Below are positions 1 to 64,000 of a stretch of DNA of 64,000 nt, in pieces. How positions within the stretch are numbered: the stretch's first letter is position 1; every line of letters starts with the position of its first letter. Location: assembly GCF_000179555.1 (NCBI RefSeq), contig NZ_AECZ01000008.1, positions 1-64,000 of the forward strand. Direction: 5' to 3'. The position numbers were made by a program, and so were the translations under genes. A model generated the notes under the pieces. The model did no database searches. It was not told where the DNA came from and saw nothing but the letters and a program-made list of their open reading frames with translations. Source of the stretch: Solidesulfovibrio fructosivorans JJ]. Lineage in GTDB: Bacteria > Desulfobacterota > Desulfovibrionia > Desulfovibrionales > Desulfovibrionaceae.

Positions 1-141
1 GCTTGCGGGCGGCGCGGTGTGCGCGGCGGCCGGCGTATCGTTTAACGAACGTTCCTTGAGCGTATCCTGGGCCGCGGCTGCGGCGGCCAGGACGAAAACG
101 CAGCCCACGGCCAAAACTATCGTCGCGGCAAAGCGTTGCAT
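1..141 (-). CDS. Secreted protein, N-terminal fragment (runs off left edge)
   Basis: Reading leftward from an ATG at 141-139 the frame stays open to the edge of the window (47 codons). The first residues are a typical signal peptide: MQRF, a hydrophobic core rich in Val/Leu/Ala, then an AAAQD-like cleavage region. After it comes a polar stretch with Ala and Pro. A strong Shine-Dalgarno sequence (GGAGGGAAAT) lies just upstream. The start ATG shares one base with the TAA of the SGNH gene (TAATG), so translation of the two is probably coupled and the product probably acts in the periplasm or is exported. Function cannot be told from 47 residues. Confidence 0.7.
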   Translation of the reverse strand, partial: MQRFAATIVLAVGCVFVLAAAAAAQDTLKERSLNDTPAAAHTAPPAS

Positions 142-1229
142 TATTTCCCTCCGTCGGTCGTGGCGGGCATGGCGGAAAAGCTATCGCGGATGGCCGGCAG
201 CATGGCCGCCGCGATGCCCTCGCGCCCGGCATCGGTGTTATGCACGCCGTCGGCCGTGTAGGCCGGGGCGTTACGCCCGCACAGGGCGTTGCGCAGGTTC
301 ACGAAATAGGGTTTGCCGGCAAGGGCCTTCTCCAACGCGGCGTAAACGGTCATGAAGTTGTCGCGCACGTGGGGAAAGGTCTTGCGGCCAAGGATCGTCT
401 TTTTCTCGCTGGCCGCCACGGCGGCGTTTTCGCCAGGGCATGTCTCGACCCAGTAGAGCGGCTGCAGGAAAAGCAGGAACCGCGCGCCGTAGGCCGCGCA
501 CACCTTGTCAGCGAAGTCGTAGCGCTTGACCGTCAGGTCCACGAACTTGGCCAGCTCCGGCGAATGCGGGTCCACCGGCTTGGCGGTGTAGAGGAGCTTT
601 TGCAGCAGTTCCCGGGTAAACGAGGCGTAGTAGGCGGCGTTAAGGGGCTTGAGGATGCCGTAGCCGGCCTTGTAGTAGCTTTCGATGACGCCCTGCACCC
701 GCTCGCGGCCCTCATGGGCATAGGGCGTTTTTTGCACGGCAAAGTAGTTGGCGTCGTTGGCCCCGTCGTAAAAGACCACGAGCTGGGGCCGGATGGGATA
801 CTCGATGAGCTGCTTCTCGAGGTATTTGACCTCGAGAAGGGAATTGAAGGAATTGACCCCAAAATTGAAGCAGTTGTAGGCGTAGGGCTTGCCCGTGGCA
901 TTGAGCGTCTTGGCGAGCAGGCTCGGGATGGAATGCTGGTAGGGCGCGGCGCTGGCCCGCATGGTGGAGCCGCCGAAAAACCAGATGACGCGCGAGAGCT
1001 CGGGATGGTTCTCGACATAGCCGGTATTGGCCGTGGGCCAGATGCCGTTTCCCATGAGGAACAGGGCGTAGGGATCGTAGACGGCCTTGGGACCCTCGCG
1101 CAGGTTGCCGTAGATGACCCAGTTGGTGGTGGTGATGACGGCAAACGACAGCACTTCCAGGCACAGGACGGCGATGACGCCCCATTTGACGGTTTTCCAC
1201 AGGGCGGAGAAAAAGCGTTTCAAGGCCAA
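141..1229 (-). CDS. SGNH/GDSL-family hydrolase-like protein, membrane anchored
   Basis: The protein has 362 residues. An N-terminal hydrophobic segment (about residues 14-35) would anchor it in the inner membrane. SGNH blocks can be seen in order: FFGGSTM (block I, candidate nucleophile Ser), NFGVNSF (block II Gly), YDGANDA (block III Asn) and DGVHNTDAG (block V Asp and His). Such enzymes hydrolyse esters; membrane-anchored forms often trim or add acetyl groups on cell-surface polysaccharides, but the substrate here is unknown. The start is TTG, chosen because AAAGGA lies four bases upstream and the hydrophobic segment follows directly. It lies 21 bases after the AMIN-domain gene and overlaps the next secreted protein by one base, so the cluster is probably one transcript. 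Confidence 0.75.
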   Translation of the reverse strand: MALKRFFSALWKTVKWGVIAVLCLEVLSFAVITTTNWVIYGNLREGPKAVYDPYALFLMGNGIWPTANTGYVENHPELSRVIWFFGGSTMRASAAPYQHSIPSLLAKTLNATGKPYAYNCFNFGVNSFNSLLEVKYLEKQLIEYPIRPQLVVFYDGANDANYFAVQKTPYAHEGRERVQGVIESYYKAGYGILKPLNAAYYASFTRELLQKLLYTAKPVDPHSPELAKFVDLTVKRYDFADKVCAAYGARFLLFLQPLYWVETCPGENAAVAASEKKTILGRKTFPHVRDNFMTVYAALEKALAGKPYFVNLRNALCGRNAPAYTADGVHNTDAGREGIAAAMLPAIRDSFSAMPATTDGGK

Positions 1230-1250
1230 AGGTTCCTTTGCCGCTCGGGA

Positions 1251-1955
1251 TTATTTGGGGATGCGCAGGACCACGCCCTCGGGCGACCGGGACACCGTCG
1301 GCGCGCCGCGAAGCCGGGCCGGCGCGTCCGGGGCCATGTCGAGCACCACCCGGAACAGGTCCTTGTGCCGGCCGATACGGATGCGGCGGATGAAGTCGCC
1401 GCCCGTGTCGCTCGCCGACGCCCCGTGGTAGTCCCATAAGCCGGCGATATCGAGCACCATGCGTGGCGGATTGGTCAAAAACATCTTGGTGTAGCTCGCC
1501 GGCGGCTTGGTCGTCTGGATGGCAAGCTCGTAGACCCCGGGCTTTTCCTCGCCGATGACGCGAATGACCCGACCCACGGCGGCCGTTGCCTTGGCCGGGG
1601 CCGGAGCCGGCTTGGCTTCGGGCTTGGCCTTGGCGGCAACCGGCTTGGCTTTGGGCGCGGCGGCCGGTTTGCCGGCCGGGGCTTCGGGCTTGGCCTCAGG
1701 CTTGGCTTTGGTTTCGGGCTTGACGCCGGTCCCGTTTTTTTCCTTGGCCGGCTTGGCCGCCGCATGGGAGGGCTTCTCCTCGGCCTTGGCCGGCGCGCCC
1801 GATTCGGGCGCGGGGGGGGTAGCGGGCGGCGTCTGGGCCGCCTCGGGAGCCGGCGCGGGCTTGGGTTCGGCCGGGGGCCCCGCCTTGGGCGCGGCCGGCG
1901 CGGCCTCGCCGGGCTTCTCCGACGGCGCGGCGTCGCCGGAAATTTCCGCGAACAT
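1251..1955 (-). CDS. AMIN-domain protein, C-terminal part (probably split from the upstream frame)
   Basis: The visible frame encodes a long Ala/Pro/Lys/Glu-rich spacer (about 130 residues with repeated KPEAK/PAPA motifs) and then a folded C-terminal part of about 100 residues. That part resembles the AMIN domain of cell-wall amidases and secretins, which binds the periplasmic wall: alternating beta-strand patterns such as VYELAIQT, RMVLDIAGLW and FRVVLDMA. The given start is the first ATG after the suspected shift; the frame itself is open up to 2060. No signal or membrane segment precedes it in this frame, so on its own the protein would stay in the cytoplasm, where an AMIN domain makes no sense. 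The missing membrane anchor is in the overlapping frame at 1969-2367. I think one gene of about 370 codons has been split at the six-base G run at 1973-1978. Confidence 0.6.
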   Translation of the reverse strand: MFAEISGDAAPSEKPGEAAPAAPKAGPPAEPKPAPAPEAAQTPPATPPAPESGAPAKAEEKPSHAAAKPAKEKNGTGVKPETKAKPEAKPEAPAGKPAAAPKAKPVAAKAKPEAKPAPAPAKATAAVGRVIRVIGEEKPGVYELAIQTTKPPASYTKMFLTNPPRMVLDIAGLWDYHGASASDTGGDFIRRIRIGRHKDLFRVVLDMAPDAPARLRGAPTVSRSPEGVVLRIPK

Positions 1956-1968
1956 CTTCTCCAGGGTT

Positions 1969-2367
1969 TCATCCCCCCGGCGCGGCGGGAGCCGCCGGTT
2001 TGGCGGCGTCTTGCGGCGCGGAGGCCGCGTGTTGCGGTGCCTTCTCATCCGGGACGGCATCCTTTGCCACGGCGACCGGTCCGGCTGGCGGCGTGGTGGA
2101 TTGCGTCACGACCGGAGCCGGCGGCGCGGACGGCGCGGGCTGGGCCGATTGCACGGGAGCGGCGGCGGGCACGGGGACAGGGGCCGACACGGCGGCCGGG
2201 GCTGGCGGAGCCGGCGTGGCGGCGGTTGGGGCCGGGGCGATGGCCACCGGTTCCTTGCCGCCGGAAAAAAGGCCCGGACGTTTGAGGATGGCCAAGCCCA
2301 AGACCACGGTCGCGGCCAGCGCCACCGCGCCAATGATGATCATTTTGTCGCCGCGCGTCAGTGCCAT
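1969..2367 (-). CDS. Membrane anchor with Ala/Pro-rich tail, N-terminal part of the split AMIN protein
   Basis: The 132-residue frame starts with MALTRGDKM and one hydrophobic helix (about residues 10-28), followed only by Ala/Pro/Val-rich linker. It ends abruptly in PAAPGG at a TGA that overlaps a run of six G. A strong Shine-Dalgarno (GGAGGAGAGGAG) precedes the ATG. Its linker composition continues without a break in the next frame. Removing one G from the run at 1973-1978 (plus-strand C run) would join this anchor to the AMIN-domain frame ending at 1251. The joined protein would be a type II membrane protein with a periplasmic AMIN domain, which fits the neighbouring envelope genes. A sequencing slip, a true mutation, or programmed slippage would all look the same here. 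Confidence 0.6.
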   Translation of the reverse strand: MALTRGDKMIIIGAVALAATVVLGLAILKRPGLFSGGKEPVAIAPAPTAATPAPPAPAAVSAPVPVPAAAPVQSAQPAPSAPPAPVVTQSTTPPAGPVAVAKDAVPDEKAPQHAASAPQDAAKPAAPAAPGG

Positions 2368-2531
2368 GCTCCTCTCCTCCCCTTGCTCGGGTCCAATACC
2401 CTGCCCTCAATTCGGCGGCAACGCTACCCGAGCTTGCCCGATCCCTCAAGAGGGAAGCCGGCCGGATGCGCGCCTCATACGTTGACAAGATATGGACTTT
2501 TCGTATTTCGTCTTCAAAACGGGAGGCAGGC

Positions 2532-2768
2532 ATGCAAAACAAGGTCCGTTCGGTGCGGGTCCCGCCCGAAATCGAAACCCTCGACCTGTCGGCCCTGATA
2601 AAGGAATGCGCCCGGCATCTGCGCGATCTGGAATCGGCCAGCCTGCTCAAGGCGCAGGGCAACCCCGAGGCGGCCGAGGCGCTGGTGCGCGCCCGGCAGG
2701 CCGACCTCGGCCAACGCGTCGGCCGGCTCGTCTGGGAAGCCGGCAAGCGCGGCCAGGAGCGGAAATAA
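2532..2768 (+). CDS. Small conserved-looking protein of unknown function (78 aa)
   Basis: The frame is open further upstream, but I start at the ATG preceded by GGGAGGCAGG, giving MQNKVRSVRVPPEIE and 78 residues. It is charged, without membrane or signal segment, and predicted mostly helical (ECARHLRDLESASLLKAQ). I recognise no family. It stands alone between the divergently read AMIN gene and a periplasmic protein read in the same direction 77 bases later. Codon use matches its neighbours, which supports a real gene. Confidence 0.55.
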   Translation: MQNKVRSVRVPPEIETLDLSALIKECARHLRDLESASLLKAQGNPEAAEALVRARQADLGQRVGRLVWEAGKRGQERK

Positions 2769-2845
2769 GGGCCCCTTGCTCCCGCGCGCGTCCGGGGATA
2801 GGACGGCCCTGCCTTCCTTTGCAACGCCTTCCGGGAGCCAAGCCC

Positions 2846-3391
2846 ATGCCACGATTTTCCGTCCTGCCGCTATGCGCCGTTCTGGCGGCCCTCGTCGCGA
2901 ATACGCCCGCCACGGCCGGCGTCACCCTGGAGGGCGACACCTGCCGGCAAGTCTTCGACAACCCGCGCGCGGAGAAGATCAACTGCCGCACCGGGTTCCG
3001 GCTGGACCCCGCCACCAGGGGCAAGCTCGAATCCAGCACCTTCGGCTTTTTGACAGATTTGACCTGCGCCGCGAATCTCACCGCCACCCGCTCCGAGGTC
3101 GTCGCCCGGGTCCATGCCGGCGGGGACGTGGCCCTGCCCCAACAGGAAATCCGCTGCCGGCTCTATTCCGGCTCCGACCCGGTCAACGTGCGGTTCCACC
3201 TGGCCCCGGTGGTGCGCATCGACAAAAAAAGCCGGCGGGCCGTGGACGCGCGCCTGGGCGTGCGCGACGTCACGGGCATCCCCGAGCCTCTGGCCACGGC
3301 CGTGGCCCAATTCCTCAACAGCGAGCCGACCCTGCGCAAAAGCCTGATCGCCGCCGCCAACCAGATCATCCCCAATCTGCCAGGAAAGTAA
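2846..3391 (+). CDS. Periplasmic protein of unknown function (181 aa)
   Basis: The ATG chosen lies after CCGGGAGCC and begins a clear signal peptide (MPRFSVLPLC, hydrophobic core, cleavage near ATAG). The mature part has about six Cys residues (DTCRQ, KINCRT, LTCAAN, IRCRLY among them), which could form disulfides in the periplasm, and an alternating strand-like pattern. The C-terminal 40 residues look helical (TAVAQFLNSEPTLRKSL). I do not recognise a family. It converges on the small gene ending at 3412 with only 20 bases between, leaving no room for a separate terminator. Confidence 0.6.
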   Translation: MPRFSVLPLCAVLAALVANTPATAGVTLEGDTCRQVFDNPRAEKINCRTGFRLDPATRGKLESSTFGFLTDLTCAANLTATRSEVVARVHAGGDVALPQQEIRCRLYSGSDPVNVRFHLAPVVRIDKKSRRAVDARLGVRDVTGIPEPLATAVAQFLNSEPTLRKSLIAAANQIIPNLPGK

Positions 3392-3411
3392 CCCCGGCCG
3401 GCCCGGCGGCC

Positions 3412-3648
3412 TCACTCCGCGTCCAGTTGCCTGGCCAGCGCGGCGACGGCCTCTTCCTTCTCCTCTGGGGACAAGCGGGCATCGGCGCGGATCATGGCCA
3501 TACGCGCCTCGAGAAAGGCGCGCCGCGTCGCCGCGTCCACGGGATTCCCGGCGGTTATACGGGCGAACGCTTCCCGCCGGTCCTCCCGTGGGGACAATTC
3601 CCGGGGCCTCCCGGGCGGCTTGTCGTCCGGCTTGCCTGTTTCGGCCAT
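3412..3648 (-). CDS. Small protein sharing a domain with the next gene upstream (78 aa)
   Basis: The 78 residues are charged and helical. From residue 18 on they match residues 16-75 of the neighbouring 308-residue protein: both read EDR, then an aromatic/Ile segment, then NPV, then ATRRAF or ATRAF, a Met, a D-x-x-LS turn and a final helix ending LARQL or LAMKL. This small gene is therefore a stand-alone copy of the N-terminal domain of its neighbour, most likely by local duplication. Shine-Dalgarno GGGGAGAGGGG is just upstream. There is no signal peptide. Function unknown. Confidence 0.6.
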   Translation of the reverse strand: MAETGKPDDKPPGRPRELSPREDRREAFARITAGNPVDAATRRAFLEARMAMIRADARLSPEEKEEAVAALARQLDAE

Positions 3649-3724
3649 ACCCCTCTCCCCGGCGGCGACCGACGATGGCCGGCCGCCGCCTTTTTACCTC
3701 TCCTTATGCCCTAGCCGGCATGCG

Positions 3725-4651
3725 TCAACTTTTGACCGCCCACGAGGACTGCGGATCGATGAAGTCCAGGCTGAAGCCCTTGTCATCCTCGCGGACCGTG
3801 GCCTCATCGGCGGAGAGCAGGCCGAGCTTTCCCCAGGTACCGGAAGAATCCTGGCCGGCCAGTTCGGTGATGAAGACCCCCATCAGCGAGGTGCCTTTGT
3901 AGCTGTCCTGGAAGGTTTCCACGATGGGCCCCCAGGAGCCGACCCAACCCGTCTTCTGCTCCGTCTCGGTCGCGGCATAATCATAGGAATAGACCAGATC
4001 GTAGCCCTGGCGATTGATATTGAAGAGGCTGACCGTGTTGCGCCACGTCCCCGTTTGCACCTGGGCGGTGACGTTCTCCACGGCAATCCCGGGATAGCGA
4101 ACGCCACCGATGACGACCGTCACGAAATAATCCTGAAGGTTGGCATAGGGAATATTGAGCTGCCAGTGCTTGTCGCCCGGCTGCGCCCAGTCAAAGGCCA
4201 TGAAGCTCATTTGATTTTGTGCGTAGTAGCAAACAAGGGCTTCCACACCGCGGGAGGCGCGGTTGGTCGCGGTCAGATAGAGCCAGGTGTTCACATTTCC
4301 GCCCGCCGTGGCCGGGCATATATAATCGAATTGCAGTTTCGTGCCCAGATTATAGGCGCTTTTGAAGGCGCTCGTATAGAACATGCCATACCCCACGCCG
4401 CCCGGAACGGGCTGATCGGTCACGGCCGCCTTGCCCAGCTTCATGGCCAGGGACTCATGGGCCGCTTTTTTTTGCGCGTCGCTGAGCGCGGGATCGGAGG
4501 CCAGCATCTGGAACCGGTTGGCGATGAAAGCCCGGGTGGCTTCTTCCGGGACCGGATTCGCCTTGCTGATTTCCTTGAAATACTCGGTACGATCTTCAAG
4601 AGGGGCAAGGGACGGATCGCCCGGCAAGGGGTGGGAAGCTTTCTGCGACAT
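3725..4651 (-). CDS. Unknown two-part protein: helical N-terminal domain plus beta-rich C-terminal domain (308 aa)
   Basis: Residues 16-75 are a helical domain shared with the 78-residue protein downstream. From about residue 85 the composition changes to Gly, aromatic and beta-branched residues (for example GVGYGMFYTSAF, NVNTWLYLTATN, GSWGPIVETF). This suggests a beta-sandwich such as a carbohydrate-binding or lectin-like fold, but I cannot name the family. No signal peptide is visible. A good Shine-Dalgarno (AAGGAGAATT) precedes the ATG. The upstream gap of about 190 bases is the most AT-rich stretch of this part of the window and probably holds its promoter. Confidence 0.6.
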   Translation of the reverse strand: MSQKASHPLPGDPSLAPLEDRTEYFKEISKANPVPEEATRAFIANRFQMLASDPALSDAQKKAAHESLAMKLGKAAVTDQPVPGGVGYGMFYTSAFKSAYNLGTKLQFDYICPATAGGNVNTWLYLTATNRASRGVEALVCYYAQNQMSFMAFDWAQPGDKHWQLNIPYANLQDYFVTVVIGGVRYPGIAVENVTAQVQTGTWRNTVSLFNINRQGYDLVYSYDYAATETEQKTGWVGSWGPIVETFQDSYKGTSLMGVFITELAGQDSSGTWGKLGLLSADEATVREDDKGFSLDFIDPQSSWAVKS

Positions 4652-4842
4652 GCCAATTCTCCTTCGATTGGTTTCGAGGCCCGTTCCTTTTTACGATGAC
4701 AAACGAAAACGCGGTCGCGCGAAAAAGGGTACCCGGAAAAAGCATGTCACAATATAAGATATTATTTCAAGAAATATATCATATCATCTATAAAACTTTC
4801 CAGCCATCCCTCCCTTGCGGACCGTAATCCACTCTTCCAAAT
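4652..4842 (-). promoter_or_regulatory. AT-rich promoter region with a quasi-palindrome
   Basis: No gene is seen here. The core at about 4745-4800 is strikingly AT-rich for this genome. At 4758-4780 it holds a near-palindrome, GATATTATTTC-AA-GAAATATATC, with one base missing in the right arm. It lies upstream of the 308-residue unknown protein on the minus strand and could bind a repressor or activator. I could not fix a convincing -35/-10 pair. Confidence 0.35.
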
Positions 4843-4878
4843 AAAAAAGGCCGCGGGCGGATACCCGCGGCCCTTTTT
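4843..4878 (-). terminator. Rho-independent terminator after hisG (works on both strands)
   Basis: A perfect nine-base-pair stem (GGCCGCGGG / CCCGCGGCC, loop 4858-4863) is flanked by six A on the left and five T on the right. On the minus strand it forms a classic hairpin plus U-run 29 bases after the hisG stop. Confidence 0.9.
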
Positions 4879-4906
4879 CGGCATGGCGACGGAAACGCTG
4901 ATGCGC

Positions 4907-5788
4907 CTAGATCACCTTATTGAGCGCGTATTCGATGATGCCCTCGGCGCCCAGGTCGTGGAGCTTGGGGATCAGGTCGCGCACGGTGCCCTCGGCCACC
5001 ACGATTTCGATGGACAACCAGTCCTTGTTGTAAAGGTTGGCCACCGTCGGCGAGGTAAGGCTCGGCAGAAGCGCCATGATGTCGGGCATCTTTTCCTCGG
5101 GCACGTTCATCTTGAGCCCGACGAGGCCCTCGGCGCACAGCGCGCCCTGGAGCAGCATGTTGATGACCTCGATCTTGCGGCGCTTGAACGGGTCTTCCCA
5201 GGCTTTCTTGTTGGCGATCAGCTGGGTGTTGGTCAAAAGCAGCTCGGAGATGATGCGCAGGCCATGGGCCTTGATCGTGGTGCCGGTCTCGGTGACTTCC
5301 ACGATGGCGTCGGCCAGCCCCTCGACCACCTTGGCCTCGGTCGCGCCCCAGGAAAATTCCACATCCACGGGCACGCCCGCGCCGGCGAAATACTTCTTGG
5401 TGAAATTGACGAGCTCCGTGGCGATCTTCTTGCCGGCCAGGTCCTCGGGACGCTTGTAGGGGGCGTCGGCGGCCACGGCCAGGACCCAGCGGGCCGGACG
5501 GTTGCTGACCTTGGAGTAGACGAGGTCGGAAACGACCACCACGTCGGACTCGTTTTCGAGGATCCAGTCCTTGCCGGTCAGGCCGCAGTCAAGGGTGCCG
5601 GATTCGACGTAGCGGGACATCTCCTGGGCGCGGCACATGGAGCAAGTCAGCTCCGGATCGTTGATTTCGGGGAAATAATTGCGGTGATGCATCCGGATCT
5701 TCCATCCGGATTTCTCGAACAGCGCGATGGTGGCGTCCTGGAGGGAGCCTTTGGGAATGCCGAGTTTGAGGATGTTGTTGGCGGACAT
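4907..5788 (-). CDS. hisG: ATP phosphoribosyltransferase, long form
   Basis: It catalyses the first step of histidine synthesis, joining ATP and PRPP. At 293 residues it is the long, self-sufficient HisG type with a C-terminal ACT-like regulatory domain (about residues 215-293), so no HisZ partner is needed. Seen: N-terminal [12 protein letters not shown], the CGLTGKDWI segment and the PRPP-binding loop [13 protein letters not shown] near residue 170. Histidine feedback inhibition is expected through the C-terminal domain. Its ATG follows the TAA of hisI with no base between (TAAATG), so it depends on coupled translation. A strong terminator follows. Confidence 0.97.
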
Positions 5789-6163
5789 TTATTTATAGAC
5801 CTCCTTGGGATCGAAGACCTTGGGCGAACAGGTGCGCTCGCCGTCGCTTGTGATCTCGGTGTAAAAGCAGGACTTGTAGCCTTCATGGCAGGCCGCGCCG
5901 CCGATCTGCTCCACCAGGACCAGGATGGTGTCGGCGTCGCAGTCCAGGCGCACGGACTTGACCTTCTGGACATGGCCGGACGTGCCGCCCTTGTGCCAGA
6001 GTTTCTGCCGGCTGCGGCTAAAGTAATGCACTTCGCCGGTTTCAAGGGTTTTATCGTAGGCCTCTTCGTTCATGTAGGCCATCATGAGCACCTCGCCGGT
6101 GCAGGCTTCCTGGGCGATGGCGGGGACAAGGCCGCCGCACTTGGCGAAATCGGGTCGTTTCAT
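5789..6163 (-). CDS. hisI: Phosphoribosyl-AMP cyclohydrolase
   Basis: The 124-residue single-domain enzyme opens the adenine ring of phosphoribosyl-AMP, the third step of histidine synthesis. Hallmarks are visible: [21 protein letters not shown], the Asp/Asp metal site in LDCDADT, and the zinc cysteines in [12 protein letters not shown]. The HisE pyrophosphatase domain found fused in enterobacteria is absent and must be encoded elsewhere. It is transcribed ahead of hisG, with start and stop abutting. Its upstream neighbour, vapC, ends 55 bases before it. Confidence 0.97.
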
Positions 6164-6218
6164 GCACTGTTCCTTTAGCGAAACGGCGTTGGAAGAGGGG
6201 GATATCTCTTTTGGAGGG

Positions 6219-6650
6219 TTAAGGCTCTACAAACTGTTGGTCCGAACCGACAAGCGGTTCAAAATGCTTTCTGTTAAACGACAACACCAGTTCCGCACCG
6301 CCCTTTCGCGCGGCGACGACATGCAGCGCATCATAGATGCTGCCACCGCCCCGGCCAATTCGAGCCACCGACTCCATGGCCGCGACATAATCGCGGCAAT
6401 CGAGCGTGATGACGGAACAAACGCCAAGAACGCTTGCCTGGAGAAGCATTGCGGCGCTGCGCGGCGATATGCGCGGCCGCGCCGGATACACCGTCAGCGA
6501 CGCGTATGTTTCCGCCAATCCATGCGCGGCGACAAGCATCTCCAACTCGCCGCGCCGACATTTCAAATACCATGCGAAGGCTCGCTGGTGCTGCGGGTGG
6601 CTTTGCACCAACGCGGCCACCAGGACCGACGTGTCAAAAAGCGCCTTCAT
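6219..6650 (-). CDS. vapC: PIN-domain toxin, VapC family
   Basis: The 143-residue protein has the PIN-domain layout of VapC RNases. There is a first Asp in [11 protein letters not shown], a Glu in GLAETYAS about 40 residues later, an Asp in IYDALHV, and a C-terminal TFN-like turn (LSFNRKHF) where the fourth acidic residue is replaced by Asn, as in many members. The usual target is tRNA or rRNA. It overlaps its antitoxin by four bases (ATGA), the standard toxin-antitoxin arrangement. The last codons lie 55 bases upstream of hisI, with no terminator seen between. Confidence 0.88.
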
Positions 6651-6910
6651 CGCCCCGAGAGCCCGGAAACATCGCGGGTGCGATCCTCGCGCACCCGGTC
6701 AAGCAGCTCCTCGACCGGCCCGACCGTTTCACCCCCGAACACAAGCACTCCGCACTCTTCGACAAGTCCGGATGCCGCATCCAGGGAACGAATCACAATG
6801 GCGCTGTCCTGCCCCTCGACAATGACGCGCGAGCCCGGAGCAAGCCCCATATCCTTCAGGACATCCGCAGGGATGGTCACGCGCCCCTGTTCGTCAAGCG
6901 TCGTTTCCAT
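6647..6910 (-). CDS. vapB: AbrB/SpoVT-type antitoxin of the VapBC pair
   Basis: I start at the ATG following AGGAGGCCGT, giving 87 residues that begin METTLDEQGRVTIPADV. This is the swapped-hairpin AbrB DNA-binding domain (DEQGRVTIP and GLAPGSRVIVEG are typical). The C-terminal half is acidic and would wrap the toxin's active site. Antitoxin and toxin normally repress their own promoter together; a small palindrome lies just upstream. An earlier in-frame ATG at 6940 lacks a ribosome site. Confidence 0.88.
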   Translation of the reverse strand: METTLDEQGRVTIPADVLKDMGLAPGSRVIVEGQDSAIVIRSLDAASGLVEECGVLVFGGETVGPVEELLDRVREDRTRDVSGLSGR

Positions 6911-6933
6911 ACGGCCTCCTCTGGCGCCCATTA

Positions 6934-6946
6934 CGCACATATTGCG
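6934..6946 (-). promoter_or_regulatory. Possible vapBC operator
   Basis: The short inverted repeat CGCA-CATAT-TGCG is centred 30 bases upstream of the vapB start, where an autorepressed promoter would be. This rests only on position and symmetry. Confidence 0.3.
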
Positions 6947-7012
6947 CGAAAAAGGAAGATAACCTTACTCAAACGGCAAATGAGTGACAAGCGCCGCGTG
7001 GCGGGCCGAATT

Positions 7013-8065
7013 TTATGCGTCGCCGCGCCCGGCGCACTCCGCCTCGGCGCGCAACTGCCCGCAGGCCGCCGCGATGTCCGCCCCCTTGCTCTTGCGGATC
7101 GTGGCCGTGATCCCCTTGGCCTTCAAAATCTCCTGGAACGCCGCCACCCGCCCGGCCGCCGGCTGGCGAAACGGCAGCCCCGGCGTGGCATTGTACACGA
7201 TCAGATTCACCTTGGCCTTGACCGTGGAGAGAAGCCGCACCAGTTCCCGCGCATCGGCATCGGCATCGTTGACCCCGTCGAGCAGCAGATACTCGAAGGT
7301 CAGCCGCTCCCGAGGCTTCAGCGGATACTCCCGCAAAATCCCCATAAGCTCGGAAAGCGGCAGCTTGGCCGCCCCGGGCATGATCCGCGCCCGCTTCTCC
7401 TGGGTCGGCGCATGGAGCGACACCGCCAGCGAACACAACCCCGTGCGCCCAAGCTCCAGCAGATTGCGCCGCACCCCGGCCGTGGACACCGTGATGCGCC
7501 GGCCCGAAAAGTCCAGCCCCTGCGGATGATGCAACGCCTCAAGCGTCTTGACCAGATTGTCGTAATTGAGAAGCGGCTCGCCCATGCCCATAAAAACCAG
7601 ATTGCGCAACGCCAGCGCCTCACCCTTGTCCAACAGATACTGCCGCGCCACCAACACCTGCCCCAACATCTCCCCAGGCGTCATGTTGCGCCGAAACCCC
7701 AGCATGCCCGTGGCGCAAAACCCACACCCCATGGCGCAGCCCACCTGGGTCGACAGGCAAGCCGTGTAGTGATCCTTCTCCGGAATCAAAACACACTCCA
7801 CCGCCTCGCCATCCGACAGCCCCAACAAAAACTTCACCGTGCCGTCAGCGCTCTCGCTCACCCGCAATACGTCAGGCCAGGCGATCGTGGCGACTTCCCC
7901 CAGCCGCGACCGCAACGCCTTGGACACGTCCGTCATCCGGCCGATGTCGCGGCATCCCTTCTGCCACAACCATTGCCAGACCTGGCGCGCCCGGTACGGC
8001 GGCTCGCCAAGCGACACGATCAGCGCCTCAAGCTCGTGGAACGTCAGGTCGATCAGGTTCGTCAT
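7013..8065 (-). CDS. rlmN: Dual-specificity RNA methyltransferase RlmN
   Basis: This radical-SAM enzyme methylates C2 of A2503 in 23S rRNA and A37 of some tRNAs. The protein has 350 residues, normal for the family. The radical SAM cluster motif is C-x3-C-x2-C (GCAMGCGFCATG), followed by GEMLGQVL, NLVFMGMGEPL, and ISLHAP-like (VSLHAPTQEKR) segments. The N-terminal helical domain begins MTNLIDLTFHEL. The methyl-carrier Cys is expected near the C-terminus (AACGQL). It stands alone, with a long hairpin-rich gap upstream. Confidence 0.97.
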   Translation of the reverse strand: MTNLIDLTFHELEALIVSLGEPPYRARQVWQWLWQKGCRDIGRMTDVSKALRSRLGEVATIAWPDVLRVSESADGTVKFLLGLSDGEAVECVLIPEKDHYTACLSTQVGCAMGCGFCATGMLGFRRNMTPGEMLGQVLVARQYLLDKGEALALRNLVFMGMGEPLLNYDNLVKTLEALHHPQGLDFSGRRITVSTAGVRRNLLELGRTGLCSLAVSLHAPTQEKRARIMPGAAKLPLSELMGILREYPLKPRERLTFEYLLLDGVNDADADARELVRLLSTVKAKVNLIVYNATPGLPFRQPAAGRVAAFQEILKAKGITATIRKSKGADIAAACGQLRAEAECAGRGDA

Positions 8066-8217
8066 AGCGGTTCTGGCTGTCGGTAACTGTTGAGGCTGGA
8101 GCTGGCGGGGCTCCGCCCCGGACCCCGCCGGGAGGCCACGGGCCCCCCGGGCCCCCCGACTCGGCTTTGGCCGGACGGAAGCGGGATTGGCGCGCGGTCA
8201 GGCGGTTGGGTGAAGAT

Positions 8218-8285
8218 GGCGGCGGAATTTGCCGGGACGCTGCCGCCGCTTTGCGGCAGGCTCGTCCCAAGCAAATTCCGCCGCC
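8218..8285. repeat. Nested palindromic element 1
   Basis: A perfect 15-bp inverted repeat (8218-8232 and 8271-8285; GGCGGCGGAATTTGC and its complement) encloses a second stem GGGACG/CGTCCC and a third TGCCGC/GCGGCA around a six-base loop. As RNA or cruciform DNA it would be one long three-storey hairpin. Confidence 0.75.
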
Positions 8286-8365
8286 ACCACGCCGGTCGCC
8301 CCTTTGGGGCGACATTCAGAAAAAGTATCTTCTTCTTAAATGCGGCGCTTCGCCGCTGGCGCACC

Positions 8366-8435
8366 TTGTTGCCGCAATCGCGTCCGGCGTCGAGGCGCAA
8401 CGCGCCTCGTGCCGCCGGGCCGATTGCGGCAACAA
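8366..8435. repeat. Nested palindromic element 2
   Basis: It is built like element 1 but of different sequence. A perfect 15-bp outer stem (8366-8380 and 8421-8435; TTGTTGCCGCAATCG and its complement) encloses CCGGCG/CGCCGG and then GAGGCGC/GCGCCTC around a short loop. Total length is 70 bases against 68 for element 1. Confidence 0.75.
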
Positions 8436-8606
8436 ACGTCGGTCTCCCGCCGTCCAAAGAGCCCTACCCCACGCCCTCCCGCTTCACCATCCCAACCCGG
8501 TAAAGGGGGGTCCGGGGGGCATCAAGCCCCCCGGCGGAGAGGTGCAGGAGAGGCGGAGCCTCTCCTGCCGGGGTCCAGGGGCGGCGCCCCTGGCCACCTG
8601 GACCGA

Positions 8607-9929
8607 CTAGTGCAGCTCTTGCTTGTTCCAGTAATCGTGCACGAAGTGTTCGGCTTCTTCCAGGCTGGTGACGTCGCCGGCGATTTGGGCCTTGAGCAGC
8701 GCGTCGCGGATGAGTCCCACGACCGGGCCGGGTTTGAGGCCGAGCAGCTGCATGATCTGCGCGCCGTTCAGGAGCGGCTCGAGCATTTCCTCGGGCGTTT
8801 CGGTACGCTCGAGCATTTTGAGATTGTGATTGAATTCCTTGTAGTTACCTTCGACAGCTTTGATGTCGGCCCGGGCCATTTCGATCAGGCGCGGGTACTG
8901 GTCCAGGGCCTTGAAGCGGCGGATGCCCCGGTCGGTGAGCATGAAGTGGAAGCGCATGTGGCCGCGCACGAGGTTGCAGACGAGGTCGGTCTCGTCCGGG
9001 GGGAAGCCCAGGCGCGAGAGGATCTTGCGGGTGACTTTGGCCCCGACCTGGTGGTGCTGGAAGAAATGCAGGTCGCCGCCGGCGTATTCGGCGGTGTGGA
9101 GTTTGCCCACGTCGTGGAACAGGCAGGCCAGGGTGCCGTACCAGTCGTAGGGCAGTTCCTCGGGGTAGTGGCGCATGACGGCGAGGGTTTCCTCGAAGAG
9201 CGTGTATTCGACGCCCTCTTCGGTTTTCTGCTTGATGCGGGCGAGCGTCGCCACTTCGGGCAGGAACCAGTGGAGGATCATGGTGTCGTAGAGCAGTTCG
9301 ACGAAGGTGGCCATGTTTTCGGCCTCGACCCTGCGCCATTCGTCCATGATGTCCTTGACGGAGACGTAGTCGAGGATGCGGCGCGAGGCGCGCAGGATGG
9401 CCATGAGGGTATTGGCTTCGACGGGGATATTGTAGTTGGCCGAGAAGCGCAGCGCCCGCACGGCCCGCAGGTAGTTCTGACGGATGGACTCGTCGGGGAT
9501 GCCGAGCAGGCGCACTTCGCCGCCGGCAAGGTCGGCGAAGCCGTCGTGATCGTCGCGGCAGTGCGGCAGGTAGGGGCTGATCTGGCTGGCCGGCAGGATG
9601 CCCAGGGCATCGAGGCGGTCGATCATGCGCCGGGTGAGCCGGGCCACGGTCTCCTCGGGGTGGGAGGCGTCCACGGTTTCGGCCGGGTGGAAGTTGAACA
9701 GCGTATCGCCGTGGCGCACCCGGGCGTAGGCCCCGTCTTCGCTTACGGCCTCGGTTTCGGAGAAAAGCTTTTGCAGTTCGGCCAGGGGGGCGTCGGTCGC
9801 CAGGTCGAGTTCGGGCGCGGCGGGATCCAGGGCTTTTTCCTGGAGCACGGCGTTGATGACGTAGGCATCGTAGCCGTTGCGCATGATGGTCTTGCAGATG
9901 GCATTGGCGTCCTTGAAGGGTTGCGCCAT
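8607..9929 (-). CDS. HD-domain protein related to CCA-adding enzyme/poly(A) polymerase, nucleotidyltransferase site degenerate
   Basis: The 440 residues follow the plan of bacterial CCA-adding enzymes. A nucleotidyltransferase head comes first (NGYDAYVINAV, ELDLATDAP, LAELQKLF), then the RNA-binding region (FADLAGGEVRLLGIPDESI, RALRFSANYNI), then an HD phosphohydrolase domain (LACLFHDVGKLHTAEY, near residue 265). The head lacks the usual Gly-Gly and Arg-Asp of GGxVRD (here INAVLQEK) and has E-L-D where D-x-D is expected, so nucleotide transfer is doubtful while HD chemistry (2',3'-cyclic phosphate or related) looks intact. The Shine-Dalgarno is GGAGGTTTTTTCC. It follows pyrC by 42 bases in the same direction and may share its transcript. 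Confidence 0.7.
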   Translation of the reverse strand: MAQPFKDANAICKTIMRNGYDAYVINAVLQEKALDPAAPELDLATDAPLAELQKLFSETEAVSEDGAYARVRHGDTLFNFHPAETVDASHPEETVARLTRRMIDRLDALGILPASQISPYLPHCRDDHDGFADLAGGEVRLLGIPDESIRQNYLRAVRALRFSANYNIPVEANTLMAILRASRRILDYVSVKDIMDEWRRVEAENMATFVELLYDTMILHWFLPEVATLARIKQKTEEGVEYTLFEETLAVMRHYPEELPYDWYGTLACLFHDVGKLHTAEYAGGDLHFFQHHQVGAKVTRKILSRLGFPPDETDLVCNLVRGHMRFHFMLTDRGIRRFKALDQYPRLIEMARADIKAVEGNYKEFNHNLKMLERTETPEEMLEPLLNGAQIMQLLGLKPGPVVGLIRDALLKAQIAGDVTSLEEAEHFVHDYWNKQELH

Positions 9930-9971
9930 GGAAAAAACCTCCGGAGAGCGTTTGGGTGTCGGGGTTTCGTC

Positions 9972-11270
9972 TCAGGTTCGGCCGGGACGGATGCGGTCGT
10001 GCACCACGACGCCGCCGACGGCGGTCAGGGCCACGCGGCCGGTGAGCGGCTGGCCCAGAAGCGGCGTGTTCTTGCCCTTGGAGCGCAGGGCTTCGGGGGT
10101 GACGACCCAGGAATCCTCCGGGTCGAAGAGCAGGAAGTCGGCCGGGTCGCCGGGGGCGAAGCGGTTGACCGGGAGCTTGAAAATTTCGGCCGGACGCCAG
10201 GCGAAGCGGGTGACGATGTCCTCGGGCGAGAGGCGTCCCTGGCGCACCAGCTCCCACAGGGCGGCCAGGGCGGTATCGAGGCCCGAGATGCCGTTTTTGG
10301 CGTTCTCGAACGGGGTTTCCTTTTCGTGGGCCGCGTGGGGGGCGTGGTCCGTGGCCAGAATGTCGATGACGCCTTCGCGCAGGGCCTCGACCAGGGCCAG
10401 CCGGTCGTCGTCGGTGCGAAGCGGCGGATTGACCTTGGCCAGGCTGTCGTAGCCCAGAAGCGCCGCGTCGGTCATGAGCAGGTAATGCGGGCAGGTCTCG
10501 GCCGTGACCTTGACGCCGCGCTTTTTGGCGTCGGCGATGAGTCCCACGGATTTGCGGCAGGAAATGTGGGCCAGATGGACGTGCACGCCCAGGTATTCGG
10601 CCAGCAGGATGTCGCGGGCGGCCTGGATGGCCTCGGCAGCGTCGGGCTGGCCGCGAAGGCCCAGCCGCGCGCTCATGGCCCCTTCGTTGGCCCCCGATCC
10701 TTTGGCCATGTAGGGGTCCTCGCAGTGGTCGATGACCGGGGCCAGGTCGGCGGCGTATTCCAGGGCGCGACGGAAAATCTCGGTGTCGGCCACGGGCTCG
10801 CCGTCGTTGGAAAAGGCCACGCAGCCGGCTTCGAGCAGCTCGCCCATGGGCGCGAGCTCCTTGCCGCGAAGCCCGACGGTGAGCGCGCCGATGGGGAAAA
10901 GGCGCGGGCCGTTCGGCCAGGACTCGGCCGCTCGGCGCAGCATGAACCGCGTGACCGAGGCGGTGTCGTTGACCGGGTCGGTGTTGGCCATGCACATGAT
11001 GTTGGAAAACCCGCCGGCGGCGGCGGCGGCCAGTCCCGAGGCGATGTCCTCCTTCCATTCCTGGCCGGGCTCGCGCAGGTGGGTATGGGCATCGGTCAGG
11101 GCCGGCATGAGGAGCATCTCCCGGCCGTCGATCACCGCATGGCCGTCGTGGGACGCGGCCGGATCGTGGGCGGTCAGTTCCCGGACGACGCCCTCGGCCA
11201 CGAGCAGGTCGAACGCGCCTTCGCGGCCGGGAACCCGGACGTTTCGGATGGCCAGGGAGTTGGCTGTCAC
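9972..11270 (-). CDS. pyrC: Dihydroorotase, class I
   Basis: It cyclises carbamoyl aspartate to dihydroorotate, the third step of pyrimidine synthesis. The frame is open beyond the true start. I take GTG at 11270, which overlaps the pyrB stop (GTGA), giving 432 residues starting [10 protein letters not shown]. Metal ligands appear in [13 protein letters not shown], further His in VHLAHISC, and the conserved [14 protein letters not shown] stretch; these mark the long class I type that associates with aspartate transcarbamoylase. Overlap with pyrB supports coupled synthesis of a PyrB-PyrC complex. Confidence 0.95.
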
Positions 11271-12205
11271 GCGGTTTCCCCTTTTTCCTTGCGGGTGATG
11301 TGCAGGTAAAGGACGGCCATGCGCACGGCCACGCCCGAGGACACCTGGTCGAGGATGAGCGAATTGCCGGCGTCGGCCAGTTCCGAGGAGATCTCCACGC
11401 CCCGGTTGATGGGGCCGGGATGGAGCACCTTCACGTCGGGGTTGGCCAGGGCCAGGCGCTTTGGCGTGAGGCAGAAGCGGCGGGCGTATTCGCGCAGGTC
11501 GGGCAGGAGCCCCGCTTCCTGGCGCTCGAGCTGGAGGCGCAGGCACATGACCGCGTCGGCCCCCTTGAGCGCCTCCTCCGGGTCGTGAAAAATCTCGGCG
11601 TCAAGCGCGCCGGCATCGGTCGGCAGCAGGGTGCGGGGGGCGCAGATGCGCACCCTTGCCCCAAGGGTCGGGAGCAGGCGGCAGTTGGACCGGGCCACGC
11701 GGCTGTGGGCCACGTCGCCGAGGATGACGACGGTCTTGCCGGCCAGCGAATTCCACACATTGAGCAGCGTGAAAAGGTCGAGCAGGGCCTGGGTCGGATG
11801 GGCGTGCCAGCCGTCGCCGGCGTTGATCACGGCGCAGGAGACGCGCTGGGCCACGAAATCGGCCGCTCCGGAAGAGGAATGGCGGATGACGATGGCGTCG
11901 GGGTTCATGGCCTCGAGGGTGCGCACCGTATCCTTGAGCGTCTCGCCCTTTTGCAGGGAGCTCCCGGTCTTGGCCAGGCCGAAGGTGTCGGCGGAAAGGC
12001 GCTTGCCGGCGATGTCGAAGGACGTCTTGGTGCGGGTGCTCGGCTCGGCGAAAAACAGCACCACGCTTTTGCCCTTGAGCGTGGGAACCTTCTTGACCGG
12101 GCGGGAATTGATCTCGCGGAACGAGGCGGCGGTGCGCATGATCACGTCCACGTCTTCCCTGGAGAGCTGGGATACGTCGAGAAGATCCTTGTGGGGCCAG
12201 TTCAT
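11267..12205 (-). CDS. pyrB: Aspartate carbamoyltransferase catalytic subunit
   Basis: It joins carbamoyl phosphate and aspartate, the committed step of pyrimidine synthesis. The chosen ATG (MNWPHKDLL) is preceded by GAGGA; the frame upstream is open but lacks a ribosome site. At 312 residues it has normal length. Carbamoyl-phosphate loop [23 protein letters not shown] and the catalytic-chain LHPGPINRG are visible. No pyrI regulatory gene follows, as in organisms where PyrB pairs with a class I PyrC. Confidence 0.96.
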
Positions 12206-12402
12206 GGGGGAATCCTCAGGGGCGGAAATTTGGCCGCGCACCCATGCGCGTAAGCCGACCGATATTTTCACAACCCCAAAGCGGCGTCAATGTTGGAACG
12301 CGACGCCGGATTCCCGGAAACGGCCTCCGGCCCGCGAAGCGCGCTCCAAAAGACCCGCGCTCCCCCTGGCCGCGCCATTGCCCTTATGCTATGCGGCGCC
12401 CC

Positions 12403-13110
12403 ATGAACACAGAGAAATTCAAGACCTTCGCCCTGGAGGCCGGCGCGGACCTGGTCGGCATCGCCGATCTGGACCAGCTTGCCGGCATCGAAACCGAGCC
12501 GGCCAATCTGTTCGAGGGCTTCACCCGGGCCGTCAGCCTGGCCGTGCGCCTGGCCGACGCCGTGCTCGACCCCATAGTCGACCGCCCAACCCCCCTTTAC
12601 AACCGCCACTACCAGGTAGCCAACGCCGCGTTGGACGCGCTGGCCCTTCGCATGAGCCAGCGCATCGCCGACGCGGGAGGCCGCGCCCTGCCCCTTCCGG
12701 CCAGCCAGATCCTGGATGCCGCGCGCATGACCTCCTACCTGTCCCACAAGGCCGTGGCCATCGCCGCCGGCATGGGCTGGCAGGGCAAAAGCCTGTTGCT
12801 GGTCAGTCCGCGGTACGGCCCGCGCGTCCGCCTGGTCACGGTGCTGACCGACCTGCCGCTTTCGCCCGACGCGCCCCTCAAAAACCATTGCGGCTCTTGC
12901 GACGCCTGCACCAAGGCCTGCCCCGTGGGGGCCATCCGCAACGTCAATACGGACCGCCACTACGCTTCCCGCGAGGAGGCCATCGATTTCGGCCGCTGCC
13001 TCGCCCGGCTGACCCAAAACGAAACCCTGCCCCACATCGGCGGCTTGCTGTGCGGCGTCTGCGTGACCGTTTGCCCCTGGGGCAAAAAGAAGAAAAAAAA
13101 AACTTCCTGA
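12403..13110 (+). CDS. Iron-sulfur protein related to epoxyqueuosine reductase (short form)
   Basis: The 235-residue protein has two cysteine motifs for [4Fe-4S] clusters near its end (CGSCDACTKACPVGAI and CGVCVTVCPWGK). They follow a QueG-like first half (ALEAGADLVGIADL, AAGMGWQGKSLLLVSPRYGPRVRLV). Full QueG proteins are about 350-380 residues and carry HEAT-like repeats after the clusters; here the protein stops right after the second cluster in six Lys, Thr, Ser. The Lys tail comes from an A-rich run with ten consecutive A, a site where frameshifts are common. No clear ribosome site precedes the start; ATG at 12391 is an alternative. It ends six bases before the end of cbiK, which is read the other way. 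Confidence 0.65.
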   Translation: MNTEKFKTFALEAGADLVGIADLDQLAGIETEPANLFEGFTRAVSLAVRLADAVLDPIVDRPTPLYNRHYQVANAALDALALRMSQRIADAGGRALPLPASQILDAARMTSYLSHKAVAIAAGMGWQGKSLLLVSPRYGPRVRLVTVLTDLPLSPDAPLKNHCGSCDACTKACPVGAIRNVNTDRHYASREEAIDFGRCLARLTQNETLPHIGGLLCGVCVTVCPWGKKKKKKTS

Positions 13111-13116
13111 CCGGGG

Positions 13117-13938
13117 CTATGCGCCAGGGGCAAGCGCCCCGGGGAGACGGGCCAGGGCGATGGCCAGGTGGTCGCGCCAGACGGCGGCCATGGCCGGCTG
13201 TTCGATAAGGCCGGAAAGATGCGGCCGGCAGGCGATGCCGGCGGCTTCGAGGCGGCCGCGCCAGGAGGTCGGGGCCTCACCGGCCAGGTCGCAGCAGGCG
13301 TGGGCCCCGGCCACGGTGAGAAAGGGCAGAAGCCAGGCGGCGCGAATGTTTTGGGCCGAGAGGTCCGTGAGGATGGCTTCGAGGTCGTGGCAGGGCGCAT
13401 CCCGTTCGCGCGGCATGGCCCCGAACCGGGCCAGCCGGTCGAGGCGGAAAAGTTTTTCGCGCAGCGCCTCGTAAAACCCGGCCCCGGGCGGCGGCGCGCC
13501 GTGTCCCATGACCACCACGGCCTCGTCTGGCGCGCGCCCGGACGGCAGTCCGGCCAGCACCGCCCCGGCCACCCGGTCCACGTCGGCAAGGCTGGCCAGA
13601 AGCGGCGCGCCCACGGAAAAGGTCATGCGCCGGCCGCCAGTCTCCAGAAACCGCCGCAGCCCGGCCAGCATCTCGTGATATCCCTCGCCCGGCACCACGT
13701 GCAGGGACTGGACCGCCACCCGCGTTACCCCCCGCGCCGCCATGGCGGCCAGGACCTCCGGCACGCACCGCGTCCCGCCGAAGGCCTCGGTGCCGCCATG
13801 CTTGCGGCCGACGGTGCGGGCGATGGCCACCGCGCATTCCGGGTATTCCCGGCCGAGACGTTCGCCAAAGGCGGCGAGTGCGGCCATGGCCCCGGGATGC
13901 CGGGAGCCATGGGCGGCCAGGACGATGCCGCAGCCCAT
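13117..13938 (-). CDS. cbiK: Sirohydrochlorin cobaltochelatase, CbiK family
   Basis: It would insert Co2+ (or Fe2+) into sirohydrochlorin for cobalamin, siroheme or alternative heme synthesis. At 273 residues it has CbiK size. The N-terminus is GIVLAAHGSRHPG; the metal-binding His lie in VQSLHVVPGEGYHEM and VVMGHGAPPPG, matching the two conserved His of CbiK. Without a signal peptide it is the cytoplasmic type. Its ATG shares a base with the ftsX stop (TGATG), an unusual partner for a chelatase. Confidence 0.85.
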   Translation of the reverse strand: MGCGIVLAAHGSRHPGAMAALAAFGERLGREYPECAVAIARTVGRKHGGTEAFGGTRCVPEVLAAMAARGVTRVAVQSLHVVPGEGYHEMLAGLRRFLETGGRRMTFSVGAPLLASLADVDRVAGAVLAGLPSGRAPDEAVVVMGHGAPPPGAGFYEALREKLFRLDRLARFGAMPRERDAPCHDLEAILTDLSAQNIRAAWLLPFLTVAGAHACCDLAGEAPTSWRGRLEAAGIACRPHLSGLIEQPAMAAVWRDHLAIALARLPGALAPGA

Positions 13939-14810
13939 CAGGAACGCGGCTCCAGGGCGGCGGCCAGTCCGGCCAGCCCGGCGACGAAGGCGGCGGCCAG
14001 GGCCAGGGCGACGGCCAGCCAGGCGGGCATGAACGGCAGGCGGAAAAAAAGCGGCGGCACGTCCAGGGCGTAGGCCAGCGCGGCCTGGGTGAGCTTCAGC
14101 GCCGCAAGCGCCACGCCCGCGCCGCAAAGCCCGGTCAGGGTCGCGCCAGCGGCCAGCGGCAGGCGGATGTACCATTCGCTGGCCCCGACCAGCCGCAAAA
14201 TCTCGAGTTCCTCCCGGCGGCGCAGCATGGACAGGCGCACCATGCCGCCGACCACGAGTCCGACAAGAAGCGTCAGCAGCCCGGCCAGGGGCAGCACGGC
14301 CCGGCGCGCGACCAGCCCGACGGCCAGGGCGGCGTCCATGGCATGGGGATCGTAGCGCACCTCGGCCACGCCCTCGACCCCGGACAGGCGCTTGTACATG
14401 TCCCGGGCGAAACCCTCCTCGGCCACGGGCGGGCGGAAGGTGAGCAGCATGGTCTGGGGCAGCGGGTTGCGGGCGGCGAAGGCGGACAGGTCGGCCTGGG
14501 GGCCAAGGCTGTGGCCCAAAAGCGCCAGGGCCTGGGACGGGGTGAAAACCTGGGTGGCGACGAGTCCGGGCAGGGCGCGCATCCAGTCCATCTGCCGGGC
14601 GATGAGCGCGGTATCCGCCCCGGGTTTCCAATAGACCTGGAACCGCACCCGGCCCTGGTCCCGGCCGAAAGCGGCGTCCAGCGCCGTGCCGGCCAGGACG
14701 AAAAGCCCGCACAGGTAGACCACGGCGGCGACCCCGGCCACGGTCGCCGCAAGCCGTCCGGGCTGGTGCAGCAGCTCCCGCGCCCCGGAGACGAAAAGCC
14801 GTCCGATCAC
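13938..14810 (-). CDS. ftsX: Cell-division permease-like protein FtsX
   Basis: The 290-residue membrane protein has one N-terminal transmembrane helix (about 22-44), a periplasmic domain of about 120 residues (including DMYKRLSGVEGVAEV), and three C-terminal helices (about 170-192, 215-240, 260-285). The cytoplasmic loop RREELEILRLVGAS is an FtsX hallmark. With FtsE it forms an ABC-like complex at the septum that activates peptidoglycan hydrolases through the periplasmic domain. It overlaps ftsE by four bases and cbiK by one. Confidence 0.92.
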   Translation of the reverse strand: MIGRLFVSGARELLHQPGRLAATVAGVAAVVYLCGLFVLAGTALDAAFGRDQGRVRFQVYWKPGADTALIARQMDWMRALPGLVATQVFTPSQALALLGHSLGPQADLSAFAARNPLPQTMLLTFRPPVAEEGFARDMYKRLSGVEGVAEVRYDPHAMDAALAVGLVARRAVLPLAGLLTLLVGLVVGGMVRLSMLRRREELEILRLVGASEWYIRLPLAAGATLTGLCGAGVALAALKLTQAALAYALDVPPLFFRLPFMPAWLAVALALAAAFVAGLAGLAAALEPRS

Positions 14811-15478
14811 GCCTCCCCCTCCCCGCCCGGCAGGGTGAAGACCAGGGCGTCGGGAGCGCCGGCCATGAGCTCCCGGTCGTGGGTGGCCATGAGCACGGCC
14901 GTGCCGTGGAGGGCGAACTGGCGCAGGATGGAAAGCACCTTCGCGGACAGCGCGGCGTCGAGGTTACCGGTCGGTTCGTCGGCCAGCATGATTTTCGGCC
15001 CGGCCACCACGGCCCGGGCGATAGCCACGCGCTGCTGGCCGCCGCCGGGAAGTTCGGCGCAGAGGCGGCCCGCGTCGTCGGCCAGTTCCAGGGCGAGCAG
15101 CGCCGAGTCCACCCGGCGGCGCAGCCGGGTGCGCTCCATGCCGCGCACGACCAAGGGCAAGGCCACGTTGTCATAGACGGTGCGGTCGGGAAGAATGCGG
15201 AAATCCTGAAAAACCATGGAGACGTCGCGGCGGAGTTTGTAGAGCCCGGCCGGGGTCACAACGGACAGGTCATGGCCGGCGATCATCCCCCTGCCCTCCT
15301 GCCAGGGCAGGCTGCCGTGGAGCAGGCGCAAAAGCGTGGTCTTGCCCGAGCCGGACGGGCCGGTGAGAAAGGCGAAATCCCCTTGCGAGAGCGCCAGGTC
15401 GACGCCACCGAGCACGGTCCGGTCGCCGAGCGAACAGGCAAGGCCGGCCACGTCCAACACCGTCTCCTTCGCGTCCAT
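14807..15478 (-). CDS. ftsE: Cell-division ATP-binding protein FtsE
   Basis: This is the ABC ATPase partner of FtsX. Walker A is GPSGSGKTT, the signature LPGGGQQRVAIARAV, and Walker B IMLADEPTGNLD, followed by the switch His in MATHDREL. I start at the second Met (MDAKETVL), preceded by GAGG, giving 223 residues; a start at 15511 would add 11 residues but lacks a ribosome site. The signature has Pro and an extra Gly in place of the usual LSGGQ, a small variation. The kinase gene ends 77 bases upstream. Confidence 0.93.
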   Translation of the reverse strand: MDAKETVLDVAGLACSLGDRTVLGGVDLALSQGDFAFLTGPSGSGKTTLLRLLHGSLPWQEGRGMIAGHDLSVVTPAGLYKLRRDVSMVFQDFRILPDRTVYDNVALPLVVRGMERTRLRRRVDSALLALELADDAGRLCAELPGGGQQRVAIARAVVAGPKIMLADEPTGNLDAALSAKVLSILRQFALHGTAVLMATHDRELMAGAPDALVFTLPGGEGEA

Positions 15479-15555
15479 CGGGGCCTCGCCCGCGTCGTGC
15501 GCCGCATCCATCGGTTTTTTTTACGGGATAAGGCCGGCCCCGCCAAGGGGGCCGG

Positions 15556-18375
15556 TCATTCGCCGTCCGGGGCGCGCCAGTCGCTGTAGGCGGCGCGCAG
15601 CTTTTCCCAAAGATCGGAGAGTTCTTCCAAGGCCTTGCCGGCGGCGGCGCCGTCTCCCCGGCGCAGGGCCTTTTCCAGCTCCGCCGCCGCGCGCCGGCAG
15701 GAGTAGGCCCCCATGGTCGCGGTGGCGCCCTTGACGGTGTGGGCGGCGATGGCCGCGCTTTCGACGTCCCCGGCATCCATGGCCTTGGCGGCGTCGGACA
15801 GCCGCCGTTCGCCCTCGCTGAAGCTGACCAGGGCCAATTCCCGGTACTGGGGCCAGGTGACGCCCATGGCGTCGCGGGCCGCCTCGGGATCGAACAGGGC
15901 GTCACCGTCCGGGGCCGGGCAGGGAACCTCCGCCGCTACGGCCTCGCCCGCTTGTTCGAGGAGGTGGCGCAGGTTCCGGTAGTTGACGGGCTTGGTGACG
16001 AAGCCGCTCATGCCGGCCTCCAGGCATTTCTGGCGCACGTCCTCCACGGCATGGGCCGTGACCGCGATGATGGGGACGGCGGGATCGAGAACCGGGCCGT
16101 CGGCCGGCCCCCCGTCCCGGATGACGCGGGTGGCGGTGATGCCGTCGACGTCGGGCATCTCGATATCCATGAGCACGGCGTGAAACGACTCCTTGGCGAG
16201 CAGGGCGTAGGCGGCGGCGGCGCTGTCCGCCACGGTCAGGTCGTGGCCCATGCGGGCCAGGTGCAGCCGGGTGACGGCGGCGTTTAGGGCATTGTCCTCG
16301 ACGAGCAGGATATGAAGCGGCCGCCGGGAGGCTTCGGAGGCCGGCGCGCATGCCGCCGGTTCCGGGGCGACCGCCCGGCCCGGGTCCAACCAGGCCGTGC
16401 AGGTGAAAACGCTGCCCCCGCCGGGATTGGCCTCCACGCTGATGGTCCCGCCCATGCGCGTGACGATGCCCTTGCTTATGGCGAGCCCCAGGCCCGTGCC
16501 GCCGAAACGCCGGGCAATGGCCCCCGCGCCCTGCTGAAAATCCTCGAAAATGCCTTCACGCCGGTCCGGGGCGATGCCGATGCCGGTATCCGCCACCCGG
16601 ATGGCGATGCCGACCCGATCCGGCGGCCCGGACGCGGCGGGCGCGACGTCCAGGGAGACCGACCCGGACTCGGTGAATTTCACCGCGTTGCCGAGCAGGT
16701 TGAGCAGCACCTGGCGCAGCCGGCCCGGATCGCCGCGCAAAAACGCCGGCACGGCGTCGTCCACCCGGGTCGAAAAATCGAGCCCCTTGACCCGGGCCTC
16801 CCGGGCGAACACGTCGGCCACGCCGGCCACGAGCTCGCGCACGTTGAAGTCGATACGCTCGAGCACCAGCTTGCCGGCCTCGATCTTGGAAAAGTCGAGC
16901 ACGTCGTTGACCACGCCGAGCAGGTGGGCGGCCGACTGCTGGATGATCCGGAAGTGGTCCCGCTGTTCGCCCGTGGCCTCGCCGGCGAGCAGTTCCTCGG
17001 TCAGGCCGATGACGACATTGAGGGGCGTGCGGATTTCGTGGCTCATGACGGCCAGAAACGCCCCCTTGGCCTTGCTCGCCTCCTCGGCCATGGTCTTTTG
17101 CTGTTCCGTGCGGTCCCGACGCCGGATCTCCTCGGTCACGTCCACATAGGAGAACACGCGCCCGATGGTGGAGCGCCCCTGGCGTATGGGACCGGAACGG
17201 CGCTCCAGAAAGCGGCCGTCGCGAAGCGCCAGCACCGTCGTCTCCAGGCGCTCCCCGTCGCCCATGAGCGCCGCGTACCCGGCCCGGGCGGCCTCGGGGT
17301 CGGCCAGATTGTCGAGAAGAAGCCGCGCCCTCTCCGACTCCGGCAACGCGGCCCAGTTTTCCGCGAGCCCCCACAGTTCCAGAAACCGGCGGTTGTGGGC
17401 CAGCACGTCCCCGGGCAGCGGCCAGGACACGCAGACCATGCCCTCGGCCGTGGACTCCAGGATGGCCCGATGCAGAGCCAGGGCGCGCTGCTGCCGGTCC
17501 TCGGCCTCGCGCCGGGCCGCGACCTCGGCCGTCAGCTTGTCGTTCGTTTTGGCCAGTTCGGCCGTCCGCTCCTCGACGCGACGCGCCAGAAGCCGCCGGC
17601 TCTCCTCGATCTCGTCGCGGCTTTTGGCCAGGGAATCGGAAGTTTCCTTGAGCCTGGCGGACATGGCGTTAAACGCCAGGACCATCCGGCCCATGGCGTC
17701 GCTCGAGGAAACCGGCAGGCTGTGCCCGAGCTGTCCGTCCTGCACGGCCTCGAGTCCCCGGCGCAGCGTGTCCACGGGGGAGAGCACCAGCCGGTGCAGC
17801 AGGACGTTGAGCAGCCCGGCCAGAAGGATGTAGGCCGAGGCCACGGCCAGGGCGAAGGCGACCCAGGTCCGCTGGTTGAGGTCGGCAAGTTCGCCGAGGG
17901 AATAACGCAGGCGCAGGGAGGCCAGACGGCGGCCGTCGGCGCTTGTCACGGGTTCGATCAACGAGGCGGACAACTTGCCGTCGGCCTCCGAGGCGGCGAC
18001 GGTGAAGACGCGCCCGGGCGGCGGGGGCTGGCCGCCGCCGTCGACCAGGTTTTTTACCGGCTTGCCGCTGCCGGCAGAAACCAGCAGCCTGCCCGAGGCA
18101 TCATAGAGGGAGGCACCGGTCACGCCGTCGACCTTGACCACCCTTTCGAGAATGTCCTTGGCGGCCGCCAGCTGCAGCCGCTTGTCGAGCAGGAGCTGCA
18201 AGGCTTCCAGGCGATGGGCGGCCACGGAGGCCAGGATGAGGCGGGCCCGGTTCTGGGCGGCAACCTTGCGATTGCCCATATACCGGGTCAGGATCATCCC
18301 GAAGGCCGCAGCGGCCATGAAAAACGCCAACAATATCGCAATATTGATTTTGACCCGCAAGGACGCGTGGCGCAT
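15556..18375 (-). CDS. Hybrid sensor histidine kinase with receiver and Hpt domains
   Basis: The 939-residue inner-membrane signalling protein reads, in order: transmembrane helix (about 10-30), small periplasmic sensor domain (to about 170), second helix, HAMP (LSPVDTLRRGL), coiled segment, PAS domain (ESTAEGMVCVSW), HisKA (MSHEIRTPLN, phospho-His near residue 447), ATPase (GNAVKFTESG, GIGIAPDRREG, GGTGLGLAISKG), receiver (phospho-Asp near 737 in MDIEMPDVDG) and Hpt (AAHTVKGATATMG, His near 879). A four-step phosphorelay is expected, but no separate output regulator lies nearby. The start MRHASLRVK follows GGGAG. It is upstream of ftsEX in the same direction. Confidence 0.9.
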   Translation of the reverse strand: MRHASLRVKINIAILLAFFMAAAAFGMILTRYMGNRKVAAQNRARLILASVAAHRLEALQLLLDKRLQLAAAKDILERVVKVDGVTGASLYDASGRLLVSAGSGKPVKNLVDGGGQPPPPGRVFTVAASEADGKLSASLIEPVTSADGRRLASLRLRYSLGELADLNQRTWVAFALAVASAYILLAGLLNVLLHRLVLSPVDTLRRGLEAVQDGQLGHSLPVSSSDAMGRMVLAFNAMSARLKETSDSLAKSRDEIEESRRLLARRVEERTAELAKTNDKLTAEVAARREAEDRQQRALALHRAILESTAEGMVCVSWPLPGDVLAHNRRFLELWGLAENWAALPESERARLLLDNLADPEAARAGYAALMGDGERLETTVLALRDGRFLERRSGPIRQGRSTIGRVFSYVDVTEEIRRRDRTEQQKTMAEEASKAKGAFLAVMSHEIRTPLNVVIGLTEELLAGEATGEQRDHFRIIQQSAAHLLGVVNDVLDFSKIEAGKLVLERIDFNVRELVAGVADVFAREARVKGLDFSTRVDDAVPAFLRGDPGRLRQVLLNLLGNAVKFTESGSVSLDVAPAASGPPDRVGIAIRVADTGIGIAPDRREGIFEDFQQGAGAIARRFGGTGLGLAISKGIVTRMGGTISVEANPGGGSVFTCTAWLDPGRAVAPEPAACAPASEASRRPLHILLVEDNALNAAVTRLHLARMGHDLTVADSAAAAYALLAKESFHAVLMDIEMPDVDGITATRVIRDGGPADGPVLDPAVPIIAVTAHAVEDVRQKCLEAGMSGFVTKPVNYRNLRHLLEQAGEAVAAEVPCPAPDGDALFDPEAARDAMGVTWPQYRELALVSFSEGERRLSDAAKAMDAGDVESAAIAAHTVKGATATMGAYSCRRAAAELEKALRRGDGAAAGKALEELSDLWEKLRAAYSDWRAPDGE

Positions 18376-18614
18376 GGGACTCCCGATTTTCGACCGCGAA
18401 CGGGCGGGTGGCCGCGCCGTGACCAATGACGCATACCGCAAAGGCGACCGTTTGATTTTCTATGAAATTAAAAAGAAAGCCCAGGGCCTGTCAAAGCCTT
18501 TGCCCGACGTCGCGGCGCGTCCCCACGGCGCGCGGCAACCCCTTTGCATAACGCACGATCCGCTTAAACGGCCCGCCCGCGAATCCGCGCGCGAGGGCGT
18601 TTCGAGAGCGGCGC
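18376..18614 (-). promoter_or_regulatory. Gap upstream of the sensor kinase
   Basis: These 239 bases hold no gene. The part at 18455-18480 is AT-rich (runs of TTT, AAATTAAAAAG) within GC-rich sequence and is the likeliest promoter for the kinase; I see no clean -35/-10 pair or terminator. Confidence 0.25.
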
Positions 18615-19091
18615 TCAGGGCGTGACGCGGTTGGCCGCGTAATACGTCGAGCGCCAGTACGGGGCGAGCATGCTGTCCGCGCGCACCCGCCCGCCCGAGG
18701 ACGGGCTGTGGATGAACGCGCCGTGGCCGTCGAAGATGCCCACGTGCAGGCTGCCGGACTTGGCCGAGGGCATGAAAAAGACCAGATCACCGGGCCTTAG
18801 CTCGCTTTTGGACACATGCCGGCCGACCCGGATCTGGTCGTCGGTGCGGCGGGGCAGACGGATGCCGTGGCGGGCGTAGACCCACTGGACGAACCCCGAG
18901 CAGTCGAACCCTTGCCGTGGGGATTGCCCGGCATACCGGTAGGGTACGCCGATTTGCGACCGGGCCGTGTCCACGATCGTCCCCTTGCCCGGGGCGATGC
19001 CGGACGGCCCGGAACCGGAACCGAAAAAGGCGCAGCCGCCGAGCGACAAGCCGAGAAAAACCATCAGGGCGATGCGTAGGGCGATCCGCAT
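18615..19091 (-). CDS. NlpC/P60-family lipoprotein (cell-wall peptidase)
   Basis: I start at the ATG after AGGAGGTGTCGCGC, giving 158 residues. A lipobox LSLGGC sits at residue 19-20 after a hydrophobic run, so the protein should be an outer- or inner-membrane lipoprotein. The NlpC/P60 domain follows: catalytic Cys in QGFDCSGFVQWVY, His in GSLHVGIFDG and third polar residue in AFIHSPSSGG. Such enzymes cut the D-Glu/meso-DAP bond of peptidoglycan stem peptides. It is close to ftsEX, whose role is to switch on this class of hydrolase, but it is in a separate unit and direct control is only a guess. Confidence 0.88.
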   Translation of the reverse strand: MRIALRIALMVFLGLSLGGCAFFGSGSGPSGIAPGKGTIVDTARSQIGVPYRYAGQSPRQGFDCSGFVQWVYARHGIRLPRRTDDQIRVGRHVSKSELRPGDLVFFMPSAKSGSLHVGIFDGHGAFIHSPSSGGRVRADSMLAPYWRSTYYAANRVTP

Positions 19092-19466
19092 GCGCGACAC
19101 CTCCTGTCCGCCCATAATGCAACGGCCGTGCCCGGCCTGCCCGGCGACCGCCCCGGGCGGGGAAAAAGGGCGCGGACGGTCCAGGGGACTTTTCTCGAAA
19201 CTTCGACGAGGATTTTGACAAAATCAGAATTTTTTCCTGTTTATCGGGCAAAAATTCGTCGATCCTTCCTTGCCCCGGCCCTGTTTCCGGAGCGTGGAAA
19301 CGGCGCGAAACGACGCGGAGGCGAGACGAAGTTTTAACAAATTCGCCAAGTTCCACGCCGTGGCCGACCAGGGCGGGCCACGGCCGGAGAAGCGGCATTA
19401 ACCCGTTGGATGCTTTGCAATTTTCCCTTTGTTTTTTGACGGATTTTTTCGTATGAACCTTGTTCC
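19092..19466. other. Intergenic region between nlpC-type gene and liv operon
   Basis: These 375 bases hold no gene. They separate two divergent units. An AT-rich part at about 19210-19260 and another just before livG (19425-19460) could hold the promoters. The sequence TTGTTT, 17 bases, TATGAA ending near 19457 would place a transcript start only a few bases before livG, and livG has no visible Shine-Dalgarno, so a leaderless or nearly leaderless message is possible. Confidence 0.3.
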
Positions 19467-20234
<768 letters not shown>

Positions 20235-20315
20235 CCACTTAACCGCGAAGACGCCCGCATGGCCGCACGTCGCGGCGAGGGGGGCGAGACCAAGGAGACA
20301 GGAGGTTTGCGGAAC

Positions 20316-21443
20316 ATGAAGACGAGAAGCATCATCCTCACGGCCCTGGCCATCTGCCTCGCCATGGCCGGGACGGCCACGGCGAAAACCCTCAAGATCG
20401 GCAGCATGAGCCCGCTTACCGGTTCCTACGCCGCCGACGGCAACGACATCGCCAACGGCACCCGGGCGGCCATCGCGGTCATCGAAAAGGAAGGCGGCAT
20501 CCCCGGCTACGACAAGATCGAACTTTTCGCCGAGGACACCGCCTGCGATCCCCGGCAGGCCGTGGCCGCCGCCAACAAGCTGATCAACGAAAAGGTCGTG
20601 GGCGTCGTCGGCGCCTACTGCTCCTCGGCCACCATCCCGGCCTCCGAGGCCCTGGCCGACGCCGACATCCCCATGCTGACCCCGGCCTCCACCTCGGAGA
20701 AGGTCACCGAGCGCGGCCTGCCCTACATGTTCCGCGTCTGCGGCCGCGACGACGACCAGTCCATCGCCGCCATGAAGTTCATCAAGGACGTGCTCAAGGG
20801 CAAGACCATCTTCATCGTGGACGACAAGACCACCTATTCCCAGGGGCTGGCCGACAACGTCGAGAAGCTGGCCAAGAAGGAAGGCATCAAGGTCATCGAG
20901 CATGACCACGTCAACCAGGGCGACAAGGACTTCTCCGCCGTCCTCACCAAGATCAAGGAAGCCAAGCCCGACGTCTTCTACATGAGCCTGCAAAACTCCG
21001 CCTCCGGGGCGCTCATGCTCATCCAGGCCAAGCGCGCCGGCGTCACCGCCGCCATCATCGGCCAGGACGCGGTCTACCATCCGCAGCTCATGGAGATCGC
21101 CAAGGACGCCGCCGAGGGCGCCTACCTGACCTTCGGCTACATCGACGACACCACCCCGGCCTACAAGAAGTTCCTGGCCGCCTACAGCAAGTACGGCAAG
21201 CCCGGCGCCTACTCCGCCTACTCCTTCGACGCCGCCTACTCGCTGCTGTCCGCCATCAAGGCGGCCAAGTCCACAGACCCGGCCAAGATCAAGGCCGAAC
21301 TGGTCAAGATGAACATGGACGGCGCGTCCAAGAAGATCAGGTTCGCCAAAAACGGCGAGTCCGGCTCCAACTACATCATCCGCGTGGTCAAAGACGGCAA
21401 GTTCGTCAACTACTGGGACCCGCAGACCGGCAAGAAGTACTAA
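20316..21443 (+). CDS. livK: Branched-chain amino acid binding protein LivK/LivJ
   Basis: This is the periplasmic receptor of the importer. The start is set by AGGAGG ten bases upstream and a clear signal peptide (MKTRSIILTALAICLAM, cleavage near ATAK). The mature 350 residues are a Leu/Ile/Val-binding fold (IGSMSPLTGSYAADG, LFAEDTACDPRQAV, GAYCSSATIPAS, IGQDAVYHP). Next comes a 198-base gap with three very strong hairpins, which may let this subunit be made in excess over the membrane parts. Confidence 0.95.
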   Translation: MKTRSIILTALAICLAMAGTATAKTLKIGSMSPLTGSYAADGNDIANGTRAAIAVIEKEGGIPGYDKIELFAEDTACDPRQAVAAANKLINEKVVGVVGAYCSSATIPASEALADADIPMLTPASTSEKVTERGLPYMFRVCGRDDDQSIAAMKFIKDVLKGKTIFIVDDKTTYSQGLADNVEKLAKKEGIKVIEHDHVNQGDKDFSAVLTKIKEAKPDVFYMSLQNSASGALMLIQAKRAGVTAAIIGQDAVYHPQLMEIAKDAAEGAYLTFGYIDDTTPAYKKFLAAYSKYGKPGAYSAYSFDAAYSLLSAIKAAKSTDPAKIKAELVKMNMDGASKKIRFAKNGESGSNYIIRVVKDGKFVNYWDPQTGKKY

Positions 21444-21460
21444 GACATTAAAAAAAGATG

Positions 21461-21625
21461 CCGGGGGGAAACTTTTCTGAAGAAAAGTTTCCCCCCGGAC
21501 CCCCTTTCCAAAGACTTTCATAAGGGAAGGCGAGAATTTCAATGGAGCACAATCCCCCCCGCTAAAAGTTTTTGCGGGAGGGGGGCCGGGGGAGGGGGCT
21601 TTTTTTAAAAAGCCCCCTCCCCCGG
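21461..21625 (+). repeat. Three strong hairpins between livK and livH
   Basis: The first (21461-21498) is a perfect 18-bp stem CCGGGGGGAAACTTTTCT and complement with a two-base loop. It is followed by GACCCCCTTTCCAAAGAC, which also follows copies elsewhere in the window. The second (about 21553-21585) pairs CCCCCCCGC with GCGGGAGGGGG. The third (21586-21625) is a perfect 19-bp stem starting CCGGGGGAGGGGGC. The first is a half copy of the composite repeat. Together they would block or stabilise the message between livK and livH. Confidence 0.85.
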
Positions 21626-21641
21626 AAAAACGACCACCAAC

Positions 21642-22559
21642 ATGGAATACTTCATACAGCAGTTCATAAACGGCCTGACCCTCGGCGGCGTCTACGCCCT
21701 GGTGGCGCTTGGCTACACCATGGTCTACGGCATCATCGCGCTCATCAACTTCTCCCACGGCGAGATCTTCGCCGCCGGCGGCTACATGGGCGTGATCCTT
21801 TTAAGCTACATGACCTCCAAGGGGCTCATGGCCACCCATCCCTGGTTCGGGCTGGCCTTCGCCCTGATCCTGGCCATGGGCTACTGCGCCATGCTGGCCA
21901 TGGCCGTGGAAAAGGTCGCCTACAAGCCGCTGCGCCAATCCTCGCGCCTTTCGGTCCTGCTCTCGGCCCTCGGTATGTCCATTTTCCTGCAAAACGGGCT
22001 CATGCTCACCCAGGGCGTCTACGACAAAGCCTACCCCACCGAGTTCACCCACGGCGGCTTCGAAGCCTGGGGCGTGCGGGTCAGCTACATGCAGATCGGC
22101 ATCATCGGGGTCACCGCCCTGCTCCTTTTCCTGCTCAACGCCCTGGTCTTTAGGACCCGCATCGGCAAGGCCATGCGGGCCACGGCCCAGGACAAGGTCA
22201 TGTCCGCCCTGGTCGGCATCAACTCCGACCGGGTCATCAGCACCACCTTCGCCATCGGCGCGGCGCTGGCCGCCGCCGCCGGCATCATGGTCGGCATGTA
22301 CTACGGCTCGGTGCGCTACGACATGGGCTTCGTGCCCGGCATCAAGGCCTTTGCCGCGGCCGTGCTCGGCGGCATCGGCAACATCACCGGGGCCATGATC
22401 GGCGGCTTCATCATCGGCATGGTGGAGATCCTGGCCGCGGCCTACATTCCCCACGGCGGCGAGTACAAAGACGTCTTCGCCTTCGTGATCCTCATCCTCG
22501 TCCTCTATTTCATGCCGACCGGCATCATGGGAGAAAACGTCGATGACACGCGGGTCTAG
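21642..22559 (+). CDS. livH: Branched-chain amino acid permease LivH
   Basis: The 305-residue permease has eight or so transmembrane helices. Seen are the family segments LGGVYALVALGYTMVYGI, NFSHGEIFAAGGY near the N-terminus, RATAQDKVMSALVGIN before the conserved cytoplasmic loop, and LGGIGNITGAMIGG near the end. Only a weak ribosome site is visible; the gene begins 16 bases after a 19-bp hairpin. It overlaps livM by 17 bases. Confidence 0.96.
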   Translation: MEYFIQQFINGLTLGGVYALVALGYTMVYGIIALINFSHGEIFAAGGYMGVILLSYMTSKGLMATHPWFGLAFALILAMGYCAMLAMAVEKVAYKPLRQSSRLSVLLSALGMSIFLQNGLMLTQGVYDKAYPTEFTHGGFEAWGVRVSYMQIGIIGVTALLLFLLNALVFRTRIGKAMRATAQDKVMSALVGINSDRVISTTFAIGAALAAAAGIMVGMYYGSVRYDMGFVPGIKAFAAAVLGGIGNITGAMIGGFIIGMVEILAAAYIPHGGEYKDVFAFVILILVLYFMPTGIMGENVDDTRV

Positions 22560-23766
22560 GAAATCCTGGGCATACTTCGGCCTGGGCCTGGCCTGGTTCT
22601 ACCTGCTGCTGTGGCCGCTTCTTGGAATCCGCGACGGCGAACTCCATTTCGAGAAGTCGTTTCTGGTCTGGCTGCGGGTGGCCGTGGCCGCCACCGTCTG
22701 CTTCGTGCTCTACCGGCTCGGCAAGCGCGGCATCCTCGACCCTATCCTCACGCCGCTCGGCAAGGCCCGCGACGCCGTGGCCCACGGCCTGGAGAAAACC
22801 CCGCGCTGGATGCTCTACCTGCCCCTGGCCGCCTTCGCCCTGGCCTACCCCATACTCACCAACCGCTACGCCCAGGACGTGGCCATAAACGTCCTGGTCT
22901 ACATCTGCCTGGGGCTCGGGCTCAACGTGGTGGTGGGACTGTGCGGCCTGCTCGACCTCGGCTACATCGCCTTCTACGGCGTCGGGGCCTACACCTACGC
23001 CCTGCTCTCGGTGCACTACGCCGTGCCGTTCTGGGTCTGCCTGCCCATCTGCGCCCTGTTCGCCGCCATGGCCGGCTGCATCATCGGCTACCCGACGCTG
23101 CGCATGCGCGGCGACTACCTGGCCATCGTGACGCTCGGGTTCGGCGAGATCGTGCGCATCGTGATCAACAACTGGATGGATTTGACCGGCGGCCCCAACG
23201 GCGTCCTCGGCATCAAGGCCCCGGGCATCTACGTGCCGAGCTTCGCCGACGGCTCCTTTTCCTTCGAGCACCTCTATCTGCGCAAGCTCGAATACCTCTA
23301 CTACATCATCCTGGCCCTGGCCGTGTTCACCATCATCGCCGTCTACCGCATCAACTTCTCGCGCATCGGCCGCGCCTTCGAAGCCATCCGCGAGGACGAG
23401 ACCGCGGCCGAACTCATGGGCGTCGACACCTTCCGCTTCAAACTCCTGGCCTACGCCCTGGGCGCGGTCTTCGGCGGCCTGGCCGGAGCCTTTTTCGCCG
23501 CCCGCATGCGCTTCGTCAGCCCCGAGAGCTTCACCTTCATCGAGTCGGCCATGGTGCTGGCCATGGTGGTCCTCGGCGGCATGGGCTCCATCCCCGGGGT
23601 CATCCTCGGGGCGCTGGCCCTGGTCGCGCTGCCGGAAGTGTTCCGGGGATTCGAGCTCTACCGCATGCTGGCTTTCGGCGGGGCCATGGCCCTCATGATG
23701 ATCGTGCGCCCGGCCGGACTGTGGCCGGCGGCGCGCATGGGCAAACGTTCGGACGATTCGGAGTAG
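22543..23766 (+). CDS. livM: Branched-chain amino acid permease LivM
   Basis: This is the second membrane subunit, 407 residues, with a longer N-terminal part as usual for LivM. Segments VVGLCGLLDLGYIAFYGVGAY, YLAIVTLGFGEIVRI, TGGPNGVLGI and AIREDETAAELMGVD are diagnostic. It begins inside the end of livH (17-base overlap) and ends two bases before the GTG of livF, so the membrane and ATPase parts are translationally linked. Confidence 0.96.
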   Translation: MTRGSRKSWAYFGLGLAWFYLLLWPLLGIRDGELHFEKSFLVWLRVAVAATVCFVLYRLGKRGILDPILTPLGKARDAVAHGLEKTPRWMLYLPLAAFALAYPILTNRYAQDVAINVLVYICLGLGLNVVVGLCGLLDLGYIAFYGVGAYTYALLSVHYAVPFWVCLPICALFAAMAGCIIGYPTLRMRGDYLAIVTLGFGEIVRIVINNWMDLTGGPNGVLGIKAPGIYVPSFADGSFSFEHLYLRKLEYLYYIILALAVFTIIAVYRINFSRIGRAFEAIREDETAAELMGVDTFRFKLLAYALGAVFGGLAGAFFAARMRFVSPESFTFIESAMVLAMVVLGGMGSIPGVILGALALVALPEVFRGFELYRMLAFGGAMALMMIVRPAGLWPAARMGKRSDDSE

Positions 23767-23768
23767 CC

Positions 23769-24485
23769 GTGGCCGCGATATTGGAACTTTCGGGCGTCAG
23801 CGCCCACTACGGCCGCATCCAGGCCCTGCGCGACGTGTCCCTCACCGTGGGCGAGGGCGAGATCGTCACCATCATCGGCGCCAACGGCGCGGGCAAATCC
23901 ACCACCCTCATGACCATTTGCGGCATCGTCAAAGCCAGCGCCGGCGACGTGCGCTACCTCGGCCGGTCCATCACCGAGGTGCGGGCCGACAGGCTGCCGT
24001 CCATGGGGCTTTGCCAAGTGCCCGAGGGCCGGCGCATCTTTCCGCGCCTGTCCGTCCAGGAAAACCTGGACATGGGCGCGTTCTTCCGCCGCGACGCCGA
24101 CGGCATCGAAGCCGACCTGGGCCTCGTCTACCGCCTTTTCCCCATCCTTTTCGAACGCCGCAAACAACACGGCGGCACCCTCTCCGGCGGGGAACAGCAA
24201 ATGCTGGCCATCGCCCGGGCATTCATGAGCCGGCCCAAGGTTCTGCTCCTGGACGAGCCGTCGCTGGGGCTCTCGCCCATGATCTCCCAGCACATCTTCC
24301 GCATCATCAAAAACATCAACGAGGAGCGCGGCATGACCATCCTCCTCGTGGAACAAAACGCCAACATCGCGCTGAAGCTCGCCGACCGGGCCTATGTCAT
24401 GGAGACCGGCTCCGTGGTCATGGAGGATTCCGCCGCGAACCTGCGTGAAAACGCCGACATCAAGAAGGCCTACCTTGGACAATAA
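23769..24485 (+). CDS. livF: Branched-chain amino acid ABC transporter ATPase LivF
   Basis: I set the start at GTG 23769, just after the livM stop, giving 238 residues (the family norm) beginning VAAILELSGVSAHYGRIQ; the same frame is open upstream but only as an overlap of livM. Walker A is GANGAGKST, the LivF-type CQVPEGRRIFPRLSV follows, then signature LSGGEQQMLAIARAF and Walker B LLLDEPSLGLSP. It overlaps the next small gene by 11 bases. Confidence 0.95.
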   Translation: MAAILELSGVSAHYGRIQALRDVSLTVGEGEIVTIIGANGAGKSTTLMTICGIVKASAGDVRYLGRSITEVRADRLPSMGLCQVPEGRRIFPRLSVQENLDMGAFFRRDADGIEADLGLVYRLFPILFERRKQHGGTLSGGEQQMLAIARAFMSRPKVLLLDEPSLGLSPMISQHIFRIIKNINEERGMTILLVEQNANIALKLADRAYVMETGSVVMEDSAANLRENADIKKAYLGQ

Positions 24486-24753
24486 CACCATCCTCGACGC
24501 CATCATCACCCGCCTGCGGCCCGAAAAGGCCGAAACCATCCGGAACCTCATCACCGACGCCGTCGCCAAACAGTTCGGCGAAAGCCCCGACCCGACCGAG
24601 GTCAAACGCTTCCTCGACGATATCCGCGTCGCCCAGTCCATGTCCGACATCGATATCAACTACGCCGAACACTACACCGACCTCCACAAGGCCGGCGTCG
24701 ACTTCATGCGCCTCGTCCAGGCCGTCAAAACCGCCGACAAGGATTATCGGTAG
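24475..24753 (+). CDS. Small protein at the end of the liv operon (92 aa)
   Basis: The frame begins with TTG inside the end of livF, preceded by AGAAGG, and reads LDNNTILDAIITRLRPEKAE. It is helical and acidic, without membrane segment. There is a DPTEVKRFLDDIRVAQ helix and several Tyr/Asp near the end. I do not recognise the family. Overlap with livF suggests co-translation; whether it affects transport is unknown. TTG is the only start that gives a sensible length. Confidence 0.55.
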   Translation: MDNNTILDAIITRLRPEKAETIRNLITDAVAKQFGESPDPTEVKRFLDDIRVAQSMSDIDINYAEHYTDLHKAGVDFMRLVQAVKTADKDYR

Positions 24754-24859
24754 GGAACAACAGCGACCCGGGGGGATCATCCCGCCGGACCCTTGAAAAG
24801 GGGAATGGTCGCGGAATCGCTTGCGGCGTTGGTCGCGTTTTCACCGTTAGGGAGGGTTC

Positions 24860-24894
24860 GGGAGGGGCTTAGCCCCTCCCACCGCCGGAGGCAT
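24860..24894 (+). repeat. Hairpin that supplies the ribosome site of the next gene
   Basis: A perfect hairpin GGGAGGGGCT/AGCCCCTCCC (24860-24880) is followed at once by CGCCGGAGGCAT. The same 12 bases follow the related hairpin at 47611-47634. In both places the GGAGG is the Shine-Dalgarno of the next gene. Confidence 0.7.
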
Positions 24895-24902
24895 TTTTCC
24901 CC

Positions 24903-25502
24903 ATGAGGAAAATCGACGACATCATCGCCCGGATGGAATCCCTGGAAAAGGAATTGGCCGAGGCGTTCGAGCAGGCGGGCGGTGAAGTCCGCTACACCAT
25001 CGAGCGCAAAAAGGTCCGTTTCACCAGAGAAGTCAAGCGGCAACACAAGCTTCTGGTCAAGAAATGGATGGCCTATGTCTATGAATCCGGGTTCCTGATG
25101 ATTCTCACCATCCCAGTCATCTGGGGGGCGGTCATCCCGGCCGTGCTCATGGATTTAACCGTCAGCATCTACCAGCGGATTTGCTTCCCGATTTACGGCA
25201 TCCCCAGCGTGCGACGCGGCGATTTCATGATTTTAGACCGCCAGTCGCTCTCCTATCTTAACTGGATCGAGAAGCTGAACTGCGTCTATTGCGGTTATTT
25301 TAACGGCCTGCTTGGCTTCGTCCGCGAGGTGGCCGCCCGTACCGAACAGTATTGGTGCCCGGTACGCCACGCCCGCACCCCGCACTCCGTCCACTCCCGC
25401 TACCGCTTTTTCCTGGAATACGGCGACGCCGAAAGCTACCGGGAACGCCTGGAGACCGTGCGTCGTCAGTTCGACGACCTGCGCGCCCATAAAAAGAGCT
25501 GA
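24903..25502 (+). CDS. Membrane protein of unknown function (199 aa)
   Basis: The N-terminal 50 residues are a charged helix/coiled coil (ARMESLEKELAEAFEQ). There is one long hydrophobic stretch at about 62-95 (ESGFLMILTIPVIWGAVIPA) that may cross the membrane twice. The C-terminal part has paired Cys (KLNCVYCGYFNGL and EQYWCPVRHAR) that could bind a metal, then a helical end. No family is recognised. The ATG follows GGAGG in the repeat hairpin region by ten bases. It converges with the FlaG-like gene. Confidence 0.6.
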   Translation: MRKIDDIIARMESLEKELAEAFEQAGGEVRYTIERKKVRFTREVKRQHKLLVKKWMAYVYESGFLMILTIPVIWGAVIPAVLMDLTVSIYQRICFPIYGIPSVRRGDFMILDRQSLSYLNWIEKLNCVYCGYFNGLLGFVREVAARTEQYWCPVRHARTPHSVHSRYRFFLEYGDAESYRERLETVRRQFDDLRAHKKS

Positions 25503-25517
25503 CCTCCTCCTCCCCGC

Positions 25518-25832
25518 CTACGCTTTCCGATCAATGATCGCTTCGCTGGCGAAGGCGCGCAGTTTCCTGACGAGTTTGAGCCAGTCGTCGTCGGGGAGTT
25601 TGCGCAGCACTTTGCCTGTGGCGGCGTCGCGGACCACGGCCTGGACGATATTGGTGGCCTGGTCGATGACAAGCCGGATGTCACGGGTGGGGAAAAGGGC
25701 CTCGATGCTGACGGTGTCGGCGTCGGGAAGGGGCGTGCCGTTCTTTGGGGAGGCGGGACGGGCACTCTCCGACGTCCCGGTCGTTTCGGCCGGCAACGGA
25801 TTGGCGGGTTGTGTCGGGTCGATTTCGCTCAT
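25518..25832 (-). CDS. FlaG-like protein
   Basis: The 104 residues are made of a disordered Pro/Ser/Thr-rich N-terminal half and a C-terminal FlaG-type domain (DIRLVIDQATNIVQAVV, then TGKVLRKLPDDDWLKL, matching the FlaG pattern of a beta-hairpin followed by TGEVIRQIP-like residues). FlaG acts with flagellin or the filament cap in other bacteria, but no other flagellar gene is in the window. The assignment rests on this short match. Confidence 0.6.
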   Translation of the reverse strand: MSEIDPTQPANPLPAETTGTSESARPASPKNGTPLPDADTVSIEALFPTRDIRLVIDQATNIVQAVVRDAATGKVLRKLPDDDWLKLVRKLRAFASEAIIDRKA

Positions 25833-25905
25833 GGCCGCTCCCGCGCCGCGTGCTGCTTCCGGGCGGCGCTCCCCATGAATCGATCGGCTGCGGAGGTGGC
25901 GTTCT

Positions 25906-26805
25906 TTAGCCCTGGGGCTGTCCGGTCGGGGTGGGCAGCGGCGAGCGAAAGCGTTGGCGCGCGCCGTCCCAGATGGTCATGAGCACCGAGGCGAGGATGA
26001 GTCCGGCCCCGAGGTACCCCACCAAGTCGAAGCGCTCGCCGAACATGGTATAGGCCAAAATGGCGGCGATGACAGGCTCCATGGTGGCCACCACGGCGGC
26101 CCGGGTGGCTTCCAGGCGCCTCAGCCCGGCGTAGTAGATCGAGTAGGCGCTGTAGGTGGAGAGGAGGGCCAGGGCCAGGCAGGGCACGGCTCCGGCCAGG
26201 GTCGGCCGGGTGAAGTGGACGAAGGGCAAAAGCGTCAACGATCCCACGGGCAGGGCATACAGGAACAGCGTCGGGGTGCGGTAGCGGCCCAGGTAGTATT
26301 TCCCGAAGATGTAATACAGAGCGTAGGTGATTCCGGAAAGCAGGCCAAAGACGATGGCCTTGCTCCCGATGGCCGTATGGCCGCTTGCGCCGGGCCCGAG
26401 GCTCACCCCGGCCACGCCGACGATGGTGGCGACGACGGCGGCCACCTTGTAGCCGCCCATGGGTTCCTTGAGGAAAAACCAGGACAGAAGCGCCACCCAG
26501 GCCGGGGCGGTGTAGAGCAGCACCGAGGCGAGCGCCGCGCCGCCGGCATCCACGGCCACGACGTAGGCCCCGAACAGTCCGGCGATGCCGCACACGCCGA
26601 ATCCGGCCACGGCGGGCAGGTCGCGGGGCGCGATGCGGACTTCCTTATTGGCGATGGCCTGGCCGGCGAAGCAAAACCAGGCCAGGGTGGTGCGCCAGAA
26701 GGCGACTTCCACCGTGTCCATGCCGGCGGCGAACGACAGCTTGGACAGCGGCCCGATAAGTCCCCACAACGAGGCGGCGCACAAAACGTACAGATATCCG
26801 GCCAC
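25906..26805 (-). CDS. EamA-family (drug/metabolite) transporter
   Basis: I start at GTG 26805 with GGGAG five bases upstream, giving 299 residues and ten hydrophobic segments in two EamA repeats (first ending near AGLFGAYVVAVDAGG, second from FGLLSGITYALYYIFGKYYLG). The paired motif SLWGLIGPLSKL opens the first repeat. Members export amino acids or other metabolites; the substrate here is unknown. Open frame upstream of the GTG overlaps the neighbouring promoter and is not coding. Confidence 0.85.
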   Translation of the reverse strand: MAGYLYVLCAASLWGLIGPLSKLSFAAGMDTVEVAFWRTTLAWFCFAGQAIANKEVRIAPRDLPAVAGFGVCGIAGLFGAYVVAVDAGGAALASVLLYTAPAWVALLSWFFLKEPMGGYKVAAVVATIVGVAGVSLGPGASGHTAIGSKAIVFGLLSGITYALYYIFGKYYLGRYRTPTLFLYALPVGSLTLLPFVHFTRPTLAGAVPCLALALLSTYSAYSIYYAGLRRLEATRAAVVATMEPVIAAILAYTMFGERFDLVGYLGAGLILASVLMTIWDGARQRFRSPLPTPTGQPQG

Positions 26806-26982
26806 GGTCGCTCCCGGCCGGACGACATTACCGGCGTGGCAAGGCGCTACCAGAAAGCGGTTGCCATTGAAAGGAAAAAACCCTTGCCTGGAAGCGGAAT
26901 TCGGGCCGATTTGTTGATTGTTTCCGCCGGCCGTACTATTGCTGCAAACGATGCGCCCCGTGTCGGGGCAAAAGGAGCGAGC

Positions 26983-27426
26983 ATGCTGTCGCGCAAACTT
27001 TTCTGCGTCAACGACCCCACCCACGCCGACTTCGGCTGGGCCGCCGAGAGCACGTTTTTCCACATGCGCAAGTACGACGCCTGCGGCAACACCATGGCCC
27101 AGTGGACGTTCCCCGTGGCCGAAAGCGCCCCGGGCGAACTTTCCTGCGCCGTGTGCGGCGGCGCGGTGTTCGTGGCCGGCCTGTCGGCCCAGACGGCCGG
27201 GGATGTGGTGTCGTGCGATTTCCTGGGCCGCTGCCAGTCCGCGCCGGCCGACGCCAACCTGGCCCGGCTGGATGCCCTGGCGGAAAAACTCGCCGCCGTC
27301 GCGAAGCCGGCCGAACGGGCCAGGCTCGCCCCGGCCGTGGCCGCGCTGCTCGACGCCGTGGCCGATAATCCGGCCGCGGCGGAAATCGTTTCACGGCACA
27401 AGCTGGCGGATATTTTCGCCGCTTAG
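26983..27426 (+). CDS. Cysteine-containing small protein of unknown function (147 aa)
   Basis: The start is ATG after AAGGAGCGAGC. The N-terminal 85 residues hold seven Cys or so in spaced pairs (LFCVND, YDACGNT, LSCAVCGGAVF, VVSCDFLGRCQ), suggesting a zinc or iron site. The rest is an Ala-rich helix bundle. I recognise no family. It is 98 bases ahead of fba in the same direction. Confidence 0.55.
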   Translation: MLSRKLFCVNDPTHADFGWAAESTFFHMRKYDACGNTMAQWTFPVAESAPGELSCAVCGGAVFVAGLSAQTAGDVVSCDFLGRCQSAPADANLARLDALAEKLAAVAKPAERARLAPAVAALLDAVADNPAAAEIVSRHKLADIFAA

Positions 27427-27524
27427 GGCCTGTCCGACCATACCGTAACAAACAGGCGCTATCAGGGAGGCTCGCGCCCGGCCCCAGGCGGCCGGCCGTC
27501 GCCCCCGACGCCAAGGAGGATCGC

Positions 27525-28799
27525 ATGACCAAGACGGACCCCGCGTTTGAACAGGCCCTGGCCGTGGGCCGCCCGCCCAACATCAAAAAGCTTTTCCCCA
27601 ATTCCCGGGCGCTTCTCGTCAGCGGCAAGGCCGTGGACAGGGCCATGATCAAAAAGGGCCACGCCATGACCATCGCCGCCAACTCCCGCAGCAGCTTCGT
27701 GCTGCGCGGGGCGCTCATGGCCGCCCAGCGGGCCAACGCCGCCATCATCCTGGAAATCGCCCGGTCCGAGTCCAACTACTGCGACGTCTCCATGTGGAAC
27801 ATCGCCCGCCAGGCCGACCAGGCCGCCAACGAACTGGGCATCACCGTGCCGGTGGCCATCCACGCCGACCACTACGGCATCAAGAAGCCCGGCGACGTGG
27901 CCGAGGCCAAGGTGGAGATCCCGACGCTGTTCGAGGCCGGCATCACCTCCATCGCCATCGACGCCTCCCACCTGCCCGACGCCGACAACCTGGTCGCCAA
28001 CCTCGAGCTCGCTCCCTTCGTGCCGGCCTGGGCCGGCTACGAGACGGAGGTGGGCGAGATCAAGGGCAAGGACGGCCTGTCCACGCCCGAGGAAGCGCTT
28101 TTTCTCATCAAGGGCTTAAACGCCAACGGCTTGCACCCGGACTGGATCGCGCTCAACAACGGCACCACCCACGGCATCGAGGCCTCGGGCAACGGCATCC
28201 AGGTGGACCTGACCGCCCGCATCCACGAGGCCCTGGCCCCCTACGGCATTTCCGGCGCGCAGCACGGCACCTCGGGCAATTCCTCGGAAAAGCTCAAGGA
28301 GATCGCGGCCAAGACCGCCACGACCAAGGCCAACGTGGCCACGGCCCTGCAGATGATCTCCTGGGGCGTGGCCGTCAACGACTACGGCAACGCCATCATG
28401 GACGCGGCCGGCAACTTCATCAAGGAGCCCGAAAAGGGCGTTTCCCCGGAGCTGTGGGAACAGATGGTGGCCTATGCCGACGGCAAGGCGCTTAGGGCCG
28501 GAGACTACAAGAAGCTCAACTGCGCCTTCGAGCACAAGCTCCTGGCCCAGCCGGCGGCGGTGCGCGAACGGATGGCCGGGGCCGTGGCGGAATTCGTCCA
28601 CTGGCTCCTGACCGACGTCTTCAATGCCGCCGACACCGCGCCGCTCGGCATCGAGGCCCTGGTGACGGCCGGTTCCTACGACCTCGGCCCCAAGGCCGAC
28701 CGCATCGAAAACCCGGACGACTGGACCCGCGAGAAGATCGCGCGGCGCGCGGCGGGCATGAGCCGCGACAAGGGTCCGGAGGGCGATTTCGACGATTGA
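27525..28799 (+). CDS. fba: Class II fructose-bisphosphate aldolase family protein
   Basis: It splits fructose 1,6-bisphosphate to two triose phosphates, with a metal ion. The 424 residues are longer than the usual 280-360. Metal and substrate motifs are visible: VAIHADHYGIKK, SIAIDASHLP, ALNNGTTHGIEASG, GISGAQHGTSGNSS. The insert and the C-terminal extension (WLLTDVFNAADTAP) fit a subgroup found in sulfate reducers and other anaerobes. A very good ribosome site (AAGGAGGATCGC) precedes it. Some members of the superfamily use other sugar phosphates, so the exact substrate is inferred. Confidence 0.85.
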   Translation: MTKTDPAFEQALAVGRPPNIKKLFPNSRALLVSGKAVDRAMIKKGHAMTIAANSRSSFVLRGALMAAQRANAAIILEIARSESNYCDVSMWNIARQADQAANELGITVPVAIHADHYGIKKPGDVAEAKVEIPTLFEAGITSIAIDASHLPDADNLVANLELAPFVPAWAGYETEVGEIKGKDGLSTPEEALFLIKGLNANGLHPDWIALNNGTTHGIEASGNGIQVDLTARIHEALAPYGISGAQHGTSGNSSEKLKEIAAKTATTKANVATALQMISWGVAVNDYGNAIMDAAGNFIKEPEKGVSPELWEQMVAYADGKALRAGDYKKLNCAFEHKLLAQPAAVRERMAGAVAEFVHWLLTDVFNAADTAPLGIEALVTAGSYDLGPKADRIENPDDWTREKIARRAAGMSRDKGPEGDFDD

Positions 28800-28910
28800 C
28801 CGGAAGGGCGGATTTTCCCCTTCCCCGTGAATCCGGCCGGGGGCGGTCCCCGGCCGGCACCCGTGGCAGCCAACATGCCGGGCCGGTCGTAACAGCCCAA
28901 GGAGCGCGCC

Positions 28911-29378
28911 ATGGCCATGACCTTGACTTCCAGGGCCTTTGTCCACGAGGACGACATTCCCGAACGCCACACCTGCGACGACGCGGACGTCTCCCCGCCC
29001 CTGACCTTCGGCGACGTCCCGAAAACAGCGGGAAGCCTGGCGCTCGTGTGCGACGATCCCGACGCCCCGGCCGGGGTGTGGGATCATTTCGTGCTCTACA
29101 ACCTCTCCCCGGCCACCCCCGGCCTGCCCGAAGGGCTGCACAGCGCGGAGCGCTATCCCGACGGAAGCCTGTCCGGCCGCAACAGCTGGGGCCGCTACGG
29201 CTACGGCGGCCCATGCCCGCCGCGCGGCGTCCACCGCTACTATTTCACGCTCTACGCCCTCGACGCCATGCTCGACCTGGCCCCGGGCGCGACCAAGGCC
29301 GAGCTTTTGCGCGCGGCCAAGGGCCATATCCTGGCCTCGGCCACGCTCATGGGGCGCTACCGGCGCAAAGGCCGTTAG
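28911..29378 (+). CDS. YbhB/YbcL family (PEBP-like) protein
   Basis: The 155 residues contain the PEBP hallmarks: DVSPPLTFGDVP, ALVCDDPDAPAGVWDHFVLYNL, NSWGRYGYGGPCPPRGVHRY and YFTLYALD. No signal peptide is seen, so it is cytoplasmic. Bacterial members bind anionic or phospholipid-like ligands, but the role is not known. Ribosome site AAGGAGCGCGCC. It stands 111 bases after fba. Confidence 0.9.
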   Translation: MAMTLTSRAFVHEDDIPERHTCDDADVSPPLTFGDVPKTAGSLALVCDDPDAPAGVWDHFVLYNLSPATPGLPEGLHSAERYPDGSLSGRNSWGRYGYGGPCPPRGVHRYYFTLYALDAMLDLAPGATKAELLRAAKGHILASATLMGRYRRKGR

Positions 29379-29388
29379 CGGCCGCCTC

Positions 29389-29491
29389 GTGTCGCGATCC
29401 TAAAAATACGTCAATATTTTTTGAAGAAAAGATAATTATTCAACTCTGCTGTCGTAAAAAAACGCATCCACTTTCTTCTAAAACGCGACAC
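29389..29491. other. AT-rich spacer bounded by an inverted repeat
   Basis: GTGTCGCG (29389-29396) and its complement CGCGACAC (29484-29491) bound about 87 bases that are far richer in A and T than their surroundings. The place is between converging genes. It may be a bidirectional transcription end; no standard terminator is present. Confidence 0.35.
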
Positions 29492-30015
29492 TAGCGCGCC
29501 TGGTCGCGGCGGCTGAGCACCAGGGCCAGGGCCGTCGTCAGCTTGACGAGGTCCTCGTTGTTTTTGCGCACCACCCTGGCCAGCCGTTTGGCCAGGGTCG
29601 TGACCATGCGCACGCCGATGTCCGGCCGGGCGGCGAGCAGGGCGAAAAAGCGGTCGCGGTCGATGCGCAGAAACCGGCAGTCGGTGAGGCAGGTGACGCT
29701 GGCCGAGCGGATGTCGCGGTCGAGAAGCGCCATCTCGCCGAAAAAGGGGCTCTGGGCATCGGAAAGCTCACAGAGCGTCTTGCCGCCGGCCTCGGCGTCC
29801 AGGGCCGGCACGGCGATGCCCTTGAGCACCATGGACTTGCGCACCCGCACCTTGCCCGAGACCAGGATGAACATGTCGTCCCCGGGCGCGCCCTCGACGA
29901 TGACATCCTGGCCGGCCAGCAGCTCCACGGTGTCGAAGGACGGGCGCACGGCGTCCAGATCCTCCGGGGAAAGGCCGGCGAAAAGCTCGGCCTTGGTCCA
30001 GGACGCGCCGCTCAT
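29491..30015 (-). CDS. Cyclic nucleotide-binding domain protein
   Basis: The 174 residues form one cyclic-nucleotide-binding barrel (AGQDVIVEGAPGDDMFILVSGKVRV, then FFGEMALLDRDIRSASVTC as phosphate-binding cassette) and a C-terminal helix (VVRKNNEDLVKLTTALAL). The cassette keeps Gly-Glu and a final Arg-Ser-Ala-Ser, so cAMP or cGMP binding is plausible. There is no DNA-binding domain. It overlaps the K+ channel gene by four bases (ATGA), so the two are very likely partners. Confidence 0.85.
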   Translation of the reverse strand: MSGASWTKAELFAGLSPEDLDAVRPSFDTVELLAGQDVIVEGAPGDDMFILVSGKVRVRKSMVLKGIAVPALDAEAGGKTLCELSDAQSPFFGEMALLDRDIRSASVTCLTDCRFLRIDRDRFFALLAARPDIGVRMVTTLAKRLARVVRKNNEDLVKLTTALALVLSRRDQAR

Positions 30016-31235
30016 GACCGCCCTCCCGCGCCCGCCTGGGTCGCAGGAGCCGGGGCGGCGGCCGGCGCGTCGTGCCCCGTGGCCTGCCCGCCCATGCGCA
30101 AGGCGATCAGGCCGTCAAAGCCCGTCAGCTCCACCCCGTCGCCGGGATTGACCAGCACGCTCGGCCCCTGGCTGGCGATGCGGCCGTCCTGGCCGTAGGC
30201 CGTCAGCATCTCCAAAATAAAGCTGTCCAGGGCCGCGTCCACGTCCAGCAGGTCCTTTATGGCGATGTCCCGGGGCAGCCGGAACACGGCCACCGGCAGT
30301 TCGCCGCTCCCGGCCGCCAGGGCCCGGCCGACGAGCTGGGACCAGGGCAGGCCCTTTTCCTCGGCCGTGAGGTTGCGGGCGTGCATGGGCCGCTCGCCCG
30401 GATGGCCGAGCAGATGCTCCAGAAAATGCCACAGGGCCGGGTGTTCGCCCATGGCCCCGAGCGCCCGGCCGGCCAGTTCGCCGGGAATGAGCGTCACGTC
30501 CACCCCGGCGCGGCTTAAGTGCTTGCGGTTGGATTCGAGCATGGCCTCGGCGTAGAGCCGCAGTTTCGGGGCCATGCTCTTGACGGTCAGGGCGGCAAGC
30601 AGGCTTTGCTGGTCCGCGTCCTCCCGGGTGAGCCCGTCCTGGGACAGGATGTAGGCGGCCCGGGCCGTGATCGGGCTGGCGCGGCCAAGGGTCGGCTCGC
30701 TGGCCGGATTGCCCCGGCAAAAGGCCAGCCGGTCGCCCTGGCCGATGTCGGCGGAAAGCTCGGCAAAGGCTTCGGGGGTGATGGTCGCCACCAGCACCAC
30801 GGCCGGCGTGATCCCGGCCGGGGCCGAGGCGATAAGCGCCCGGAGCAGCTCCGGGGCCTGGGCGTTATATCCCAAAACAAGGCTGTGTCCGGCGGTTTTC
30901 ACTGGCAGGAGCCCCTGGCTTTTGCGGTTTTTGCGTTCGATGAGCACCGAGGCCAGATTGGCGCTCAAGGCCGCCATGACGCCGATACCGGCGACCATGA
31001 TGGCCATGCCGATCAGCCGGCCGGCCACCGTGCCCGGCACGATGTCGCCATAGCCGACCGTGGTCAGGGTGACCATGGCCCACCACAAGGCGTCGAAAAG
31101 CGATTTGCCGCTGTGGCGCAGCTCCAGGAAATAAAACCCGGCCGTGGCCAAAACAAGCATGGCCGCGACCAGCAACAAGGCCGTGGCAAAGGGAGAGGCG
31201 ATAACCCGCCGCCACACGCGCACCGGGTTGGTCAC
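30012..31235 (-). CDS. Two-helix potassium channel with RCK/TrkA-N domain
   Basis: I start at GTG 31235 (VTNPVRVWRR) with GAGGCGACG upstream; the open frame before it is the repeat element. The 407 residues comprise a transmembrane helix, pore helix and selectivity filter TVGYGD (about residues 59-64), second helix (GMAIMVAGIGVMAALSAN), then a Rossmann RCK domain (HSLVLGYNAQAPELLRALI) and a second ligand-binding domain. It resembles MthK-type channels. The C-terminal tail is Ala/Pro-rich. The start codon of the cyclic-nucleotide-binding gene overlaps its stop. Confidence 0.88.
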   Translation of the reverse strand: MTNPVRVWRRVIASPFATALLLVAAMLVLATAGFYFLELRHSGKSLFDALWWAMVTLTTVGYGDIVPGTVAGRLIGMAIMVAGIGVMAALSANLASVLIERKNRKSQGLLPVKTAGHSLVLGYNAQAPELLRALIASAPAGITPAVVLVATITPEAFAELSADIGQGDRLAFCRGNPASEPTLGRASPITARAAYILSQDGLTREDADQQSLLAALTVKSMAPKLRLYAEAMLESNRKHLSRAGVDVTLIPGELAGRALGAMGEHPALWHFLEHLLGHPGERPMHARNLTAEEKGLPWSQLVGRALAAGSGELPVAVFRLPRDIAIKDLLDVDAALDSFILEMLTAYGQDGRIASQGPSVLVNPGDGVELTGFDGLIALRMGGQATGHDAPAAAPAPATQAGAGGRS

Positions 31236-31276
31236 GGCGTCGCCTCGGGATGGGGGGATGGGGAAGATACGGACGA

Positions 31277-31438
31277 GCGAGAGGGGAACCCTTTTTGAAA
31301 AAAGGGTTTCCCCTCTCGCACTCTCCCCTCCCAAAAACTTTTAATGGGCGTCACGTGGGCAACCTCCCCTCTTCTGAAAAAAGTCTTTGGAAAGGGGGCC
31401 TGGGGGGAGAACCTTTCTTCAGAAAGGTTTCCCCCCAG
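31277..31438. repeat. Composite double-hairpin repeat, copy b
   Basis: Hairpin A (31277-31319) pairs GCGAGAGGGG with CCCCTCTCGC around A/T-rich inner stems. Hairpin B (31400-31438) pairs CTGGGGGG with CCCCCCAG. Between them lie CTCTCCCCTCCCAAAAACTT and AAAGTCTTTGGAAAGGGGG, found in all full copies. It lies between two genes read leftward, in the promoter region of the K+ channel. Confidence 0.9.
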
Positions 31439-31459
31439 CGCTTTTCTTCAAAAACCTTG

Positions 31460-32230
31460 TCACGCCCGCAGGTGGGCGCGCCAGGTGTCGACGATTTCCT
31501 TTTCGCGGCGGGCCGGCTCGCTGTCCGGGCCCATGCGGCAGGCCTCCTCGGCCGCCTCGGCCGCCTGCTGCATCCAGCCGCCCTCGCGCAGGCTGCGCGA
31601 AGCCATCACGTACATGAATTCCGGCGCGTCGCCGTAGACGCCCCGCAGAAGCTCCCGATAGCCGCCGCCGAACACCTCGCGCACCAGCTCGTTGCGCTTG
31701 AACATGAGCCGGGCCAGCCAATGGTTCTCCTTCTGGTCGGCCAGATAGAGCGGAAACAGCTTGCGGCACTCGCCGAAAAGAAACCGGATGCGCCGGATTT
31801 CGCGCTGCATGCTCTCGGCGGTCTGCATGAGGAGTTGAAACAGCTCCCGGCTGATGATGAGGTCGGGCTCGGGCAGTTCGCGCTCCTGCATGGACCGGAA
31901 CCAGGGCGCGTAATTTTGCTGCTGATAGGCGTCTTCCTTGAGCTTCATGGACTCGTGGAAGATATAGCCGATGCACCAGTCGAGAAACTGGCCGACAAGG
32001 CTCGACGTGCCGCCGTCGCGGAAGAGATGGTGGGCCGTGTCCTTGAGGCGCCACAAAAGCCCCTTGTTCATCTCCTCGCCGAGCAGATCGCGCAGTTCCT
32101 CGAAAGCCATGGCCCCGCGGCGGTCGAATTCCTGGAAAAGCCCCTCCAGCACCTGCACCGACAGGCAGTAGTCGCGCAGGAGATCGCGGACGAACTCGGC
32201 GCGCTTTTCGTCGAACCAGTTGCTTTGCAT
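31460..32230 (-). CDS. Protein of unknown function (256 aa)
   Basis: It is helical, acidic and rich in aromatic residues (MQSNWFDEKRAEFVRDLL, LDWCIGYIFHESMKLKEDAY, FGECRKLFPLYLAD). It has no membrane segment and no motif I can name. The first half has Cys at LRDYCLSV and LDWCIGY, and the C-terminal helix may be a repeat (AAEAAEEACRMG). A start with GAGGCGGC upstream supports ATG 32230. It lies 89 bases after the Lon-like protease in the same direction and could be part of its operon. Confidence 0.6.
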   Translation of the reverse strand: MQSNWFDEKRAEFVRDLLRDYCLSVQVLEGLFQEFDRRGAMAFEELRDLLGEEMNKGLLWRLKDTAHHLFRDGGTSSLVGQFLDWCIGYIFHESMKLKEDAYQQQNYAPWFRSMQERELPEPDLIISRELFQLLMQTAESMQREIRRIRFLFGECRKLFPLYLADQKENHWLARLMFKRNELVREVFGGGYRELLRGVYGDAPEFMYVMASRSLREGGWMQQAAEAAEEACRMGPDSEPARREKEIVDTWRAHLRA

Positions 32231-32319
32231 GCCGCCTCAAACCTTTTCAACCACAGCTCTCGGTATGATTGAAAAATATGAAGTTATATCGCGGACCTCT
32301 CCCATCTCCGGCCCGCCCT

Positions 32320-34737
32320 TCATCCCCGGTCGGCCACCTGTCCGGGAAACCCCGGCGGGGCGCACCGGGCAAGCCGCGCCAGCCGCTCGTCCACCAGGGC
32401 GTAAAGGGTCTGGGGCGGGAACTTGCCGTCCGCGCCGCGCGTCCCGGCCGGCAAACCGGTCAGGATCTCCATGGCCTCCTCGATGGTGCTCACCGGGAAA
32501 ATGCGAAAGAGCCCCTGGTCCACGGCGTCCAGGATGTCGTCGTCGAGCATGAGGTTGACCACGTTGTCCGCCGGCAAAAGCACCCCCTGCGCGCCGGTCA
32601 GGCCCCGGCGGCGGCAGACCGTGAAAAAGCCGCGGATCTTTTCGTTGAGCCCCCCCACGGCCAGGATGTCCCCGGACTGGGACACGGCCCCGGTCATGGC
32701 GTAGCACAACTTGATCGGCCGCTCGGCCAGGGCGGAAAGCAGCGAGGCCAGTTCGGCCCCGGAGGCCGAATCGCCCTCCACCTCGGCATAGCTCTGCTCG
32801 AAGCACAGCGACCCGGTCATGACCAGCGCCTTGTCCTGGGCGAACCGGCCGAGCAGGTAGCTTTTTAAAATCATCATGCCCTTGGTGTGGATCGGCCCGC
32901 CAAGCTCGGCCTCGCGTTCGAGGTCGAGGATGCCGCCGTGGCCGACGCCGACCGTGCAGGCGATCTGGTGGGGCAGCCCGAAGGCGTAGTCGCCGTACAT
33001 GCGCACCGACAGCCCGTTGGCCCGGCCCACGGCCTCGCCGGTGGTCGAAACCTTGATCATCTCCCGGTCGTATTCCTCCAGGTAATCCTCTTCGTAGAGG
33101 TTGACCCGGAAATCGCGGGCCCGGCGGGCCCGTTCCAGATGGGAGGCGGCGACCATGTCCGCCTTCTCGCCGCGGGCCAGGGCGGCGGCTTCGATCATGA
33201 GCTCCCGGGCCAGCGGGAGCTTGAGCGACAGCCGTTTCTGGTCCTCGGCCAGAAGCGAGGCGTACTCCACCAGCCTGGCCAGGGCCGAACGGTCGAATGG
33301 CGGCAGTTTCGCGTCCCGGATCACCCGGGCGGCCAGGGTCAGGTAAACGAGAATGTTTTCCGGCGTGCGCGGCATGGTCTCCTGGAGATGGGCCTTGAGC
33401 TTGAACAGCTTGCCGAAACGCTCGTCGTTGTAAAGCAGCAGTTCGTAGGCCTCGTCCGGGCCCACCAGCACCACCTTGAGGTCCAGGGGGATGGGCTCGG
33501 GCTCGATGGTGCGGGTGCGCACGTGCTCGCCGCCCTCGGCCGGGTCCTCGACCCTGGCCTGGCCCGAGCGCAGCGCCCGCAAGAGCCCTTCCCAGGCCCC
33601 GACATTGGCCGAGATGTCGTCCACGCGGATGATGAGGAAGCCGCCGTTGGCCTTGTGCAGGGAACCGGCTTTGATGAGCGTGAAGTCGGTATAGAGCGCG
33701 CCCATCTCGGATTCGCGCTCGATACAGCCCATGAGGTTGAAATAGGTGGGGTGGTCCTCGATGACCACCGGCGCGCCCGAGAGGTGGCCGTTGTCCACGA
33801 ACAGGTTGGCTTCGTAGCGGTAGAAGATGTCGTCGGGCAGGGGCGGCTCGCCATGGGAGGCCGGCGCCGGCGCGGGCTGGGCTCCGGGCATAAAGGCGTC
33901 GATGTTGTCCAGGATGTCGGCCCGCATGGCCTTGAGAAAGGCGTCGATGGCCGGATGGGCGGCGCGCAGCTCGGCCAGGGCCGCCAGATGCGCGTCCACC
34001 ACCTCGCCGGCCGTGGTGCGCTCCAGATCCTTTTCCCGGTCGCGGTAGCCGCGCTCTTCCTTGGAAAGACGCCGTAGCGCCGAGCCCATCTCTTCGAGGA
34101 GCCGGTCACCCTTGGCCTTGAGCGTCTTTTTGAGCTCCGGGTCGAGGCGCTCGAACTCCTCGTCCGAAACCACCTTGCCCTCGAGCAGCGGGTACAGGGT
34201 AAAGCCGCCCTGATCGTCGATGAAAAGGCTGTAGCCCTCGCCCTTGGCCCGCTCCTCCATCTCGTCGAGAACGGTTTCGCGGTCGGCGTTGTAGCCGCGC
34301 ATGAGGCTCTGCTTCTGGGTCTGGTAGGCCTCCCGCTCGAAACGGGCGGGAATTTCCTCGCGGATGTCGGCCACGGCCTTGGCCAGGGAGGTCTTGAAGC
34401 CCTTGCCCTGGCCGGGCGGCAGCGAGATGGCGCGCGGGCGGTCCGGGTCGTCGAAATTGTGGACATAGAGCCAATCCGGGGGCGTGGCCCCCTTGGCCGC
34501 CGCCGGGTCGAGAAAGGTGCGGGCGAAATGCGTGCGGCCCATGGAGGGCTCGCCGGCTAGATACACGTTGTATTCCCGACCGGCGATGGACAGGGCCAGA
34601 TCCAGGGCGGCATGGGCCCTGGGCTGGGTCCTGGACAAGGCGTCGGGGGAATCGGGAATGTCCCGGCTGTCGGCGTAGGGCAGGCTGTCCGGGGGGCAAG
34701 CGGCACGAAGAGAAGAAGCGCGAAGGATTTTCGTCAT
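32320..34737 (-). CDS. ATP-dependent Lon-like protease (LonB/YcbZ type)
   Basis: The start MTKILRASS gives 805 residues. The N-terminal part has an AAA-like fold with Walker A variant AGEPSMGRTHFAR (Arg for Lys, as is common in this family). A helical segment rich in Arg and Glu (GYRDREKDLERTT) follows, then a Walker B-like FLIIRVDDISAN. The C-terminal Lon proteolytic domain carries the catalytic Ser (EGDSASGAELASL, near 655) and Lys (NEKIRGFF, near 698). It is cytoplasmic and degrades damaged or regulatory proteins. No good ribosome site is seen; ATG at 34833 is an alternative. Confidence 0.88.
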   Translation of the reverse strand: MTKILRASSLRAACPPDSLPYADSRDIPDSPDALSRTQPRAHAALDLALSIAGREYNVYLAGEPSMGRTHFARTFLDPAAAKGATPPDWLYVHNFDDPDRPRAISLPPGQGKGFKTSLAKAVADIREEIPARFEREAYQTQKQSLMRGYNADRETVLDEMEERAKGEGYSLFIDDQGGFTLYPLLEGKVVSDEEFERLDPELKKTLKAKGDRLLEEMGSALRRLSKEERGYRDREKDLERTTAGEVVDAHLAALAELRAAHPAIDAFLKAMRADILDNIDAFMPGAQPAPAPASHGEPPLPDDIFYRYEANLFVDNGHLSGAPVVIEDHPTYFNLMGCIERESEMGALYTDFTLIKAGSLHKANGGFLIIRVDDISANVGAWEGLLRALRSGQARVEDPAEGGEHVRTRTIEPEPIPLDLKVVLVGPDEAYELLLYNDERFGKLFKLKAHLQETMPRTPENILVYLTLAARVIRDAKLPPFDRSALARLVEYASLLAEDQKRLSLKLPLARELMIEAAALARGEKADMVAASHLERARRARDFRVNLYEEDYLEEYDREMIKVSTTGEAVGRANGLSVRMYGDYAFGLPHQIACTVGVGHGGILDLEREAELGGPIHTKGMMILKSYLLGRFAQDKALVMTGSLCFEQSYAEVEGDSASGAELASLLSALAERPIKLCYAMTGAVSQSGDILAVGGLNEKIRGFFTVCRRRGLTGAQGVLLPADNVVNLMLDDDILDAVDQGLFRIFPVSTIEEAMEILTGLPAGTRGADGKFPPQTLYALVDERLARLARCAPPGFPGQVADRG

Positions 34738-34876
34738 GGATACCGTGGGGCGATAGGCGTTATGGATAAGGCGCCCGGTCGGGCGCGGAGCTGCTTCCCC
34801 CCTGATACGGGCTAACGGTCGCTTTGTCACCATCGCCGCCTTTCCTTGCGCCGACGATTGTGCTAGGGGCGCGACC

Positions 34877-36040
34877 ATGCTTCATGCCCACGGCAGGCCG
34901 CCGTTTCTCACCGGTCTCGGCGGCGTTCGGGCCCTGGCCGTGCTGGCCGTCCTTGTCGGCCACGCCGCTTCATGGCTGACGCCCCTGCCGGGGCACCCCG
35001 CCCTGCGCGAGCCCCTGGCCCGACTCACCCAATGCGGCCTGTCCGGCTTTTTCGTGCTGTCGGGCTTCGTGCTCCAATACAACTACGGCGCGCGCCCCAT
35101 CACCGGCCCACGGGGGCTGGCCCGGTTCGCCGTCGCCCGGCTGGCCCGCATCTATCCGGTCTACCTGCTGCTGCTCGCGGTCTCCCTGGCCGGTATTTTC
35201 ATCCGCTTCGGCCGGCCCTGGGAAGTGCCCGGATTTTGCCAAAGCGTCCTGTCCGCCCTGACGCTGACCCAAAGCTGGTATTTCGTGGCCGAGGCCCCGA
35301 GCGTCTATCCGCTGGCCTGGGCCGTGAGCACGGAAATCTTCTTCTACTTGTTTTTTCCGCTCCTTAGCCGGGGCCTGTCGGCGCTGCCCGGCCGGCGGGC
35401 GGCCTGGTGCGCCGGGCTTGCGGCCCTGGGCGCGGCCGTCGGCCTCGACGCCTGCATCAGCGCACACTGGCCCGCGCTTTTCGCCTGGGCGCTTCGCGCC
35501 CATCCCGCCCTGGCCGGCGACCAGGCGCGGCTGGCCGGACTGCTTTTCGAGTGGCTGACCTACACCAGCCCGTATCTGCGCATCTTCGAATTCATTGCCG
35601 GCATGGCCGCGGCGCGGCTGTTCGTCCTGGGCCTGCGACCGCCGGCCTGGCTCGCCGTGGCGGCCACGGCGCTCCTCGCCGTCCTGCTGTGCGTCCCCGT
35701 GTCGGGCGACCGGTTTTTCTTCGCCATCCTCAAAAACAACGCCCTCTACGCCCCGGCCCTGGCCGCCTTGTGCCTGTCCCTGGCCGCAAACCCGCCGGCC
35801 TGGGCCACACACCGCCTCACCAGCCGCATCGCCGGGGCAAGCCTGTCCATCTACCTCGCGCAGCCCTTCGTCCTCGAGCCCTGGAAATACCTCTTCGCCC
35901 CGACCGGACCGCTGTGGCCCATGGCCGCCCTGGCCGGCATGGCCGCGACCATCGCCGCCGGCATGCTCCTGGCGCGCTTCGTGGAAGCCCCCGCCGCCCG
36001 GTGGATAAATAAAAAGCGTGCGAGAGGGGAAACCCTTTAA
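34877..36040 (+). CDS. Acyltransferase 3 family membrane protein
   Basis: The 387-residue protein has ten hydrophobic segments and the family's N-terminal signature (GGVRALAVLAVLVGHAASWL, with the catalytic-type His) and FFVLSGFVLQYNYG, RLARIYPVYL. Such enzymes O-acetylate cell-surface polysaccharides, lipopolysaccharide or peptidoglycan. It is divergent from the Lon-like gene with 139 bases between. Its last residues (RARGETL) and stop lie inside the left hairpin of composite repeat c, so the natural C-terminus has probably been overwritten by the repeat. Confidence 0.85.
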   Translation: MLHAHGRPPFLTGLGGVRALAVLAVLVGHAASWLTPLPGHPALREPLARLTQCGLSGFFVLSGFVLQYNYGARPITGPRGLARFAVARLARIYPVYLLLLAVSLAGIFIRFGRPWEVPGFCQSVLSALTLTQSWYFVAEAPSVYPLAWAVSTEIFFYLFFPLLSRGLSALPGRRAAWCAGLAALGAAVGLDACISAHWPALFAWALRAHPALAGDQARLAGLLFEWLTYTSPYLRIFEFIAGMAAARLFVLGLRPPAWLAVAATALLAVLLCVPVSGDRFFFAILKNNALYAPALAALCLSLAANPPAWATHRLTSRIAGASLSIYLAQPFVLEPWKYLFAPTGPLWPMAALAGMAATIAAGMLLARFVEAPAARWINKKRARGETL

Positions 36041-36177
36041 AAAGGGTTCTCCCCTCTCGCGCTCTCCCCTTCCTAAAGCTTTTAACGGGGACGAGTGTCA
36101 CCGTACCAATTGAATTCTATTAAAAGTCTTTGGAAGGGGGCCTGGGGGAAACCTTTCTCCAGAAAGGTTTCCCCCAG
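36020..36177. repeat. Composite double-hairpin repeat, copy c
   Basis: Hairpin A (36020-36060) and hairpin B (36142-36177) are separated by GCTCTCCCCTTCCTAAAGCT and TAAAAGTCTTTGGAAGGGGG, as in the other copies. It lies between converging genes. Next to it at 36178-36201 is another small hairpin around GGGGTCCGGGGC. The first hairpin overlaps the end of the acyltransferase gene. Confidence 0.9.
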
Positions 36178-36205
36178 CGGGGTCCGGGGCAGAGCCCCGG
36201 CGTAA

Positions 36206-36946
36206 TCAATACCGTCCTGCCAAGGGCAGGCGGTCGGCCAGGGTGATGCCGGCTGTGGAGACGTCGGCCCGGTAGGGCAGCATCAGCACGCCGGCGGCCA
36301 GGGCCTCGGTGAAAAGCGCGGCGTATTCCGGGTCGACCATGGCCGCCGGGGCGAAGCAGTCCCCGTCCGGGCGCTGGACGCAGAAAAAGAGCGCGGCCAG
36401 GCATTTTCCTTCCCGGGCGAGCCGGGTCAGTTCCAGCAAGTGCTTGCACCCGCGCTCGGTCGCCGCGTCGGGAAAGGCGGCGGCATTATCCTCGACCATG
36501 GTGACGTTCTTGCACTCCACGAAACAGGTCCCGGCCGGGCCGGTCAGTTCGAAATCCAGCCGGCCGTGGGCAAAGACCGGTTCCGGCCGGATGGTGTCGT
36601 AACCGGCCAGCTCGGGAAAGGCCCCGGCGCAAAAGGCCCGGCGGAAAAGCCGGTTGGGGGTCAGCGTATTGACCCCGACCCAGAAGTCGCCCCGGAAATC
36701 CGGCACGCGCGTCATCTCCAAGGTATGGGCCAGCTTGCGCTTGGGGTTGTCCGACACGGAAAGCCCCACCGTGCACCCCGGGCGCAGGAGCCCGAGCATG
36801 GAGCCGGTATTGTTGGCATGGGCCGTGATCGGCCGGTTTTCGATCACGGCGTCGATCAAAAAACGCTTGTAGCGGCGCACGAACCGGGCCATGACCAGTT
36901 CGCCGGGGAAAGGGAGGATCACGCCGGAATCCGATCGCGCAGCCAT
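36206..36946 (-). CDS. sfsA: SfsA family nuclease/sugar fermentation stimulation protein
   Basis: The 246 residues include the family motifs MARFVRRYKRFLIDAV, HANNTGSMLGLL, VGVNTLTPN, GRLDFELTGPAG, FVECKNVTMVEDNAAAFPDA, TERGCKHLLEL. SfsA has an N-terminal OB-like fold and a C-terminal restriction-endonuclease-like fold (PD-x-ExK replaced by D and E/K of FVECKNV); members bind DNA and some show nuclease activity. It is convergent to the acyltransferase and divergent from aspC. Function in vivo is unclear. Confidence 0.93.
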   Translation of the reverse strand: MAARSDSGVILPFPGELVMARFVRRYKRFLIDAVIENRPITAHANNTGSMLGLLRPGCTVGLSVSDNPKRKLAHTLEMTRVPDFRGDFWVGVNTLTPNRLFRRAFCAGAFPELAGYDTIRPEPVFAHGRLDFELTGPAGTCFVECKNVTMVEDNAAAFPDAATERGCKHLLELTRLAREGKCLAALFFCVQRPDGDCFAPAAMVDPEYAALFTEALAAGVLMLPYRADVSTAGITLADRLPLAGRY

Positions 36947-36948
36947 GA

Positions 36949-36977
36949 TTTACCTTTGGCCTTTTGTATACTATATT
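36949..36977 (+). promoter_or_regulatory. Probable sigma-70 promoter of aspC, with leader hairpin
   Basis: TTTACC, 17 bases, TATATT lies just upstream of aspC. A perfect hairpin CGGCCGCG-CACA-CGCGGCCG follows at 36984-37003, at the start of the expected leader. The -35 box touches the start of the divergent sfsA gene. Confidence 0.5.
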
Positions 36978-37036
36978 GACAAACGGCCGCGCACACGCGG
37001 CCGAGGCATAACACTTCAACGCAAGGATTCCGGGCC

Positions 37037-38212
37037 ATGCGCACCGCGCTTCGTATGCGTCTCGTCGCCCCGTCCGCCACACTGGGCATGGCCGCCAAGG
37101 CCGCCGACCTGCGGCGCCAGGGCAAGGCCATCATCGACCTCTCGGCTGGCGAACCCGATTTCAACACGCCCCAGCACATCAAGGACGCGGCCAAAAAAGC
37201 CATAGACGACAATTTCACCCGGTACACTCCGGTGCCCGGCGTCCACACCCTGCGCGAGGCCATTGCCGGCTATTTCAAGACCACGTACGGCGTGCCCACG
37301 CCCAAAGAGGCCATCATCGCCACCAACGGCGGCAAGCAGGCCCTGTACACGCTTTTCATGGCCATGCTCAACCCCGGCGACGAGGTCCTGGTGCCCGCCC
37401 CCTACTGGGTCAGCTACCCGGACATGGTGCGGCTCGCCGGCGGCCGGCCCGTGCCCGTGCCGAGCACGCCGGAACAGGGCTTCCTCGTCTCCGTCGAGGA
37501 CCTCGACAAGGCCATCACCCCGGCCACCCGGGCGCTCATCATCAATTCACCGTCCAACCCTACCGGCGCGCACTACACCGCGGAGCAGCTCGACGCCATC
37601 GTGGACTGGGCCGTATCGCGCGACGTCTACATCGTGTCGGACGAAATCTACGACAGGCTGGTCTACGCGCCGGCCGCGCCCGCTTCCATGGCCAGCGCCT
37701 TCGCCCTGCACCCGGAGCACGTGGCCATTGTCGGCGGCCTGTCCAAAAGCTTCGCCATGACCGGCTGGCGCGTGGGCTACGCCATGGCCCACCCCAACGT
37801 CATCCGGGCCATGTCCACCCTGCAGAGCCAGTCCACCTCCAATATCTGCTCCATCGCCCAGAAGGCGGCCATCGCCGCCCTGACCGGGCCCATGGACTGC
37901 GTGGAGGAAATGCGCCAGGCCTTCGCCCGTCGCCGCGACCTGGCCCTTTCCATCATCGGCACCTGGAAAAAGGCTTTCTGCCCGACGCCGAGCGGCGCGT
38001 TCTACCTGTTCCCCTGCCTGTCGGGCTACTACAACGACACCGTGCCGAACTCCACAGCCCTGTCCGAGACCCTTCTGACCGAGGCCGGCGTGGCCACGGT
38101 GCCGGGCGTGGCCTTTGGCGAGGATCGCTGCATACGGCTTTCCTACGCCACGGCCGATGCCACCCTGGAAAAGGGACTGACCGCCATGGCCGAGTTCCTG
38201 CGCAAACTGTAA
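37037..38212 (+). CDS. aspC: Aspartate aminotransferase (class I, subgroup Ib type)
   Basis: This PLP enzyme of 391 residues moves the amino group between aspartate and glutamate. Seen: LSAGEPDFNTP near the N-terminus, the PLP-binding Asn/Tyr region (SPSNPTGAHYT, SDEIYDRLVY), Lys in LSKSFAMTGWRVGY and substrate Arg in CIRLSYA. The type is the Ib subgroup of bacteria such as Thermus. It has a clear promoter and a ribosome site (AAGGA). It stands alone and is followed by the NtrB-like kinase. Confidence 0.92.
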   Translation: MRTALRMRLVAPSATLGMAAKAADLRRQGKAIIDLSAGEPDFNTPQHIKDAAKKAIDDNFTRYTPVPGVHTLREAIAGYFKTTYGVPTPKEAIIATNGGKQALYTLFMAMLNPGDEVLVPAPYWVSYPDMVRLAGGRPVPVPSTPEQGFLVSVEDLDKAITPATRALIINSPSNPTGAHYTAEQLDAIVDWAVSRDVYIVSDEIYDRLVYAPAAPASMASAFALHPEHVAIVGGLSKSFAMTGWRVGYAMAHPNVIRAMSTLQSQSTSNICSIAQKAAIAALTGPMDCVEEMRQAFARRRDLALSIIGTWKKAFCPTPSGAFYLFPCLSGYYNDTVPNSTALSETLLTEAGVATVPGVAFGEDRCIRLSYATADATLEKGLTAMAEFLRKL

Positions 38213-38265
38213 CGCCGGACAGGCATTCCGACATCCGACATCCGAAACGATACAAATATATCAAT

Positions 38266-38284
38266 GAGATATATCTGTTACTGG
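38266..38284. promoter_or_regulatory. AT-rich palindrome upstream of the kinase gene
   Basis: ATATATC-AATGA-GATATAT is a perfect inverted repeat between aspC and the kinase. It may be an operator of the kinase gene or part of the aspC end; position does not tell which. Confidence 0.3.
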
Positions 38285-38339
38285 TGCCACTTTTGAAACG
38301 AAAAGGGAATTCGGCCTACGCGGGGCCAGGGAATCCGGC

Positions 38340-39788
38340 GTGAGAAAAACCGGCCGCACGGACGCCGACCAGTACCTGGGGCTGGTCAAATTTCTGTCCT
38401 GGAGCTCCCTGGCCCTGATCCTGCTCGTCAACCTGTTCCTGTCCATTTTCCTGTCCAACTACGCCCGCCAGGACGTGCTGGCCAAACAGAAGGAATTCGC
38501 CCTGCTCCTGGCCGAAAACCTCAACCATCAGATATACCAGCGCTTCACCCTGCCCACGGTCATCGGCTTCGGCCGGGTGGAACTGTCCCAACCGGCCCAG
38601 TACGACCGGCTGGAAAAGACGGTGCTCTCCACCATCCACAGCTTCCACGTCAGCGAAGTGCGCATCTACGACTACGACAAGCGGGTGTCCTTCTCCACGG
38701 ACAAGGAACTCGTGGGCCAGACCGGCTATGCCGGCGAAGCCATCATGGAAGCCCTGGAACAGGGCAAGTCGAACTTCCAGCTGGTCAGCCGCACCGGGCT
38801 CCTGGGCGGCATCCTCAATTTCCATCCCAAGCCGGACTCGGTGATTTTGCGCACCATCTATCCGCTGCGCATCGAACGGTCGCTCATCCCGGGCAATCCC
38901 CAGGGATTCATCATGGGCGTGCTGGAGTTCACCCAGGACATCACCAACGATTACCAAAAGGTGGTGGATTTCCAGCGCATCATCATCGCCACCACCCTGG
39001 CCTCCTCGGTGCTCCTTTTCATCATGCTGCGGGTGATCATCAGCCGGGCCGGACGCATCAACGCCCAGCGCATCGCCGAGCGCGAACAGCTCGAACGCGA
39101 GCTGCAACAGCAGGAAAAGCTGGCCGGCATGGGCCGCATGGTGGCCGGCATCGCCCACGAGATAAGAAACCCGCTCGGCATCATCCGTTCCACGGCGGAA
39201 CTGCTCCTCAAGCGCGGCAAGGACGCGGACAGCGTCAACGCCAAGCTGCTCTCGGCCATTTTCGACGAATCCAAGCGCCTGTCCAAGACGGTGGGCGATT
39301 TCCTGGATTACGCCCGGCCCAAGTCCCCGCGCCAGGAGCGCGTGGATTTGGCCATCATCTGCGACCAGGCGCTGACCTTTCTCGAGGCCAAATGCGAGGA
39401 GCTGGGGGTCGCCGTCAGTCGCGACTACGCGCCGGGGCTCTTTGTTTCCGGCGACAAGGACCTGCTCTACCGGGCCGTCTACAACGTCCTGTCCAACGCC
39501 CTGGACGCCATGGCCGAGGACAAGGAAAAGGCCCGACCGCCGGCCATCGCCGTGACCGCCACGGCAAGCGAGGAGGCGGTCGTCCTGTCCGTCACCGACT
39601 CCGGGCCGGGCTTTTGCCCGGAGAACAAGGACCGCCTGCTCGATCCCTTTTTCACCACCAAGGACGCCGGCACGGGCCTGGGACTGGCCATCGTGCGCAC
39701 CATCGTGGAAAGCCACAACGCCAACCTGACCCTGGACAACGCGCCGGAGTCCGGAGCGCGCGTCACCATGACCTTCCCTCCGGCCTGA
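38340..39788 (+). CDS. Sensor histidine kinase, NtrB/ZraS type
   Basis: The 482 residues begin at GTG 38340. There are an N-terminal transmembrane helix (about 18-38), a periplasmic domain of about 180 residues, a second helix (about 216-240), a coiled linker (EREQLERELQQQ), HisKA with phospho-His near 273 (VAGIAHEIRNPLGIIRST), and ATPase boxes (NVLSNALDAM, DSGPGFCPENK, GTGLGLAIVRTI). With the sigma-54 activator 84 bases downstream it forms a two-component pair. The signal is unknown. Confidence 0.93.
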   Translation: MRKTGRTDADQYLGLVKFLSWSSLALILLVNLFLSIFLSNYARQDVLAKQKEFALLLAENLNHQIYQRFTLPTVIGFGRVELSQPAQYDRLEKTVLSTIHSFHVSEVRIYDYDKRVSFSTDKELVGQTGYAGEAIMEALEQGKSNFQLVSRTGLLGGILNFHPKPDSVILRTIYPLRIERSLIPGNPQGFIMGVLEFTQDITNDYQKVVDFQRIIIATTLASSVLLFIMLRVIISRAGRINAQRIAEREQLERELQQQEKLAGMGRMVAGIAHEIRNPLGIIRSTAELLLKRGKDADSVNAKLLSAIFDESKRLSKTVGDFLDYARPKSPRQERVDLAIICDQALTFLEAKCEELGVAVSRDYAPGLFVSGDKDLLYRAVYNVLSNALDAMAEDKEKARPPAIAVTATASEEAVVLSVTDSGPGFCPENKDRLLDPFFTTKDAGTGLGLAIVRTIVESHNANLTLDNAPESGARVTMTFPPA

Positions 39789-39871
39789 GCCTGGGGTAAC
39801 ACCTCCTTGCGGCGGACAGCCCCGCCGCCACGGCCCGGCCCCGGACGCCAATCCCTTTCCCTGGAACACCC

Positions 39872-41245
<1,374 letters not shown>

Positions 41246-41249
41246 AGCA

Positions 41250-41413
41250 CCGGGGGGAAACTTTTCTGTAGAAAAGTTTCCCCCCGGACCCCCTTTCCAA
41301 AGACTTTTAACGATTACAGACTGTTAACGAAAATAGGCTGTAACCTTTAGAAGTTTTTGGGAGGGGAGAGCGCGAGAGGGGGACCCTTTTTTCAAAAAGG
41401 GTCCCCCTCTCGC
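41250..41413. repeat. Composite double-hairpin repeat, copy d
   Basis: This copy is in the reverse order: hairpin B (41250-41287, CCGGGGGG/CCCCCCGG) first, then GACCCCCTTTCCAAAGACTT, a spacer with ACAGACTGTTAACG, and hairpin A (41372-41413, GCGAGAGGGGG/CCCCCTCTCGC). It lies between the converging response regulator and diguanylate cyclase genes, five bases after the regulator's stop. Confidence 0.9.
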
Positions 41414-41439
41414 ATCTCCTTTTCCCTTCCCCTTATCCC

Positions 41440-43035
41440 TTATCCCTTATCCACCTTCACGCAATTGCGGCCGGCGGCCTTGGCGACGTAGAGCGCCTTG
41501 TCGGCCCGGGCCAGCAGATCGTCCAGGGGCGTTTCCCCGTATTCCACCTGGTCCCGCAGCGCGGCCACGCCGATGCTCACGGTCACGACCAGGGCGCGGT
41601 TTTCGACCATGCACGGCGCGCCGGACAGGGCGTGGCGGAAGCGCTCGGCCAGCATGGCCGCCTGGGCGACATCGGCGCCCGTCAGGAGCACGGCGAACTC
41701 CTCCCCGCCATAGCGCGCCACGAGATCGGATTTTCGCACGCAGCCCGAGAGCACCCGCCCCAGGTGGACCAGCACCTGATCGCCGGCGGTGTGCCCGTGG
41801 GTGTCGTTGACCGTCTTGAAATGGTCCACGTCGAGCATCAGGCACGAGCACGGCCGTCCCGACCGCTGGGATGCCGCCAGCAGCTTCATCCCGCCGGAAA
41901 AAAGGAATCGCCGGTTGTAAAGGCCGGTCAGCGCGTCCTGGACGCTCAGGCGCTCGGCCTCCTCGATGCGGCCGCGCACCTCGCCGGCCATGGAGCAAAA
42001 GGCGTCGCGCAGTTCGGCCACCTCGCGGGGCAGGCGCTCGGCCCTGATGATCGGGCAGGCCGCCGCGTAGCGCGTTTCCCGCAGCTCCCGGGCATAGGCG
42101 GCCAGGGTCGTCAGGGGCCGCTCGATCTTGCGGGACAGGCGCAGCACCAGCGGCAGCACCAAGGCCACCGTGGCCAGCGCCCCGAAAACCACCCAGCGCA
42201 TCTGCCGCCGGTAGCCGGCCAGCACCTCCGACACGGGCATATCGCTGACCAGCCGCCAGCCGTCGCGGCCAAGGGAAACCGCCGCCCCGAGCATTTCGCG
42301 CCCGTCCGGCCCCACGTACACCCCGCCCTTTTCCCCGCAGGCCAGCAGCTCCGGCGAAACCCGCGCCTTGCCAGGACCGCCCGCGGCCGCCATCACCGTC
42401 GTCGGGGCCAGGATACGGCCCTCGGTATCGCACAGGATGACCGGGCTGCCGGAATAGGCGACATTCTCGCGCAGCCAGCGGTCCAGGGATTTGAGATGCA
42501 CCGAGATGGCCAGCACCCCGCCGAAGCCTCCGTCCTTCGCGGTGATGGGCACGCTGAACACGCAGGCCGGATTGCCTGTCAGGCGGCCGACCGGAATCAG
42601 TTCCAAGGCGGAACGTCCTTCCCGGCCATCTTTGAAATAGGCGCGATCGCCAAGGGAGGCACCCTTGGTGTCGATATTCGAAGCAAGAATGACTCCGTCA
42701 GTCCCAACATAGAATATGTGTTTTACATATTCATGTGTCTTGACATAAAGCTTATAGTACTCAGACAGATCGATGCTGTCGCTGTGCATGATCGCAGCGA
42801 TCCTGGCAAAATACTCGGCATCGTCGACGCGTTCATCAATCCACGTGCGCACGACATTGCATTCTTGTCGTAAACTATAGACAAGGCTTTGTCGTTCCCT
42901 TTCCACGACATGCCCGCGCTGAAACAGAGAAAAGCAGAGTAAAGCCAAAAGGATGGGCAGCACTACCAGAAGCAGCGTGTAGAAGCGTAATTGTCCGCGA
43001 AGACCATCAAGGCCGAGCATTTTGCGTAGCCGCAT
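41440..43035 (-). CDS. Diguanylate cyclase with periplasmic Cache sensor
   Basis: It makes c-di-GMP. The 531 residues show a transmembrane helix (about 18-38), a periplasmic dCache-like sensor (HIFYVGTDGVILASN, FSVPITAKDGGFGGVL), a second helix near 280-300, a HAMP-like linker, then GGDEF: LTGLYNRRFLF, LDVDHFKTVNDTHGH and the active GGEEF (near 443-447). An inhibitory I-site RxxD (RKSD) sits five residues before it, so feedback by c-di-GMP is expected. It is convergent to the NtrC-type gene. Confidence 0.93.
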   Translation of the reverse strand: MRLRKMLGLDGLRGQLRFYTLLLVVLPILLALLCFSLFQRGHVVERERQSLVYSLRQECNVVRTWIDERVDDAEYFARIAAIMHSDSIDLSEYYKLYVKTHEYVKHIFYVGTDGVILASNIDTKGASLGDRAYFKDGREGRSALELIPVGRLTGNPACVFSVPITAKDGGFGGVLAISVHLKSLDRWLRENVAYSGSPVILCDTEGRILAPTTVMAAAGGPGKARVSPELLACGEKGGVYVGPDGREMLGAAVSLGRDGWRLVSDMPVSEVLAGYRRQMRWVVFGALATVALVLPLVLRLSRKIERPLTTLAAYARELRETRYAAACPIIRAERLPREVAELRDAFCSMAGEVRGRIEEAERLSVQDALTGLYNRRFLFSGGMKLLAASQRSGRPCSCLMLDVDHFKTVNDTHGHTAGDQVLVHLGRVLSGCVRKSDLVARYGGEEFAVLLTGADVAQAAMLAERFRHALSGAPCMVENRALVVTVSIGVAALRDQVEYGETPLDDLLARADKALYVAKAAGRNCVKVDKG

Positions 43036-43220
43036 AAGGGGTCGCCTTCCCCAAAAAGCCCTCGCCCGGGACGGCCAGCCCGTTGCGTCGGTATCTTTCC
43101 GAGTTTGCTACGATACACCGTTACAATAAAGCCTGCCGCAGCACAATGCGCCTAGCCCGCCGCCTTGCGAAAAACCGGATTTTGCCCCATGACGGGCGTG
43201 GGCATAGCCGCCCCACGATC

Positions 43221-46166
43221 ATGCCGCTCCCTGACGCCAATACCCCCTTCCCCGACGCGCCCGAGCCCCGGCTCGACGCCGCCGGCGACGTCGCCGCCTA
43301 CGTGGCCGCCCTGCTCGCGTCCAAGCGCCTGGGCAACCAGGTCGTGTGCCACCGCGTCTTTCCGGCGGCCCAGGCCGCCTACGCCGACCCGGTGCGCCCC
43401 TTTTCCCGGCCCGTGGCCGCCATGCTGGCCGGGCGCGGCATCTCCCGCCTCTACACCCACCAGGCCGCCGCCGTGGACCTGGCCCGGGCCGGACGCCATG
43501 TGGCCGTGGCCACACCCACCGCAAGCGGCAAGACCATGACCTACCTGCTGCCGGTCCTGGAGGAGATCGCCCAAAACCCCGATTCCCGGGCCATCTTCCT
43601 CTATCCCCTGAAAGCCCTGGCCCAGGACCAGCTCAAGGCCATAAACGAATTGACAGCGGCCCTGCCGGCCTCGAGCCGCCCCACCGCCGCCATCTTCGAC
43701 GGCGACACCACGCCCCATTTCCGGCGCAAGATACGCGACAATCCGCCCCAGATCCTCATCACCAACCCCGAGATGCTCCACCTGTCGCTGCTCCCCGGCC
43801 ACGAGGCCTGGAGCACCGTCTTCGCCGGGCTCACCCACGTGGTGGTCGACGAGATGCACACCTACCGGGGGGTGATGGGCTCGCACATGGCCCACGTGTT
43901 CCGGCGGCTCCTGCGCGTATGCGCCCGGTTCGGGGCGCGGCCGGCCTTTGTTTTCTCCTCGGCCACCATCGGCAACCCCGGCGAGCTGGCGGCCAGCCTC
44001 ACCGGACTGCCGGTGGAGACGGTCACCGCCTCGGGCGCGCCCACAGGCTCGCGCCATTTCCTTTTCATCAACCCCGAGCAGTCGCCGTCCACCACGGCGG
44101 TCATGCTGCTGGCCGCGGCGCTGAAACGGGGCCTGCGCACCATCGTCTACACCCAGTCGCGCCGCATGACCGAGCTCATCAGCCTGTGGATCTCCGAACG
44201 GGCCGGCCCATACGCTTCGCGGGTCTCGGCCTACCGCTCGGGATTTCTGCCCGAGGAGCGCCGGGCCATCGAGGCGTCCATGGCCTCGGGCGAGCTTCTG
44301 GGCGTCGTTTCCACCTCGGCCCTGGAACTCGGCATCGACATCGGCGGCCTCGATCTGTGCGTGCTGTGCGGCTACCCCGGCTCGGTCATGTCCGCCTGGC
44401 AGCGCGGCGGCCGGGTCGGCCGGGCGCTTCGGGAATCGGCCGTGGCGCTCATTGCCGGCGAGGACGCCCTGGACCAGTACTTCATGCGCCACCCGGCGGA
44501 TTTCTTCGAGCGCCCGCCGGAATCGGCCGTCATCAACCCCGACAACCCGGTCATCGCGGCCAAGCACCTGGAATGCGCCGCCGCCGAGCTGCCGCTCACC
44601 GTGGGCGAACCGCTCATCACCCCGCCGGCCATGGCCAGGGAAGTCGCCCGGCTGGAGGGGAAGGGGCTGCTTTTGCGCGACCGCGAAGGTACGCGCGTCT
44701 TCGCCGCCAGAAAACGCCCCCACCGCGACGTCAACCTGCGCGGCTCGGGCGGCCAGTTCACCATCGAAACCACGAGCGGCGCGGTCATCGGCCAGATCGA
44801 CGAGCAGCGCGCCTACCGCGAGACCCATCCCGGCGCCGTCTACATCCACCGGGGCGTCTCCTACATGGTGGAATCCCTGGATATCGCCGAGCGCCGGGTA
44901 AGAGTCGCCCCGGGCAAGGTCGACTACCACACCCGGGCCCGGGGCCAGAAGATGACGGAAATCCTGGAAGTCTCCGGCGAAAAGACGGTCCACGGCGTGC
45001 CGGTGTTCCTCGGCCGGCTCAAGGTCACGGAAACCGTCACCGGCTACGAGCGCCGGGCCAATCGCGGCGGCCAGCTCCTGTCCATCGTGCCGCTGGACCT
45101 GCCGCCCATGGTCTTCGAAACCGAAGGCCTGTGGTGGGTCATCCCCAAGGACGTGCAGGACGAGCTCGACCGGCGGCTCTTTCACTTCATGGGCGCCATC
45201 CACGCCATGGAACACGCCATGATCGGCATCCTGCCGCTCTTGGTCTTAACCGACCGCAACGACCTCGGCGGCATCTCCATTCCCCTGCATCCGCAAGTCG
45301 GCCGCGCCTGCGTGTTCATCTACGACGGCGCGCCCGGCGGCGTGGGCCTTAGCCGCATGGCCTTCGCCAAGGCCGAGGAAGCCCTTTCCCGCACGCTGGC
45401 CACGGTGGCAGGCTGCCCCTGCGAGACCGGCTGCCCCTCCTGCGTGCATTCCCCCAAATGCGGTTCCGGCAACCGGCCCATCGACAAGGTTGCCTGCCGC
45501 TTTCTCCTGGAGCTGCTCGTGTCAGGAAAAATGCCCGAGAAAGGCGATTGCCGTCCCGAGTGCAACGAACAACAACACACCAACAACCAGAAGCCCGGCT
45601 CCGGCCCCGCCCTGATCAAACAGGCCCCGCCCGAGCGCTACGGCGTCCTCGACGTGGAGACGCGCCGCTCCGCCGCCGAGGTCGGCGGCTGGGGCAACGC
45701 CTACAAGATGGGCATCTCCGTGGCCGTGCTCTACGACTCGTCCCTGGACGACTTCCTGGTCTACCGCCAGGAGGAACTCCCCGCCCTCTACGAAGCCCTG
45801 GCCCAGTGCAACCTTGTGGTCGGCTTCAACATCAACCGCTTCGACTACAAGGTCCTCGCCGGCGCGTCGCCCTTCGACCACCACACCCTGCCGACCCTGG
45901 ATATCCTGGAAAAAGTCCACGCCCGCCTGGGCTACCGCCTGTCCCTGGACGGACTGGCCAAGGCCACCCTCGGCGCCCGGAAATCCGCCTCGGGCCTGGA
46001 AGCCCTGGCCTGGTGGAAGGAAGGCCGCATGGACGAGATCATCACCTACTGCAAACAAGACGTGGCCGTGACCCGCGATCTCTATATCTTCGGCCGTGAC
46101 AACGGGTACCTGCTCTTCTCCAACAAAGCCGGCAAAACCGTCCGCCTGCCCGTTGAATGGGCATGA
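43221..46166 (+). CDS. MrfA-like helicase fused to MrfB-like exonuclease
   Basis: The 981 residues begin with a superfamily 2 helicase: Walker A TPTASGKTMTY near 98, DEMH near 209, SATIGNP, and VSTSALELGIDIG and QRGGRVGRA motifs. A MrfA/YprA-type C-terminal domain with the zinc cysteines CPCETGCPSCVHSPKCG (about 732-749) follows, then a DEDD-type exonuclease like MrfB/YprB: DVET near 811-814, FNINRFDYK near 870, and YCKQDVAVTRDLY near 942. In Bacillus MrfA and MrfB are separate proteins that repair mitomycin C damage together. A start at 43083 would add 46 residues; ATG 43221 has only a weak ribosome site. Confidence 0.85.
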   Translation: MPLPDANTPFPDAPEPRLDAAGDVAAYVAALLASKRLGNQVVCHRVFPAAQAAYADPVRPFSRPVAAMLAGRGISRLYTHQAAAVDLARAGRHVAVATPTASGKTMTYLLPVLEEIAQNPDSRAIFLYPLKALAQDQLKAINELTAALPASSRPTAAIFDGDTTPHFRRKIRDNPPQILITNPEMLHLSLLPGHEAWSTVFAGLTHVVVDEMHTYRGVMGSHMAHVFRRLLRVCARFGARPAFVFSSATIGNPGELAASLTGLPVETVTASGAPTGSRHFLFINPEQSPSTTAVMLLAAALKRGLRTIVYTQSRRMTELISLWISERAGPYASRVSAYRSGFLPEERRAIEASMASGELLGVVSTSALELGIDIGGLDLCVLCGYPGSVMSAWQRGGRVGRALRESAVALIAGEDALDQYFMRHPADFFERPPESAVINPDNPVIAAKHLECAAAELPLTVGEPLITPPAMAREVARLEGKGLLLRDREGTRVFAARKRPHRDVNLRGSGGQFTIETTSGAVIGQIDEQRAYRETHPGAVYIHRGVSYMVESLDIAERRVRVAPGKVDYHTRARGQKMTEILEVSGEKTVHGVPVFLGRLKVTETVTGYERRANRGGQLLSIVPLDLPPMVFETEGLWWVIPKDVQDELDRRLFHFMGAIHAMEHAMIGILPLLVLTDRNDLGGISIPLHPQVGRACVFIYDGAPGGVGLSRMAFAKAEEALSRTLATVAGCPCETGCPSCVHSPKCGSGNRPIDKVACRFLLELLVSGKMPEKGDCRPECNEQQHTNNQKPGSGPALIKQAPPERYGVLDVETRRSAAEVGGWGNAYKMGISVAVLYDSSLDDFLVYRQEELPALYEALAQCNLVVGFNINRFDYKVLAGASPFDHHTLPTLDILEKVHARLGYRLSLDGLAKATLGARKSASGLEALAWWKEGRMDEIITYCKQDVAVTRDLYIFGRDNGYLLFSNKAGKTVRLPVEWA

Positions 46167-46179
46167 CGCAGGAGGGGGA

Positions 46180-46218
46180 GCCTCCGGCGGCCAGGAGGGG
46201 CGCCGCCCCTCCTGGACC
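46180..46218 (-). repeat. 39-bp repeat, inverted partner of 47609-47647
   Basis: Read on the minus strand this 39-bp stretch matches 47609-47647 with one difference. It contains a hairpin CCAGGAGGGGCG/CGCCCCTCCTGG and then GCCGCCGGAGGC. The two copies point toward each other's outside and flank the ABC ATPase gene. Confidence 0.85.
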
Positions 46219-46224
46219 ACCCCG

Positions 46225-46287
46225 CTGGGGGAAACCTTTCTGGAGAAAGGTTTCCCCCAGGCCCCCTTCCCAAGACTTTTCATGGGG
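46225..46287. repeat. Half copy of the composite repeat (hairpin B and tail), copy e
   Basis: CTGGGGGAAACCTTTCT and its complement (46225-46260), followed by GCCCCCTTCCCAAGACTTTT, match hairpin B and its flank in the composite copies. It lies after the helicase-exonuclease gene. Confidence 0.85.
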
Positions 46288-46673
46288 TGAGATATTGGAT
46301 CATGTGAAACGGATTTTGGAAGGGAGCCTGTAGCGGCCAGAAAATCGTTCCCCAATATAGCCGCCGACGATGTTTTTCTTCTTCCCGACTGGGAGAATTG
46401 TTCCCAGATATGGCGCGGAGGCCCAGGGCCGGCGGGGCATGTGGGGACGCGAAGGCGTATTCTTCAAATATGCGCCGCGCGCGGCCGCCACATGCCGCCG
46501 CCGGCCTACCAACCCTAAACTTCGCGCAACCGCGATGGGCATCATGCATCCCTTCTGAAAAACAGGATATTTGAAATGAAAAGGCCGCGAGGGAGCCTCC
46601 CCCTTTCGGAAGCTTTCCCCTCCCGCACTTTCTCCTTTTCTTCCCCAAGCGAATTGCATTACGAATACCCCTT
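46288..46673 (+). promoter_or_regulatory. Upstream region of the ABC operon with a direct repeat
   Basis: No gene lies here. Two similar 20-base boxes start at 46343 (AATCGTTCCCCAATATAGCC) and 46396 (AATTGTTCCCAGATATGGCG). They are 53 bases, about five helical turns, apart and agree at about 16 of 20 positions. They could be operators for the ABC operon. I do not see a TPP or other known riboswitch. Confidence 0.4.
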
Positions 46674-47486
46674 GTGCTGACTATTGAAGAATTGTCCAAA
46701 ACTTACGCCCAAAACGGTTCGCCGCCGGCCTGCGCCCTGGCCGGGGTGAGCTTTGCCGTGCCGCGCGGGGCGTTCGTCTCGCTTCTGGGGCCGTCAGGCT
46801 GTGGTAAATCCACCATCCTCCAATGCGTGTGCGGGCTTATGCGCCCCACTTCCGGCCACGTGCGCCTCGACGGCCGCGACGTCACCAGCCCGCCCCCGGA
46901 AATGGCCCTCATCTTCCAAAACGCCGCCGCCTCGCTCTTCCCCTGGCAAACCGTGGCCGAAAACATCCGCTTCGTGCTGCGCCGCAAACCCGGCTCCAAA
47001 AAAGACAAGGAACAGGCTGCAAGACAGGCCCTGGCCTCGGTCGGACTGGCCGCATTCGCCGACCGCTACCCCTGGCAGCTCTCCGGCGGCATGCAGCAGC
47101 GCGCCGCCCTGGCCCGGGGACTGGCCTACGGCGCGGATATCCTGCTCCTCGACGAACCCTTCGCCTCCGTCGACGCCCAGACCCGCGAGGAACTCGAAGA
47201 CCTGCTCGCCGCCGTCGCCCGCAACCAGGCCAAAACCGTGCTCTTCGTCACCCACGACATCGACGAGGCCGTGTACCTGTCCGATACCGTCATCGTGCTC
47301 ACACCGCCGCCGGCCAAAGTCGCCGCCACCATCACCGTCGAACTGCCCACACCCCGCGACCAGATCAGCACCCGCGAGGATCGCCGCTTCCTCGACGCCC
47401 GTAGGGCGATTCACGCCCTGTTGCGGCGAGAGGAAGAGGGTGGGAGGGGCGTTGCCCCTCCCACACCCACCCCACCAGGGGAATAA
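46674..47486 (+). CDS. ABC transporter ATPase, nitrate/sulfonate/taurine type
   Basis: Starting at GTG, the 270 residues carry Walker A GPSGCGKST, the family Q-loop (MALIFQNAAASLFPWQTV), signature LSGGMQQRAALARGL, Walker B ILLLDEPFASVD and the switch His (VTHDIDEAVYLSD). The end of the protein (GGRGVAPPTPTPPGE) is encoded by hairpin repeats at 47440-47464 and 47475-47495, and its TAA lies inside the second one. The natural C-terminus was probably at about Leu-Leu-Arg-Arg before them. The GTG has no visible ribosome site. Confidence 0.88.
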   Translation: MLTIEELSKTYAQNGSPPACALAGVSFAVPRGAFVSLLGPSGCGKSTILQCVCGLMRPTSGHVRLDGRDVTSPPPEMALIFQNAAASLFPWQTVAENIRFVLRRKPGSKKDKEQAARQALASVGLAAFADRYPWQLSGGMQQRAALARGLAYGADILLLDEPFASVDAQTREELEDLLAAVARNQAKTVLFVTHDIDEAVYLSDTVIVLTPPPAKVAATITVELPTPRDQISTREDRRFLDARRAIHALLRREEEGGRGVAPPTPTPPGE

Positions 47487-47647
47487 TTCCCCTGGACCCT
47501 TTAATAGCGGACAATTTCAACCATCACCGACATGCCGCATCCATCCGACATATCCAACCCATGCCCCATCAAAGGGGGCCCGGGGGGAATTATTCCCCCC
47601 GGTAGGGTGGTCCAGGAGGGGCGACGCCCCTCCTGGCCGCCGGAGGC
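47440..47647 (+). repeat. Cluster of four hairpins between ATPase and permease genes
   Basis: 47440-47464 (GTGGGAGGGGC/GCCCCTCCCAC), 47475-47495 (CCAGGGGAAT-A-ATTCCCCTGG), 47580-47602 (CCGGGGGGAAT-T-ATTCCCCCCGG), and 47609-47647, which holds CCAGGAGGGGCG/CGCCCCTCCTGG and the flank GCCGCCGGAGGC. The last repeats 46180-46218 in opposite direction, and its GGAGG serves as ribosome site of the permease at 47655. Confidence 0.85.
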
Positions 47648-47654
47648 ATCATCC

Positions 47655-48395
47655 ATGGGCTACTTGCTCCTCCTCGCTCTGCTCCTCCTCTGGGAGGCGA
47701 CGGCGCGGGGGGGCGTGGTGCGGCCGGATTTGTTGCCGCCGGTTTCGGGGGTTGTTGCGGAGTTATGGCGGTTGACGGTTTCCGGCGAATTGTGGCGACA
47801 GGGCGGCGCGACGCTGTGGCGCACCCTGGCCGGGTTTGCCTTTGGCGGCGGAGTCGGCGTGTTGTTGGGGTTTTGTTGTGGTGTGTTTCCGGAATTCGGC
47901 CGGGCGAGCCGGACCACGGTGGAATTCCTGCGGCCCATGCCGTCGGTGGCGCTGATTCCGATCGGAATTTTGTTCCTGGGGCTGGGATTCGGGCTGTGCG
48001 TGGGCATCGCCGGGTTCGCCTGTTGCTGGCCGGCCTATGTGGCCGCGTTGGCCGGGGCCTCGGCCGCCGGTCCGGAGCTTTTGGCCACGGCCAGGGTGTA
48101 CGGGTTGTCGCGACGCGAGACGATTTTGCTGGTGCGCGCCCCGGCCGCCCTGCCCCAGGTGATGGCCGGGCTGCGGGTGGCTTTGGCCGTGGCCGTGGCC
48201 GTCACCGTGACCACGGAGATGGCGGCGGCGGGAAGCGGCCTGGGTTCGTTCATCCTGGAGTCGTCCCTGGCCCGGCGTCCCGATGCCATGTACGCCGGCA
48301 TCGTGGCCGTGGGGTTGCTCGGCTTCGGGCTCAACGCCGCCTTCGTGGGCGTGCGCGGCCGCGTTTTGCGCTGGATGCCGCGCAGGGGGCGTTAG
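47655..48395 (+). CDS. ABC transporter permease 1 (SsuC/NrtB-like)
   Basis: I start at ATG 47655 (MGYLLLLALLLLWE) after GGAGG from the hairpin repeat. The 246 residues have about six transmembrane helices and the binding-protein-dependent loop (EAA loop: ATARVYGLSRRETILLVRAPAALP). The family usually works as a homodimer; here a second, different permease follows three bases later. The open frame upstream is made of repeat sequence. Confidence 0.88.
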   Translation: MGYLLLLALLLLWEATARGGVVRPDLLPPVSGVVAELWRLTVSGELWRQGGATLWRTLAGFAFGGGVGVLLGFCCGVFPEFGRASRTTVEFLRPMPSVALIPIGILFLGLGFGLCVGIAGFACCWPAYVAALAGASAAGPELLATARVYGLSRRETILLVRAPAALPQVMAGLRVALAVAVAVTVTTEMAAAGSGLGSFILESSLARRPDAMYAGIVAVGLLGFGLNAAFVGVRGRVLRWMPRRGR

Positions 48396-48398
48396 GCG

Positions 48399-49163
48399 AT
48401 GCGACGCGTCTCGGGACTGATCGTTTTCGTGGCCCTGGCCTGCCTGTGGGAAGCGGTTTCCAGGCTTGGCATCGTGTCACACCTCTACTTTCCGCCGGTT
48501 TCGATCATTGCCGTCACCTTCTGGAAGCTGACCGTCTCGGGGCTGTTGCCGCTCCAGGCCGGGCAGACGCTTACGCGCGCCCTGGCCGGACTGGGGATCG
48601 CCGCCGCGGTCGCCGTGCCGCTCGGGCTCGGCATGGGCGTTTCGCGCCGGCTGGCCCGGCTGCTCTCGCCCACGGTGGAGCTTTTGCGCCCGGTGCCGCC
48701 GCCGGCCATCATTCCGGCGGCCATGCTCCTTTTCGGCATCGGCTCGGGCATGAAGGTGTTCGTGGTCTTTTTCGCCTGCTTCTTTCCCATCCTGGTCGGG
48801 GCCATGGACGGGGCCAGGGCGGTGCCGCCGCAGTTTCGCCTGACGGCCGCCGCCTACGGCCTGTCGCGCTTCGACACCCTGGCCCGGGTCATGTTGCCGG
48901 CGGCCGGGCCGAGCGTCGCGGCCGGATTTCGCACGGCCGTGCCCATGGCGCTGATCGTGGCCGTGCTCTCGGAGATGATCGGGGCCACCAGCGGCATCGG
49001 ACATTATATCCTGCGCATGCAGCGCACCTTCGCCATTCCGGAGATGTATGCCGGGGTCGCCATGCTCGGGATTCTCGGACTCGGGCTCAACGCGGCCGTG
49101 GAACGCGTCACTGCGCGGCTTTTACGCTGGCATGACGGACGCGGGGACGCTATGGAAGGCTGA
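48399..49163 (+). CDS. ABC transporter permease 2 (SsuC/NrtB-like)
   Basis: The 254 residues have six or so transmembrane helices and an EAA-like loop (TAAAYGLSRFDTLARVMLPAAGPS). It is a distant paralogue of permease 1, suggesting a heterodimeric channel. It begins three bases after permease 1 and lies 43 bases before the binding protein gene. Confidence 0.88.
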   Translation: MRRVSGLIVFVALACLWEAVSRLGIVSHLYFPPVSIIAVTFWKLTVSGLLPLQAGQTLTRALAGLGIAAAVAVPLGLGMGVSRRLARLLSPTVELLRPVPPPAIIPAAMLLFGIGSGMKVFVVFFACFFPILVGAMDGARAVPPQFRLTAAAYGLSRFDTLARVMLPAAGPSVAAGFRTAVPMALIVAVLSEMIGATSGIGHYILRMQRTFAIPEMYAGVAMLGILGLGLNAAVERVTARLLRWHDGRGDAMEG

Positions 49164-49206
49164 TCGCGTTTTCGGCCGCAGCCACGACAACCCACAGGAG
49201 GCCCGT

Positions 49207-50139
49207 ATGCCGCGCCCGCTGCTTTTCGCCCTGCTCTCGATTTTCCTCGCTCTGCCCGTCCACGCCGCCGAACCCGCGCCGCTTAGGGTCGGCTACATGC
49301 CGGTCGGCGACTGCCTGCAATTCTTCGTGGCCGAGGCCGAAGGGTATTTCAAGGCCGAAGGCCTGGCCGTCACGGGCGCGTCCATGAAGGGCGGCGCGGT
49401 CATCGCCCCGGCCGTGGAAGGCGGCGAGCTGGCCGTCGGCTGGTCCAACACCGTGTCCATCATCCTGGCCCACGCAAAGGGTTTCGACTTCACCTTCCTG
49501 GCCCCCGGGGCCGAAGGCGTGGCCGGCACCAACGACGTCCATGCGCTGCTCGTGCCGGCGGATTCCAAGATCACCTCGGTCAAGGAGCTGGCCGGCAAGA
49601 CCGTGGCCATCAACACCCTCGGCAACATCAACGAGGCGGCCATGCGCGCCCTGGCCGAAAAAGCCGGGATCGCTCCCGATTCCATCCGCCTCGTGGAAGT
49701 GCCCTTCCCGGACATGGCCACCGCCCTGGCCAAGGGATCGGCCGACGCGGCGCTCACCCTCGAACCCTTCGTCACCGACGCCGTGTCGCGCGGCGTGGCC
49801 AAGGTGCTTGATCCCTCACCCCATGCCGCCTTCGGCAACCCCTATCTGATCGGAGCCTGGTTCGCCAAAAAGTCCTGGATCAAGGCCCACCCCGAGGAAG
49901 CGGCAGCGTTCGTCCGGGCGGTGACCAAGGCCTCGGCTTTCATCACCGCCCACCCCGACAAGGCCCGTGAAATCCTGCGCGGCCGCACCAAACTCTCGCC
50001 CGAACTGGCCGCCAAAATCACCCTGCCGCGCTTCCCCGAAAAGCTCGAACCGGCCGCCCTGCAAGGCGTCATCGACGTCTGCGCCCGCTTCGGCCTCATC
50101 CCCAAGCCCTTCGCCGCAGGCGACGTGTTGGGGAGGTGA
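49207..50139 (+). CDS. ABC transporter substrate-binding protein, NMT1/SsuA type
   Basis: The start is ATG after CAGGAGGCCCGT. A signal peptide (MPRPLLFALLSIFLALPVHA) is followed by a periplasmic fold (LRVGYMPVGDCLQFFVAEAEGYF, GGAVIAPAVEGGELAVGWSN, NTLGNINEAAMRALAEKAG, ALTLEPFVTDAV). The family includes receptors for nitrate, taurine, sulfonates and pyrimidine/thiamine precursors. The ligand cannot be told. It is last in the operon; the low-GC helicase begins 86 bases later. Confidence 0.9.
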   Translation: MPRPLLFALLSIFLALPVHAAEPAPLRVGYMPVGDCLQFFVAEAEGYFKAEGLAVTGASMKGGAVIAPAVEGGELAVGWSNTVSIILAHAKGFDFTFLAPGAEGVAGTNDVHALLVPADSKITSVKELAGKTVAINTLGNINEAAMRALAEKAGIAPDSIRLVEVPFPDMATALAKGSADAALTLEPFVTDAVSRGVAKVLDPSPHAAFGNPYLIGAWFAKKSWIKAHPEEAAAFVRAVTKASAFITAHPDKAREILRGRTKLSPELAAKITLPRFPEKLEPAALQGVIDVCARFGLIPKPFAAGDVLGR

Positions 50140-50225
50140 ACGGGAAATGCGAAGGAGCAACCCCAACATGCGCGCAACAGGTTCACCCGCAACAACTGCG
50201 GAAGGCTCCCCACTTTAAGGTAAAA

Positions 50226-53200
50226 ATGAATAAAAGCAGTATGATATCACTCGTCGAGTCTGACAAGGAGCGCCTCCTCGCCATTCTCAATTCGTGGCAC
50301 AAGATTGAATTCTTCATACCATTCGATCTTGATGGCAGCGTTGTCCAAGATACCAACCAACGTAAAAAGATAAACTGGTTGCATAAGGACTCACTCCAAC
50401 AGGGAATGGAGATATTCAACTTCCCGGCGTGTTCCGACGACAAAATCCCCAACTACTCCTTGTTTCTTGGCGTATTCGACAAAAATGAGATTGCGCCTAT
50501 TTGCCAACGCATGCTTCAACTGGGTCCCGATGACAATGATACATTTGAAAATCAGGAAAGAGGAGACTTGGAAGGGGCCACCTGCTTCGCCAAAATCAAG
50601 CTCAACGAACATGGAGAACCGCTGTTTGATGCAATCTCAATCTCAACGTTGCCCTGGGCGTTGGGGATGGTTCAAACCCTCGGACTTGACGGGTTGAGCG
50701 CCAGCAGTTTCGCTTTGGCCCAGGCGCGGTTAGTCGAGAGGCTTCAAAACTTCGCCAATCAACGCGAAACCGCAGGGGCTCCGCAGCCATTGACCGCCGA
50801 AGACATTTTCGCCCTGCGCGACCTGCTCTACGATTGGGCTAAATTCACGCCTAAAGACGAAACGGCCCCTGCAATCCTTCAGTGGCAAGAGTCACACGCC
50901 AAATCCGGTAATGCCGATAAAGACAACACCCCTGAAGATGACGCCCTCCAGGAGCCGGAGGTGGATATCCTCAACAGTTTTTTCATCAAGGATCTTGAAA
51001 GCGCAATGGAGGATGCGGAAGCGGGCAAGATGTCGCGCTCATTGCGCGAATACCTGACGCCACGCAACCCGGCGGAGAGAATCGACATTTACTCGAAAGA
51101 AGGCAGGAGGACGCTGCAAGAAAAGCTGCGCCCGAACATGTTCAACCGTGGACATTGGTTCGACGCTCCCGACCATCTCATGAGCCTGATGCAGCAGTTC
51201 GCCATCAACATGGCGTTCGAGGTCAATGAACAGCGCGGCATATTTTCGGTAAACGGACCTCCCGGCACCGGCAAAACAACCTTGCTGCGGGATATCATCG
51301 CCGAGAACGTCGTCCGGAGGGCTGGCGTGCTCGCCGCATTTCGAACGGCCGCATGCGCTTTTGACGGGAAAAAACAACTCCCGTTGGGGAATGGGACATT
51401 GGTCTGCACGCTCAAACCGGAACTCGCCGGCTTCGAGATGATTGTCGCCTCATCGAATAACGCGGCGGTTAACAACATATCCAAGGAGCTTCCAAAACAA
51501 GCATCCTTGGGAAAAGTTTGGCGCGACAAGACGTATATCCAGCAAACTGCCCAGAAGATCGCAACCAAGAACAATGGCAACAAATTCACGCCGCTCCCTC
51601 CAGAAAAAACACAATGGGGCCTCATCGCGTGCGCCTTGGGGAACTATGCTAACCGCAAGAAATTCAATGAAGGCTTTTTCTTTTATCCTGACAATCAAAA
51701 TCGCAGTCCGGCACATAAGCTTGGCCTGCTCCATATCTACGACTGGATAGATCAATATAACGGTCCAACGTTTGACGAAGCAAAAACGACATTCCTGTCC
51801 AAACAAACACTTGTTGAAGATGAGCTTACAGATCGCACTTTGTTTGCTTCTTTGGCTGAGGAATTGGCAGGACAAACGGAAGACTCTTACGTTGCCGGAA
51901 ACATAGAAGATCTTGAACATTGTCAACAGGAACTTACCCGCATTAAGCAAGCGCTTGCCCGCGCCACGCAAGAAGCCACCGAAATCCGGCACTCGATTCA
52001 CCAAGCCGAGATGGAATGGCTTACCCTCGAACAACAAAAACCGGGCTGGTTCAGTCGCCTTTTCCGGCTTTCTTCTGACAGAAAATACCGCTTGGCCGCC
52101 CGCGTCCTCACGTCGAAGCGCGAGTGTTTGGAGGCGGACATCGCAGCTGTCGACAGCAGAGTGAACTTGCTGCGGGACCAAGAAATTCAGGCGGACACTT
52201 GCTGCCGGGAAGCTGGCGGGCGATTGGCAAGGCGGCGGCGGGAATGGGAAGTAAAACAGAAAGAATTTGAGGCACTAAAGCAACATTTCAGCAATTTCGA
52301 CATACCTCGAACGCCAGACGAGCTTGAAACCGAGGCATTCCAAATACGCGGCCTCTGGAACGACGAAAGGCTCTCAACGCTTCGGACCGAGCTCTTCAGC
52401 GCGGCGCTGACCCTGCATGAAGCCTGGCTTGCCGACGTCGGCAGGAACAAAGACCGCGGCGGAGCAGGTTTTAGAGGCAACATCATGGCGATCAGCAATT
52501 ACCTCAAGGGACATGCCCGCCTCGACAACCTGGACGCCCTCACAATCTGGCAAAGCCTCTTCATGATCGTGCCTGTTGTTTCAACCACCTTTGCTTCCTT
52601 TGCAACCCAGTTCAAAGACGTCGGTTCCAACATGCTTGGCTGGCTGTTCATTGACGAGGCGGGGCAAGCTGTTCCGCAGGCGGCGGTCGGCGCATTGCGG
52701 CGGACGCAAAACGCCGTCGTCGTCGGCGACCCGCTCCAGATAGAACCGGTCTTCACGGTCCCTGCAAACTTGATCCGCTCCATTTCCGCACTTTCTCCAC
52801 ACACGAAAGAAGGCGACTACGCGCCGGACGTGGTTTCGGCCCAGAGCCTGGCCGATGCCTGCAATACGTACGGCGCGTATACATCGTCCTATTCAAGGGA
52901 AAGCCAGACATGGATCGGCAGCCCACTAAGGGTTCACAGGCGTTGTATCGAACCCATGTTTTCCGTTTCAAACAACATCGCATACGAGGGGAGGATGATT
53001 TTTGGCCTTCCCCACAAATCCGCCCCAAACCAACCGCCCTTGCCTCTTGAAAGCGCGTGGGTGAATATCCTTGGACAAACAACCAACCAACAGATTGTTC
53101 CAAGCCAGATTGAATTCGTTATCCGGCTCATAATAAATACGTTCATGCAGCAGAATGAACTCCCCGCAATTTATGTCATATCCCCGTTCAAGGCCGTGAC

Positions 53201-53573
53201 GAAAGAACTTCGAAAAAAACTAAAAGGCGATTGGGCAATTTATGGAGCGACGAACAAGCCGGCAGAACGCACTCTCAACGACTGGTGCAAAGCGAGAATA
53301 GGGACAGTACACACTTTTCAAGGCAAGGAAGAAGATTGTGTTATCATGGTCCTCGGCGCGGACAGCGACACTAAAATCGGGGCAGCCCAGTGGGCCGCAT
53401 CCAAACCAAACCTTTTAAATGTCGCGATTACTCGTGCGAAAAAACGGTGTTTCATCGTAGGAGACAAGAAACTTTGGGCGAGCATGAAGTACTTTCCATC
53501 AGCCCAAAGAGAGTTCAAAACGATCACACCCGAGATGGCCTTAAAAGCGACTTCACTCGTTAGTATTACGTAG
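50226..53573 (+). CDS. Stand-alone superfamily 1 (Upf1/DNA2-like) helicase, low GC
   Basis: The start ATG (MNKSSMISLVESDK) has AAGG upstream and gives 1115 residues. A roughly 330-residue N-terminal part has no domain I can name. The helicase core holds Walker A GPPGTGKTT (near 344), DEAG box (FIDEAGQAVPQ, near 808), VVVGDPLQIEPV, GTVHTFQGKEEDCV and VAITRAKKRCFIVGD (near 1065). An insert between the RecA halves is largely coiled coil (about 561-685). Codon use and AT content differ sharply from all neighbours (some lines are near 40 % GC), so it was probably acquired. Such lone helicases occur in defence islands (compare Mokosh and related systems), but no partner is adjacent and the role is inferred. 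Confidence 0.8.
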   Translation: MNKSSMISLVESDKERLLAILNSWHKIEFFIPFDLDGSVVQDTNQRKKINWLHKDSLQQGMEIFNFPACSDDKIPNYSLFLGVFDKNEIAPICQRMLQLGPDDNDTFENQERGDLEGATCFAKIKLNEHGEPLFDAISISTLPWALGMVQTLGLDGLSASSFALAQARLVERLQNFANQRETAGAPQPLTAEDIFALRDLLYDWAKFTPKDETAPAILQWQESHAKSGNADKDNTPEDDALQEPEVDILNSFFIKDLESAMEDAEAGKMSRSLREYLTPRNPAERIDIYSKEGRRTLQEKLRPNMFNRGHWFDAPDHLMSLMQQFAINMAFEVNEQRGIFSVNGPPGTGKTTLLRDIIAENVVRRAGVLAAFRTAACAFDGKKQLPLGNGTLVCTLKPELAGFEMIVASSNNAAVNNISKELPKQASLGKVWRDKTYIQQTAQKIATKNNGNKFTPLPPEKTQWGLIACALGNYANRKKFNEGFFFYPDNQNRSPAHKLGLLHIYDWIDQYNGPTFDEAKTTFLSKQTLVEDELTDRTLFASLAEELAGQTEDSYVAGNIEDLEHCQQELTRIKQALARATQEATEIRHSIHQAEMEWLTLEQQKPGWFSRLFRLSSDRKYRLAARVLTSKRECLEADIAAVDSRVNLLRDQEIQADTCCREAGGRLARRRREWEVKQKEFEALKQHFSNFDIPRTPDELETEAFQIRGLWNDERLSTLRTELFSAALTLHEAWLADVGRNKDRGGAGFRGNIMAISNYLKGHARLDNLDALTIWQSLFMIVPVVSTTFASFATQFKDVGSNMLGWLFIDEAGQAVPQAAVGALRRTQNAVVVGDPLQIEPVFTVPANLIRSISALSPHTKEGDYAPDVVSAQSLADACNTYGAYTSSYSRESQTWIGSPLRVHRRCIEPMFSVSNNIAYEGRMIFGLPHKSAPNQPPLPLESAWVNILGQTTNQQIVPSQIEFVIRLIINTFMQQNELPAIYVISPFKAVTKELRKKLKGDWAIYGATNKPAERTLNDWCKARIGTVHTFQGKEEDCVIMVLGADSDTKIGAAQWAASKPNLLNVAITRAKKRCFIVGDKKLWASMKYFPSAQREFKTITPEMALKATSLVSIT

Positions 53574-53842
53574 CGGCGGTGTTATGGTGAATGGCCTGAG
53601 GTGGTCACAAGAAATTGGACAGCCCGTTAAGCTCTCGTCCAATTGAGCCCATGCCGCCTTCGAAGCCAAGTGGCCTTCTCGGCCTACGTCCATAGGGCGA
53701 CGTCCATCATAAGGGTCCCCCTCTCGCGCTCTCCCCTCCCCAAAACTTCCAACGGTGACAATCTGTTATCGTTAAAAGTCTTTGGAAAGGGGGTCTGGGG
53801 GAAAACTTTTCTACAGAAAAGTTTTCCCCCAGTCTTATCCTC
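53574..53842. other. Spacer after the helicase with a palindrome and possible element remnant
   Basis: AATTGGAC (53613-53620) and GTCCAATT (53637-53644) form an inverted repeat close after the helicase stop. The sequence from about 53595 to 53700 (TGAGGTGGTCACAAG and following) does not resemble its surroundings and could be the end of an old mobile element. I cannot name it. The composite repeat f begins at 53711. Confidence 0.3.
53711..53832. repeat. Composite double-hairpin repeat, copy f (left half damaged)
   Basis: Only the right arm of hairpin A remains (AAGGGTCCCCCTCTCGCG, 53711-53728). Then CTCTCCCCTCCCCAAAACTT, a spacer, AAAAGTCTTTGGAAAGGGGG and hairpin B (53795-53832). The missing arm borders the odd sequence after the helicase gene, so the event that brought the helicase may have cut into this repeat. 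Confidence 0.85.
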
Positions 53843-54802
53843 TTAATGCACCTTGGCCAGGAAGGCCGTGACCACGGGCAGGGCCGGTTTGCCCTTCCTG
53901 GTGGTGACGCCGTCGAGCCATTTTTTCAGGATATCCGGGTTGGCTTTGAGCCACTTGAGCGCCGCGCGACGGGGTTGTTCCTCTTTGCTGTTGTGCAGCG
54001 TGGTCATGATGGTGTTCATCATGGGGATGGGGAAGGTGAGATTTTTGAGGAACTTCGCGACGTTTGGATACTGCTTGTCGAAGCCTTTGCGGATGTTGGT
54101 GTAGACGCTTGCGGTTCCGTCGTTGGGGCCGAAGGTCGCGTCGGTGGAGCCGGTCAGGTACTTCATGTCGATGGTCTCGTTCATGCTGTGGGGCGACCAG
54201 CCGAGAAAAACGATCCACTGCTTTTTCCGGGCAAAGGCCTGCACCTGGCCGAGCATGCCGGCTTCGCTCGAGGACACGAGCTTGAAATCCCCCAGGTCGA
54301 ACATGTTCTTGTCGATCATGGCCTGGATGATCTCGTTGCCGTCGTTGCCTTCCTCGATGCCGTAGATCCTGTGGTCCAGCTTGTCGGCATATCTGTGGAT
54401 GTCGGAAAAATCCTTGAGGCCGGCTTCGTACTCGTAGGTGGGCACGGCCAGGGTGTACTTGGCCCCGGTCATGTTTTCGCAGTATTTGATGACCGAGCCG
54501 TCCTTGAAATATTTCTCCGCGATGGTGGCCATGGACGGCATCCAGTTGCCGAGAAACACGTCCGCCTCGCCCGTGGCCATGGCCTTGTAGGCCAGCGGCA
54601 CGGACACCATGAGGTTGCGGGCCTTGTAGCCGAGAACATCCAGAATCTGAACCGCAAGCTCGGTTTTGATGGTCACGCCCGTCCAGCTCACGCTGGCGAA
54701 GGTGATCTCGCCGGGCTTGGCCAACGCCTGCCCGGCCATCAGCGCCACAGACAACGCCAGACACATGGCAAAGACCAGCTTCCTGGTTGTTGATCGAAGC
54801 AT
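53843..54802 (-). CDS. choX: Choline/glycine betaine-binding periplasmic protein (ChoX-like)
   Basis: I start at ATG 54802 (MLRSTTRKLVFAMC) with AAGGAGGTCTG upstream; the longer open frame runs through repeat g. The 319 residues begin with a signal peptide (cleavage near QALA). The mature part matches choline receptors of the OpuAC fold: VFLGNWMPSMA, GAKYTLAVPTYEYEAGLKDF, YGIEEGNDGNEIIQAMIDKN, SSSEAGMLGQVQAFA, FLGWSPHSMN and NLTFPIPMMN. No permease or ATPase gene of such an importer is beside it. It is read in the same direction as betB but separated by repeat g. Confidence 0.85.
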   Translation of the reverse strand: MLRSTTRKLVFAMCLALSVALMAGQALAKPGEITFASVSWTGVTIKTELAVQILDVLGYKARNLMVSVPLAYKAMATGEADVFLGNWMPSMATIAEKYFKDGSVIKYCENMTGAKYTLAVPTYEYEAGLKDFSDIHRYADKLDHRIYGIEEGNDGNEIIQAMIDKNMFDLGDFKLVSSSEAGMLGQVQAFARKKQWIVFLGWSPHSMNETIDMKYLTGSTDATFGPNDGTASVYTNIRKGFDKQYPNVAKFLKNLTFPIPMMNTIMTTLHNSKEEQPRRAALKWLKANPDILKKWLDGVTTRKGKPALPVVTAFLAKVH

Positions 54803-54841
54803 CAGACCTCCTTGGGTTGAGGTGGTGGGAGCTTGGGGTGG

Positions 54842-55006
54842 GCGAGAGGGGAACCCTTTTTGAAAAAAGGGTTCCCCTCTCGCGCTCTCCCCTCCCAAAA
54901 ACTTCTCACGATTACGGATGCTTTAACGACAACGCTTTGTAACCGTTAGAAGTCTTGGGAAAGGGGGTCCGGGGGGAAACCTTTCTTCAGAAAGGTTTCC
55001 CCCCGG
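54842..55006. repeat. Composite double-hairpin repeat, copy g (clearest copy)
   Basis: Hairpin A (54842-54883, GCGAGAGGGGAACCC and complement), GCTCTCCCCTCCCAAAAACT, a 60-base spacer with ATTACGGATGCTTTAACG, GAAGTCTTGGGAAAGGGGG, and hairpin B (54969-55006, CCGGGGGGAAACC and complement). It sits between choX and betB. The end of betB lies inside hairpin B. Confidence 0.9.
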
Positions 55007-56480
55007 TTACACCAAACCACGCAACCGCCTTCGGCGCGTGGTTCTGGTAGACGTGCTTGACCTCCTGGTACTCTTCCAGGCCGATGCGGCCGAGTTCGCG
55101 GCCAAGTCCGGACTGCTTATAGCCGCCCCAGGGGGCCTGGGTGAAATACACGTTGAAGTCGTTGACCCAGACCGTGCCGAACCGCAGCTTGCGCGAAACC
55201 CGGGCGATGCGGTCCGGGTCGCGGGTCCAGAATCCGGCCGACAGGCCGTAGATGGTGCTGTTGGCGCGGCTTATCGCCTCTTCCTCGGTCCTGAAGCGCT
55301 CCACGGTGATGACCGGGCCGAAGACTTCTTCCTGGACCACGCGCATGGCGTTTTCGCAACCCGTAAAAAGCGTGGGCAGGTAGTAGAAGCCGCCGGCAAG
55401 GGCCGCATCGTCGGGACGCGATCCGCCGCAGACGAGCTTCGCCCCTTCCTTTTGGGCGATGGCCACGTAGCCTTCCACCTTGTCCCGGTGGGCGGCGGAA
55501 ATAAGCGGCCCCATCTCCGTGCCCTCGTCAAGGCCGTTGCCCAGGCGGATAGTGCGGATGCGTTCGGCCAGCGCCTCGACGAAGGCGTCGTGGACGCCGT
55601 CCTGGAGCATGAGCCGCGCCCCGGCCGAGCAGATCTGGCCGGCGTGGAAGAAGACGGCGTTCAGGGCGTAATCCAGGGCCACGTCGAAGTCGGCGTCGTC
55701 GAAGACGATGTTGGGATTCTTGCCGCCAAGCTCCAGGGCGACCTTTTTCACGTTGCCGGCCGCCGCCCGCATGATGGACTTGCCGGTGACGATACCGCCG
55801 GTGAAGGAGATAAGGTCCACGTCCGGGTTGGCCGCGAGTTCCGCGCCGACCGGATCGCCGGGGCCGGTGAGCGTATTGAAGACGCCGGGCGGAAACCCGA
55901 CCTCCTCGGCCAGCTCGGTGACGCGTAGCGTGGTCAGGGGCGTGAGCTCGCTCGGCTTGACCACGATGGCGCAGCCGGCGGCCAGCGCCGGGGCCATCTT
56001 CCAGGCGGCCTGGAGCAGCGGGTAGTTCCAGGGCGATATCTGGCCGCACACGCCCACGGGTTCGCGCACGAGAAGGCTCGTGGAATCCGGGTTGGGCGAG
56101 GCGATGACCTCGCCGCCCTCCTTGTCGGCCAGCCCGCCGAAGTAGCGAAAGATGCCGGCGATGTCGGCCATGTCCCAGCGCGACTCCTCCAGCGTCTTGC
56201 CGGTGTCGAGCGTCTCCAGTCTGGCCAGCTCCTCGGCGTGTTCCTCGATCAGGTCGCCAACGCGTCGCACCATGGCCCCGCGCTTGGGGGCCGGCACGTC
56301 GGACCAGACGCCGCGGTCGAAGGCGCGGCGGGCGGCGGCGATGGCGGCCAGCGCATCCTCGCGTCCGGCATCGGCCACCTGGGCGAGCGTCTCGCCCGTG
56401 GCCGGGTTGACGGTCGGGCGCGTGGCCCCCGAGGCGGCCGGTCGCCAGACGCCGTCGATAAAGAGCTTGTCGAAAACCAT
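54987..56480 (-). CDS. betB: Betaine aldehyde dehydrogenase
   Basis: It oxidises betaine aldehyde to glycine betaine with NAD(P)+. In 497 residues I see GQISPWNYPLLQAAWKM, the nucleotide-binding SFTGGIVTGKSI, catalytic Glu (VALELGGKNPNIVFDD) and Cys (FFHAGQICSAGARL), and EEVFGPVI. The choice of BetB among aldehyde dehydrogenases rests on its place beside betA. The last six residues (TGGKPF) and stop are read from hairpin B of repeat g. Ribosome site AAGGAGGCG; ten bases separate it from betA. Confidence 0.88.
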   Translation of the reverse strand: MVFDKLFIDGVWRPAASGATRPTVNPATGETLAQVADAGREDALAAIAAARRAFDRGVWSDVPAPKRGAMVRRVGDLIEEHAEELARLETLDTGKTLEESRWDMADIAGIFRYFGGLADKEGGEVIASPNPDSTSLLVREPVGVCGQISPWNYPLLQAAWKMAPALAAGCAIVVKPSELTPLTTLRVTELAEEVGFPPGVFNTLTGPGDPVGAELAANPDVDLISFTGGIVTGKSIMRAAAGNVKKVALELGGKNPNIVFDDADFDVALDYALNAVFFHAGQICSAGARLMLQDGVHDAFVEALAERIRTIRLGNGLDEGTEMGPLISAAHRDKVEGYVAIAQKEGAKLVCGGSRPDDAALAGGFYYLPTLFTGCENAMRVVQEEVFGPVITVERFRTEEEAISRANSTIYGLSAGFWTRDPDRIARVSRKLRFGTVWVNDFNVYFTQAPWGGYKQSGLGRELGRIGLEEYQEVKHVYQNHAPKAVAWFGVTGGKPF

Positions 56481-56490
56481 GTTCGCCTCC

Positions 56491-58155
56491 TTAGACGGCG
56501 TCCGGGGAGGACGCGGTTGCGGGTTCGTGGCGGTAAAAGGGTCGCGAGGACGGCTCGGGCGGCGTGTTGCCGAGAATGGCGTCGGCGGCCTTTTCAGCCA
56601 GCATGAGCACCGGCGCGTAGATGTTGCCGTTGGTGATCGTCGGCATGACCGAGGCGTCCACCACGCGAAGGCCGCGCAGGCCGTGGACGCGCAGTTTCCC
56701 GTCGGTGACGGCCATGGGATCGCTCCCCATCTTGCACGTGCAACTCGGGTGGTAGGCGCTCTCCCCTTCCCGGGCCACGAAATCGAGGATCTGCTCGTCG
56801 GTCGCCACGTCCGCGCCCGGAGCCAGCTCGTCGCCCCGCAACTCGTCGAAGGCCGGCTGGTTGAGGATCTTCCTGGCGCAGTGGATGGCCTCGACCCATT
56901 CCTTGCGCTCCTTTTCCGTGGACAGGTAATTGAACAGGATGCTCGGATAGACGGCCGGGTCGTGGGAGGTGATCTTCACGCGGCCGCGCACGTCGGTGTT
57001 CATGGGGCCGACGTGGACCTGATAGCCGTGGCCGGCGGCCGGGGCCGAGCCGTCGTAGCGGATGGCGATGGGCAGAAAATGGAACTGGAGGTTGGGGTGG
57101 CCAACCTCGTCGTTGCCGCGAATGAAGCCGCCGGCCTCGAAGTGGTTGGTCGCGCCGATGCCCTTGCGCAAAAAGAGCCATTCCAGGCCGATTTTCGGCT
57201 GGTTCCACCATTTGAGGGCCGGGAACATGCTGACCGGCTTTTTGCAGGCGTACTGGACGTAGAGTTCCAGATGGTCCTGAAGGTTTTCGCCCACGCCCGG
57301 CAGGTCGGCCACGGGCGTGATGCCAAGCGAGGCGATCTCGTCGGCGTTGCCCACGCCTGAAAGCTGGAGCAGTTGCGGGGAATTGATGGCCCCGCCGCAG
57401 CAGATGATCTCCCCGCCTTTGACCTCGCGGACCTTTCCCCCCCGGCGGTATTCCACGCCCACGGCCCGGTCGCCCTCGAAGAGGATGCGGCTGGCCGTGG
57501 CCCGGGTCACGATGTCCAGGTTCTCGCGGTTCTTGATGGGGTGGAGGTAGGCCCGGGCGGCGTTGTGGCGGCGGCCGCGATAGGTGGTGCGGTCGAAGCG
57601 GCCGAAGCCTTCCTGGCGCTCGCCGTTGACGTCGTCGGTCAGGTTGTAGCCGGCCTGGACCGTGGCCGCAAAAAAGGCGTCGAAAAGCGGATTGTCGCAT
57701 TCAGGGGTGGTCAGGGCCAGGGGGCCGCCCACGCCGTGGTAGCCGTCCGCCCCGGCAAGGCGCGTCTCCACGCGCTGAAAATACGGGAGGACATGGGCGT
57801 AGCCCCAGTCTTCGAGGCCGTCGTTCGCCGCCCAGTTCTCGTAATCCCCGGCGTTGCCCCGGATGTAGATCATGCCGTTGATGCAGCTCGAGCCGCCGAG
57901 GACCTTGCCGCGCGGCTGGTAGATGCGCCGGCCGCGCATGTACGGCTCGGGATCGGATTCGTACCACCAGTTGTAGGTCTTGCCGGCCAGTGGATAGGTC
58001 AGGGCGGCGGGCATGTGGATGCGGAAATCGAACCGGCGGTCCCAGGGCCCGGCCTCGAGGACCAGGACCTTGTGCTTGGGATTGGCGCTTAGGCGGTTGG
58101 CCAGGACGCACCCGGCCGAACCGCCGCCGACGATGATGAAATCATACTGCTTCAT
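56491..58155 (-). CDS. betA: Choline dehydrogenase (GMC oxidoreductase)
   Basis: It oxidises choline to betaine aldehyde. The start is ATG 58155 with AAGGAGCAGAC upstream, overlapping the gntR stop (ATGA), giving 554 residues. FAD motif IIVGGGSAGCVLANRLS at the N-terminus, GMC signatures GKVLGGSSCINGMIY and GAINSPQLLQLSGVG, the catalytic His region SAYHPSCTCKMG, and PTITNGNIYAPVLM near the end. The family is membrane-associated and passes electrons to the respiratory chain. Confidence 0.92.
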   Translation of the reverse strand: MKQYDFIIVGGGSAGCVLANRLSANPKHKVLVLEAGPWDRRFDFRIHMPAALTYPLAGKTYNWWYESDPEPYMRGRRIYQPRGKVLGGSSCINGMIYIRGNAGDYENWAANDGLEDWGYAHVLPYFQRVETRLAGADGYHGVGGPLALTTPECDNPLFDAFFAATVQAGYNLTDDVNGERQEGFGRFDRTTYRGRRHNAARAYLHPIKNRENLDIVTRATASRILFEGDRAVGVEYRRGGKVREVKGGEIICCGGAINSPQLLQLSGVGNADEIASLGITPVADLPGVGENLQDHLELYVQYACKKPVSMFPALKWWNQPKIGLEWLFLRKGIGATNHFEAGGFIRGNDEVGHPNLQFHFLPIAIRYDGSAPAAGHGYQVHVGPMNTDVRGRVKITSHDPAVYPSILFNYLSTEKERKEWVEAIHCARKILNQPAFDELRGDELAPGADVATDEQILDFVAREGESAYHPSCTCKMGSDPMAVTDGKLRVHGLRGLRVVDASVMPTITNGNIYAPVLMLAEKAADAILGNTPPEPSSRPFYRHEPATASSPDAV

Positions 58156-58910
58156 GTCTGCTCCTTTGGTATCCGGTCCGCGTCGTCCTCGCCGCCCCGC
58201 TCCAGGCGGCGGCGCAGCCAGGCGTAATGCAGGGAAACGTGGGACAGGGCGGCCAGGGGCTCGCGCGCGGCGATGGCCCGGGCGGTGTCGCGCCAGTTGG
58301 CCACGGTGCGTTCCCGGCAGCCAGGGTCTTCGTACAGGGCCATGTCCAGGGAACTGAACCCGAGCTGCACCGCGCGCATGATCCATTCGAAGACCGGGTT
58401 GTCGGCCATGCGGGCAAGCGCCAGATTGCACTCGCGGTCGCGCTCGGCCACGAGGTCGAGGTCCGGGGCGTCGCCGGCGGCCGCCGCGGCCAGCGCGTCG
58501 GCCAGGCCGGCCAGCTCCCGCATGTCCGCTTCCGTGGCCCGGGCCACGGCCATGACGATGAGCGCCCGGTCCACGGTCTCGCGAAACTCGATCAGCCGCG
58601 CCGGCGACACCTGGCGCTGCTTGAGGAAAAGGGCCAGGGACTCGCTGACGTTGTCCACGCCCACGGCCTTGACGTAGGCCCCGCCGCGCGCGCCTTTTCG
58701 GATCTCGAGCAGGCCCTTTTGCTTCAGCGCCCGCAAGGCCTCGCGCACCACGCCGCGCGAGGTGCGAAACTGGGCTTGCAGCTCGCGCTCGCTCGGCAGG
58801 CTTTGCCCCGGCGCAATGGACCCGTCGGTGATGGCGGCTTCGATTTGCAGGGCCACGTCCTCGCTGGCCCGACCCGGCCGGGCCGGGGAAAACAACAGTA
58901 CGGCTTCCAT
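58152..58910 (-). CDS. GntR/FadR-family regulator of the bet operon
   Basis: The N-terminal winged HTH (ITDGSIAPGQSLPSERELQAQF, SRGVVREALRALKQKG) is followed by an FCD ligand domain (from about residue 95; DRECNLALARMADNP). The start at 58910 or 58919 is open; a longer frame to 58946 is less likely. It overlaps betA, forming gntR-betA-betB; proteobacteria more often use BetI (TetR family) here. Two GGTnnnACC sites upstream suggest self-control with choline or betaine as signal. Confidence 0.88.
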   Translation of the reverse strand: MEAVLLFSPARPGRASEDVALQIEAAITDGSIAPGQSLPSERELQAQFRTSRGVVREALRALKQKGLLEIRKGARGGAYVKAVGVDNVSESLALFLKQRQVSPARLIEFRETVDRALIVMAVARATEADMRELAGLADALAAAAAGDAPDLDLVAERDRECNLALARMADNPVFEWIMRAVQLGFSSLDMALYEDPGCRERTVANWRDTARAIAAREPLAALSHVSLHYAWLRRRLERGGEDDADRIPKEQT

Positions 58911-58926
58911 GGATGGCATCCTTAAT

Positions 58927-59009
58927 GGTCCTACCTTAATTCCCAATTATTGCGAAAAAATGCCGAATAAACCCATTATCAACATAAAGCCGCGACAATT
59001 GGTAGGACC
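58927..59009 (-). promoter_or_regulatory. Paired GntR-type operators of the bet operon
   Basis: GGTCCTACC at 58927-58935 and its exact complement GGTAGGACC at 59001-59009. Each is a GGTnnnACC site of the kind bound by FadR-like GntR proteins (TGGTnnnACCA type). Their centres are 74 bases apart, seven helical turns, so two dimers would lie on the same face and could form a loop over the promoter between. Confidence 0.65.
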
Positions 59010-59051
59010 TTTGGTAAGCAGGGGTTGCGGCGCTTGTCAAGCCGTCGGCGT

Positions 59052-59079
59052 TTGACGCGCGCCATTTCGGTCTTATTAT
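59052..59079 (+). promoter_or_regulatory. Strong sigma-70-like promoter 1 upstream of glutamate synthase
   Basis: TTGACG, 16 bases, TATTAT is the best promoter match in the window. Transcription would begin near 59086, over 300 bases before the glutamate synthase start, and run through a GC-rich stretch of hairpins. Confidence 0.5.
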
Positions 59080-59086
59080 CCACAAC

Positions 59087-59243
59087 TGGGCGTATGGGCC
59101 GGGATTGGCGCGGCCCGCGCCGTGACGGGTGGGACGGCGCATGCCTCCGGGAAGGGAGGCTGTGGAAACCGAAGAATCGTCGGCGTGATCGCGGGCGAGG
59201 CGCATGCCATCTGGCCTGACTTTTCAAAAAAGTTGAAAAGTCA
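59087..59243 (+). ncRNA. Possible structured leader or small RNA upstream of glutamate synthase
   Basis: Perfect stems at 59107-59121 (GGCGCGG/CCGCGCC) and 59143-59160 (GCCTCC/GGAGGC), two copies of GGCGCATGCC (59136-59145, 59199-59208; 63 bases or six turns apart) and an 11-bp palindrome TGACTTTTCAA/TTGAAAAGTCA at 59217-59243. No protein is likely. It fits no riboswitch I know; it may also be a protein-binding region instead of an RNA. Confidence 0.3.
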
Positions 59244-59328
59244 CAGGGGCATCGGATTTCGCTAAAACAATCTTCCGCTGGAAATTATTTACATTTTTCG
59301 CAAGAGGACCCCTTTTTTTATTTTTTGC

Positions 59329-59357
59329 TTTACGCTGCCCTATTTTGTCACTATGAA
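59329..59357 (+). promoter_or_regulatory. Probable promoter 2 of glutamate synthase
   Basis: TTTACG, 17 bases, TATGAA lies 40 bases upstream of the first glutamate synthase gene, in AT-rich sequence. The gene's ribosome site is CGGAG. Confidence 0.45.
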
Positions 59358-59397
59358 AAAACCCCCCTCAAATAGATAGCGTTATTCGGAGTAGACC

Positions 59398-60528
59398 ATG
59401 TGCCGCTTATTCGCCCTCAGCAGCCGGGACCCCGTGTCCCCCATGCGCGCCATCGAGGCCCTCAACGTTATGAAGGAAGGACACGACGGCTCCGGCGTCG
59501 GTCTTTTTCTCCATGACCTGGGAGGACCCTTCGGCGAGATGAAGGATGCGCCGATCCTTTCCGGCATCTTCACGGACGACGGACTCAAGCGCCTCGACGC
59601 CTTCATGGACGAACGGGGGTTCGTCACCAAGTCCACCCTCGTGCTCGACCCCAAGACCAAGATTCCAGCCGGCACCCCGGTACGCGGAACCTACATGGCC
59701 CGGGCCTACGAGGTCCCGGCCGACCTGAAAAGCAAGGGTCAGGCCGAGCGCGAACTCACCTATATGAGCATCCGCGTGGCGCTCCGGCTCATGGGCGAGG
59801 CAAAGGAAGACATCCGCGTCTTCTCGTTCTGGCCGGACACCATCATGGTCAAGGAAGTCGGCGACCCGCTGACCGTGGCCGAATACCTCGGCCTCGACCG
59901 GCCGGAGCTTTTTTGCCGCCGCATCCTGGCCCAGGGCCGGCAGAACACCAACTACGCCATCAACCTCTACGCCTGCCACCCCTTTTTCCTCCAGGGCGTC
60001 TGCACCATGACCAACGGCGAGAACACGGCTTTCGTTCCTATCAAGGAATACCTGCTCTCGCGCGGGTTCGAAGGCTACATGGGCTACCAGTCCGACTCGG
60101 AAGTCTTCGCCCACATCATGCATTTCACGCTCAAGCGCCTAGGCCTTGGCATCGAATACTACAAGCACGTCATCACGCCGCTGTCCAACGCCGAGATGGA
60201 AGGCCATTCGGACCGCGAATTGCTTGCCCGCATCAAGCAGACCTGCCGCAAGCTCATCATCGACGGTCCCAACTGCGTCATCGGCTGCCTGCCCGAGGGG
60301 ACCATGTTCATGGTCCAGGACCGCAAGAAACTGCGCCCCGGCGTGGTCGGCGGAAAAGACGGCATCTTCGCCTTCTCCTCGGAAATCTGCGGCCTCGACG
60401 CGGCCATCCCCGATCGCGACGAGCATGCCGACTTTCAACCCATGCACCTGGACACGGCCATCGTGCGCCCCGAATGCCAAGAGGTCACCATATGCAATCA
60501 ACTGCAGTCATTACCCCGTCCACACTAA
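59398..60528 (+). CDS. Glutamate synthase, glutamine amidotransferase part (archaeal type)
   Basis: It releases ammonia from glutamine. The 376-residue protein begins MCRLFALSS, so after Met removal Cys is the N-terminal nucleophile, as in all class II amidotransferases. GHDGSGVGLFLHDLGGPFG and QGRQNTNYAINLYACHPFFLQGVCTMTNGENTAF are typical. In archaea and many anaerobes the large subunit is split into separate genes of which this is the first. It overlaps the next gene by 37 bases. Confidence 0.9.
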   Translation: MCRLFALSSRDPVSPMRAIEALNVMKEGHDGSGVGLFLHDLGGPFGEMKDAPILSGIFTDDGLKRLDAFMDERGFVTKSTLVLDPKTKIPAGTPVRGTYMARAYEVPADLKSKGQAERELTYMSIRVALRLMGEAKEDIRVFSFWPDTIMVKEVGDPLTVAEYLGLDRPELFCRRILAQGRQNTNYAINLYACHPFFLQGVCTMTNGENTAFVPIKEYLLSRGFEGYMGYQSDSEVFAHIMHFTLKRLGLGIEYYKHVITPLSNAEMEGHSDRELLARIKQTCRKLIIDGPNCVIGCLPEGTMFMVQDRKKLRPGVVGGKDGIFAFSSEICGLDAAIPDRDEHADFQPMHLDTAIVRPECQEVTICNQLQSLPRPH

Positions 60529-62126
60529 GCGTCAACGACATGCCCTGGCAGGTGGACTGGGACATCAACACCTGCGCCCTGTGCGGCCGTTGCACGTCCG
60601 TGTGTCCGGTCAACGCCATCGAACTCGGCGTATTTCGCAAGCGTATCCTCAAGACGCCGGAAGCCCTGGAAAAAAAGGGCAAGTCCCGCTTTTCCGTCTA
60701 TTACGGCATCCGTCAGCGCACCGACCCGGCCTACCACTGCATCGGCTGCTCCATGTGCAACATGGTCTGCCCCAACAACGCCATCACCCCGCGCCTGCGC
60801 CCCGAAGCCACCACGCTCAAGTTCCACAACAACCGCGGCGGCCAGGCCCGCACCCGCGGCGGCCGGCGCAACGATCCGGGCAGCCTGCTCGACCAGATCA
60901 AGTTCATCCGCATCTCCATGCTCACCGACCCGGCGCTCGACGCCGGCCGGCACGAGTTCGAGCTGCGCACCCTCCTCGGCCGGGTGCAGCCCCCCGAGGA
61001 AGGCCTCCACGCCCTGGAAGAACACGCCTGGGTGCCGGCCGTGCGCGAGATCTACCCGCTGATGATCGGCTCCATGTCCTTCGGCGCCCTTTCCCCCAAC
61101 ATGTGGGAAGGGCTGATCATGGGCGTGACCTACTTAAACGAGGAAATGGGCATGCCGGTGCGCATGGCGACGGGCGAGGGCGGCTGTCCGCCGCGCCTTT
61201 TGCGCTCCCGCTTCCTCAAGTACGTGGTGCTCCAGATCGCCTCGGGCTACTTCGGCTGGGACGAGATCATAAAGGCCCTGCCGGACATGAAGGAAGACCC
61301 CTGCGCCATCGAGATCAAGTACGGCCAGGGGGCCAAGCCCGGCGACGGCGGGCTCCTCATGTGGTACAAGGTCAACAAGCTCATCGCCGCCATTCGCGGC
61401 GTGCCCCAGGGCGTGTCCCTGCCGAGCCCGCCCACCCACCAGACCCAGTATTCCATCGAGGAGTCCGTGGCCAAGATGATCCAGTCCATGTCCATGGCCT
61501 GGGGATTCCGCGTCCCGGTCTACCCGAAGATTTCCGCCACCACCTCGGCCACGGCGGTGCTCAACAACCTCGTGCGCAACCCCTACGCGGCCGGGCTCGC
61601 CATCGACGGCGAGGACGGCGGCACGGGCGCGGCCTACAACGTCTCCATGAACCACATGGGGCACCCCATCGCGTCCAACCTGCGCGACTGCTACGAAGAC
61701 CTGTGCACCGCCGGCAAGCAGAACGAGATTCCGCTCATTGCCGGAGGCGGCATCGGCAAAAACGGCAACCTCGCCGCCAACGCCGCCGCGCTGATCATGC
61801 TCGGCGCCAGCGCCGTGCAGTCGGGCAAGTACATGATGCAGGCCGCTGCCGGCTGCCTGGGCTCCGAGCGCGACCGGTGCAACGTGTGCAACATCGGCGT
61901 GTGCCCCAAGGGCATCACCTCCCAGGACCCGCGCCTGTACCGGCGGCTGGACCCGGAAAAGGTGGCCGAGCGCCTGGTGGACGTGTTCCTCTCCTTTGAC
62001 ACCGAACTGCGCAAGATCGTCGCCCCGCTCGGACGTTCCACGTCGCTGCCCATCGGCATGTCCGACGCGCTCGGCATCAGCGATTACCACGCGTCCCAGC
62101 GCCTCAAGATCAAGTACGTGGTCTAG
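60492..62126 (+). CDS. Glutamate synthase, FMN/iron-sulfur synthase part
   Basis: It makes glutamate from 2-oxoglutarate and ammonia. Starting at ATG 60492 (AAGAGG upstream) it has 544 residues. Two ferredoxin-type motifs lead (CALCGRCTSVCP, CIGCSMCNMVCP), then the FMN barrel (MIGSMSFGALSPNMWEGL, MATGEGGCPPRLL, IKYGQGAKPGDGG, AIDGEDGGTGAAY) and a [3Fe-4S] Cys cluster (CNVCNIGVCPKGI). The N-terminal ferredoxin clusters are absent from the E. coli enzyme. Confidence 0.93.
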   Translation: MQSTAVITPSTLSVNDMPWQVDWDINTCALCGRCTSVCPVNAIELGVFRKRILKTPEALEKKGKSRFSVYYGIRQRTDPAYHCIGCSMCNMVCPNNAITPRLRPEATTLKFHNNRGGQARTRGGRRNDPGSLLDQIKFIRISMLTDPALDAGRHEFELRTLLGRVQPPEEGLHALEEHAWVPAVREIYPLMIGSMSFGALSPNMWEGLIMGVTYLNEEMGMPVRMATGEGGCPPRLLRSRFLKYVVLQIASGYFGWDEIIKALPDMKEDPCAIEIKYGQGAKPGDGGLLMWYKVNKLIAAIRGVPQGVSLPSPPTHQTQYSIEESVAKMIQSMSMAWGFRVPVYPKISATTSATAVLNNLVRNPYAAGLAIDGEDGGTGAAYNVSMNHMGHPIASNLRDCYEDLCTAGKQNEIPLIAGGGIGKNGNLAANAAALIMLGASAVQSGKYMMQAAAGCLGSERDRCNVCNIGVCPKGITSQDPRLYRRLDPEKVAERLVDVFLSFDTELRKIVAPLGRSTSLPIGMSDALGISDYHASQRLKIKYVV

Positions 62127-62176
62127 GCGGCGGCCCGGCGAAACAGAACCCCAGCAGCAGCAAGGCAGCAACGCAC

Positions 62177-64000
62177 ATGGCACAGCAAAGCGTTACCATA
62201 CACGGCATCGAAAACGGCCACCGGGTGGATTCCCGCATCCTCGAGGAGCGCATCCAGCGGGCCGTGACCCAGGGAGCCCGCGAACTTCTCGTCGAGGCCG
62301 ACGGCCAGCACGGCATCGGCGGCCGCCTTTTCGTCTCCCGCAACGAACCCATCACCGTGCGCGTCACCGGAGCCCCGGGCCAGCGCACCGGCTCCATGGG
62401 CTTCCCGGGCACGAAAATCATCATCGACGCCCCGACCTCGGACGACGTGGGCTGGCTCAACGCCGGGGCCGAGATCGTAGTGCTCGGCAACGCCGGCAAC
62501 GGCGCGGCCAACGGCATGGCCCAGGGCAAGGTCATGGTCGCCGGCAACCTTGGCGCGCGCGGCATGACCATGACCAAGCGCAACCCCAAGTACGCGGCCC
62601 CGGAAATGTGGGTGCTTGGGAGCGTTGGCGACTATTTCGCCGAGTTCATGGCCGGCGGCACGGCCGTGGTCTGCGGCTTTGAGCCGCAAAACCCCGACAA
62701 TATCCTTGGCTACCGGCCCTGCGTCGGCATGGTCGGCGGCCAGATCTTCTTCCGCGGCCCCTACAAGGGCTTCTCCCTGGCCGACGCCAAGCTCGCGCCC
62801 ATCGACGACGCGGCCTACGCCTGGCTGACCGAAAACCTGCGCGCCTACCTCGACGCCATCGGCAAGCCGGAACTCTACGAGACCCTGGCCGTGCGCGAAG
62901 AGTGGCAGCTTATCGCCGCCCGCACGCCGGTCGAAAAAACCGGCCGGGTCCGCCGCTCCATGGACGAATTCCGCGCCAACGTCTGGGATGCGGAACTCGG
63001 CAAGGGCGGACTCATCGGCGACCTGGACGACAGCGACAGAAGCCCCATCCCGCTGATCGTCAACGGCGAGCTGCGCCGGTTCGTCCCGGTCTGGGAAAAC
63101 AAGAAATACCTTTCGCCCTGCCAGGCCAGCTGCCCCACCGGCATTCCGGTCCAGAAGCGCTGGCAGCTCGTGCGCGACGGGCTCATGGACGAGGCCATGG
63201 ATCTGGCGCTGGCCTACACGCCCTTCCCGGCCACGGTCTGCGGCTACCTGTGCCCGAACCTGTGCATGCAGGGCTGCACGCGCAACATCGGCCACATGCT
63301 GCCCCTCGACACGGCCCTGCTCGGCAAGGCCAACGTCAAGGCCGGCCATCTGCCCAAGCTCCCGCCCCTTTCCGGCAAGCGGGTGGCCGTCATCGGCGGC
63401 GGCCCGGCCGGCATGTCCGTGGCCTGGCAATTGCGCCTGGCCGGCCATGACGCCGTGATCTACGACCCGGCCGAAAAGCTCGGCGGCAAGATTTCCGCCG
63501 CCATCCCCGCCAGCCGCATTCCCCAGGAGGTCCTGGAGGCCGAAATCAAACGCGCCCAGGAAGTCCTGCCCCATATCCGGTTCCACAAGGCCATCACGGG
63601 TGAGGAATTCGCCCAGATCGTGGCCGACTACGACTTCACGGTCCTGGCCGCCGGCGCCAGCATCCCGCGCATGCTGCCCGTTCCCGGCAAGGAGCTGGCC
63701 ACCCCGGCGCTCACCTTCCTCAAGGCCGCCAAAAAGGGCACGGCCAGGGTCGGCAAGACCGTGGTCATCATCGGCGCGGGCAACGTGGGCTGCGACGTGG
63801 CCACCGAGGCCGCGCGCCTGGGGGCCGAATCCGTCACCCTCATCGACATCCAGACCCCGGCCTCCTTTGGCAAGGAACGCAAGGACGCCGAGGCCGCGGG
63901 CGCCAAGTTCAAGTGGCCCTGCTTCACCAAGGAGATCACGTCCGAGGGCGTGACCTTGCAATCCGGCGAAGTGATCCCGGCCGACACCGTCATCCTGTCG
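62177..64000 (+). CDS. Glutamate synthase GXGXG part fused to NADPH-dependent small subunit (runs off right edge)
   Basis: The frame is open for 608 codons to the window end. Residues 1-230 are the GXGXG beta-helix domain of the large subunit (TGSMGFPGTKIIIDAP, GNAGNGAANGMAQGKVMVAG). From about 300 comes GltD: iron-sulfur Cys (LSPCQASCPTGIPVQ, CGYLCPNLCMQGCTR), the FAD fold (VAVIGGGPAGMSVAW) and the NADPH fold (VVIIGAGNVGCDVATEAAR). In many organisms these two are separate genes. ATG 62177 is chosen by length and fit; the upstream AAGGCAGC is a weak ribosome site. Confidence 0.9.
   Translation, partial: MAQQSVTIHGIENGHRVDSRILEERIQRAVTQGARELLVEADGQHGIGGRLFVSRNEPITVRVTGAPGQRTGSMGFPGTKIIIDAPTSDDVGWLNAGAEIVVLGNAGNGAANGMAQGKVMVAGNLGARGMTMTKRNPKYAAPEMWVLGSVGDYFAEFMAGGTAVVCGFEPQNPDNILGYRPCVGMVGGQIFFRGPYKGFSLADAKLAPIDDAAYAWLTENLRAYLDAIGKPELYETLAVREEWQLIAARTPVEKTGRVRRSMDEFRANVWDAELGKGGLIGDLDDSDRSPIPLIVNGELRRFVPVWENKKYLSPCQASCPTGIPVQKRWQLVRDGLMDEAMDLALAYTPFPATVCGYLCPNLCMQGCTRNIGHMLPLDTALLGKANVKAGHLPKLPPLSGKRVAVIGGGPAGMSVAWQLRLAGHDAVIYDPAEKLGGKISAAIPASRIPQEVLEAEIKRAQEVLPHIRFHKAITGEEFAQIVADYDFTVLAAGASIPRMLPVPGKELATPALTFLKAAKKGTARVGKTVVIIGAGNVGCDVATEAARLGAESVTLIDIQTPASFGKERKDAEAAGAKFKWPCFTKEITSEGVTLQSGEVIPADTVILS

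Follow-up and report, generated by a model that had tools for sequence, protein, structure and literature searches.

MITEs, ERIC, Correia and BOX sequences are short, non-coding elements with inverted ends that are dispersed in many copies, and the repeat described in this work has the same traits. Its closest described counterparts are REP and BIME sequences (PMC3733652), which it resembles in forming hundreds of extragenic palindromes, in preferring convergent gaps, in joining its units as inverted pairs and in having been amplified in a particular lineage. A further likeness is that it is a target of IS110-family elements, as REPs are known to be for ISPa11, ISPpu9 and ISPpu10 (PMC1525189). 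Tagged REPs have been described as tied to particular genomes and to RAYT transposases, and the 2013 survey of REPs mentions neither Desulfovibrio nor Ruminococcus (PMC3733652).

The repeat, found in the 64,000-nt stretch of DNA from the sulfate reducer Solidesulfovibrio fructosivorans analyzed here (the window), has the high copy number, the extragenic placement and the preference for 3' ends and convergent gaps by which REPs are recognized. In contrast to tagged REPs, neither of its ends bears a GTAG or CGTC tag: in 50 composites, neither tetranucleotide was present inward of hairpin A, and two stray matches lay near the outer ends. Its half-unit is ~60 nt long, compared with 20-40 bp for a REP unit, and no RAYT was found in the closest relative of the genome that holds the window. 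It also differs from REPs in having two distinct halves, a fixed A-to-B order and a pairing arm, and in being present in two phyla. With neither the tag, the RAYT nor the unit size of the tagged REP families, the repeat is not a member of them. No Rfam 15 family matched the window at its gathering score, and an E-value search of eight loci with copies returned only matches below that score; the weak ones to microRNA families were rejected as palindrome artefacts. Searching the literature by sequence words did not retrieve the motif, and searching it by topic retrieved no paper on the repeat. We regard it as probably a REP/BIME-like dispersed bidirectional terminator or mRNA 3'-end element, which offers a test of selfish repeats against working bidirectional terminators that spread.

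Results and discussion

Architecture of the repeat and its copies in the window

The genome that holds the window (G000; 4.67 Mb in 75 contigs) was compared with the complete genome of its closest relative (the sister genome G004). The repeat is composed, in this order, of hairpin A (~42 nt), a G-poor arm, a variable stem, a matching arm and hairpin B (~38 nt), and it is ~165 nt long and nearly palindromic. The A-side arm reads CTCTCCCCTCCCAAAAACTT, in its fuller form CTCTCCCCTCCCAAAAACTTTT, and the B-side arm AAAAGTCTTTGGAAAGGGGG, while the variable middle spans 24-47 nt when measured between the profile ends of the A and B halves. Since arm A pairs with arm B to form the central stem, a single strand folds into three stems, and the predicted folds indicate that the repeat could also form a cruciform. 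The two ends are inverted relatives, in that the A half, when reverse-complemented, resembles the B half, yet they remain distinct. The statistics on copies were drawn from 455 kb of G000 and 400 kb of G004, in which the halves combined as A followed by B and also occurred as orphan A, as orphan B and in one odd pair.

The initial annotation listed five copies, each with hairpin A, a flank, a variable spacer, a mirrored flank and hairpin B. All of them were read and matched by BLAST, with a mutual identity of 74-86% over 120-165 nt. The copy at 31277-31438 (plus strand) consists of hairpin A (31277-31319), arm A (~31320-31345), the variable middle, arm B (~31379-31399) and hairpin B (31400-31438); its gap is a tandem one, and the stop codon of the neighboring gene (31460-32230, minus strand) is 21 nt away. 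The copy at 36020-36177 (plus strand; hairpin A 36020-36060, hairpin B 36142-36177) occupies a convergent gap, as does that at 41250-41413 (minus strand; hairpin A 41372-41413, hairpin B 41250-41287), which is only 4 nt and 26 nt away from its two flanking stop codons. The copy at 53711-53832 (plus strand; hairpin B 53795-53832) is truncated, the left half of hairpin A being missing, and it sits at a breakpoint of synteny with G004. The fifth copy, at 54842-55006 (plus strand; hairpin A 54842-54883, hairpin B 54969-55006), is again in a tandem gap. Three of the five, at 36020, 41250 and 53711, are thus between converging genes, as had been claimed, and the remaining two are in tandem gaps.

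Two further sites, 21461 and 46225, had been taken for copies with hairpin B alone. The second, at 46225-46283 (minus strand), is a true orphan B half-unit of hairpin and arm, with its hairpin end ~60 nt past the stop codon of a plus-strand gene (43221-46166). The first turned out to be a variant composite (21461-21625, minus strand), in which hairpin B and the B arm (21461-21520) are joined to an A-like arm with a swapped hairpin (21586-21625; CCGGGGGAGGGGGCTTTTT/AAAAAGCCCCCTCCCCCGG). Both the composite and the orphan half are conserved in G004. A separate inverted repeat near a gene end (47443-47633), with two 50-nt arms that are 78% complementary and 91 nt apart, stands outside the repeat family.

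Conservation of base pairing

RNAalifold analysis of 48 full copies recovered both hairpins as well as the base of the central stem, with standard pairs in 97.9% of the cells; sliding the partner strand along lowered this value to 49-75%. Changes on both sides of a pair were found at 11 of 38 pairs. They amounted to 86 cells, compared with 31 in shuffled data, a level reached in 0 of 500 shuffles, although these counts include related copies and the events are therefore not independent. The claim that stem differences are paired changes thus held in this larger set. Orthologous copies of G000 and G004 also showed paired changes at the same locus (e.g., hairpin B at 109174/118514, CCTTTC..GAAAGG versus CTTTTC..GAAAAG), as well as an ~18-nt deletion at the tip of the central stem. 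The variable middle paired better with itself than with the middles of other copies (-10.7 versus -8.7; 0/300). An outer stem was weak in S. fructosivorans copies (observed -11.8, null -11.0, SD 0.45, with the earlier gene calls described below).

Position at gene ends and a proposed function

Placement was counted on self-trained gene calls. The 113 sites were divided among convergent gaps (44), tandem gaps (66), divergent gaps (2) and the interior of a gene (1), and two more lay at contig edges. Convergent gaps hold 17% and divergent gaps 27% of the intergenic bases, from which the placement departs strongly (p = 1.5e-13). A stop codon was faced by 123 hairpin ends, at a median distance of 18 nt and in 94% of cases within -25 to 45 nt, while 46 ends faced a start codon, most of them in the far half of a pair within a tandem gap. 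The full pair was present in 30 of 116 convergent gaps. The gap-length, T-tract and outer-stem figures are based on earlier gene calls, from a caller that had been trained on shadow ORFs and had put several genes in the wrong orientation, among them the left neighbor of the copy at 31277-31438. On these calls, convergent gaps with a full element had a median length of 187 nt, indicating that the element fills the gap. A separate T-tract terminator was seen in 0 of 31 full-element convergent gaps versus 10 of 62 element-less gaps, and the lack of a second T-tract terminator across all element-bearing gaps was borderline (p = 0.065), again on the earlier calls.

The sequence flanking the hairpins was also distinctive. 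The 12 nt outward of the hairpins contained 42% T, 37% C and 6% G, compared with 15% T and 35% G at control gene ends, and the arms contained 4-8% G. TTTT was present within 16 nt in 28 of 100 flanks, an uninterrupted T-run after the hairpin being found in a minority of cases. Of 23 high-scoring tandem orphans, 17 had the hairpin on the side of the stop codon (p = 0.035), whereas for all orphans the figure was 24 of 41 (p = 0.35), so that polarity is significant for the high-scoring copies only. The repeat has a G/C-rich hairpin and a U-rich tract behind a stop codon, as the sequence definition of an intrinsic terminator demands. It shares with bidirectional intrinsic terminators the strong hairpins past convergent stop codons and the U-rich tract beyond the distal hairpin in both directions, but it differs from them in having three stems instead of one, near-identical copies and a U tract diluted with C.

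These findings led us to propose the following function. Each half-unit consists of a strong G/C hairpin with a G-poor, C/U-rich arm, the hairpin of an orphan half usually lying ~15-30 nt past a stop codon; set head to head, halves A and B make up the 165-nt element filling the gap between two genes, an anatomy that may be read as two back-to-back 3'-end signals. RNA from either strand would contain hairpin A, the central stem and hairpin B, and a transcript of either gene would carry the first hairpin ~18 nt past its stop codon, then the G-poor arm and the central stem, followed by the second hairpin and, past that last hairpin, the U/C-rich tract. RNA polymerase might be stopped intrinsically at the hairpin and the U-rich tract, or with the help of Rho on the G-poor arms, and the folded 3' end would shield the mRNA from 3' exonucleases; convergent transcription units would thereby be kept apart. 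A polymerase stop at the distal hairpin or the G-poor stretch, combined with shielding of the 3' end, would be the most economical function. To the initial annotation the copies looked like bidirectional terminators, and their location, convergent preference, spacing and U/C-rich flanks fit that description, as do the 31 full-element convergent gaps with no second T-tract terminator; termination itself, like 3'-end protection, is what we infer from these sequence features.

The hairpin-first order past stop codons, together with G-poor, C-rich arms able to load Rho, would equally suit a processing or stability element, that is, an RNase barrier or a substrate of RNase III that plays no role in termination, in which case transcripts would end further on by Rho and be trimmed back to the hairpin. 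We find this improbable, because it does not account for the U/C-rich tract directly beyond the distal hairpin in both directions, and because in a convergent gap that is wholly filled the trimming sites would fall inside the neighboring gene. Still more doubtful is a structural role in the chromosome, as a supercoil sink or a site for gyrase or a nucleoid protein, of the kind proposed for some BIMEs of Escherichia coli. Positive supercoils do gather in convergent gaps and the repeat might extrude as a cruciform; however, 66 of the 113 sites are tandem gaps, and supercoiling does not require the tight spacing to stop codons.

Copy number and lineage history

With at most one mismatch allowed, the 17-mer of the B arm, AAGTYTTTGGRAAGGGG, had 154 matches in G000 and 142 in G004, and the reversed pattern had 0. 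For a 15-mer of the A core, the counts were 247 in G000 and 270 in G004, as against 0-2 in the five congeneric species tested and 4 in a further genus of the family; because this pattern is a mirror palindrome, reversing it gives no informative control. A BLAST search of G000 gave at least 40 scored places. Otherwise, the exact B arm was nearly absent among 395 genomes drawn across the phylum. The copies are therefore far from being confined to the window.

At the locus of the copy at 36020-36177, three outgroups (G001, G010 and G011) lacked the repeat and had the two convergent genes almost without a gap, and at that of the copy at 41250-41413, other species of the genus had different simple palindromes or nothing. 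The orthologous gene end carries a different palindrome, of the GGGGGTCCGGGGGGATCATCCCCCCGGCCGCCGGAGGC type, in other congeners (L259, L261, L263 and L266), which suggests a turnover of the palindromes at gene ends from one species to the next. The counts and the repeat-free outgroup loci indicate that the family was most likely gained and multiplied in the lineage of G000 and G004, in agreement with the earlier proposal that the repeats had been copied: ~250 copies are present in the two sister genomes.

Current movement fared differently. Contig C8 of G000 and G004 share ~91% DNA identity, and wherever both flanks of a C8 copy mapped to one place in G004, that place was occupied in every case, which gives no indication of movement after the two genomes split. 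No clear target duplication was apparent in the window copies or the listed flanks; the two loci that lack the element in outgroups were too diverged to fix a target. RAYT (the Y1 transposase, PF01797) was found 0 times in G004 despite its ~270 copies and once in G000, where its 3-kb locus contained no A or B half-unit; an association with RAYT was rejected on these grounds. We found no autonomous, transposase-bearing version of the repeat, and no mobilizing enzyme was identified. Unlike MITEs, ERIC, Correia and BOX elements, the repeat showed no apparent target-site duplication, a matching transposase was not found, and its ends are self-contained hairpins. Mobility of the copies, in the sense of ongoing transposition, is thus not supported by these data.

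These data bear on whether the repeat is a selfish palindrome, mobile in the manner of a REP or a MITE, which inserted at gene ends because it was harmless there, its terminator look reflecting target choice or tolerance. Such an origin is compatible with the lineage-specific burst to ~250 copies, the orthologous outgroup gaps without the element, the near-identical copies at separate loci (e.g., L002 and L003), its occurrence in two phyla and its near absence from within genes. We nevertheless judge it unlikely, given the occupied places in G004, the missing RAYT and the lack of a clear target duplication in the flanks; moreover, a selfish palindrome need not keep its pairs by compensatory change, nor need it have U/C-rich flanks beyond both ends. 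For a repeat acting as a bidirectional 3'-end element, the copies could have spread by transposition through an unseen enzyme or by gene conversion. Synteny between G000 and G004 breaks at two copies (window 36175-36193, and 53711), as expected if copies recombine with each other; the 17.5-kb piece between these two copies lies in large part elsewhere in G004.

A phage collection queried with a half-unit and a plasmid collection gave no match. An exact arm search of viral contigs gave three matches, one of them a lone half-unit with its hairpin. This is a B half-unit at ~7040-7080 of L232 (IMG/VR UViG_2571042346), in a short gap between reading frames. In the Desulfovibrio MAG STF2_139 (L067, L068, L072, L106, L108 and L125), the B half-unit is found within short tandem arrays with a period of ~200-230 nt, along with other hairpins.

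IS elements inserted in the repeat

Among the G004 copies examined, three were interrupted: in the loop of hairpin A (the ortholog of the copy at 41250-41413), in an A arm and in a B arm. The B-arm insertion is an IS110-family element of ~1.45 kb, whose recombinase contains PF01548 and PF02371. It is present in 13 copies in G004 (L289-L301, e.g., G004:C1:1613230) and was not found in G000 or in the other congeneric genomes searched, 12 in all. Every one of the 13 copies interrupts the B arm at one position, AAAAGTCTTT^TGGAAAGGGG, whose sequence varies slightly, and this is their only site in G004. The long non-coding region of the element lies downstream of the recombinase gene, unlike that of IS621. 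This long non-coding end has AAAAGTCT in a predicted internal loop, and by analogy with IS621 (PMC11208160) the stretch is possibly a bridge-RNA guide. Like IS621, another IS110-family member, the element has a strict repeat target, but the target repeat is different from the REP used by IS621 (PMC11208160, PMC11208158, PMC1525189). The element and the B arm would be a natural candidate bridge-RNA/target pair beyond those of enterobacteria and pseudomonads. In its behavior the repeat is closer to REP and BIME sequences, also in that insertion sequences land in it.

The insertion in the hairpin A loop (L204, G004:C1:1351503-1352343) is ~840 bp long and has an apparent 8-bp repeat, TTTGAAAA. That in the A arm (L215, G004:C1:1565504-1566588) contains a transposase-like reading frame.

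Relatives of the repeat in Ruminococcus

When named genomes were scanned with the 18-mer AAGTCTTTGGAAAGGGGG, the matches listed came from Ruminococcus (largely the gut bacterium R. flavefaciens), from further Clostridia and from Desulfovibrionales MAGs; a few more lacked a hairpin and were ascribed to chance. Isolate records of R. flavefaciens with the arm included, among the matches listed, those of FD-1, XPD3002, YL228 and MA2007. Many of the R. flavefaciens arms are followed by hairpin B and preceded by an A-type hairpin, TTGAGGGAAACCCTTTTGAAAAAGGGTTCTCCCTCAA, with the arm CTCCCTTCCTAAAACTTT; in the window, hairpin A of the copy at 36020-36177, of the subtype AAACCC..GGGTTCTCC, is nearest to the Ruminococcus form. 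Applied to 400 kb of R. flavefaciens, the B profile derived from G000 and G004 gave 51 hits (best E 7e-17) and the A profile gave 21, compared with 0 in the reversed sequence. The B-half consensus differs by a few letters between the two lineages. Fourteen of 25 R. flavefaciens sites were in convergent gaps, which make up 11% of the gene pairs. In this species the outer stem is long and copy-specific (-30.5 versus -12.1; n = 11), as is the middle stem (-40.7 versus -15.9; n = 10), and the long middle together with the additional outer stem gives a cloverleaf.

Simple G/C hairpins are common at gene ends in the genus of S. fructosivorans, and one might suspect chance look-alikes among such palindromes, or contamination. 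We give this practically no weight. The 154 matches of AAGTYTTTGGRAAGGGG against 0 for its reversed control exclude chance, which is likewise refuted by the compensatory-change test and the other informative reversed-pattern controls, all of them 0; moreover, an 18-nt unpaired arm and both hairpin types are shared, and against contamination, the copies stand in named R. flavefaciens isolate records. The exact arm was found in 6 of 291 genomes of the class of Ruminococcus, a patchy distribution. Horizontal transfer between the phyla would be the simplest reading of these findings.

The S. fructosivorans repeat is REP-like, but it is built differently, has no associated RAYT and is closely related to sequences of a second phylum, at gene ends in both. 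It is conceivable, though we put this forward tentatively, that these sequences form an undescribed class of folded 3'-end elements, with an A hairpin, a variable central stem and a B hairpin, and in Ruminococcus a four-way cloverleaf with a copy-specific outer stem; the class would have passed horizontally between Desulfobacterota and Clostridia, its spread would have relied on some mechanism other than RAYT, and it would have become the exclusive, probably RNA-guided landing site of an IS110-family element. In some Ruminococcus copies (L071, L095 and L114), a second sequence (GTGACTCCCCGCAGTGCGGGGAGATGTC...) is nested in hairpin B or A.

What the first reader, a model, noticed from the sequence alone, without database searches (positions are those of the whole stretch)
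50226..53573. Low-GC lone superfamily 1 helicase with unknown N-terminal domain
It is the only long low-GC gene in the window. The protein has an unrecognised 330-residue N-terminal part and a coiled-coil insertion. It sits between an ABC operon and a damaged copy of the composite repeat, with strange sequence (53595-53700) that could be an element remnant. Large lone helicases of this class are known or suspected in anti-phage defence. No partner gene is present, so it would have to work alone.
Basis: partly seen in the sequence, partly recalled or inferred. Interest (0 to 1): 0.7.

Follow-up and report, generated by a model that had tools for sequence, protein, structure and literature searches.

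The report
Lone horizontally acquired UPF1-like helicase
A single acquired gene here encodes a complete motor protein of the UPF1 type, related to the motor of known bacterial anti-virus systems but without their cutting domain or any partner gene; it may be a stand-alone immune protein, though this is unproven.

Summary
The gene is real: ATG 50226 to stop 53573, 1115 aa. Its GC is 52%, against 59-68% in five neighbouring genes. It belongs to an uncharacterised clade of UPF1-like superfamily 1 helicases. All helicase motifs are conserved. A long coiled-coil hairpin sits between motif Ia and motif II. The N-terminal 300 residues are conserved in the clade and fold confidently, but match no solved structure.

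It is absent from 13 congeners.

The closest named defence protein is the Mokosh type II helicase MkoC (E 4e-68), but the C-terminal PLD nuclease is missing here and in all 22 aligned relatives. At 24 unrelated sites no partner gene recurs.

The defence reading is partly supported. More distant clade members sit beside Azaca, Gabija/Shango and Septu, and a Vibrio relative lies between Hhe and Lamassu. Most of the nearest relatives are lone genes among housekeeping genes, fixed at one site in 23 Rhizobium and 20 Janthinobacterium loci. Verdict: a new variant of a known kind; stand-alone defence is the best single explanation, about 0.5.

The parts
50226..53573 (+). UPF1-like superfamily 1 helicase, 1115 aa, no nuclease domain
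   Evidence: ORF; Pfam AAA_11/AAA_12; PADLOC MkoC 3.6e-68 over residues 317-1086; Foldseek/VIA best matches SETX, UPF1, Sen1, Aquarius, Z 14-16
50211..50225 (+). probable ribosome-binding site (CTTTAAGGTAAAA) before ATG 50226
   Evidence: read from sequence
50226..51125 (+). N-terminal domain, residues 1-300: first helix with WHKIEFF motif, then an alpha/beta domain in the position of the UPF1 stalk and 1B domain
   Evidence: AlphaFold pLDDT 82 alone and in context; no fold match with E <= 0.001; no Pfam match in the window protein; conserved in 30 relatives
51255..51281 (+). Walker A / motif I (GPPGTGKTT, residues 344-352)
   Evidence: invariant in the family
51771..52442 (+). long helical insertion with antiparallel coiled-coil hairpin (residues 516-739, long helices 557-603 and 616-687)
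   Evidence: model; VIA matches to coiled-coil hairpins over 538-690
52653..52667 (+). motif II DEAGQ (residues 810-814)
   Evidence: invariant
52725..52748 (+). motif III GDPLQIEP (residues 834-841)
   Evidence: all but L837 invariant
52923..52946 (+). motif IV-like PLRVHRRC (residues 900-907)
   Evidence: invariant
53301..53330 (+). motif V GTVHTFQGKE (residues 1026-1035)
   Evidence: invariant or nearly so
53409..53438 (+). motif VI (residues 1062-1071, NLLNVAITRA)
   Evidence: R1070 nearly invariant
53597..53710 (.). remnant of one end of an IS3-family insertion sequence, truncated inside
   Evidence: 77-89% identical to both ends of about 1.2-kb IS elements with DDE transposase, four other hits in this genome and more in congeners
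53711..53840 (.). composite repeat, right half only (left hairpin arm lost)
   Evidence: compared with intact copy at 54842-55008 and G004 copies
50146..50165 (.). possible degraded stub of a left hairpin arm after the ABC gene
   Evidence: G004 has GCGAGAGGGGGACCC at this place, window has GCGAAGGAGCAACCCC

Best explanation
The gene is a horizontally acquired, single-gene accessory element. It encodes a UPF1-like superfamily 1 (5'-3' class) nucleic-acid translocase of a nuclease-less clade whose nearest named defence protein is the Mokosh MkoC helicase. Its most likely role is stand-alone defence against phage or other mobile DNA. Shown here: a complete, conserved helicase core; a UPF1-like overall fold; a coiled-coil hairpin inserted between motif Ia and motif II; an N-terminal domain of unknown fold where UPF1 has its stalk and 1B domain; no nuclease domain; no conserved partner gene; acquisition in this lineage. 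Inferred: the N-terminal domain and stalk select an abnormal RNA or single-stranded DNA made by the invader; ATP-driven translocation then strips or remodels it (transcripts, R-loops, replication intermediates); the hairpin acts as a lever or as a docking site for a host nuclease or polymerase.
For: Best PADLOC model for all 23 members scanned is MkoC; profile-profile E 7e-45 to MkoC proteins over the core. Fold matches are UPF1, SETX, Sen1, SMUBP-2, Aquarius and Dna2. Motifs invariant. Present in 1 of 14 genomes of the genus; the ABC gene and the glutamate synthase region are adjacent in 8 congeners, and the part unaligned to the closest relative G004 is 50153-53710. Low GC, IS3 remnant. Twenty distinct sites among 62 loci; no recurring partner at 24 sites. 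Defence neighbours in the clade: Azaca, Gabija plus SngC beside an integrase, PtuAB-like, Hhe and Lamassu. Purifying selection, median dN/dS 0.10-0.18, yet 6 of 23 Rhizobium copies lack an intact ORF, so it is dispensable. Coiled-coil-bearing UPF1-like helicases (CnuH) are described in predicted RNA-targeting CoCoNuT systems (PMC11090510).
Against: In the closest clade nearly all sites are surrounded by ordinary genes, and two genera keep the gene at one site with normal GC. The defence-rich contexts belong mostly to more distant members, some with a different N-terminal extension. No background rate of defence neighbours was measured. The defence helicases named in the papers read mostly act with a nuclease; this one has none. 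Substrate, direction and phage phenotype are untested.
Confidence: 0.5

Rival explanations
1. It is an accessory nucleic-acid housekeeping helicase (for example R-loop removal, RNA surveillance or repair under stress) that spreads horizontally but has no specific role against phage.
For: Neighbours in the nearest clade are mostly housekeeping; fixed chromosomal sites with native GC in Rhizobium (next to tRNA/5S/23S genes) and Janthinobacterium; strong purifying selection; structural relatives UPF1, SETX, SMUBP-2 and Aquarius work in RNA metabolism.
Against: Sporadic distribution, one-gene insertions at many unrelated sites, broken copies, presence on plasmids, integron-like arrays and prophage contigs, and the motor's kinship with MkoC.
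Confidence: 0.3
2. It is a derived Mokosh type II system that has lost its PLD nuclease, or that recruits a PLD nuclease encoded elsewhere in the genome.
For: MkoC is the best PADLOC hit; a true MkoC with PLD occurs in the same genus in G009.
Against: All 22 aligned relatives (35-44% identity) also end soon after motif VI, with no room for a PLD domain; N-terminal domains not detectably related; in the quick tree the MkoC pair is separated from the rest with SH-aLRT 99-100.
Confidence: 0.1
3. It is an orphaned motor subunit of a multigene system such as a CoCoNuT (CnuH), transferred without its effector and now decaying or neutral here.
For: Coiled-coil insertion after Walker A as in CnuH; the insert has truncated ends.
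Against: Intact ORF; no McrB, McrC, wHTH or nuclease partner recurs at 24 unrelated sites; family under purifying selection.
Confidence: 0.1

Closest known systems
Mokosh type II MkoC (COG1112-type helicase plus PLD)
   Same: Best PADLOC match; core homologous (profile-profile E 7e-45); single-gene; helical stretch before motif II
   Different: No C-terminal PLD domain, which all four full-length MkoC controls have; N-terminal domain not detectably related; separate clade
CnuH helicase of type II/III CoCoNuT systems (PMC11090510)
   Same: UPF1-like SF1 helicase with a large coiled-coil helical insertion after Walker A and an N-terminal stalk/1B region
   Different: CnuH is linked to McrB-like GTPase, McrC and CnuE effector genes; none occurs here or recurs at relatives' sites. 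No CnuH sequence was compared directly
UPF1 / SMUBP-2 / Sen1 / senataxin
   Same: Helicase core fold and motifs, VIA Z 13-16; insertion in the first RecA domain
   Different: 14-18% identity; isolated N-terminal domain finds no UPF1 1B match; bacterial lone gene
Hhe, Nhi, PDC-S37 single-gene defence helicases
   Same: Share short helicase stretches
   Different: Weak partial matches only; the large domains of those proteins are absent

Membership tests
UPF1-like (SF1) helicases | Two RecA domains with motifs I, II, III, IV-VI in order | tested here: met
   Invariant GPPGTGKT, DEAGQ, GDPxQIEP, RVHRRC, GTVHTFQGKE (some positions nearly invariant) and nearly invariant motif VI arginine
UPF1-like (SF1) helicases | UPF1/SMUBP-2-like overall fold | tested here: met
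   Foldseek top hits SETX, Aquarius, Sen1, UPF1, E to 3.7e-15; VIA Z 14-16 over 430-518 residues
UPF1-like (SF1) helicases | Stalk plus 1B beta-barrel domain | tested here: inconclusive
   Whole-model alignments start mostly at residues 9-15, at the start of the UPF1 helicase core, but the N-terminal domain alone matches nothing
UPF1-like (SF1) helicases | ATP-dependent 5'-3' unwinding | not testable with these tools
   biochemistry needed
Mokosh type II (MkoC) | Helicase core of the MkoC/COG1112 type | tested here: met
   PADLOC 3.6e-68 over profile 247-949; hhalign 7e-45
Mokosh type II (MkoC) | C-terminal PLD nuclease domain in the same protein | tested here: not met
   No PLD in Pfam scan; profile 950-1136 unmatched; controls L130, L134, L135, L136 all show PLDc_2
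Mokosh type I (MkoA/MkoB) | Linked PLD gene and kinase domain | tested here: not met
   No kinase domain; flanking genes are ABC substrate-binding protein and OpuAC; no recurring partner
CoCoNuT type II/III | UPF1-like helicase with coiled-coil insertion after Walker A | tested here: met
   model against the description in PMC11090510
CoCoNuT type II/III | Linked McrB-like GTPase, McrC and CnuE effector | tested here: not met
   None among window neighbours; no recurring neighbour family at 24 sites
Anti-phage defence system | Protects a host against phage | not testable with these tools
   plaque assay needed
Anti-phage defence system | Variable, mobile, defence-island context | tested here: inconclusive
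   Variable in window genus; defence neighbours for several distant members, few in the nearest clade; no background rate measured

The most novel reading that the evidence does not exclude
A widespread clade of single-protein bacterial immune factors in which a UPF1-like helicase with a unique N-terminal recognition domain stops phage or plasmids with no nuclease of its own, by translocating along and remodelling invader RNA or DNA: a bacterial counterpart of UPF1-type RNA surveillance.
Probability: 0.3. Interest if true: 0.7.

Novelty: new variant of a known kind. Interest (0 to 1): 0.42.

Why it matters
Helicase-based immune systems described in the papers read mostly couple a motor to a nuclease. 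A conserved clade with motor, coiled-coil lever and a domain of unknown fold, but neither nuclease nor partner, asks whether translocation alone can be immunity, or whether such proteins borrow host nucleases. It also bears on the idea (PMC11090510, PMC5031192 abstract) that UPF1-type RNA surveillance is related to antiviral defence. The family is widespread, and a shorter relative sits on hundreds of Klebsiella plasmid records, so a functional test would be informative.

Tried and rejected
N-terminal domain: profile search against PDB sequences, Pfam on 30 members, Foldseek against PDB and viral models and VIA on the isolated domain gave nothing credible (best VIA Z 4.2). A missing match does not show a new fold. 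Profile comparison of the N-terminal domain with MkoC N-termini: no relation, although both start with a Y/W-containing helix and MkoC L121 has an NSFLID stretch resembling the family's NSFFIKD; treated as suggestive only. A conserved partner gene was sought at 24 sites and not found. Using 'of' with a locus failed, so presence in all Janthinobacterium or Rhizobium genomes was not counted. Viral-contig search for MkoC found none. Literature searches for a described lone UPF1-like defence helicase found only CoCoNuTs and papers mentioning Mokosh; subscription journals and preprints are mostly not held, so a published description may have been missed.

Full report
OBSERVATION. The ORF at 50136-53573 is long and unambiguous. 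The functional start is most likely ATG 50226: relatives begin near there and an AAGG ribosome-binding site precedes it. The gene has GC 0.522 and GC3 0.605, against 0.59-0.68 and 0.82-0.92 for five neighbouring genes.

ACQUISITION. The protein occurs once in the own genome. Of 59 genomes searched, no congener has a full-length copy; the partial matches in one congener, G009, come from a true MkoC. In eight congeners the ABC substrate-binding gene (window 50123) is followed directly by the region matching window 59.3 kb onward, the glutamate synthase locus. The closest relative G004 matches the window up to 50152 and again from 53711 onward. The stretch that aligns to neither place in G004 is therefore 50153-53710, which is this gene with short flanks. 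In G004 the two sides lie about 109 kb apart in inverted relation. Because the congeners have the window's order, the inversion is probably on the G004 side. Its breakpoint falls exactly where the gene sits, so gain in the window lineage and loss in G004 cannot be fully separated; absence in the other congeners favours gain.

ENDS OF THE INSERT. It starts TGAGGTGGTC...TTGGACAG and matches both ends of elements of about 1.2 kb carrying an IS3-type DDE transposase, with further matches in this genome and other congeners at 74-89% identity. It is cut inside at 53710. The composite repeat that follows lacks its left hairpin arm: G004 has GCGAGAGGGGGACCCTTTTTGAAAAAAGGGTCCCCCTCTCGC, whereas the window starts at AAGGGTCCCCC. 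A possible degraded left arm lies at 50146-50165. Inference: the gene was inserted, or left behind by deletion, inside the palindromic repeat, next to an IS3 copy that later decayed.

WHAT THE PROTEIN IS. Pfam finds only the superfamily 1 core. PADLOC's best model is MkoC, 3.6e-68 over residues 317-1086, and all 23 family members scanned match it. The AlphaFold model (mean pLDDT 82, 30-sequence alignment) matches senataxin, Aquarius, Sen1, UPF1, SMUBP-2 and Dna2 (VIA Z 14-16 over 430-518 residues). All motifs are conserved: GPPGTGKT, DEAGQ, GDPLQIEP, PLRVHRRC, GTVHTFQGKE and NLLNVAITRA. Residues 516-739 form a long helical insertion with an antiparallel coiled coil between motif Ia and motif II. 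In position this resembles the 1C domain of UPF1 (own knowledge) and the coiled-coil insertion described for CnuH of CoCoNuT systems (PMC11090510).

N-TERMINAL DOMAIN. Residues 1-300 are conserved through the family (mean column identity 40%) and fold confidently alone (pLDDT 82). They have no credible match in Pfam, PDB sequences, PDB folds or viral models. In whole-model alignments the match starts mostly at residues 9-15, at the start of the UPF1 helicase core, so the domain occupies the place of the UPF1 stalk and 1B domain. Whether it is an elaborated 1B or something else is open.

FAMILY AND CONTEXT. A genome scan gave 62 loci (37-51% identity in the best segment, most of them full-length) at 20 distinct sites. 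Twenty-three Rhizobium loci share one site next to an rRNA operon end, 20 Janthinobacterium loci share another, two Rhizobiales loci share a third, and 17 are unique. Those copies have the GC of their surroundings. The scan is pattern-based and is not a census. Six of the 23 Rhizobium copies lack an intact ORF (assembly errors not excluded). Median dN/dS is 0.10-0.18 in both halves of the protein. Across 24 distinct sites, counting three plasmid loci and the window, no neighbour family recurs as a partner.

DEFENCE NEIGHBOURS. Near relative: Vibrio europaeus pVEu, an integron-like array between Hhe and a Lamassu LmuA/LmuB pair. A second near relative, Caballeronia L029, probably has an Mrr-type enzyme about 4 kb downstream; I assign one of two mREase_IV hits to it from the sequence. 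More distant clade members: directly downstream of Azaca ZacABC in G134; next to a tyrosine integrase, Gabija GajAB and SngC in Klebsiella phage record Kp4866-6; with a PtuAB-like pair in Klebsiella pC280_1; with a type IV restriction enzyme in Xanthomonas. A shorter relative occurs on hundreds of Klebsiella plasmid records; the one opened (IncFIB/IncHI1B) has it next to transfer genes. Most near-clade sites have only ordinary neighbours. I did not measure a background rate, so enrichment is suggested for the wider clade and not shown for the nearest one.

RELATION TO MOKOSH. Four full-length MkoC proteins, one of them from the same genus (G009), all carry a C-terminal PLDc_2 domain. The window protein and all its aligned relatives stop soon after motif VI, leaving no room for such a domain. 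The core is homologous (hhalign 7e-45), the N-terminal parts are not detectably so, and a quick tree separates the MkoC pair from the rest (SH-aLRT 99-100, with long-branch warnings). It should therefore not be filed as Mokosh.

MECHANISM. Shown: an intact motor, fold class, no nuclease domain, no linked partner. Inferred from the UPF1 class: ATP-driven translocation on single-stranded RNA or DNA. My best-supported guess is a stand-alone immune translocase whose N-terminal domain and stalk select the target and whose coiled-coil hairpin either pries nucleic-acid complexes apart or docks a host factor. A non-defence accessory role remains a serious rival (0.3).

VERDICT. It is a new variant of a known kind: a nuclease-less, partner-less clade of defence-related UPF1-like helicases.

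Noticed in passing
window 50150-53711 versus G004 (L088, L089): The closest relative has an inversion of about 109 kb whose breakpoint coincides with the gene's position; hairpin composite repeats lie at both G004 breakpoints and may have mediated it.
   Followed up: partly
window 53711-53840, 54842-55008; G004 copies: A composite hairpin repeat (about 130-170 bp, two perfect or near-perfect palindromes) occurs in several copies in this genus and looks like a mobile or REP-like element of its own.
   Followed up: partly
window 53711-59300: The whole betaine-type locus (OpuAC binding protein, aldehyde dehydrogenase, GMC oxidoreductase, GntR regulator) is absent between the same two genes in eight congeners and shared with G004, so it is itself an insertion.
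   Followed up: partly
L130 2992-6630 (G009): A complete MkoC with C-terminal PLD domain in the same genus, next to a topoisomerase-like gene.
   Followed up: partly
L122 1-10633 (G134): Azaca ZacABC directly followed on the same strand by a clade member: possible functional add-on.
   Followed up: no
L124 5994-18928 (Klebsiella phage record Kp4866-6): Integrase, clade member, HNH-like gene, GajB, GajA and SngC in a row: a defence island at a prophage end, deposited as a phage.
   Followed up: partly
L071 and about 540 Klebsiella plasmid records: A shorter relative (964 aa) whose match begins only at query residue 221 is spread over Klebsiella plasmid records, in the opened record next to transfer genes, function unknown.
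   Followed up: no
L008 2702-6257 and window 54987-58431: The Brucella endophytica relative also lies near an aldehyde dehydrogenase and a GMC oxidoreductase; probably coincidence.
   Followed up: no
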